Shown here: positions 1 to 64,000 of the stretch, one piece after another | Numbering within the stretch: the stretch's first letter is position 1 | Layout: each line of letters begins with the position of its first letter | From: Brachyhypopomus gauderio | Lineage: Eukaryota; Chordata; Actinopteri; Gymnotiformes; Hypopomidae | Direction: 5' to 3' | Length of the DNA: 64,000 nt | Assembly: GCF_052324685.1 (NCBI RefSeq) | Contig: NC_135226.1 | Location: 18,986,973 to 19,050,972, forward strand | Position numbers and translations under genes: made by a program | The notes under the pieces: model-generated | What the model was told of the DNA's origin: nothing | Database searches by the model: none | What the model saw: the letters and a program-made list of their open reading frames with translations, nothing else

Positions 1-332
1 ACTACTTGTGTTTTTGAACAATGTACAATCACACTTTTTGAGCATTTGAACATTTGATCAAAAAGATAGTCAAGATAGCTAGCTAGTTTGCTAACTGCTA
101 GCTAGCAAGATTTTATTTCGGAGACAACGAAAAATGCGTGAAATTAAATTTTGTGTTGTATCGTTAGTCAGTGATTTAATATTTGCATTTACGAAGCCTG
201 TCCTTGCAATATTCTTGTTGATTTTGGTATTAGATCCACACTTAACACGACTATAGGGTTGATATTCTAAGGTGATTTTGGTTGTAATGAGCCCAACTAA
301 TGTCATTTCAGGTTTTGGCGTTATAAGGAAGC
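1..332. other. Upstream flank of rad1
   Basis: AT-rich sequence ahead of the rad1 start codon. I see no clear TATA box or CpG island and no coding exon. Several GCTAGC-like motifs cluster at 75-110. It presumably holds the rad1 5' UTR and proximal promoter, but the transcription start cannot be placed. Confidence 0.4.
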
Positions 333-2257
333 ATGCCTTTGTCAACCCAGTCCCAGTCCGAGAGTGACGAGTACATCCTAATAGCTAGCTTGGATAACGT
401 GAGGAACCTCTCCAACATCCTGAAAGCCATATCCTTCAAAGATCATGCAATATTTAATGCAACACAGAATGGTTTAAAAGTTACTGTAGAAGATTCCAAA
501 TGCCTTCAAGCAAATGCATTCATTCAGGTTGGTTTTCTAAGTACAATATGTGGAAATATTGTCAATTTGAAAAACTGCTAAAATATTTAACAGTCCTTCA
601 TTTTCTGGTCTTGTAGGCAGACATATTTCAGGAATTCACAATCAAAGAGGATGTAATTGGGTTTCAGGTAAACCTAACTGTGCTTCTGGACTGCCTCACC
701 ATCTTTGGGGGTAGCACAGTTCCAGGCAAGTATTGCAGGCTGCTGTGGTGCCCTGTGCTGGGTACAACCTGTGCTTTTGGAGTGTAGTGCATCACTTACT
801 ATCATGCCATGGTTTGTTATATACTACAGCAGTACAGTAAACTATGTTAGCAGTCTAGATTCATATATGAAATTGAGTCTGTGTGTGTTGCATGAAGGTC
901 ACTTTGTGTTTTTTTTTTTCTTCTTATTCTTTGCTGTTAAGGAGTGAGCACAGCTCTCAGAATGTGCTACAATGGCTATGGCTACCCGCTAACCCTGTTC
1001 CTGGAAGAGGGAGGTGTGGTTACCGTCTGCAAGATCAACACCCAGGAACCCGAGGAGCCTCTCGACTTTGATTTCTGTAGCACTAATGTCACCAACAAAG
1101 TGATACTTCAGTCAGACAGCCTGAAAGAGGCGTTTTCAGAGCTGGATATGACCAGTGAGGTCCTGCAGTTAACCATGTCACCGAGTCATCCCTTTTTCAG
1201 GTGCAGACATTCTTTGCATGGTGCAATATTACAATGTTGATAATGTGAATATGAATGCATACCTGTGTCCTGACAGCTAGGTTATTCAGACGTGCTGGGC
1301 CACTGAATGTTCTCGCCCCTTGGCATATGGGGAGAAAGAGCATCTGTAATGTGCAAGCCAGTCAGTTTATCAATACAAGTCATGTAACCATAGAGAACAG
1401 GAGAAACCGTGCTACCACTTTCTTTGTGAACACTGTTGCCTTTACTTATTTCCAAATTCATCAGTGAAACATTTAACTGTGTTTTCGCATGGCTATGAAC
1501 CAGGGCTGTTGTATGGGATGAAGGTACATCTGTTCTTACTGTATTGTATTATGTCTGCGTTATTTTAAGAACTATGTTAACATTTGCCAATACTCTTCAC
1601 TCTTCAGTTCAAAAGAACTGATTCCACATTTTCAAATCGATTTTAATCTTTTTTGGATTTCCTTTCCAGATTGTCCACATTTGGGAATTCTGGGAATGCT
1701 CATTATGACTACCCCAAAGACTCTGAAATGATGGAGCTCTTCCAGTGCACTAAGACACAGACTAACAGGTATGATGATTCAAAAGTGAATCCCAACGTCA
1801 ATAGGTGTGTTGACTTGTGCATTTTTGACAGCACGAGGAGGCAAATTCCTTGTAGATGACAGACACATGGCAGGAGGTAGTCTAAATGTCACTGAAGAAA
1901 AGCTTTGGCTGGTATAGCTTATGGGTTTGTGTGTATTCAGATACATCTTGAACACTTTTGTTTCTACACGGGTCTAAAAATGCAATGTAACAAAATTACC
2001 TACTGAAAAACCTACTAGACTATGTGTAACCACTGAGTGATATGAGTGTATTTTGGTGTTCTGTTACCCTTTCACACAGGTACAAGATGTCGCTGCTGAA
2101 GCCCTCTACCAAGGCCTTGGCTCTGTCCTGTAAGGTGTCCGTGAGAACGGACAGTCGAGGTTTCCTTTCCTTACAGTATCTTGTACGGAATGACGATGGA
2201 CAAATTTGTTTTGTTGAATACTACTGTTGCCCAGACGAAGAGGTTGATGAAGAGTAG
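333..2257 (+). CDS. rad1: RAD1 checkpoint clamp subunit, 5 coding exons
   Basis: RAD1 is one subunit of the nuclear RAD9-RAD1-HUS1 (9-1-1) ring, a PCNA-like clamp loaded at damaged DNA to activate ATR signalling. Coding exons: 333-527, 617-725, 942-1200, 1670-1768, 2080-2257; joined they give 279 residues (human about 282). Recognisable blocks are FQEF and NLTVLLDCL in exon 2, LTLFLEEGGVVTV and LDFDFCSTNV in exon 3, and the C-terminal ICFVEYYCCPDEEV ending in an acidic tail. All junctions keep frame (phases 0, 1, 2, 2). Intron 2 starts with GC rather than GT: the donor reads AG|GCAAGT at 724-731. The first ATG lies where the family starts. Known from the family: the clamp fold is non-catalytic despite the old exonuclease name. 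Confidence 0.96.
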
Positions 2258-2810
2258 ACTGTCGAGATGAAGTGTGTTCTGTGAACCCAAAGCTGGCTTT
2301 GCCCTACACATGTGAACGGAGTTCTCCCGTTGGATTATTGGGATAATCTCACGTTGGATTAATGGGATAATCTCCCGTTGGATTATCGACGTTCTTTTTT
2401 GTTGTTGTTAGTAGATCATTAAGCAAATCATACAACTCACAAATGTCATATTTCTAGGAACAAATGATTTGCTTAATGAACTAATCCTCGACTTTTAAAA
2501 TATACTATGTCATAAAGTTACTACAGCAATTCCCTAATAGGGAACTTGTATATGTATAATATAATTTGACTATGTAATATAGAGTTAGAATGATTACAGT
2601 TTTGTCGGTTTTCATTTAAGTAATTCAGCGGTTTTCAAAACATTTAGAAGTTCTTGGAGTGTGAGACTGTTATACCAACTGATTGATACTGTATGATTAT
2701 TAAATCCATCAGCTAAGTCATCAAACTAGTTGTTATGATCTATTAAAATTAACCCCCAAAATAAGATTAAAGTAGAAGCACAATGAAAGATGTTTTGTTA
2801 AATCTGTATC
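2258..2810 (+). other. rad1 3' UTR region with short repeats
   Basis: This is probably the rad1 3' UTR. A 24-bp unit (TCTCCCGTTGGATTATTGGG and four more bases) occurs 2.8 times at 2323-2390. Perfect 16-bp inverted arms lie at 2416-2431 and 2464-2479 around a 32-base loop. A weak poly(A) signal ATTAAA is at 2699-2704. The transcript end is inferred. Confidence 0.45.
2323..2390 (+). repeat. 24-bp tandem repeat, about 2.8 copies
   Basis: Three successive copies of a 24-bp unit beginning TCTC[CA]CGTTGGATTA, each ending in GGGATAA except the truncated third. It lies just after the rad1 stop codon. Confidence 0.8.
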
Positions 2811-4384
2811 CTTTAAGATTACACGTGTGGTTAACATTCTTCATGTATTATCATGTATTTTTAAGGCATTACTGACACGGTCATGAATAAGAAAAACATT
2901 GTCTGTGTCTGGAAAGATGGTGGAAATGTGAAATGTCAGACAATGGGAATGCAGTTGTCCTTGTGAACATACAGCTGGATGTCCTCAGTATGACTGAACT
3001 CGATGTTTTAAAGGTTTCTGTCATAGGGGTGTGGGCTTAAATTAGATGACCATGCTATTGGGTCTTCTACATTGAGATTTCTAAAGATTATTACTTCAAC
3101 TCATCCTCATTTGTTATTGTAGCAATATGGTTAATTTAGAGCAATGTTTGGCAGAATATTTTTTCTTCTTTCATACCGGATTAGCTGTATGATTCTAAAC
3201 ACATTCAGGTGCTGAGCATCAATAAGTCTAATTTGATATATATATTGTGATTGTCTTTCAGTCTACCAGTCTCCTGATTCAAACGAGTGTCTCGTCCAGA
3301 GGATATATTGCAGGGATATAATTTTTTGCGTGTGTTAAGCATGACTTAAACCAACATTTGAATATATTTATCTTTTGATGTGGTTTCCTCCCTCTGCTAT
3401 TTTACTCAGCCGTCCATGGGGTCTGCATGACATGATCAACTTAATTCAAGGTGAAAGTGTCTTTGTGACCGACAGAGGGCAGCAACGTTACACAACTGCG
3501 TATACGTCGCCTCACGCGGTACTAGCGTCCTCTTCGGGCGAATTATGAAAGTTCACTTTACGCGACGTATTAACCACTATTTTTTTTATTTGCGTTTCGA
3601 GTTCGTTTACGTTTTATCACCAAACGATCTGCACAGTGCAGCATAAATAAATGGCAGGTGAGAGTGTGCGTTAATGGCAGGTTGATGATGGATCTGGCTG
3701 TCCCCTCCACCACCATCCTGGTGCAGCCAATCGTTTGGACACTTGCAGCTGTGGAGGCGACACTGTTTCTGGGCAGAGGAGTGAAAAACACCGGTGCCAT
3801 GTTCCCTCTCTGCTTCTATTAATGGCGTGTCCATCTGGGTTACTAATGTAGGTCTAAAAACACGTTATGTAGCCTGATACTTTTGACCAACATATAGTTT
3901 TTAAGTGAGTCTGGGTCACCGTTGTAGGGATCACCTAAATGATGGTTGTCTGGTGGTTTTCTCTATCTTCCCAGTACAGCCCAGTCACACAGTAATTAAC
4001 ACTATGGCAAAAGTCCAATTATGGACCACAGTGGTAAAGGCAGTGAACAAACGTTGTATACAAATTAAAGTATCCTTCGGAGAGGCTGTGAGGCAGTTTA
4101 ATAGGTATCCGGTAACTTACTGCATCCAAACAGAACAGTTCAGACTGAGTTCTGTGCAGCACTGGATATGGGCTGGAAACTTGATCCGAGTTAAAGCGGG
4201 TCGTGTCAGAGGGACGGTGCTGCTGTGTGTGGCCCAAAACAAGCTCGGTAGTGAAGTGAGGTAGTTATGACACTTCACCGGCCCAACGTGCCTGGTGTGT
4301 TGTGGCCACCCAACGTGAGTCAAAGGGTATCAGGTTCGGACTGGTAGGTTTTGTAAACACACACTCCGAGGTGACCTAATTGTT
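2811..4384. other. Intergenic, no recognised gene
   Basis: AT-rich up to 3460, then a slightly CpG-richer patch at 3480-3610. Open frames here on both strands are short, lack splice context or homology and overlap one another; I do not call them. Confidence 0.4.
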
Positions 4385-4557
4385 ATGGCTGTCCAACAAT
4401 TAGCAACAGGAGAGCCCAGGAGAGTCAACGAGACATACACCCTCTTTCTTCAGCGCGTCACTAGAGACAGTGAGTCATCGGAACTACATCAAAAGGTGGA
4501 AGAGATCATTAAAAAAAGAAGATATGGAAATACGCTGTATGGCGTGATGGTTGGGCA
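4385..4557 (+). other. Exon-like open segment, unrecognised
   Basis: An ATG-initiated frame of about 57 codons has a protein-like composition: a charged, helix-prone stretch containing SSELHQKVEEIIKKRRYG. It runs up to a possible GC donor (GG|GCAAGT, G of GC at 4554), and the frame turns hydrophobic and stops after that. I do not recognise the protein and see no partner exon downstream. It could be an orphan first exon, a pseudogene scrap or chance. Confidence 0.2.
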
Positions 4558-4699
4558 AGTATTTTTTTTGAGACATTTTTCCATTACATTAGCTTCAGAA
4601 AGCTTTCTGTGTGACAGCCACTTTCCTCTCAGCCCTGTTCATTTTAGTAAACAAGACACCTGTTCCCTAGTGGTGCTCAGACGCCTTCATTGACTGAGC

Positions 4700-7271
4700 T
4701 GACCACACTTGAGGCTGCTGTCAGCTGTCAGACAAGAAACTTCACAGTGTGTGACTTAATTGCTACTTAATTACCTTTGTAAGGTAAACCAGAGATAATA
4801 TGTGCAGAGAAGGTGAGTGTGGACATATTCCTGCAACAGCATTACGTGCATCGTGGATCTGTGCCCACTGGGAACTGGATACGCAATGTTAATGCACTGT
4901 TAGTAGAGCACGTGAGGATGTCGTGCTGATGCAGTCTTATTAAATGCAGACATTTGTGATTCTTCTGTGTATGTTTTCACTAGAGTGCTGTACAGTAATA
5001 GAACTAATAGTCTAAGGTGTATAAATATTTGAGGCTTGAAAATATGCAACAGATTAAAAGTTATATAATTTGTTTAATTGAAAAAAATATTAAAAATTAA
5101 AAAATCTATGCATTTTATAGTATCATAATATAAATTTATTATATAAAACAACGCAAAATCCAGTCTATCAAAGTGGAAGGACTCCCTACATGGGAAACCT
5201 AGCACACACAAGTGTGGTATTCCTCCGCATTGTGTTAAAAAAAACACCCCTATGAAAACAGGCCATTGTTAGATGGGTCTGTGTTTGTCACATGAGGTCA
5301 CAAAAGCGGCAGCTGGACTTAGTGACACCATTATCAATCCTATCGACGCCCATGAGTGCTGCTCCTCCCTTTCCACGGGCCTCTGCTCTCTCTGCAGCTA
5401 CATGCGAGATGATCCATCCTGATGATCATGAGGTCATGATGGTGCACCTTTAACTTAAAACCTCTCCCCCATGAGCATGGCTTACCTTTGCTGAGATAAT
5501 CCACTCATCTCATGCATAAGCATCGGGTTTCAAAGGATGTATTTGCGAACTTTAGTTAAGGTCGATAAGGCGGCCCGAAGATTGAAAATCTACAGATCGC
5601 GTTTTACAATTAAAGGAAGTTAAGCAAACCCTGGGCCATTGTAACATCTGTTCCCTTAGTGCTGGTCATAAAAGTAAAAAGTAAAAGCTTTTTGCTCAGG
5701 AATATCGAGTGAAGTATACATTCACAACTTAAATTGTTTGCTGTTTCATGTTCCTGTTGTGGGTGAAAATATTTCCAGTGCAACGTTTACTCATTTAGCA
5801 TTCGGATTTGAGGATGTAATTCAGAACTTTTAGTTGTTTTACCAGGACCTTGGACATATTACAACCAGGATTAGGTGGTCAGCAGACAAGACTTGCATTA
5901 TTACCTGGGATTATAATGCATTCCAGACGTGTCCTACCTGTTAGGGACAGCATGTGTCAATTTAATTTGTTCTGCTAGATCTCCACTGGCATAAGATATC
6001 GAACACAAATGGGTTCTTTATTAGATTATGTACGCTACTGTAACATACTAGGGTTTCTTTTTTTCCGCTTGTGGCAGAATGAACAACTGTCAGTCAAATG
6101 TACATAGAGACTTGGAGAGCTGGTCACTTTATTATATGTCATTTATGTGGTCATACACATATACAGAACACTTGAAAATGGTTTGGATAAAATTCCTAGA
6201 TTTTACACTTTCAATCTCAACATAGATTGAAATACTGTAGAAATATGACTATTGTCTCACAGGGCCTGTGAAAATAAACAATTTGCTCATGTCCACATCT
6301 TACCAGCAATACTTAACATCCCCATATATGATTAATGTTGTCCAATTTTGTAAGAACATTCCATGTTTGGATAAAAATGTAACTGATTAAAAAAGTCTCA
6401 GTTTGAATATTTGTTTCCTTCTGCATATCCTGCATCGACCTGCATGCAGATAACAGATGAAAGTGTTTTTTTTTCCACATAAAAACCCATACTTTCTACC
6501 ATGATGTCATGTCTGATGTGTTGCACTTGTAGTTAATGTAAACCACTACTTAACCACAAACATAATGAAACTGTGATCGACACCAGACATGACCGAAACC
6601 TGCTTGTCACCTTTCTCAGTGTTGTTTGTGGAAAGTTTTCTAAGAAACCGGTAAAGTGAAACAAAAACAATTTATAGCATATTTCTAAAAAGTGTACATT
6701 ATTTAACAAGTACGTAAGTAGACAAGAATGACATCCGCCTGTCCAAAATGGCTCCCACTGTTAGTCTAATACAGCTCTACCCCTTTGACAGCATCATGAG
6801 TGTTTGACGCTGCACAGTCTGTCAGCAGCAGATACAGCAAAGTCTCCACTTTTAGTGCTCGCCATCCCGCCGACTGACCCGCAAAGTGCCGTCTGCGGCT
6901 GTGTGGTGGAGTCGGGGGCCTCCGCCCGTGTGCGGTGGAGTCGGGGGGGCCTCCACCCGCGTGTCGTCTCCTCTGGTCTGTCTCTCAACACCGTCCCATT
7001 ACATGATGAAAAGAGGCAGCTGCAGCCTGCACCTCACTCACTCACCTTTGACAGCCGCTGCTCAGCAGGCAATTATGATGGCGGCTATGAAAACTAATTT
7101 GTGAAAGTGGAGGGAAGTCTGGCTGTTGTGCTGGAGATGGAGTTTGACTTTAGCAGATATCCAGTGGGGGGGGGCAGGTAATGGATGATGTCATTGCGAT
7201 AAACTAAACATGAGCCTGGCTCTTGTTGTATACAGAACTATGTGAAATGCTGTTTTGGTTACAAGTCTAGC

Positions 7272-7303
<32 letters not shown>

Positions 7304-8920
7304 GTCCTCAAATGTCCCAACGTGCAGGAGTGTACCCATACTCTCTTCTCTTAAAAAACCTTTTAGTTAAATTAATTAGTGAAAGTAAATTTGCGTAGTG
7401 GTCCGTCTGGTTTGGATATTTGATATGGATATTGGTGCGAGGTGTTGTTGTGCAAGTGCACAGTTAGACATAATCAACTTTCTCAGTCTGAGTCACGGCG
7501 AAGCTCCACAGAACATCACAGGCGTGATGTTTAGATCACTGCCTGTGTGCACATGTCTGTGTTTCACTCTTATGAGCCTTCCGTCGTAAAACACTGTCCT
7601 GTCCATGCAGTGGTATATAAGCTTTACAGCATCGTTATTTCAGTGCACTTTTGTGACTGAATTCCATCGTGATTTTCTAGTCTACAGTGGCAGCTTTGAT
7701 TTCACACCATGCATTTCAGTACAACCCAGTTGGTCTCCTACACCGCTGCATTCTGCCGATTCAGATCTTTATGGGCCTGTAAATGTGTTTGTTGTGTGGT
7801 ATGTACTGATGGAAGGATGTCAGTAAAAAATATGCAGTAAAATTTTTATGTTGCTCAGAGCTTTTGTATGTGTGGTTTACAGAAGCAGAATATCAGGGAA
7901 TTAGAAGATTGCAGATGAATATTAAGGTGCTACCAGGCACTTTACATGCACTAATTATTAATTACGTAAAACAATCCTGTGTAACATATTCTTGTAATTT
8001 TATGTAGTACTGAGATAATTAATGGCATAGGAAACATACTACAGGTCCTGCCACTGTGATAGAGCCCATGCAACTTTGCCCGATCCCAGTTGTTTGCCCA
8101 GACATGTACCTGCACGGGGATTCCCCTTATGTAAAATAGGACATCCCTAATCTGACACTGTGTCTCGAGCTCCTCTAATGACCAGCTGCTATTTCCAGGC
8201 GATTAGCTCTATACGCAACCCAAGTCCGACCATGCGCGACGTATCTGCATACAGGCACAATAGCCACAGTTATGCAGGACACACTCCGAAGGTCAAAAGA
8301 GTCGTAACGGGGAATTTCCACCGCCCTCTGACAATTAGCATATTTAATTAATAGAAGTGGTGTTATTAGAGTGTGTATATAGCCTACATATGTTACTTTT
8401 TGGATAGCCTACGTATCATAGCCTATATTATAGTTTACAAAATTTAAAATTTGTTAACTTTGCATGCACAACATGAAAGCGTAATTAACACAGAACAATA
8501 AAATACAAAATTAGGTCTGCTTGACATTCATGCAAAACACATCGGTTTGCAAGAATCTAGTACAAACCATTTCAAAATAACATATTACATATGTAAGCCT
8601 GTCTTAATAAGCTGGCTATTACGCCAATATACAAAGGAATCAATAATAATTTGCCATGTATTTGTTATGATTCCACAGCAGGCCTTGTGATGAACTCACT
8701 GATGTAGAAAAAGCATTAGGTTTTAGTGGATTCGACCTGTTGCCATTATTATAGAGATTATTTTAACCCATAGCATACTTTTCATAGTTCAGAAAAGTAG
8801 TAAAAATGTAAACTTTGCATAGCTAATTTGATCAAATTACCAAGATGTACCCCTAACAATTTGTGAACTACATTTTTCAACCTCAGAAAACACACCAACG
8901 TGTAAAAAGACGCGAGTTTT
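4700..8920. other. Intergenic, AT-rich, no gene seen
   Basis: About 4.2 kb between rad1 and bbc3 without convincing exons. It holds poly-A/T-rich sequence around 5060-5160, a GC-richer patch at 6870-6990 with a partly duplicated GCGGTGGAGTCGGGG motif, and a (CA)n microsatellite at about 7275-7302. Small ORFs here look random. Confidence 0.5.
7275..7302. repeat. (CA)n microsatellite
   Basis: About 14 pure CA units in intergenic DNA. Confidence 0.9.
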
Positions 8921-8929
8921 AGTTTATGA

Positions 8930-9475
8930 GCCACACACGCCGTAGGTGTCGAGTCAATGTTGCAACCTTTCAGAAGCGCGCAAACAGACGGGCAAAACGG
9001 GCGGGAGGGGCGCGCGCGGAGCAGCGCCGCGTCGATTCCTGCACACAGCCTTGACCGCGGGAGGCGCGCGCTGCAGCGCGTGGCCCGCTGTGACGAGCAT
9101 GTCGGGACTTGTTGTGGAGAGTCGTCGCGGAGGGCGTGGCCAGAGCGAGCACTTCGCGGGAGAGAGCGCAAGTTGCTGTCATTTCTGAGGCGGCACAATC
9201 AATAATAGAGTTTCATCATCCCTGCGCGTCGATGTTTTGACAAACCGCGGATATTGACGACACTGACAATCGCGTGCCATGAACGGACTAACTTGGTAAA
9301 TCGAGCAAATCGTACGAAATAAGTGGAGTAGCGCTTATGTGGACCAATGCATGAAAGCAACACTTACTGAGCAGCATATGAGCTCGACTTCCAAGACAAG
9401 TGTCCTGCCAGCATCGACCACAGTCAAACTCAACACTGGAGTAATATCTACTGATTCTAAGCAACTGTTTTACAG
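8930..9475 (+). promoter_or_regulatory. CpG-rich bbc3 promoter and probable non-coding exon 1
   Basis: A CpG-dense patch (8930-9280, with GCGCGCGCGG-type sequence) sits upstream of a strong donor: the sequence reads TACAG|GTGAG with the exon ending at 9475. The family is known to have untranslated first exons before the ATG exon, so I infer the major bbc3 start lies here. A second CpG-rich patch at 10217-10350 could be an alternative promoter. No transcript evidence is available. Confidence 0.5.
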
Positions 9476-10216
9476 GTGAGAGCGGTAGTATTTTACCAGC
9501 ATTACAATTAATGTTTTGCCTGTCTGTAAACCACGGACCGTGATTGTGTTGGGTCGATAAATGAAAGCTTGCTCGTTGTATTGATGATCACATCGGTTCA
9601 GTGTGTAGCACTTCATATGGATCAATGTTGTCTAAGCATGAGTGTCCACTGTGTTAAATCTGAAATCTGTATCTGTTAGCTTGGTGTGTTAGGGCTACCA
9701 CTACAATCCTGCATGATTTTAGATTACAAACCGGTGTCGACACGGCGCGTTTGTGTAGCACATACACTTGGTCACAGCTGTATAAATGTACGATATTAAA
9801 TAGGCTGGATCAGTACTATTGTGGATACTATGCGCTCGACAAGCATTTCACTGTTCAACAGCCCCGAAGACCATCAGAATTACCAATTTGCTGTATTTCA
9901 CAGTGTAAGTTAGACTAACTGTCACTTTTCCAGCGTGTTCTCCCCCACTCTTTCCTTTCTAAACTCTGTACTTCGCGGTACGGTTGTTTCGCCTAACCAT
10001 TTGCATGTGCTACTTTTCCAGTGCTTCATAATTTCCGTTTTAAGCGACGCGATGTAGCCAAATGAAACTGTGATAAAATCTTAAGCAATGTTGCAATGTG
10101 GAAATGTCATATTTACTTATTATAGGCGTTGAACAGAATGACTAATATTTGTGAACATTAGGAACGTGATCATATTCGTCGTTTTTTTTCTGCACGCACT
10201 GTACTGATTTAAACTC

Positions 10217-10350
10217 GTGCCGTGGGTTCCAAGAGCGCGCGCGGCGGTCTGTCCATACTTGCACGGATTTGTTTACAAACACTCCGCGCACGCGACGGTC
10301 GCGCGCCACCTCGCGGGGAGGCTTAGTCCCGCAGCTCGCTGGGCCAAACG
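10217..10350 (+). promoter_or_regulatory. Second CpG-rich patch, possible alternative bbc3 promoter
   Basis: A short CpG-dense island of CGCGCG runs lies about 400 bp before the bbc3 start codon in otherwise AT-rich DNA. Alternative first exons are known for mammalian BBC3; use here is inference. Confidence 0.3.
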
Positions 10351-10736
10351 AGAAAAAGAAGATAAATTCGAGTGGGTCTCAATGTATTTGCTTTTCTATT
10401 TATTGCATCTCTTATATTTAAGGCAATGGAATGTACCACTTGTGTGTTTTATTTATTAGTACTTAGGGCAAATACTAGATTACATTTTTTTCAGATTTTG
10501 CTCTTAACCCTGACGGAAGTCTGCGATTGTTTGTTTGTGATTATTTTAGTTGCAACCTCCGTCACATATTTCCCCGCATCTTAGATTTGATGAGATATAA
10601 GACGGGTGTTTGATTTGTCGGAGCCAGGATGGTTTTTGTGATAGAAGCTGCAAAGCTCTGGTTCCATTATAGCGAGCTACACACTGATCTTCGCATCTAA
10701 GCATCGCTGTTTCCCTCGTATTAGGCAGCGTCTGTT

Positions 10737-12842
10737 ATGGCCAGACCGCAGACGGACAGCAGGGTGGACGGACAGAGTCCCCAGAGCTGCAGGATGGAGG
10801 TTCTGCGTCGGGATGCCCGGCCCAACACGCAGCCTGTCCCGCAGGTGGCCCCGGCCCGGTCGAGACCGCGCCGTACCGCTCAGAGCACCCAGAGCACCGC
10901 GCCGGTACCGCTCGTCCCACCACCAGACGCGCCGTCCGCGGCCCCCCGGCAGGAAGACTCAGTCGGACACCGCGCAGGTACGCAGACCGTCGCCCACTGC
11001 TGGTGACAATGGCGTGCTTTCATTCAGCGTGCTTTAAAAACAGAACACGTTTTATTTAGCAGGGACAGTGTTGGCTGCTAGCGCGTTTGGCGAGCTTGGC
11101 CTGCTCTCCAGATTCTGCCCCCCCCCCCCCTTGCTCTCTGGCCAAAAGAGGCATGTTGAGACATGTCTGGTGCAGGCGACTTCATGCTGAACGCCACCTT
11201 CTCACCACAGTCACCCTGTACCACCACACTCAACACAGTCCCCTCTGTGTCTCAGTATCAGCAGTGATTTTGTTTTTCACTGTATCTCATCTCTTTTCAT
11301 CACTCCATCACCTCCTCCTCCGTAGCCTCGGTTGAACCCTCCTAGTATTTCTCTGTCCACGCCCCCCGTTTTTAAAAGCTCTTGGCTGCTTGCCTCCTCC
11401 CGGTCCCGCCCATCTCCGCGCTGTCCACCCTATCGCTGCCTGCCCTTCGTTCCTGTCCACCAATGGCTGAATTCCATCTCGGGCTGCGCCGGCTTACAGT
11501 TACCCTGGCAACAAGCCAGAGCAGCCCCGCTCTCCCCGGCCCTGTTAAGTCACCTCCTCCTACGGATCAGACCCGACCCGCACCCGTGCGCTTCCTGAGC
11601 TCGTGGAGCTATTTGTGCAGCCCGATCAAGTCAAGCAAGGATTTCTGAAACACCTGAGTCATAGTCTCTGTTTTGGCATTTCTAATCTATGTATTATCAG
11701 TGGCACAGGTCGCACCGGGGTCCATTTTGTGTACTGTGTTCTGTGCACTTGTTCAACCGCAAACTTTACTGCACGCGCGAAATTGCACGACATTACGTAA
11801 GCATATTTTACTGGTATCCTTCCAGCAGTCCTACAGTACCAGGGCCACTGAAGAGAATTCAGCACCATTAGATCAGTGTCTGAGAGGCAAACCCAACGAC
11901 CCGAGTGTTATTGACAGCAGAACCGGCAGAGAGTCCACACAGAGTGCAACACAAACCGCAAACGCACGCACTCTGGCCCCGCTAAGCAGATTAAGAGATT
12001 ACACGCAAACTTCGAAGGAGAATCTAGAAGCGTGTTGGCAGGGCTGTAGTGGGGAAGTGCCCCGTGTGTTTTACCCCGGGGTGGGGGTGGGGGGGGGGGG
12101 GGGGGTTACTTGGCGGACGTTTGAGGGTTTGCTTTCGAGCGGGAGCATGTGACTTTTTGCGGGTGGGGGATGGGTGGCCGCCCGAGCTGGCAGGCAGCTG
12201 CCATGGTAACGGCCCCCGCTAGACGGTCGGTCTGCTCCATCCCTGTGATTCGGGCGTTCGGTCAGGTCAGCGAGCCGAGTGTCCGGTCCCGCGGGTGTTC
12301 GGAGGTTTAGATGACGGTGGAGGTGCAGCCGGGTGTGTGTGGTGGCCGTGCAGGGGTCGCGAAGCGGCACGACCCACAAACAGCGTCCTGGCTGTATTCC
12401 CGCACCTGTCCCGTAACCGTGGGGGCGGCTCGACGCACCGGCATCCTTAACGACCCGCAGCGTCTGGCCAGATTCGGTCTGGAAATCATAACCTCTTCGC
12501 CTTTTTGAACTATGACCTTCGGATGGTGATGTCATCTCCCCTGCCTCCGCTCCAGGTCCCGAGGAGGAGCGGTCCTGTGTGGGCGGGATGCTCCAGCTCC
12601 TGCAGGACGTCTTGCCGGCCGAGGAACAGCCCACACCAGAGGAGCGCGCGGTGGCCCGCGTGGCCATCCAGCTGAGGACCATAGGAGATGAGATGAACGC
12701 AGTTTACCTACAGAGAAGGGTGAGGGCCTGTGTGTGTGGGGCGAACCGTAGTCACGCTACGCCGTGCGCTCGGGCCTGGGATGTGTGTGACTGGGCGGAA
12801 TGGGTGTGACCAGGCACGTGTTTTTGGAAATGTGTGTGTGAG

Positions 12843-12886
<44 letters not shown>

Positions 12887-13238
12887 TGTGAGAGAGTGTG
12901 TGTGTGTATGTGTGTGAGAGAGAGTGTGAGAGAGAGTCTATACCCTCCAGTGACTTTTCTGGAAAATGGATCAATGCAATATTCACCATGGCTAGTGTTG
13001 TGACTGGAGTCAAGTTTCCAATTGTGGTTGAACCCGATGCCCACCTCTCTCTCTCTCTCTCTTTCTGTCTCTCTCTCTCTGTCTCTCTCTCTCTTCCTCT
13101 CTTTCTGTCTCTCTCTCTGTCTGACCCTGTCTCTGTCTCTCTCTCTGCCTTTTCTTGTTTTCCTCCCTCTTTCGCTCCCATTTTCTCTCATGCTCGCACT
13201 CTTGTTCTATCTCTCTCTCTTTGTCCCCCCTCCCTTCC

Positions 13239-13286
<48 letters not shown>

Positions 13287-13456
13287 GCACTCCCTGCCGT
13301 ATCGCGTGAGGACTCAAGTCTGTGGAGAGAGCAGGGAGTAAACAGAGGCTAATCTCTCCCTCCCCCACGCAAACCCACAGCCCCCCCCCCCCCCTCCTCG
13401 CCTCAGACAAACACGTATGATGTCACCACACTGCTCCCGCCCCTGCCCACACAAGC

Positions 13457-13499
<43 letters not shown>

Positions 13500-16052
13500 C
13501 CTCAGATATTCACAAACACTCCCTCGCACACATAGCAGCACGGAGCGCGCCCCGGCAGGCACACGCGCGCGGACATGTCCCGGTGGACCGGCCCGTCTCC
13601 CACCTGCTTCCCCCTGTCTCGCACACGCACGTGCGCACGCCCACACCCCCCCCCCCCCTACCCCCCCCGGACGGTGCCCCAGCGAGGCGTGTGTGAGGCG
13701 GTCGGACGGGTCGTACTGCCGCAGCTGTTTGCAGAGCTGGGCGTAGCGTGGGCGTAGCGTGTCTGGTACCGCCATCCGTAGCCCCTTGCTGCACTCGGAA
13801 AGTATAGCGTGTGTTTCTAACCGCGCACGGGTGTTGTTTACTCTGGAACCAGCACAGGAATCGCAGGGACTTCCTCAAGCCGAGTGTGTGTGTGTGGTGT
13901 GTAACACGTGTGTGTGTGTGTGTGTGTAGGCGAGTACCCTTCCACTACAGCCACGTGAGCCCGGCAGAGCAGAACCTCCTCCGTTTGTTCTGTCCACTTC
14001 ACCACTGTTCAGTTCCTTCTCCCTCGCTCAACGCCCTCACTGTCTCATGCTCTCTGACACCATCCGGAGTCAAGAGTTCAACAAGTCCTTGTGACCGGTT
14101 CCCCTTTTCCCACTATCAGTAGTGAGCTTATGCACGGGGCCTGTGTCACGAGTGGGTCACTGTAGCCATTGTCTAACGTTATTTATAGACAATGTATGAC
14201 CAGTCACGTTTTGTTATATTGTTTGACAGGCAGCACACAGAAGCGACACGAGATTTTGTTGATCAGCGTATTTTTTTAAGACAGTATACGAAGAGGGAAG
14301 CGGCGTAGACGTGAGGGCACGTAAACGTGAGGGCACTAACGGCGGCGTAGACGTGAGGGCACGTAAACGTGAGGGCACTAACGGCGGCGTAGACGTGAGG
14401 GCACGTAGACGTGAGGGCACTAACGGCGGCGTAGACGTGAGGGCACGTAAACGTGAGGGCACTAACGGCGGCGTAGACGTGAGGGCACGTAAACGTGAGG
14501 GCACTAACGGCGGCGTAGACGTGAGGGCACGTAGACGTGAGGGCACTAACGGCGGCGTAGACGTGAGGGCACGTAGACGTGAGGGCACGTAGACGTGAGG
14601 GCACTAACGGCCGGTGACAGCAGTTTCCTGTAATGGTCGAGAAGACGGAGTTCATCCACGTCGAGGCGGTTCGGTGCCTGCGTCTGGTTGAGATGAGAGC
14701 GATCTCCAGCCAGTGGGGGTGGGGTGGCCTCAGGGTGGAGACGTGCGACAGCTCGGCTGGAGGTGATGGTTGGCGAGCGGCGACGGTGAGCCTTGGGGGG
14801 CGGTCATGTGACACTTGTGCGGGCGGGTGCGTTTTCCTGACTACGCCCTGATATCCCTACCTGCCCTAGATACTTGGTGGTGTTGTAGGTGTGTCGGGAC
14901 CCGCTCTGTGGCAGTTGGTCTGTCTGTCCTCTTGTTCTGTCTCCCCCACCCCCCCTCCACCCTCACCCCCACCCTCCCTGGCTGTAGAGTGTAGTTATTT
15001 TTAGATAATGACTCAGAGCAGCTGTTGAACGCTCTCCCGACTGTTGGGTAGACACTGACTGTCCGGGACAGCCTCACAAACGTGCGCACATTCTCAACGC
15101 CGTTGCTTGTGATGTTGTTAAGAAGTGGAGAATGTGTCTGCTGCTGTGTGAATGACACTAGGCACATTCCATTTGTGATGAGATGTTTGTTCCTCGAAGA
15201 CGCAGAGAAGAGAGCTTTGAGCGCGGGCGGACACACGCAGACATGCTGCTGGCTTTACAGCTAGCTCCTCATGCCGCGGTTAAGCACACGGTCGCATGCT
15301 CTGGTCTCGCCTGACGCTGGTCTTACCTGGCTCTGGTCTCGCCTGGCGCTGGTATTACCTGGCTCTGGTCTCGCCTGGCGCTGGTCTTACCAGGCTCTGG
15401 TCTCACCTGGTGCTGGTCTCACCTGGTGCTGGTCTCACATGGCACTGGTCTCACATGGCACTGGTCTCACATGGCACTGGTCTCACATCGCACTGGTCTC
15501 ACATAGCACTGGTCTCACCTAGTGCTGGTCTCACCTGGCACTGGTCTCACGTGGCACTGGTCTCACCTAGTGCTGGTCTCACCTGGCACTGGTCTCACAT
15601 GGCACTGGTCTCACTTCGCACTGGTCTCACGTGGCTCTGGTCTCACCTGGCGCTGGTCTCACGTGGCACTGGTCTCACCTGGCACTGGTCTCACGTGGCA
15701 CTGGTCTCACCTGGCACTGGTCTCACCTGGCACTGGTCTCACGTGGCACTGGTCTCACGTGGCTCTGGTCTCACCTAGTGCTGGTCTCACCTGGCACTGG
15801 TCTCACATGGTGCTGGTCTCACGTGGCGCTGGTCTCACCTGGCGCTGGTCTCACCAGTCTCACCTCGCACTGGTCTCACCTGGCTTCGGCCCAATACCAC
15901 CACTAGCCGTCCAATCGCTCACACCCGCCTTCTCTCTGCCTGTGTTTCAGAACGATGTGGCACAGTGGCAGAACTGGAGAGGCGTGTACCGCGGCCTGGT
16001 GGCCTTCCTCGCCGACACCATTAGCACCCTCTACCAGCACGGCCTCAGATGA
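10737..16052 (+). CDS. bbc3: BH3-only apoptosis protein PUMA, 3 coding exons
   Basis: PUMA binds anti-apoptotic BCL-2 proteins and activates BAX/BAK at mitochondria; in vertebrates it is a p53 target. Coding exons: 10737-10977, 12556-12719, 15951-16052, giving 168 residues. Exon 1 of the CDS is Pro/Arg/Ser-rich and disordered. Exon 2 ends with the BH3 helix, IQLRTIGDEMNAVYLQRR, with the conserved Leu at about 120, Gly 124 and Asp 125. The last exon encodes a Trp- and Leu-rich tail (QNWRGVYRGLVAFL) resembling the WRVLYNLIMGLL region of mammalian PUMA. Stop is TGA. Intron 2 (12720-15950) is packed with tandem repeats. The BH3 alone also resembles BIM; the adjacent sae1 and zc3h4, as in human, decide for bbc3. 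Confidence 0.88.
11149..11168 (+). promoter_or_regulatory. Candidate p53 response element in bbc3 intron
   Basis: Two adjacent decamers with no spacer, AGGCATGTTG and AGACATGTCT, match RRRCWWGYYY at 19 of 20 positions; the second is perfect and both have the strong CATG core. It lies 172 bp past the first coding exon of bbc3, a classic p53 target. Binding is inferred. Confidence 0.6.
12077..12107 (+). repeat. Poly-G tract, potential G-quadruplex
   Basis: Runs of five or more G interrupted by single T, ending in an uninterrupted G run of about 18. It lies in the first coding intron of bbc3. Quadruplex formation is inference from composition. Confidence 0.7.
12833..12935. repeat. (TG)n/(AG)n microsatellite
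   Basis: Compound microsatellite of TG and GA units in bbc3 intron 2. Confidence 0.9.
13045..13283. repeat. (CT)n-rich compound microsatellite
   Basis: Imperfect CT/TCTG repeats ending in an almost pure (CT)n run at 13242-13283. Long reading frames on both strands here are by-products of the two-base repeat. Confidence 0.9.
13459..13498. repeat. (CA)n microsatellite
   Basis: About 20 CA units in bbc3 intron 2. Confidence 0.9.
13571..13580 (+). promoter_or_regulatory. Perfect p53 half-site
   Basis: GGACATGTCC is a palindromic perfect match to the p53 half-site consensus. No second half-site adjoins it, so it is weaker evidence than the element at 11149. Confidence 0.3.
14301..14611. repeat. 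42-bp minisatellite, about 7 units
   Basis: Unit: two 16-bp near-copies of GTA[AG]ACGTGAGGGCAC followed by TAACGGCGGC. The unit length is a multiple of three, so several frames stay open across the array without being genes. It lies in bbc3 intron 2. Confidence 0.9.
15298..15886. repeat. 16-bp minisatellite, about 37 units
   Basis: Unit CTGGTCTCACNTGGCA with variants at the N and at TGGCA (TGGTG, TGGCG, TAGTG). It ends about 65 bp before the last bbc3 exon, close to its splice acceptor. Three units make 48 bp, so all plus-strand frames appear open. Confidence 0.92.
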
Positions 16053-17590
16053 ACGGGAGGGTCGCCGGAGACCACCACAGGGGGGCGCTGGCGCTCCCCA
16101 GCACAACCACCAAGCGAACTGCACTGGGCTCAGGATCCTCTCTGCTGGACCAGAATGCACTGGGTCCCCGACTTTTCTTTGTCCGTGTAGTTTCTCGCAC
16201 TGTGCATGTGTACACGGAGTTTTTTTTCCTTTCTGTCTCTCTTGGGATTTTTCATGTAGCATGAGACTGAAGCGTGTGTCCCGGTGGGAGGGGGGTGTGT
16301 TGGGCGACGTACGTGTGCCTCGTTGGATCTTTAAACTGTGAAGCACAATCGGTCTGCGTCCGCAGAACTGCTGAGATGAGCCTAACTGCCTGGATGCTCG
16401 GAGGACAGCAGCCGTTCACTAGGGTCAGCCATGCAGGCCGCGTGGTTCCCATCCGTTGCTCTGCTGTCACGGCACATCCCAGGACACGTCCGACGGACCC
16501 CGTGCAACTTCACCAGCGCTCATTCGTACCCACGTGTCTTTTCAGGGCCGAGGCACCGACGTGCCTCCCATCCAACGCCAAACTTCTGAGTCTCCGAGCC
16601 GTTAGGCAGCACTAGAAGGTCGGGTTGTGTTGTAACTCCTCAGGCACTGAAATGCTGTATGTGATATGGGAGATGCTCTTAGCTGCTTTACAGAGCAATA
16701 CTGCTGCGCAGGGGGTCAGGGGTCAAGGGGCGGGGGGGGCGCAGGACACATGTCCCCACACACCACTTGAGGAAAGAGGGTCACGTAATATGACGGAGGA
16801 GGCCGTTGGGCGTAAAAGGGCAGACATTTCAAGTTGTGAACCCAACTACAGCGAATGTGCCTTACGCCACCCTTTAAAAGACCCGCACATGCTCCATACA
16901 CCGGGGGCAATCACTGGAAAGTGTGCAGGGGAGGGTGAGGGTGGGGGGGTGGGGTCAAAGGTCAGTGCCTGCGAGCTCCCTCGTGCATCTAAACTTTGGA
17001 ACATGAAATTTACCACTCATTTCAAAGATCGATCGGTCACCTCCAATGGAGGAACACGGACTGGGGCCGGAAGCCTTTGTGGGGCAGACCATGGGTTTTC
17101 CACATGGCTGGGTAGCAGTGTTAATATTTGTAATAAATGGATGTAAATATTTTGGGGAGAAAATGGCGACTGGTGAGAGGTGGAAGGAGATGGCCGTTCT
17201 CATTCTCATGTATTGTGTATATTTTGACGAAACCTTTAAGTACTTAACAGTTCTTTGTTTTTTTGTTCTTGATCAAAAGCAGTGCGGGTTTGTTTTCAGG
17301 AACCTTTTGGACCAATGCTGAAAGGTAATAAACATGTATGCGAATTCATTTGATAATTGACTGTTCACAGAAATCTAATTTGGACCTTGTTTTTTTTTTT
17401 TTAAACGAATTTACAAACAAGTTTAGACAGTGAGCAAATATGTGATATATCATTGCCTGAGAGAGCATGGGTTAAGTTATTTATTTTGTATGTCCATTTC
17501 TACACTTGGTCCTTAGAAAATGAATAGAAGGTAAAATGAAATATTTGGTTTAATGTTAATAAACGTTTGAAGTTATTTTTTATGAGTTGT
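16053..17590 (+). other. bbc3 3' UTR
   Basis: No splice sites or frames of note follow the bbc3 stop. Poly(A) signals AATAAA occur at 17327-17332 and 17558-17563, either of which could end the mRNA. Confidence 0.6.
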
Positions 17591-18164
17591 TAGCAAGTGT
17601 CCCTCTCCCCCAGATCTGATCAGGCAGAGTGAGAATGGAGATATGGTTTTGGTTTTGTTTGGTTGAGGAACCACACTGTATTTTTTTGGATGATCAGTTT
17701 CACAATATAATCTGTAACCACTACCCTAAGCAAAACTCAAAGAATGAGCAAAACACACCAAATTGTTCTGCTGTAATGTAATTAATGGTCATGACTTTGG
17801 TGCAGTCAGGGTACCAATTGCAGAAACTGAGCCTGATCTTCTATACTTGAAGAACGGTATTTCCGGTTTGCATATGAAGGGCTCACCGCTGCCTTCAGAT
17901 GGTGGTCTCTTTGGGGGCTTTTATGGAGCTGCCGGTGTGTTGCCATAAGTCCTTCATGGACGTCAACGGTGCATCTGACAAAGGTTTTGTTCAAAGAGCT
18001 TCCCCTCACAAACCACTTTTACAATCTCTGGGTAAATTATGAAAAAAAAAAAAAAAAAGATTAAAAAGTTGTTTTTTTATGTGGGTACTGTATCTCCAAG
18101 CATATGGAGTATGAGGTCTTCTCATGACTGCCTGTCTCATGACTTCCTGTGTCACCAATGCTGT

Positions 18165-18262
18165 GGTGTAGATCACAGGGGCCAGGGCCACTCTGTGGTG
18201 AAGATCACAGGGGGCGTGGCCACTCTATGGTGTAGACCACAAGGGGCGTGGCCACTCTGATG
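18165..18262. repeat. About 35-bp tandem repeat, 3 units
   Basis: Three units sharing GTGTAGATCACAGGGG and GGCCACTCT blocks with small differences. Confidence 0.75.
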
Positions 18263-18608
18263 TCTCATGCATAGGTGTGTTCCCTGATACACTCCCTGCT
18301 TGAGGGGAAAAGGCCTTATGTGTACTGTGAACATCACACTACTCTCAAGATCAAGTCATCCTCACTTTCAAACCTTGTACATTTGCAGTTTGGACTTTTT
18401 TCTATGTGAATTTTCTAATATGAATTTTGGTATGTTTTTTTTTCCCTTTTGCCTTTTTAAAATAAATATAATTCTCAAAGTATTTATGAGTGAATTGATT
18501 CTTTTTACGTGTTCATGTACAGGATAACCTAGTATTTGACTAAAACTTAAATTTATTCTGTTAATTGTTTAGTCCAGGACTATCTGAAACCTGTATTAGT
18601 GAAGATTT

Positions 18609-18655
18609 CCATTAATGGAATTATTAATTTCATTAATAATTAATTCCATTAATGG
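18609..18655. repeat. AT-rich near-palindrome
   Basis: CCATTAATGGAATTA at the left matches the inverse of TAATTCCATTAATGG at the right, around a short AT core; it could fold as a hairpin. Confidence 0.6.
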
Positions 18656-20070
18656 AGTATTTCCATTTCCTAAGGGTACAAACATTTCCATAATCTTAAA
18701 TAATCTGAAAATATGCTGCCTGCTTGGTGCGCAACAATGTATTACTCATGTGACGAACATTAGAAAATCAAGGCGTAGAACTGGTTCTTTGGAATCGGGG
18801 GACTTTTACGTGTTTAGTTCCTCATTCAAGAGCGATCTTAAGTCTATCACTGCTACTGGTTCACGGCTACCCAGTTCAAATTTAATCCCCACATTGCTTC
18901 ACGCATGTCAACACAGACAGACAGACAGAGCTCGGCACGTACGTGGAGGAGTTCGACATGCTGACGGGTGTCCAGTCCAAAAATGACATGTTCTCATTAC
19001 TGCACTCCAGCAGGACGAGGACCAATCACAGCCTACGCTTCCTGCAGCTACAGCCAATGGCAGCGTTTTAACTGGGCATTGCACAAGATGGAACTACCAA
19101 ACCAAAGTGAAAATGAGAACTTATCAGGACTGTGAGACGCCCCTTCACTAAAATGCACTTATTACTATTACAAACAGCAGTTCACATATGCATTAACATG
19201 AGCAGGTTTTACACTAAATAGCTCAAATTCCATGTAAACTCCACGGCAGCAAAACTGCTGGCCAGACTTGTGGCCACATTTGTGAAACCTGACCAAGACT
19301 GGCATGAAGTCACTCTCACCCGCGAGAGAAACCAGCACACACCCATGGCACCGGCCAGACCCGTCTAACCAGTCGGCTACAGGTTGGCTGAATGTCTGTC
19401 TGGCGCTTAGGCCATGTTTACTGAGCAACGACCTCCTTGTGCACTCGATTTGCATATACATTGCACAATTATCAGTAATCCATATATTAACATTTCCCAT
19501 TAATATTTAAACAACACTGTATTTTAAGCCATTTGCAATCACGCAAAATTGGTCTCCTGTACACCAATGTGTACTGACCAACTCAAACTTCTTGGAATGT
19601 CAGCAGGTCCGACCAGAGAAGCAGGACTCGCCGGCTAAGAGGAAAAACGGCCCAATCAAAACACTAATTGTTTCTCTGCTGCCGGTGAGTCACCAGGCAC
19701 ACGCAGCCAATCTGCGTCACCACATTCACCTCGGTGAAGGTCATAAATGAGTTATGTAACCGCTAATGGTCTTCTTGATACAAACAATGAACTCATCTCC
19801 CTTAGGTGTTTACCCCCTCTCCCCTGCCGGCTTCCACGTGACGTGTTGTTGTGCCATCCAGAAACTCTCCCTTGCGGAATAAGCTTCATACTGTGAGTGT
19901 ACATGTGCGTGTATGTATGTATATATGCACGTATGTATTTATGTGTTTGTGTGTGTGTGTGTATATATATATAATAGTAAGGAGGAAACATACAGCTTCT
20001 TAAATAAATTTTAAAAAAAGTTCAGATGATTAAATAACGCTTTAAACATTGATCACCCATATGCATACTA

Positions 20071-20219
20071 TTTATTTGATGTTTTTAATTACAAAATGTA
20101 AAATCACAAAATTTGCCATGTAAATTGTTGACTGTCACAACTGTGAGGAGAAAAAGGATATAAGTGGGTGTTTTGTGAGAATATAAACACACACACACAC
20201 ACACACACGTGGGCGCGGG

Positions 20220-20279
<60 letters not shown>

Positions 20280-20461
20280 AGAACCCAACTCTGACCACCT
20301 GCCTGACATCTTCCTGGCATCAAAGCTTTGCTTACAGTTTTGAAAATTTCAGTCCATTAACAGCCAGAATTTCTGCTTCTTTGCAGCACTTAAAAGGACT
20401 CCGTTTCCCATGGTGCTTTGAGGGCCTGCGCTTCAAACGCGTCTCCTGGTTTGCTCTGCGT
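20071..20461 (-). other. sae1 3' UTR with (CA)n tract
   Basis: Sequence downstream of the sae1 stop on the minus strand. A poly(A) signal (AATAAA on minus) is at 20071-20076. A compound (CA)n microsatellite with a GC-rich interruption spans 20190-20274 and would be (GU)n in the mRNA. Confidence 0.5.
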
Positions 20462-28290
<7,829 letters not shown>

Positions 28291-28419
28291 TTCTAAATAT
28301 TTTAAAATATATATATCGTCACAAATGCCGCAGGAAAAAAACGCCGTATTAAAGAACTTCCTCAGATTTTGACGACGTCCATTCAAAGCAAGAGAAAAGT
28401 CCCGCTTGGTCCGATTCAA

Positions 28420-28560
28420 AAAGGCGCATGATGATGACGTGAGGGCGCGCGCGCGCGACCGCGGACAACAAAGGGCTTTAGTTACATGAACCCGGGTTGA
28501 CACGATGACAAAAGCACAGTCAAACTTTACTTTTAGTTCGCATTTTACAGCCATTAGCCG
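28420..28560 (-). promoter_or_regulatory. sae1 CpG-rich promoter region
   Basis: A GCGCGCGCGCG run at 28445-28460 next to a CRE-like TGACGTGA (28434-28441) upstream of the sae1 start. Position and composition fit a housekeeping promoter; the start site is inferred. Confidence 0.4.
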
Positions 28561-30100
28561 ATGTTCCTTTGTGGGTTGCGAAATAACGTTTCAAAAGTCT
28601 AGGCTGCACCCTTGGGTCATAACAATAGCATACCCGTGGGTATGTTGACAACCGTGTTTATATACGTTGTAAACTAGAGTATTCTCCCTAAGTTGACTTC
28701 TTGGCCAATGTAGTGGTCAGGACAGCAAACATTAGTGAGCTGTTTTCTTTCTTTCTCGTTTGACTCATTCAGGCCTGTGACGCTCTGGTGCAAACAGATT
28801 AAAATACAATGTGTGTGTGTACATATTTTGAATGTAGGCCTACTCAAGAACACACTTTGAGTTGATGAATTCGTTTTAATTCATTACCGTAATACAAAAT
28901 ACGCAAAAAGTTCAAAACGTCTGTGCAATCATCCACGGCACAGGACAGCAAATTGCTTCAGACAGGAATGTGGGCAGTTAGCAACAAAGTTATAAATTAT
29001 AATATCCCTGACAATACAGGAAAAGCAAACTATACCTACAAATATGATTACTTTTATACTACAATCGGATTGTTTTAATAACATTTCTGTAGGTGAAGCC
29101 CAAAGGCATGGATACAATGCCAAAGGTGTGAAAGTATATTTTTTAAAAAGATAGTGGGGAGATAGTGGACTTCAGTTATTAGGCAGTCACACTCATCAGG
29201 AAGAAATGTCTACACTGGATCTGCTCAACAGTGGGGCTTAAGATCTCAGTCATGGACCAGTGGACCAGCTCCTTTGGATGTATCAGGATAGCAGCAATGG
29301 TGTTTGCAGTCTCTGAATCAATCTGTGGTGGTGAAGCAGGATCTTAGTCCTAGAACTAAGCTTTCTGTGTACTGGGTCAGTCTACTTCACTATCCTCACC
29401 TGTGGTCATGATATATGTTTAGTGACCAAAAGAACAATGTTGCAAATACCAGTGGTAGTACAATTTTGCAATAAGGTGCGGTGTTGTGAAATCTGGGGCG
29501 GCCAGAGTAGATCTACTGCTCCGCAACCTTGAGAGGACCTATTTGAGGTGATTTTAGCATCTCATAAGAATTCCCCCCTGGTAGGTGCCCCCTACAGCTG
29601 CTCCAAGCAGCTCCAACTGGAGGCAGGGCTGATCTTTTCAGTTCAGGTTACCTAGACATGTTTACCTAGTAATGTTTGATAACTTAGTAAGCCTGCAAAT
29701 GTCTTATTTCATAGCCTCAGAGAGTGCACAAGCTTATGCAAAGTGCATAGTAAACAATGTCGGGTTTGAGGAGTTGAGTAAATGTGTGAACAGTGTGAGA
29801 GACGGGGTTGTGAAAAGGTCATGCCGTCAAACATAGCTTTTTGTAAACAGAACCAACAAGACTCCAACAAACAAAATATTATATTATTGATTTTTCAGGT
29901 ATTTCCACAACTACCTACAATATCTTTTCTAGTCAAATTACTTTCAAAATTAACACATGATAAAATATATATAATATATTAAATATTAATAATTAAAAAT
30001 AATTGGGTAAGGAAAAAATGAGTAGCTAACGGTCTGAATAATTACAATAGCCTGCTTTATTGGTCGTATCCAAGGCAACTCCGTTTAGAGCGCGTTAAAT
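28561..30100. other. Intergenic sae1/zc3h4 (head-to-head)
   Basis: No recognised gene apart from the exon-like frame at 29179-29322 (separate entry). The stretch 29480-29660 is GC-richer and may be an old dispersed repeat; 29930-30010 is AT-rich. Confidence 0.4.
29179..29322 (-). other. Terminal-exon-like open frame, unrecognised
   Basis: On the minus strand a good acceptor (CACCACAG| at 29323-29330) opens a stop-free frame of exactly 48 codons ending in TAA, with protein-like content including HPKELVHWSMTEIL. It has no ATG near its start and no obvious upstream partner exon before the zc3h4 promoter. It may be a captured or relic last exon. I do not recognise the family. Confidence 0.2.
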
Positions 30101-30420
30101 TTGACGCCACCCCCTTTTGCGTTCCCTTCGAATGTTTATCGGCCTTTTCCGCTATGACGTCACGTTCGGGTAGCTCCGCCCCTTCTCCTCGGAGAAGAAT
30201 CGCCGCCATTTTGAGCGAGCGAGTTTCATTTCACATCGCCACTGTAAGGACGGAGAGAACTTCAGGAACGTTTCAGCATGTTTCTCTTTTAAAACTGTTA
30301 ATGGGAATTAACTGCTATGAACTGAAACTCTTCCTAAAAAATCAATCAACAAGTAGATCAAAGTCAAGTAACGCATAAGCCAGTCGATTTTTTCGCACTG
30401 AATGTAGTACGTTAGAGGAA
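30101..30420 (+). promoter_or_regulatory. zc3h4 promoter and 5' UTR
   Basis: A perfect CRE palindrome TGACGTCA (30155-30162), a GC box (CTCCGCCCC near 30174) and a YY1-type initiator motif GCCGCCATTTTG (30202-30213) precede the zc3h4 ATG by about 200 bp. CpG content stays high into intron 1 to about 31350. YY1 motifs commonly mark start sites of TATA-less genes, so transcription likely begins near 30200. Confidence 0.6.
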
Positions 30421-33400
30421 ATGGCTGTGGAAAGCATGACTGTCCATCCAAACTCCCCAACAGCCAACCACGAACACAACAGCCTTCTCACTGATGAAAG
30501 GTCGAGTAATATCATATTTCTATCCAACTATTTATTTATCCTTTGCTTCTTTTTTTTTAAACACAAAAAAGCATGGGTATTCTTTTGCTTTTTTTCTTTC
30601 AAAAGGGATTAAAAAGTCGACTTCCTTTTTTCTGGGAAAACAAGGTAACGAACGCCATCTTGAGACGTTGCAGTCTGGAAGGTCATTACCCGAATCAGGG
30701 ACATGTTGAAAAGTTACCAGAATTTACCAAAAAAAAATTACCACTCACGGTGCGAAGCTCTTGCCTTCATCGGGGGACTAAATGGCCACCGTGCAAAGAA
30801 CATTGATCACGTAACTCAGTCTTCCTCACAAGAACCAAAAAATGGTCGACAGAGAGAGTGAGAGTAAAACGCCAGCTAGTTCATTCCACTATCAGCGAGC
30901 TACAGTTTATTAATCGAATTTTAGTTACTTTTAATTTAATTCACTTTTACTTTTTCCTTCCCTCAGAACAGCAGCCTGTGTGAGTGTTTTTTGAGTTCGT
31001 GACGAGCTTTCACGGGGCGGCTGAGGTGAAGTCCCCCTCGCCGTGTCGTTAGTCGTGTGTGCTATCTTGAGCTAGCGTCGCGTAGCCAGGGCTAAAGCTA
31101 ACGTTAGCCGACGGACTTGTCAAAAAAAATGCACAAAGTAACGACAAAAAACCAACAAAACGACTCTGACTCTTTTAATAGTGCGGTTTAGCCACGTTAG
31201 CGAGCGGCTGGCCGCGTCCTGTGGGTGGCTAACGGTAGCCGGGGGGGTTTCTTGTTCGGCCCGACACACTTCTTCATTTGAGGAGACGTCGGTGCTTTAA
31301 CCACGAAAACGCGTTACCGACGGTCGCGGTTTCCCGGGACGAACCGTAAAGTCTGATTTAGATAAATCTTAAGTTTTTTAATCATTATATAATTTGGCCG
31401 ACTCGTGCTAATGCTAAATTATACGTTAGCATTTAACTAGCGAGCTAACTAGCCATCGAAGTGCGTAGCTAAGCTAAGTAGCTAGCCGAGTAGCTAATGA
31501 GTTACGCACTATTTTTCCCCCCACTGGCCAAGGCCCTAAGAAGTGTTGATTTGCGTAGTATTTTCAGACATTAACGTTCAGATTTAAATAAGAATATTTG
31601 CATAATATGGAGACAATCGAAAGCAAAGCTAAATTCAAAAGTAAGTTTTATTTTTTTAGCAAAATTAATTGGCTATCTTGTATGTTGTATTGATCATCAA
31701 ACAATATTTCCCCCCATTTTGTTTTTACTTTTCAATTTCTAAAAAAGTTTTTCCCCTACAAGCAAAAAGTAGGTAACTAGCCATCTTTTTTCCCCCTCCC
31801 TAGTGCTTCCTTGTGGTGTATTTTAGGTGCCCTACTTTATGTAAACTCAACATCAAGTTACGTTTAAGTTACACATATCTGTATATCTTTCTGTGTATAT
31901 ATAGCTATATGGAAACTGAAAACTATTTAAAACTCCTATTACGTTAGACCGGTTTCTCCAGTTTCAGGAGAAGCATGTATTTTCACAAACACCCTCTTGG
32001 TTCAGTGCTTTCCCAAAGTCTCAAAAGCATTCAAGGTCCTAAAAGTAAAGAAAAACACCAGTTTCACAATTTCACTGATTCCCAAATCTTGTGATTTTAC
32101 ACCCAATGCATTACTTATCACCCCTTAATTGCAACATGAGATCCATAACAATGGAGAAATGTTTAGTTCTGTGGCTTTTGAAAGGTAGTATGGATATGTT
32201 CAGTTCCTAGAATTGTAGAGGCCATAGATTCAGTTGCTCTGTATAGTTGCAGTAGTCCTTGTGTCTGGTTTGATTAGTGTTGCTCTTATCATTGCATGAA
32301 AATGTGAACGTACTATATCAGAACATGCCTTAATTCTCTAAATCGATTATTCATACTTTTTTGTTAGGGTGACCTTATTCCAAGCTTCTCACTCAAGAGT
32401 TAACTGCATGATAAGAGATCCTAAATTGTCCTCTCATTACTTACATTAATGTCACAATGACATTTTTATGTTAAATGCAATTATGTTCAAATATCTAACA
32501 GTATAGATTTTCAGCTCACTATAGGACCAAGCACACAATTTAGCTAAATCTTCATAACATTTCCTTTGAGTTACTTTAAAATCGAACACTTTAAAATTGT
32601 TCAGTTCACAGCAGGCTTTAGGCAGCCAGAGCTATAGGACGGCACAATCAGCACAGTACAGGCAACCTCACAGGCAAAGACAGTTATCGGGAGAGGTGTG
32701 GATTTATTTGTGGCAGCAAACGTTTGAATACCTTATCATTTTCATACAGTTGTAATTCAAACAAGGCATATTGGACTGATTGGAGTATTGTATGACGTAA
32801 AAAGTATCAAGTTTCAGGTCTTAGGAATGGAGGTGTGTGTATAAAGTTGCCATGTCCTTGACTACAGTGACAAATACAAAAAGTTTCTAAAATACAAGAA
32901 GCTGGTTTCTTCAGCTCCCCAGTGACAAGGGTGAACAGACAGGGGATTGTAGTTAATAGAAGTTAAGTATTTGAGAATTACTTCTTTTGTTTGTTGTCCT
33001 AGTTGCCCGCTACGTTACTGAGCTAGTTATTCTTATTGATAAGACTTTAATAGGTCTGTCAAATAATAGTTCAGTGACACATTTACTTGAATGACTAGTG
33101 TTAATAAAATGGAAATCAGTTTTGGGTGTAGCAGATATTCAGTGCCTACGTGGTAATGTATTATTTAGGCCAACGTTTCAGAAGAGCAGACATGGTTGAG
33201 CTTATTCAGAAGTTATCTGAACGTTTCTTAGAGGTGATATGACACAGTTGTGTCACAGAACTAGTCCATATCCACATCAGACCGAATTCTGTAGTGACAG
33301 GATCACTCTTTCCTACCGAGACAAACACTTTCATATTTGCTTCTGGATTGTTTAACGGTGATCAGTATTACAAGGATAGTCTGCAGTTGCGATTTGTGAT

Positions 33401-36400
33401 TAGCTTAAGGTGGTGTGAATATTTTCAATACCACGTATGCTTTTGTATTTTACTTCTTAGCTTTATATTTAAGAGAAACATTTGTATGTACTGTTCCTCA
33501 GGGTGTTATCATGTAGGATATTGGACACTCCCAATGTGGCATAACCAAACTGGTACATTGCATCATTCAACACACAGACTAGATGGACAGACAGATCTTC
33601 GAACTATTACAAATCTGTGCCAATCTGGTGCAGCCCTGAAAGCTGAAGGAAAAGTTTCCAGTAGTATAGCTTTGCTACTTTTATTGGGTCTATACCTTTG
33701 CTGCAGTTGTATTTTCTACAGGTTTCCAGACTGCGAATCCCGTTTCAGGAATCTGAGACGTGCCCTCGTCAGTCTGGTCTTTGCATATTGTTCAGTAAAG
33801 CATTAAGTCCTTCTAGTCTTTGGAGAGAGGACCAGCATTTGTGGCTGTTAATGTGTGATGGCACTGCTCTGGATTCTCTACACTGTGAGATAAATAGGAC
33901 TTTTAGTAAACTAGTGTCACACAACTTTGTAGTAAATGTTTCACTCAGGGAAAATCCTGTTCTTGCGCAGTCAAAAGTCATCACATCAGGGTAGTCTGAG
34001 CCAACCCAATAACATCCTGTTAGCACAAGCTGACAAAATGCAAATTACAGTACGTGTCAGGTATGACAAAAAGGACCCTTAATCAGACCCTTAAACTAAC
34101 CGAAACATAATCATGTGTGCAAAACCACTTTAATACACTTATGTCCATGGTTCAGGTATCTGTTATTTCCTGGGACAGTGTTTAATATCTTATATGTGCT
34201 TTTTCCCTCTTCTTATAAGAGTTGTGCTTCAGTTTAGTGATTGTCCAGCTGTGTGTGTGTGTGCGTCTTCCAGGCGGGATGAAGAGGAGCTGGAAGAGGG
34301 TGAGCTGGAGGACGATGGAGGAGAGGTGGAGGTGCCCAGCGCTGAGGGTCCAGAGGTGGAGGAGAAGCCCCGGCGGAGCAAGGAGCGTCACGGCAGCGAC
34401 TCGGACGAGGACAAGAGCCACCGCCGCAAGAGGAAGAGGAGGAGGGAGCGTGAGCGGGAGAAGGAGAAACGGAGGTCCAAAAAGAGGCGCAAATCGAAAC
34501 ACAAGGTATTGAGCCGGGTGGCTGGTGCGCCACGCGTTGGAGTAGGTCCGCTGTGTATGTGTGTGTGTGTCGGTCTGCAGCGTTGTTAAAGTCTGTTTTG
34601 TGTGTGTTACAGCGGCATGCCTCGTCCAGCGATGATCATTCGGACTTCAGCGACGACTCGGACTACAGTCCCAGTGAGAAGAGGAAATACCGTGAATACA
34701 GCCCTCAGTACCCACCCTCAGTGAGTCAACTACTTTGCTTATTTTTAATTTTTTTACTAATGTAATCCCCTTAATTGTTTAAAATTTTCCTGTCAAGTCG
34801 TCGTAGATGTCAAAGCAGCGGAAGCCTCTTCTTTCCAGTTGGCTGGGGCCTTGACGGTGATCTTTGTGTTTCAGTCTCACGGAGGCTACCCCCCTCCTCC
34901 CCCTCCTCCCCCTCCCGGCCATGGGGGTCCCCTGCCGAAGAAGGGCAACTACATGAAGATGGACAAACAGGGCTACGGCTACGACGAGTACGATGAAGAC
35001 AACTACGAGGGCGAGGAGGACGAGGACATGGTCGAAGACGACTACGACGACTTCGCCAAGGAGCTTAACCAGTACCGCAAGGCCAAAGAGGGTGGTGGAG
35101 GTGGTGGAGGGCCACCGGGCGGCCAGCGTGGCAGAGGTAACCATCCGCCCTCCTGGAAAGACACGAATGCCTCTCGCGTGCCATCCAGAGGACGAGCTCC
35201 TGTGGGTAAAGCGGGCGGTTTTGAGTGCTGATTGTTTTGACGTTAAACCCCCCCCCCCCCCCTCCACAGGTGGTAAAGGGCGAATGAAGAACCAGAGGGG
35301 GCGTGGCAGAGGAGGCATGAGGGGTCGTGGAGGTCGAGGAGGAAACAGAGGAAGAGGACGAGGGAAGATGGGAGTAGAGAACGATGAAGGAGATGGCATG
35401 TACGGAGATGATATGGAGGTTGGTTCCAGCTCGCCAATTAACATGTTTACAGATGACCGACTTAGGCTGTTTTTATTCTTACTTTGATAAGTTCACAAAT
35501 TTCGAGGTTTTTGAAATTTGCAATTGTACTTCACAGTATGGTGAGGATGACTATGACAACATGGGGGATGATGATTATGATGATTACTCAAAAGAACTTA
35601 ACCAGTATAGGAAATCCAAGGACCGAGGGCGTGGTGAGCTTTAAAAATTAATTTCCGAACAGTAAGTTGCTGAATTGGTTCTAGAGAGCATGTTTATTCA
35701 AAGTCTCTTGTCTATTTGTAGGTGGTAAAGGAGGGCGGGGTCGTGGGCGGGGCAAAGGAGGGAGAGGCATGAACCGGGGCAGAGGGAGGAATCGAGGGAG
35801 GGGCCGCGGAGGAGACCAATGCCACGACGAAGACAATAACGGTGATATGGACGCGACGGTAAGAACCAGAATTGGTCCACAGTACATTAAAGCAGATGCA
35901 CTCGACTGCATAGTTCAGTAAATGTTTGTGGGAACATTTGAATGCCATTTCAACTTGGAAACTGAGACAGCTTTCTGAGTTTGTAAGCCGTTCCTGCTCT
36001 TTTTGAGATTAGATAATGTTATCCTGGCTGCCTGGCTTGTGTATGTTGAGGGCAGTGCGTGAACAGCAGGGCAGCTGTTTAAAGTCCAGTGTGGCAGCAG
36101 TTAAAAGTCCAGTGTGGCAGCAGTTAAATTCGTGTGGCAGCTGTTAAAGTCCAGTGTGGCAGCTGTTGCTCTAGTCCATCCACCTTTCAGAACAGCAGGT
36201 GATGAGTCGGTCTCCCTGTGTGTTGTGTAGGATGGGTGTGGCGGCCAGAGGAAACACGACCAGGATAAGCACGGCCAGGACAAGAAGGGCAAAGCCATCT
36301 GCAAGTACTACATCGAGGGCCGCTGCACATGGGTAAGGATTCAGACACACTGCGCGTCATTTTATCGTCGTTTTTAAATTCATTATGCAGGGGCTTTGTT

Positions 36401-39400
36401 GGCAAATAATGGTTTCTTTCTACTCTAATATAGGTCAGTGTATTAAATGAGATCAATTAGACTAATCCCCAATAATGAGTGTTTACCAGTGATGCTAACT
36501 ACTGTGGTTATTGTTGCCTGTGATCAACAGGGCGAGCACTGTAACTTCAGCCACGACATCGAGCTGCCCAAGAAGAAAGAACTGTGCAAGTTTTACATCA
36601 CTGGCTTCTGTGCCCGGGCGGAGAACTGCCCCTACATGCATGATATCCTGCCCTGTTTGGTTTTCATTCACCATTTCACTCACTCATTATGAACTGTACC
36701 ATTTGCTAGTAGACTAACCAAAATCGTTGATATAGTGATGAAACAAAAAAATGTCGTAAGTTGCTCTTGTGGTTCTGGTCTCAGTAGCTGACCCTCAGAT
36801 TGGTGTAGAATATTCCTTGACTCGACAGCACGGGACTTCCCATGCAAGCTGTTCCACACCACAGGCAACTGTGTGAACGGAGACGACTGCATGTTCTCCC
36901 ACGAGCCTCTCACAGACGACACAAAAGAACTCCTGGACAAGGTGAGGCGCCCCCTCTGGTGGCGAACGTGCGTCGCGTGTGTCGCCCTCGTTCCTCGTGT
37001 CTGCCCCCTTCCCCATGCTGAGTGCTTCCCTGTTTTTGTAGATGCTCGCTGAGGACGCGGAGGCTGGTGCCGAGGACGAGAAGGAAGTGGAGGAGCTGAA
37101 AAAGCAGGGCATCAATCCCTTACCCAAACCCCCGCCTGGGGTGGGCCTCCTCCCCACGCCGCCTAGACCAGGCCCCCCTGATTCCTCTACCCCCATGGAC
37201 TTTGGCATGACCGGGCCCCCGCCACCGGGCAGCATGCCCCCTAACGGGCCTCTGTGTCCCGGCTCTGGACCTCCACCCGGGCCCGGGCCTGGACCAGGAC
37301 CGGGACCGGGACCCTGCCCTGGACCTCCAGCACCTTGCCCAGATGGAGGGTCCTTCCAGGGATCTCCAAACCCCAACGGTCCACCTCCACAAGCCCTGGG
37401 TCCTCCACCTCCCTGTGGGGGCAACATGGGCAAGAAGATCCCGTCCCTGTTTGAGATTGTGGTGAAACCCACCGGACAGCTGGCACAGAAGTTGGGTGTC
37501 AGGTAGGTCCTCGCTCCTTTCTTACGGCCTTGGGCCAGTTGCACGTTTCGTCGTCTTTTTCGTGACCTGTACATACGTGGTTTGTAAATTCCTGCTGGTC
37601 GACACTTTTAGAAAATGACCTACCACTCAAATTTGTTGTCTATGCAGATGTCCGAACACTGGAGCTGCTGCAGCAGGCACTGCAGGACCCTCGGGTCCCC
37701 CCCCAGGACCACCTGGTGCCCCTCATTTCCCTGGTCCAGTGCCACCTGGACACATGGGGCCCAATGGACCTCATGACATGCCACCCATGGGTTCACCGAA
37801 CATGAACCAGGGGCCCCCGACAATGATGCCGAACTTTGGCCCAGGAGAGGGGCCTCCCAACCCGCCCATGATGCCCCCGGGCACTGGCCCCGGTCGCAAT
37901 TTTTACGACAATTTCTACCAGCAGCAGCAAAGCGTCGGAAAGGAAGGGGGAGGCCCAGAGGGTGAGCTGATCTTCTGGGGGATAGCCGTGCAGACAACCG
38001 CACCATTGCTTATTCCAAATTGACTGTACCGCTAAGTGTTGCATTGTGCAAACTGGGGTGTTTAATTGATGAGTCTTACTGTGTACATTTCTTCAGTATT
38101 TGATGTTTACTTTCTGCCTCTGGTCATAGGTGAACTACAAGGCTACAAGGCAGCTAGTGGAAACTTTAGTGATCAGTCCTCAGGGAACCAGAGCTCTGGG
38201 AACATGGAGGGCCCGGCCAATGGGGGCTCGGCGAACCAGTCTGGGATAACGGTCCCAGACTTCCTGCCCCCAGCTCAACGTGTGCTGTTCATGAGGATAC
38301 AACAGAAGCAGCAGGAAGAGGAGGAGCGAGCCAGGAGACTTGCCGAAGGAGGCACAGAGAGGGATAACGAAGGTACAGCCAACCCACGTCAGGTCCCACC
38401 ACAATGCAAAATACTACGCAGATATGTCAAACCTCCCTCAAACGCCGTTAAAGCAGCGCTGGTGTTGTAGACTGAAAAAGTGCATAACAAAAGTATGCAG
38501 CAACGTACGTGTCTCCCTAAAATGTTTCAGTTGCCCAAAGGGTGTTAATTTCGTCACATTTAATCAAAGATTTTCCCTCTTAAGCCTGTTTGAGGCATGC
38601 GTGTTGAAGTGGAGTTGGCTTATTATTGGTGCTTTCTGATCCTCACACATACTTTTAACGTTTACCTATGGTCCACATTGTTATTATACATGTGATTAAC
38701 AAAAAAACTGGTATATACACAAAAATACGTTTTTTGATTTAGTTTTGAAGAGGCTGCTCTTGGTCAGGAAGCCCTTGCAGCTGCTGCCTCTGTTTTAGAT
38801 GGACAGCCTTAAATTGGATCTTCAAATTCTTATTAAGCGTTCTGTTGCCTCTTTTGTATTCCAGGTGATTCTGCAAATTGGTATTCCAGTGAAGATGAGG
38901 ATGGTGGTGGCAGCGTCACATCGATCCTGAAAACCTTACGGCAGCAGAGTCAAACGCAGGGTCCCCTGAAGGCCGAGAGTGCCCCCAGTGACCCTCGGCT
39001 GCAGAAGGCCTCGCCGGCCCAGACGCCCAGCAGGCCTGCGGACCCCAGACTGGCACGTGACCCTCGACTGGCGCGTGCCACAGACTCCTCTCAGACCCCC
39101 GAGCACAACCCCTCTTCCTCGCCCTCCCCATCCGCCCCCGCCGACCCCCGCCTCGCCCGGCAGGCCGCCGCGCCCCCCAAACCTGAGCCTCCGCTTGTGT
39201 ACAAGCCCCCCCCTCTGGTCTCGGCCCCTACTGAGGAAGAGGAGGGGGAGAGGATGCTGAGGGACAAGCCTGTGCCCATCCCTCTGGATCCGCTGATGGG
39301 CATGGCCCTCCGTGACCCCCGCTCTCAGCTCCAGCAGTTCAGTCACATCAAGAAGGACGTGGTGCTGAGCAAGCCTTCCTTCGCCAAGGTGGTGTTGTGG

Positions 39401-40471
39401 AGTCCCGAAGACCTCATCCCCGTCCCCATCCCCAAGCAGGACTTCCTCCCGCTGCCGCCCGGCATCCCGCCGGTCGCCTCCATAGACCCGCGGCTGTCGC
39501 GTGCCCAGCAGCAGATCCACACGGCCATGCCCACCGCCATGCCTGCCTCGGCCCCGCCCCCCGAGCAGACCGGCCAATCCTCCTCATCCTCCTCCTCCCT
39601 CCCGGACTTTGAGCTGCTCTCTCGTATCCTCAAGACCGTTAATGCCACCTCGTCGGGCCCCGCTCAGTCCACGCCGGCGCCAGCTCTCCCCGCATCCGTC
39701 CCCGCCGAGAAGCCTGCGGACCCCCGCGTGACCCGCAAGGCCGCGGCTGACCCGCGGCTTCAGCCGCAGAAATCCGCCATGAAACCCTCGGAACCTCCGG
39801 CTCTGCCGGTTTCGGCGTCGGCGCCCGGCCCCCCTGCTCCGCCCCCTCCGGCGCCCACGATCGCGCCCTACGACCCGCGGCTGCTTTCGGCAGGAGGGGC
39901 CGGTCGAGGCGTGGGGGGCGGCAGCGCCGGTGCCAGCAGTAGTGTTCTGAGCAGCATCAGCCTGTACGACCCGCGCACACAAGGCTCGGACAAACCGGAA
40001 AGCTCGGAGGCCTCCGCCCCGCCCGCCGAGCCCAAACCCACGGACGCTGCCTCCGCCCCGGCCAAACCCAAAACAAAGGAGCCGCTGTTCGTCCGTAAGT
40101 CCGCGCTGGATCAGCCTGAGCCGGAAAAGGGCACCGGCGATCAGACCACGGACCGATACAACAGCTACAACCGGCCTCGACCCAAGCCCTCGCCGTCCCC
40201 CGGCGTGGCCGCCTCCGGAGCCCCCACGCCCGGCCCGCCCTCCCAGTCTGGCCAGGGCGGCTCCGTCTCTGCGGAACAGCCGGCGGGTGTCCACAACCTC
40301 CCCGTGTCCACGCTCTTCAGCGTGGTCAAGCAGGCCGGCAAGCCCGGCGGCACGGGCAGCCCGTTTGGCGGCAGCAGCCCCGCCCAGCCGGACGCAGCCG
40401 AGCAGGACAGTGCCTCGCTCAAGGACGTTTTCAAAGGCTTCGACCCCACCGCCTCCCCCTTCTGTCAGTGA
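30421..40471 (+). CDS. zc3h4: CCCH zinc finger protein ZC3H4, 14 exons
   Basis: ZC3H4 acts in the nucleus with WDR82 to stop unproductive non-coding transcription. Exons: 30421-30500, 34274-34505, 34613-34720, 34875-35136, 35270-35418, 35537-35633, 35722-35858, 36231-36332, 36531-36642, 36832-36941, 37042-37502, 37648-37961, 38130-38372, 38865-40471; 1337 residues (human 1303). Order: acidic LEEGELEDD; Lys/Arg-rich segment; two copies of a KELNQYRK-type element each followed by RGRG repeats; three CCCH fingers at about 379-397 (CX7CX5CX3H), 408-426 (same) and 431-450 (CX8CX5CX3H); Pro/Gly/Met-rich middle; a Glu-rich coiled stretch; a tail with about ten DPR motifs ending DPTASPFCQ. Intron 9 is a U12-type AT-AC intron. 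Intron 1 is 3.8 kb. Confidence 0.96.
36068..36170. repeat. About 25-bp tandem repeat in zc3h4 intron 7
   Basis: Four to five imperfect copies of GGCAGC[AT]GTTAAAGTCCAGT, shortly before exon 8. Confidence 0.75.
36643..36831 (+). other. U12-type AT-AC intron of zc3h4
   Basis: The intron begins ATATCCTG and ends CAGCAC. A branch-point match TTCCTTGAC lies at 36813-36821, putting the branch adenosine (36820) 11 bases from the intron end. These are the three hallmarks of the minor spliceosome. Only this AT-AC joint gives the expected His-Gly-Asp-Phe-Pro reading; no usable GT donor is present at the exon edge. Confidence 0.9.
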
Positions 40472-41640
40472 ACTCCGAAATCGAGCTTTGCAGCCGTACG
40501 GCTTTGCGATCGCTCTGCCTCAGTGATGCCCAGGAGAGTCCCACTGCAACACCACGTACCTGCGTCACAGTATTCACAGAGACGTTTCTAAGGACTTGGG
40601 ACGGGTTGGAAAGGAAAACGACGAGGATATATGATTTTGGGAGGGGGGATAGCTATAAAATATGTCTATTTTAAAACCAAATGAGAAAACATTTAAGATG
40701 TGTTCATTTTAAATTCTTCTCAAAGTGTAAGAATAAATCTGGGCTTTCGAAAGGACATGTGTTTTCATTAGTCTGCGGCCTGCTGCCGTGGGCTCTGGTT
40801 TAGTGATCTAGCTGGAAGGTGACCCGTACACACTGCCATAGAGCACTCCCAGCCCTTCTCTGTGGCGACCCCCAATGGCGTAGCCATCTTGCACGGGCAG
40901 GTTGGTTCCCCTCTCCCCTATGGTCAGCTCTCATCAGGACGAGCCCATGGGAGCACGCACTGCCTCCCCTGCGCTTTAACTGGACAATGTTGGCAACGTC
41001 GCGTTTCTGCATTTTGTCCTGTCGGCGATTTTGCTTGTTTTAAACTGTTTTAGCTCTCCAGTGGTCTGTGCCCGGGTCGGTCCAGGCCCTTCTGTTGTTT
41101 ATTTTTTTCCTCTTTTCTTTTATAAAGGCCATTCGTGGGCACCTCTCTCGTGCTTGGGGTTCTCAGGTCCTACTCCGAGTAACACAACTGTATAACCCGA
41201 AAACCCTGTTAAGTGTTTGTCACGTGAAATTTTAATTTATTTTTTATACTTATGAGAAATCTGGTTTTTCTTTGTCCACATTGTAGTTGAAACGAATCAT
41301 TCTATATACATATTTGTACAGTATATAAATATTTTTTTCCCATCTGCAGTGTAAATGGACTTGATATACGGGAGCTGAAGAGTGAGAGATGATTATGTAA
41401 TACGTTTGTCTCTCAGTAAAAAGACTTCTTTCCGCCTTGCCCCGGAACAAGCGACTTTTCATGAGGACAACATAAGCAAATCAACTTTTTTTTTTGTTTT
41501 TATTTGTTTAGGTTTGCCCTTGGGGGGGAAAAACTGCTTTGTATATTGAAAAGTGTCCATATTTGACAAGAGGTAACATTTTGTAACCGTTCAATGTAGG
41601 TAAGGTTGTGAAGTGTTGAATAAAGGCAGCATCAGATTGA
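40472..41640 (+). other. zc3h4 3' UTR
   Basis: Follows the TGA stop. Poly(A) signals AATAAA occur at 40732-40737 and 41619-41624, suggesting short and long forms. No other gene is seen. Confidence 0.65.
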
Positions 41641-44270
41641 ACACGAGGAAGGCCTGGGACTCTGATACTTGTGTAATAAGGCTAAGAATGGTTGTGATGA
41701 TTCCTCGTAGCTGTCTTTAATCTGACAGTTTTCTCTCCCTCTCTCTTTGACCCATATATGACTCATCTTCCACTTTCCTGGGCATGTGTTCTCCCATCCG
41801 GATCATGGGTTACTCATCATGCTATTCATGTCCATCACAATTTCCCAGCAGTAATCTGTGCATCAAGACCAATCACAATGACCGATCTGACTTCAAAACA
41901 AAGAAGTTCCTCAATCAAGTTTTCTTTGGCATTGATTCATTTGCTAAGAAACGCCTTTTGACTTGCTTCTCGTACACCATGATTGAGAAATCTTCCCAGT
42001 TCTAGCCACTTTATATTGGCCAGATCAGTCAAAAAGCATCTGGTCAGTCTATATTTTGATCATTAACTATAGGAAGGTTTGTTGTAAAAACCAAAGTAGT
42101 TTTGAGTTTCTTTTGCATGCAATATATATTGAATACTAATGTATTCAAAGCCTATCAACACCCTGGACTACTCTATATTTGCCTGCTTCAGATTATGAGG
42201 GAGTGATCGTTTTAAGCAGAGGGGAATTTGCCTGGAATAAAGAAAAACAGCTAAATTTGTTTTATGAGCATATAAAGTGTTTTGGTTGTTTTCCTTTGTT
42301 CAAAACTCCAGAACTGTAATTGTCTAGCACGCAAGGCTTTTTTTTTTCCTGAATTGAGCTTGTGCCACAGTCTGAGTATTTTCCTTTCATTCCTGATTTA
42401 AAGGTACTGAGCAGAGCCTTCACAAGATTTCTCTGGTATTTATTTTTACCCATAATCCTCTTAAGGCAACGTGACACAGAGGGAAGTCTCGAGTATATTT
42501 AGCATTCTTGATCTTCTTACAGTTGAACTGGGTCAGCCCCTTTTACTTACAGTGGTAGTGTTTGAGAAGCGTTGCTGTCTTTTTTCTCATTTGATGCTAA
42601 TTATCTATCTCCAGATTTGCAGATCCTTCTAAAGAATGCTTTTAAAGAGTCTAAAATTGTTTTAGATGCTTTGAAAGTTTGATTAACTTTATTCAGTGCT
42701 ATAGGGCCATGTGATGACACAAAATCCAAATATTTATAACACGCACTCTGTGCCTAATGTCCATCACTCTCAGTGTGGATTAGAAAGAAGCTTCTCTGTC
42801 CTGTATCTGTGTACAACAGCATCATTTGGACCAAACCTGATGAGTGCGGTGTGTGGGAGATTTGGGATTTTTATACATTTACAATAATGCAACATGCGCT
42901 GGTTTTCTGGACCCAAATGATAAACCTAATCACTGAGTAAAATCGATTTTCTAAGGAAGGGTGAAATGGTCTCCCATGAGCGGTGAAATGTAATCAGGGG
43001 CTAAACGCTCTCTGGGTCTCTAAATTCAGTCTCGTACATCTTGCCAAATGTCTTTAACCGTCCTGTTTGTGCCTCCCGTGCAACCTCAGCCCTGACCTCC
43101 CCCGTCCCTCCCCACCCCGTTTCCTGCTGTTTGAGGAGTTCCACCCTCTCTGCCTGCTCCCTTCTCCTCCTTCCTGAGAAGATTCCTTTCTGCAGCAGTA
43201 GAACAGAGACTCCGTGTCTGTTCAGGAAGCCTGAAAACAAACCGTGGCTTCGTTTGGTGGGAATAAACCCCAGTACACGGTGAACTGGGCCACTGAGTGG
43301 AGTCTATCTTAATGTAAGGTGGTGGTCTGCTCCCATTTCACCATTGAGATGACAAATTGAATTGGACAAATGTATGAAAGCTTATGCAATGTTATGTTCA
43401 TGCTTGAAAATTACTAAAAAATAATAGTGAAATGCTGACTGTAAAGGTTCTCCAATATCATAATTTAAACAAAGATTATAAGATTTTAAGGACAGTTTAA
43501 AAGAGTTTTAAGTACTTTGGCCTCCACTTTAGGTGTCGGACACTAAGATTGTGGTGGCGACCAGAACTTACTAAAGTGTACTGCGCATATTTTGTAGAGA
43601 AGCCTTGGAGATCTAGCCAGCGCAGAGCCTTGGGGAGAACGCAGAATAAGAACTATTAGTTGCTACATGACATTTAAAACGATTCCCTTTTCCCACAATA
43701 TGTCTTACTATATGGACTCACTTCCCCCCCCCACCACGTTGTCTCCTGGGAACTGTCTGTGTTAAATGGACCATGAGTTCTGCTAGTTTCTTTTCCTGTT
43801 CAGATGTGGCTTTTCCCAGGTCCTCTGTGATTGTGACGCTGTAGTCGCACTTTCGGGGGAGCAAGCTGACTCTAACCAATTATTAGCCAAAGTGGTATGA
43901 TCTGTGAGTGGGCTGGATTCAGTGTATCCTTGTGTTAACCTTCTTGTCCGGCTCATTGTGTTGTTCTATTTCTGTGTGTTTTGTTGTGTACCCTCATCCG
44001 GTGCCCAGCAAGGCTGAGTTTAGCACTAAGGAAGGGTGAAGGATGGCTTGTGGGATGAATGTCTGATAAATTCCCAGAATCCAACTCTGTCAGAAACGGT
44101 CTGTGTAGGGATCACATGTCTGCCAGGGGTTAAGATGTTTACAGCATCCTCACACCAATAATTGTATCCCTCATTATCCGCGATATTATAATTTGTAAAG
44201 AAGAGTTTACCACCATTTAAAAACGGAATAGACAGATGAAGAGGAAATGTAGAAACATTTGAATATGTGA
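41641..44270. other. Intergenic, no gene seen
   Basis: Mostly AT-rich unique-looking sequence. Open frames around 41760-42005 and 43000-43280 have no splice context or recognisable homology. Confidence 0.5.
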
Positions 44271-44276
44271 TCAGGC

Positions 44277-44560
44277 AGTCATGGCCTGGCGGTTAGGGAA
44301 CTGGTCTTGTGACCGGAGGGTCGTGGGTTCGATTCCCAGACAGGCCATGACTAAGGTGCCCTTGAGCAAGGCACCTAACCCCAACTGCTCCCCGGGCGCC
44401 GGGCTAGGGCTGCCCACTGCTCTGGGCACGTGTGATCCACAGCCCCCTAGTAATCACTAGTGTGTGTGTGTGTGTTCTGACTGCACAGATGGGTTAAAAG
44501 CGGAGGACAAATTTCGATTGGGGTGTAAAAAATCACAATTGACAAAATATGGCACATTTC
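44277..44560 (+). mobile_element. tRNA-headed SINE, tail type A
   Basis: The head has a tRNA-like promoter: A-box region TGGCCTGGCGGTTAGGGA and B box GGTTCGATTCC at 44326-44336, followed by a CATGACTAAGGTGCCC spacer, a GC-rich body, a TG run and a GGGTTAAAAGCGGAGGAC tail. The same head recurs inverted at 54970-55168 with a different tail. Confidence 0.85.
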
Positions 44561-44599
44561 ATTTCAATGTTAGAGGAATAAATATGTTCTATGCCCCCT

Positions 44600-45240
44600 A
44601 CATTATAGTGTGTTATATAGTCCTACAGAAGGGGGTTACAGATTCTATCTTCCACCTCTGGATGGTGTGACACCCTCTCCTGGTTCTGAGCCTCAGGCCT
44701 AACACCAACCACATGGTCCTGTTCACTGAATTCCCAGAATTCCTCCTGGTGAGGTCACTCTCCTTCTGCATGGTCACTTGTCCTACTGGGATTCTCCAGT
44801 TGAATACTCTGTTGCCAGTATACGTCAAGGCAGTCAAATCGACAAAGGCCCTTATTGAGGGCTTTATTCCAGCACGGCAGCGTTGTACGGGGGCGGATGT
44901 CCACCACGTCAAGGCCGACCAGCGGCTGGACCTGCTCCGGGTCGCCTTGGGTTTCCAATCTGACCTTCAGATTCTGGCAGTACAGGAAATGGAGAGCTTG
45001 AGCTAGGCTTAGTGGCTGACGAGCGAGAAAGAGTATTACTGTGTCTCCAACGCAATTTATGGGCTATTATTGATACCATGATGAATCTTAAGAAGTTGAA
45101 ACTTAAGTTTGATTTTAGAACTTAGACTTTAGAATGAGACTGTAGTAGACTATTAATCTGACATAAACATCACTGTTCAACACCTGATCAGTAAAGATTT
45201 GAAAGAAATACTATTATGATATGAATTGGTGTGTCTTTCA
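44600..45240. other. Intergenic, possible decayed element
   Basis: A GC-richer block (44660-45010) is open in two frames on the minus strand but has no motif I can assign; it could be an eroded transposon. Confidence 0.25.
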
Positions 45241-45246
45241 GATAAT

Positions 45247-45391
45247 CAGCGGTGTCAATTCCAGGTTCAGAAAGTAAAAGTCCTCACCAGGATTTTGCTC
45301 AGGCTTCCTGGATTGTGTTGATTCCACTAATTTTACCTGGTGGAATCCTGGTGAGGACTTTTACTTTCTGAACCTGGAATTGACACCTCTG
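45247..45391. mobile_element. hAT-type MITE with long terminal inverted repeats
   Basis: A 145-bp element with 48-bp terminal inverted repeats differing at one position, starting CAGCGGTGTC and ending GACACCTCTG. It is flanked by an exact 8-bp target duplication CAGATAAT (45239-45246 and 45392-45399). CAG...CTG ends and an 8-bp duplication are hAT hallmarks. It has no coding capacity. Confidence 0.88.
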
Positions 45392-45399
45392 CAGATAAT

Positions 45400-48050
45400 A
45401 ATAAACAATAAAACCTGATTGTTTTTTTCGGTGATATTTAATGGTCGTTTGTAAAGGACCATGAGTAGCCAAGATTCAGTCTGGTTTTGCTCGTATATGT
45501 CCAATTTTTAATCCAGATGACACGTTTGCACTTTGTAGCCTACAAATAATTCCTGGTTGTTTACCACCAGTTTTTTTGTCTCATTATGTTTTAAACACAA
45601 ATAAACGTTTACGTATTGCTATTAGACGCTGCTTTAGACTCTTTGTATGGTCTATAAATGAAAAAGGCATGTTTGATTTGCCCTAACTTCACTGAGCAGA
45701 CCTACAGCAGAGTGGAGTCGTGTGCTTAATTAGCTATAACCACAATGCCGTATCAGCAACGGAAAAAAAAACATGCAAGCACTTGTAATGCTACGACTGA
45801 GCAGTCTGAAATGAGACTAATTGCCAACATACTGTAGACAGACAGCTTCTGGTTAAGGGAAACCTATGACAGCTCCGTTTTCTATACACACAGGGTCCCC
45901 TCTCTCCACCCCCAGGGCAGGTCCAGCTTCTCTGCCCTCCTCAGAGCTCCCTCTCCTCGCCCCGTGGCTGGATCCTCACGTCTCATCTCCGTTAATCGGT
46001 TTACCTGCCCTGCTTACACCAATGCAAGCGTGGACTACTGAAACAAAGCAACACACATAAATAAAGGCAAGTACACTTACATATATGTGAATGTTTAATC
46101 AGATGTATTATAGTGTAACAATATTAAATATAGTAATTTGCTCGCTGTTTCAGTGTAAGAAGAAATCTTAGAATGAAAGACATCTGTTAAAGAGTCGCGA
46201 GTTCTGTTAAAAGTGTAACATGCGGACATTTGCCCCTCCAAAAACACCGATTACTCCGTTCAAAACCGTTATCCATCTGTGATCAGGAACAGATCGCTAA
46301 CACAATTTAAACTTTTTAATTGTAACTGTAATTGTTATGTAAACACTGTTTTGTGATTTTATTAGAGAAAACTTTTTCTATTATACAGACATCTATAATA
46401 TAGACTTATTATATTGGGAGAAGATGCTTAAATAAAGACTATAGCTACATACATATCATGTTAAAGATTCACTTTTAAATTATAATTAATTATTACATGT
46501 AATGATTACATTTAATCGTGGTAGGGATTGGGGTGTGTTTGTAGATCCACTTGATGGCTCAAATCCGGGAATTGGATGATCTCAGGAACTGCGTTTCCCT
46601 ATTACATAAGAGATGTGTGTTGGTGTGACATAAACACAACTTGAACTGCTCTGAGTTGTGACCTGTAGGGTATAAATACAGAGGGCAGTCGGGTCCCCTT
46701 AAAATTCAGTCAAATTTCCTTTCAGATGGACAATTGTTGTAGGTCAACACTAAGCCAACGCATGCCTGTGCAGTATCTCCACCTCTAGGTCTTACTACAC
46801 TTTTCGTTTTCTTTCAGAAACATTTTTCCAGCCTTACGAGGCATGAGTCAACAGACACACATTACTCCGTGTGCACGCTCAGATGGCGAAAACATATGGC
46901 CTGAGAAACACAGAGATAAAAAAGTAACCGCTGGTTTTAACGCATGGTGCACTGGAGAAGAGAGCACTCTTAAACATTCACAGTTTACCAGCGACCTTGG
47001 GGTGTGTCTGGCCTTCTTGGTCACCACAAATTGCTCCCCCACGGGCTTCCAGCTGAGTGTTTTTCCACAGCCAAAATGCCTCGCTGGGCAAAGGAGACAG
47101 ACACACAGCGGAGCGGCAATTTATCAGTCTGGTCGTGTTGTCACGTATTTGTTAGGAGAGACTGCGAGTGGGAATCTCCACGTAGCTCATTTCTGACTGT
47201 TTGGTGTTTGAACTTTTCCCATTGTACCCCCAACAGCAATGTAGACTAAACAGTGGCACTTTTAATCTTGGGTTTGCATGCCTCTGCACAGTGATGTAAG
47301 CATAGCTTATAGACTAACATGAGACAGCACATCAGTGAGCAGGTGGAATTGGGGATAGAACCTGTTGTGCTACACAGCAATATTTCACCTCTGCAGTACA
47401 TAGTTAAGAATCAGAGCATAATGTAATCAGAGCATTCTGTGTTTGTTCTGGAATATGGCTCATGTTTAGAGCAGGAGGGGAGTCTTCCATTGCGTAATAA
47501 TGTCAATAAATTACAGAACACAGGCTTTTCAAATAAAGGAGCATAGAAGACCTTTACAATTAAGCACAGGTGTGGCCCAGATGCACAGTCACTGAACCTC
47601 GCTGAGAAACTCGCTCTCATTTATTTAAGTAATTCACATGGTTTTATCTAGCGCTATCAATCATGACATTGTACTGGATCAGTAAACGCATATCAATCAG
47701 GCTCTCACCACCTTACGGTGCAAACTAAACTAAATATTATGGTAACAGTATCTCTCTTTGTGACTATCCCACAAAGTCCAGTGATAACAGGGTATGTGGT
47801 CATAGGCTTAAAAGAGATATATGATTTTTTATTTTTTATTCTACATTTTTGTAAAAATATGAAGACTTTATTTGGCTTTCAGATAAATTTCTCATTAAAT
47901 AGATCCACTTGCATCTCATTATTTCAATATTTATGATTTATATATATATATATAAATATATATATATAAGAAAACAAATAAACTAGTTTCACTTTTTCAA
48001 CATAACTATTTTGGAGGTAAATTGACCTTTATTTTCCATGTGCCCCATAG
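45400..48050. other. Intergenic / upstream of cdc42ep gene
   Basis: AT-rich; a possible TATA element (GTATAAATACA, about 46670) and initiator-like sequence could mark the start of an untranslated exon for the downstream Borg gene. ORFs at 45866-46060 and 46843-47196 are unrecognised. A TA-rich patch is at 47938-47968. Confidence 0.35.
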
Positions 48051-48158
48051 GCCCGAACAACAGCTGTGCAGAAGTTCCTGGCCCACGGGGACCCACAGGA
48101 ACACAGGCAGCCGGAAGAGCCATCTTCTTATAGCATCAAAAAATACAAACAAAACTGA
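48051..48158 (+). other. Exon-like open segment before the Borg gene
   Basis: After an acceptor-like TTTTCCATGTGCCCCATAG a frame of 36 codons runs to TGA without an ATG. The simplest reading is that this is the 5' edge of the untranslated part of the cdc42ep coding exon, since family members usually carry the whole CDS in the last exon; another acceptor (TTTCTCAG, ending 48309) is also possible. Confidence 0.25.
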
Positions 48159-48442
48159 AAAAGACGGAAATGGCCTCTTCACTTTTTAGAGCGCTTATAA
48201 TCACCACTGCATTGTGTTACTACACTGAGCTCTAGAATCAGGGATAGTATAAGAGTTTTGACCAAAAGGGCTAAAAAGAACACACCACATTCAATATAAT
48301 TATTTCTCAGTTTGATTAAAGACGGATAATTAAGAATCGGCCAATGGCAGGAAAAGGAGACGACCTTCTATAACTCCCTGACCTCACAGATTTATAATCA
48401 CAACATCTATTAGCATTTATAACCCTGTATGCTGGGAACACA

Positions 48443-49240
48443 ATGCCGGCCAAGACACCCATGTATTTAAAGCCCTCGCCACCGAAACGGGGCAAGACGT
48501 TGAGACTGAGGGACATGCTCTCTGCGAACATGATTAGCCCCCCGCTGGGGGACCTGCAGCACAGCGCCCACGTTGGGCCAGAAGGGGAGGGGGACATGTT
48601 TGGGGACGTTGGCTTCCTGCAAGGCAAACTGGACATGCTGCCTCCCCTCGCCCCCCCACTGCATTCTGGGACAGATGCAATGGGCCGGCGCCCCGACGGG
48701 GTGTGTGACGCAGAGCCCAAAGGCCTCCACCACAGCTACGCCTCCCGTGTCAGCTCATCTTTCCTCAAAAGCACGATCTCCATGCCTTCCTTCCTTTCTC
48801 CAGAGCAAGCTCCTCCCAAGCCCCCTCGCCTGCACTTGGGGGAGAACCCCTCCCATGGGCAGCAGAAACAGGAAGCGGAGGCAGACGTCACGGAGCCCTG
48901 CCAGGACCTCTCCCTGTCTGCCTCCATCCCCATCCTGAGACACCTCGCGCCGTCCACCGGGTCCTTCTCGGAGCCCTCGTCCGATGACTCCACGTCGGAC
49001 TGCGGCAGCCCGCCAGATCCGGGCCGAGGATTGAGCCTGGACTCCGACGCAGGCCTGAGCAACGAAGACCTGCGCTGTGAGTTCATTGAGCCTCCAGCGT
49101 TCTCGCCCACGCTCTCGCCCGCCTCGTCATGCTCAGGGTTCTTCGCTACTCTGGATCTGGACCTGGGGCCATCCATCCTCCAGGACGTTCTTGGGATCAT
49201 GGACCGTTACAAGAGCCCTGAGGAGCAGGGGAAGCTGTGA
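48443..49240 (+). CDS. cdc42ep2: Cdc42 effector protein (Borg), CDC42EP2-like
   Basis: Borg proteins bind GTP-loaded Cdc42 and control septins and actin at the cell cortex. This is a single-exon CDS of 265 residues, as usual for the family. It starts MPAKTPMYLK, then the CRIB region MISPPLGDLQHSAHVG (about residues 30-47) and DMFGDVGFLQGKLDMLP. A Pro-rich QAPPKPPRLHL block and the C-terminal LDLGPSILQDVLGIMD block match CDC42EP2 better than CDC42EP3, but the protein is longer than human CDC42EP2 (about 210). Odd: the usual DFRHT of the CRIB reads DLQHS, so the conserved Phe and Arg are replaced. A Ser/Asp-rich region fills 150-200. Paralogue assignment is moderate; Borg identity is firm. Confidence 0.8.
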   Translation: MPAKTPMYLKPSPPKRGKTLRLRDMLSANMISPPLGDLQHSAHVGPEGEGDMFGDVGFLQGKLDMLPPLAPPLHSGTDAMGRRPDGVCDAEPKGLHHSYASRVSSSFLKSTISMPSFLSPEQAPPKPPRLHLGENPSHGQQKQEAEADVTEPCQDLSLSASIPILRHLAPSTGSFSEPSSDDSTSDCGSPPDPGRGLSLDSDAGLSNEDLRCEFIEPPAFSPTLSPASSCSGFFATLDLDLGPSILQDVLGIMDRYKSPEEQGKL

Positions 49241-49860
49241 GTGGAGTAAAGGCCTCTGGGAACATAGTGGTCTGTGTATGACCTTGAACTTGCTAAGATC
49301 ACACAAACTGGTAATACACATCTGACACTGTAAGAACGGGTCATGATGGAATGACTGCATACTGCAATCTTTACAATAGAACTGCCCGGGATGAAGATAC
49401 TATAAAAAATATCCTTATGGTGATACGGTTGACATGCTTTATGGAGACCAAAAAAATTGTTGTTTGTTTGATCATGCGAATGACACGTTTCATTAAATCA
49501 CCAAGAGATCACTAATCTGGAATGCACAACAGAATTTAAAAAAGTAATTGCAAAATGCAGCATTCTGCTGTATGAGTGTTGAAAAAACCAGCACTGTGAT
49601 AACAATAAACAAACAAGATAAGGCCCATGAGATTATGACATGTCACTGTTAATAAACAAAGAAAAAAAACAACTGTTACTATGTTACGACTGATTTAAAC
49701 AGGAGATGCAGAATCTTAAACAACCTTTTTTGTTTGGTTTGTACATTTACTTACATAAACAACATGGATGATAAAGAGACTGTGATTTTGGCTGCCTTAA
49801 GAAGATTGTATTTTGGAGCTGTATCTTAAAATGGGACAAAATAAATAATTATTGGCATTC
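49241..49860 (+). other. Borg gene 3' UTR
   Basis: AT-rich sequence after the stop, with a poly(A) signal AATAAA at 49840-49845. Confidence 0.5.
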
Positions 49861-50400
49861 TGTGGTCTTGCTAGGTTAAGAAAAATGTATCAGTGTAACT
49901 AGCTTATGAACTGAGTCAATGATGTCCATATTCATAGAATGCCTATAAATTCAAATACCAAAAACCATTATTAACAAAGGTTGCTTTTACTTTATTTTTT
50001 TAGTATTACATCACAGTGCTTTTCATTATTGATGTTATCATAATGTGAGATGCGAAATAATCACGATTACCATGTAAATAAAATATTACAAACCACTGTG
50101 TTTTCAGTCTCCAATGAACAAGTATATTAAATCATATATATTGCATCGATCTGCATGTTAAAGTTATACTGGTACATAAAAACAGCAATTTCCGAGCATT
50201 GCACATTGTAGCTGAAAAGGCAGCATGCAAAACAGCAAACAAACAAGAAAAATGTATCTACAGTGGTTACGATGTCAGACTGGTCTATATAATTAGTTCA
50301 TCCACACCCCACAATCTCGCGCATAGCCCTGGCTCTACGCTCATGATTGATTACTTTGGTCTTGTTTGTTGCGTTTGTGGGTTGGCACTTCCGATTCCTC
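49861..50400. other. Intergenic before ercc2
   Basis: AT-rich, no gene seen. Confidence 0.5.
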
Positions 50401-50636
50401 CAGCGCAACAAACCAATCCAATCAAATCATCCGTTTAAAACGCCCCCAACCAATCACAGTCGCCGAAGAGAACTTACGCGTTTTCGACGCGCCGCTAAAC
50501 AGAGCAGCCAGCCAGCGTTCATGTCTGTTTTGAGAGAGTAGACGTCGCTTTAGCGGTGTAACCAACATTCACAAAGTTACAGAAAACACTTAAAAAGGAG
50601 GTGGCACGCCGCTTTAACGTTTCACCACCAATAAAA
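50401..50636 (+). promoter_or_regulatory. ercc2 promoter with three CCAAT boxes
   Basis: CCAAT motifs lie at 50413-50417, 50418-50422 and 50450-50454, within 225 bp of the ercc2 ATG, with CpG-richer sequence after. There is no TATA box. This fits an NF-Y-driven housekeeping promoter (inference). Confidence 0.5.
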
Positions 50637-56880
<6,244 letters not shown>

Positions 56881-56882
<2 letters not shown>

Positions 56883-57880
56883 AGCTCACCCCAGAGTGTC
56901 GAACACACCACTCACAGCCTAGAGCTCACCCCGGAGCGTCGAACACACCACTCACAGCCTAGAGCTCACCCCGGAGCGTCGAACACACCACTCACAGCCT
57001 AGAGCTCACCCCGGAGCGTCGAACACACCACTCACAGCCTAGAGCTCACCCCGGAGCGTCGAACACACCACTCACAGCCTAGAGCTCACCCCGGAGCGTC
57101 GAACACACCACTCACAGCCTAGAGCTCACCCCGGAGCGTCGAACACACCACTCACAGCCTAGAGCTCACCCCGGAGCGTCGGACACACCACTCACAGCCT
57201 AGAGCTCACCCCGGAGCGTCGAACACACCACTCACAGCCTAGAGCTCACCCCGGAGCGTCGAACACACCACTCACAGCCTAGAGCTCACCCCGGAGCGTC
57301 GAACACACCACTCACAGCCTAGAGCTCACCCCGGAGCGTCGAACACACCACTCACAGCCTAGAGCTCACCCCGGAGCGTCGAACACACCACTCACAGCCT
57401 AGAGCTCACCCCGGAGCGTCGAACACACCACTCACAGCCTAGAGCTCATCCCGGAGCGTCGAACACACCACTCACAGCCTAGAGCTCACCCCGGAGCGTC
57501 GAACACACCACTCACAGCCTAGAGCTCACCCCGGAGCGTCAAACACACCACTCACAGCCTAGAGCTCACCCCGGAGCGTCGAACACACCACTCACAGCCT
57601 AGAGCTCACCCCGGAGCGTCGAACACACCACTCACAGCCTAGAGCTCACCCCGGAGCGTCGAACACACCACTCACAGCCTAGAGCTCACCCCGGAGCGTC
57701 GAACACACCACTCACAGCCTAGAGCTCACCCCGGAGCGTCGAACACACCACTCACAGCCTAGAGCTCACCCCGGAGCGTCGAACACACCACTCACAGCCT
57801 AGAGCTCACCCCGGAGCGTCGAACACACCACTCACAGCCTAGAGCTCACCCCGGAGTGTCGAACACACCACTCACAGCCT
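56881..57880 (+). repeat. 40-bp minisatellite, 25 units, in ercc2 3' UTR
   Basis: Exactly 25 tandem 40-bp units. Each unit begins AGAGCTCACCCCGGAGCGTC and ends ACACCACTCACAGCCT. Copies are nearly identical: the first and last carry GTGTC instead of GCGTC, and single changes occur at 57182, 57449 and 57541. The array begins at the second base of the ercc2 stop codon. No spacers exist, so it is not a CRISPR array. Confidence 0.97.
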
Positions 57881-57946
57881 AGTCACCTGTATATATTTTA
57901 TAAATACTTTGATATTGTATTTTCATGTTCCAACACAAAAGGAAAG

Positions 57947-57952
57947 AATAAA
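57947..57952 (+). terminator. ercc2 poly(A) signal
   Basis: AATAAA 67 bp beyond the minisatellite; it implies a 3' UTR of about 1.1 kb made mostly of the array. Confidence 0.7.
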
Positions 57953-57969
57953 TGCGGATAGTTTCTACA

Positions 57970-59189
57970 AATCCAGTGTATTGCTGATGTGATTTGCCAT
58001 TTTCAGTACTGATGGACTTCCACGCAGAAGGACCCTACCACACGTCCCTCTGTAAAGGGTGAACTCGCACAGAATTAATCGACTTTGTTCAGTCATGGAC
58101 AGTTTGATGCAGCTCCAACTTCTGTCCACTCACAGCACTACGACTCTTTAATTTGGTTGTTCTGTCTTATTGTACCGCAATTATCAATTAATTAAGTCAA
58201 TATATAAAGTTAACATTAAATAGATTCATATTGATCTGTAGGTACAGCTAGGATATTTATACCTCCTGACAGAAAATTTGTTTGAGTAGCTTTACATTGT
58301 ACCTTAGTAAGTTTTCGATCTTTCTTAAACACACACACACACACATAATACTTCACAATTGGGACAATTTACTACACTTTAGTAAATAAACAACATTGAA
58401 ATGTCTATATGAAAATAAAAGTCTTATGTCACTGGCACAAGAAGAGTGCTATATCAGTTTTAAAATAAGTGAATATGTACAATTTTTTATATTTTGTGAT
58501 GCACTACTTAAAATGTGCTTGACATTCAAAGCACGTCTTACTATGCTGTAAAAACGGAGTGAAATTCAAATGCATTATAGCTGGTTGCAATAAGTTAAGA
58601 TATAGTGCAACTGGTTTTCAAGATCTGAAGAATATTCAAAAAAGCTTTAAAAAAGGTGCGTGTGTCAGTGGAGGTTCTAGACCATCTGAACTGGGTGGGC
58701 CAGACTGGAACCAGTAGGTGGGAGGGGCATGATAAAGTCACTAATTGACAATCCCCTAAAAAGAGGGAGAAGGTCTTAGTACTTACTAAACATAGCGGCA
58801 AAATCGCTTAGTTGCCAATACTACTACTGCTTTATTGCCAAAAATAATATGTCTCATGACCGTGTGTGTTTTACCCAGATCTGTTGTTTCACTGACACTC
58901 CTCTGAGGAATCTTCAATATACGATGGTCCACTTTATCCTTATCTACATATCCTAATATGTTATAAATGTAATAATTGCACTGCACTGGTTAGGGAATGT
59001 TCTTTGAGAAGATGCCACAGCATTTATGTAAGTACCTTTAGACCAGGGAGTGTGTTAATTTTTCTCCATGTCAATGTAAAGGAAGGCTAAGTGAAGTTTG
59101 AGTGAGGGAGGTGTCCGTGAAGCCTGGCGCTAACACAGGTGCTCAGCTAGCATAGGGCTGCTGTGGCCAACTCTAGCAGGTCAGCCGGG
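57970..59189. other. Convergent ercc2/klc3 intergenic and klc3 3' UTR
   Basis: No other gene seen. AATAAA on the minus strand at 58831-58836 is a candidate klc3 poly(A) signal. A short (CA)n is at 58330-58345. Confidence 0.5.
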
Positions 59190-63402
<4,213 letters not shown>

Positions 63403-63419
63403 CCCTGATGGTCTCTGCT

Positions 63420-64000
63420 CTGAGGAGGGGAGGAGACTCTGCCATGAGATGAGTTCACGTTAAACTTCCTTTGGCAAGGAATTACAAACCCAAACAACCA
63501 GGAGGATTAAACAGAGTATGCTGGTTGACTCTCATATACATCATATATAGGTGATACAGGATCCTCCCACTGCAATAAAGAACTTGACCATGTAAGAAGA
63601 AAAAGAAAGAAAAGTCTTCATCTCCTAAGCATAACATCATAACAGCAGCAGGAGGTGTGAGTCATGTTATAGGCAAATGTTTTTGCAAGCCATTAAAACG
63701 GATGCATGAAAGGGCTGGTATTGTTCAGTGGCAGTTGAATTAAATCTCAAAATATTATATCTGAATATCTGTCTGACGATCATGTTGTGAACAAAATGCA
63801 AGTGTTAGTGGAACATTGACCATCCCAGTGATGCCTTCAACTATTTAATGTGTCACTTCCCCAAAAATCTTGTCTAAGAGGAACAGCTTAAAAACAAACA
63901 AACAAAAAAAAAAAAACTCTACCAAAAACATTATTACTGAACATTCAGTTACAAGAACCTGCCATGTCCTCATTCTCTCCACTTTCATATCACCCTTAAA
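63420..64000. other. Upstream of klc3 first coding exon
   Basis: The first coding exon has a strong acceptor on minus (CTCCTCCCCTCCTCAG, boundary at 63419/63420), so an untranslated exon should lie further right, perhaps beyond the window. A poly-A-rich stretch is at 63891-63916. No other gene seen. Confidence 0.5.

Follow-up and report, generated by a model that had tools for sequence, protein, structure and literature searches.

Introns with U12-type signals are taken by the minor spliceosome, in which U12 pairs with the branch-site motif. Introns with AT-AC borders make up ~22% (PMC6717393) or ~26% (PMC10639083) of the human minor introns, and the donor is described in a review as being read by U11-48K and U11 snRNA (PMC3584512). 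Zebrafish have 662 minor introns in 612 genes; in zrsr2 mutants the retained ones are shorter (median 451 vs 1398 bp) and 444 of the 662 are not retained (PMC9501576). AT-AC ends by themselves do not settle which spliceosome acts, and sodium channel genes have U2-type AT-AC introns with G at +5 (PMC2831892).

Here we describe an intron of zc3h4 in a stretch of DNA of 64,000 nucleotides (the window), which, judged by its signals, we consider with a probability of roughly 0.95 to belong genuinely to the U12-type (minor) class with AT-AC ends and to be excised by the minor spliceosome. The features on which the argument draws are as follows.

34274..40471, + strand: zc3h4, 13 exons resolved, 11 of 12 introns GT-AG, 5′ coding exon(s) not found
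36531..36642, + strand: exon 8 (partial model), which encodes the latter half of CCCH finger 1 and all of finger 2 and has CAT G as its last bases
36643..36831, + strand: probable U12-type AT-AC intron, phase 1, 189 nt, assigned from motifs and junction enumeration
36643..36650, + strand: 5′ splice site ATATCCTG, 7/8 to RTATCCTT
36690..36692, + strand: TGA that would be reached on intron retention, 249 nt upstream of the exon 9/10 junction
36813..36821, + strand: branch-site motif TTCCTTGAC, predicted branch A 36820, at 11 nt from the final base of the intron
36830..36831, + strand: AC 3′ splice site, with an AG at 36827-36828 sitting 3 nt upstream
36832..36941, + strand: exon 9, carrying the GDFP linker and the third CCCH finger (Pfam zf-CCCH_9, KIAA1064-like)

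The joined zc3h4 frame runs for 1310 residues with no internal stop, encodes three CCCH motifs and reaches a natural stop at 40471. Its three CCCH fingers, the third of them KIAA1064-like, place the protein in ZC3H4: finger 3 matches the Pfam family “KIAA1064-like, CCCH zinc finger” (zf-CCCH_9) at 1.4e-31, and the human KIAA1064 chain 2cqe_A aligns over 88 residues (E 8e-55), so that the gene identity given in the original prediction is borne out. We take KIAA1064 (PDB 2cqe_A) to be an alias of human ZC3H4. A narrow scan of 28.6-34.25 kb for a 5′ coding exon, limited to exons of 8 codons or more that start with ATG and whose final G precedes a good phase-2 GT donor, found none. Elsewhere in the gene, exons 34875-35136 and 35537-35633 encode a similar segment, which looks like an internal duplication, and the GT-AG intron before exon 7 (36070-36173) holds short imperfect direct repeats with a spacing of 20-23 nt, e.g., TTAAAGTCCAGTGTGGCAGCAGTT.

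The AT-AC intron opens with ATATCCTG and its last bases are ...TTCCTTGACTCGACAGCAC. The one donor mismatch is at +8, where G stands instead of T; this departure from ATATCCTT we count against a U12-type reading. The branch-site motif agrees with TTCCTTRAC at all nine positions, and the predicted branch A is 11 nt away from the final base of the intron (10 counting from the last motif base), a spacing that lies within the optimum of 11-13 nt given in a published review (PMC3584512) and is thus counted in favor of U12-type splicing. Set against the other introns of the gene, this one stands apart: among the 12 compared it has the best U12 donor match (7/8, the next best being 6) and the best branch motif match (9/9, the next best being 7), and its match to the U2 donor is the poorest (4/9, against 6 to 8 of 9 in the 11 GT-AG introns). 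It is the only one of the 12 resolved introns with U12-type signals. A crude pyrimidine score upstream of its 3′ end is 0.62, a value shared by three GT-AG introns of zc3h4, so that the tract criterion does not tell the two classes apart in this gene. The borders, the donor and a branch point 11 bases from the AC had all been called in the original prediction, as had the class of the intron, and the motif matches, the coordinates and the comparison with the 11 GT-AG introns uphold these calls. The zc3h4 intron shares with vertebrate U12-type AT-AC introns (U12DB, MIDB, intronIC) its terminal dinucleotides, its extended donor, its branch-site motif at a similar distance from the end, and a phase other than zero; it shows no difference in kind, with G at donor +8. 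Like minor-intron genes that are mis-spliced on loss of the minor spliceosome (in zrsr2 zebrafish, or on inhibition of U12, U4atac or U6atac), zc3h4 has a short minor intron between GT-AG introns. Given that AT-AC ends are shared by both classes, a U2-type AT-AC intron of the sodium-channel kind has to be weighed as well. The G at +5 expected of such an intron is replaced here by C, and the ATATCCT donor is accompanied by a full TTCCTTGAC at 11 nt, which makes a U2-type AT-AC intron exceedingly improbable.

The position of the joint can be read from the protein. We enumerated junctions whose 5′ exon ends fall within 36600-36759 and whose 3′ exon starts lie no further than 36869, allowing any dinucleotides and introns of 29 nt or more. 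Among the junctions enumerated, MHGDFPCKLF is restored by one alone, the AT-AC junction 36642/36832, as had been claimed for His-Gly-Asp-Phe-Pro. Human KIAA1064 chain 2cqe_A reads YMHGDFPCKLYH across the joint, and the solved human fragment has ENCPYMHGDFPCKLYHTTGNC at the same place, HGDFP included; in this protein-level comparison the HGDFP joint and fingers 2 and 3 are alike in human ZC3H4 over the aligned fragment. The CAT G that ends exon 8 is the last ligand His of finger 2 and the first base of the Gly codon. The number of ~426 given for this His in the original prediction is not confirmed by the partial model, which is without the 5′ coding exon(s) and has it as residue 399. In the joined 13-exon model the intron lies directly after this ligand, where it had been predicted to lie, and the junction completes the Gly codon.

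An ordinary U2-type intron with other borders was weighed as well. With 29 GT-AG or GC-AG pairs the reading frame continues unbroken into finger 3 or to its end, among them GT 36655 to AG 36828, which would give MHDILPSRDFP; yet HGDFP, present in the solved human protein, comes from none of the 29. At 36655 the GT agrees with the consensus for U2 donors in just 4 of 9 positions, and the best U2 donor in the stretch (GTAAGT at 36756, 6/9) sits past the in-frame TGA. We therefore hold such borders to be very unlikely. Two further arrangements were considered and rejected. For a twintron, the GT donors within 36600-36831 share between 3 and 6 of 9 positions with the U2 consensus and the best of them, that at 36756, falls beyond the stop. 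Use of the tandem AG at 36827-36828, 8 nt from the branch A, would give HARDFP rather than HGDFP, and AT-AG pairs are disfavoured according to a review (PMC3584512).

How often the two signals would meet by chance was estimated with a first-order Markov model of the window and 60 simulated strands. Under this model 3.3 ATATCCT and 0.85 TTCCTTRAC are expected per 64-kb strand, and coupled ATATCCT and TTCCTTRAC pairs occurred in 0 of the 60 simulated strands. ATATCCT itself is not rare, with 11 occurrences on both strands of the window; TTCCTTRAC occurs once on both strands, exactly at the branch site of the zc3h4 intron. An assembly error or a pseudogene could mask a normal GT-AG border, and one genome copy alone was examined; however, the 13 exons are open in frame, the three CCCH motifs are all intact and the frame closes at a natural stop, and an error would require two separate U12 signals both to have arisen by error, so that we give this explanation very little weight. 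Chance, assembly error and a U2-type AT-AC intron are all poor explanations for what is found in zc3h4. A second donor-like site in the window (GTATCCTT with ATCCTTAAC, 11814-12460, + strand, with an AG ending 10 nt past the branch A) lies upstream of a BH3-like exon, bbc3-like by eye, with no coding sequence seen to join; this pairing is probably due to chance. A search of the 64-kb window against Rfam gave 0 matches at the gathering score. The joined finger region gave 184 and 58 pattern matches in prokaryote and viral contig collections, respectively, with 0 confirmed, as expected of such collections.

On the reading as a minor intron, the U11/U12 di-snRNP would read ATATCC at the donor and U12 would pair with UUCCUUGAC. 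By the rules of U12 pairing, the G that occupies motif position 7 points to the A at 36820 as the likely branch nucleotide; this A would be bulged, and the AC 11 nt downstream would serve as the 3′ splice site. Once the intron is removed, the Gly codon joining finger 2 to the DFP linker would be complete and the conserved three-finger array would result. Dependence of zc3h4 on U11/U12 would follow from the class of its signals.

If the intron is spliced in this way, production of ZC3H4 depends on the minor spliceosome, and failed minor splicing would be expected to cause loss of full-length ZC3H4. Computed retention of the intron adds 16 residues after the finger-2 His before the stop at 36690, in agreement with the earlier statement that the frame runs into the intron and stops. 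Nonsense-mediated decay of the retained transcript is a fair guess, because this stop lies 249 nt before the exon 9/10 junction. Loss of exon 8 alone (112 nt) or of exon 9 alone (110 nt) is computed to shift the frame, and skipping both together to keep it (222 nt, 74 codons); finger 1 would then retain 11 of its 19 residues and lack its last two ligands, and fingers 2 and 3 would be gone. One study reports that, on minor-spliceosome inhibition, some genes more often skip one or both of the exons that flank the minor intron, and the skipped isoforms are there said to hold a premature stop and to escape decay (PMC8034651); in contrast to those isoforms, the zc3h4 double skip is predicted to be in frame. 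One could speculate that transcription restriction is switched through the minor intron, such that with less minor-spliceosome activity U2 splicing would connect exons 7 and 10 in frame and give a ZC3H4 lacking half of finger 1 (its second half) as well as the whole of fingers 2 and 3, possibly a dominant-negative or RNA-blind restrictor rather than a mere loss of protein. We regard this switch as improbable, and count against it that alternative splicing of U12-type introns is described as almost entirely absent in a 2012 review (PMC3584512). ZC3H4 is a component of Restrictor with WDR82 and is said to regulate non-coding transcription (PMC12604806). If the dependence is true, lost or shortened ZC3H4 could cause part of the disorder that follows minor-spliceosome loss.

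U12-type introns are a well-known, ordinary class, and the zc3h4 case may be new or already catalogued. Open full text yielded no link of zc3h4 to minor introns or U12-type splicing, the gene lists sitting in supplements and subscription papers, and this silence does not establish novelty. For zc3h6 and minor introns, open full text likewise held no paper that we found; for zc3h8 it held one eCLIP paper, which mentions the gene and minor introns in unrelated places. Of some interest would be the predicted dependence of ZC3H4 on minor splicing. Standard gene finders had been expected to mis-splice the AT-AC intron; pipelines that draw on RNA-seq or on aligned proteins may well get its annotation right.

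The gene order around zc3h4 was read by eye from open reading frame translations over positions 1-64000, with putative gene names. Together with the intron size, this order suggests that the DNA may be that of a fish. Before zc3h4 lie what we take to be a rad1-like gene at ~0.9 kb, a bbc3-like gene from ~12.5 kb and sae1 (minus strand) at ~28.4 kb; after it come, presumably, a cdc42ep-like gene at 48.4 kb, ercc2 at ~52-56 kb and a kinesin light chain gene (minus strand) at ~61-63.5 kb. Part of this order resembles human 19q13.32. Minisatellite-like arrays, visible as repeats in the translations, occupy 14263-14600 and 15284-15906, with units VDVRARKREGTNGG and HWSHLALVSPGTGLTW.
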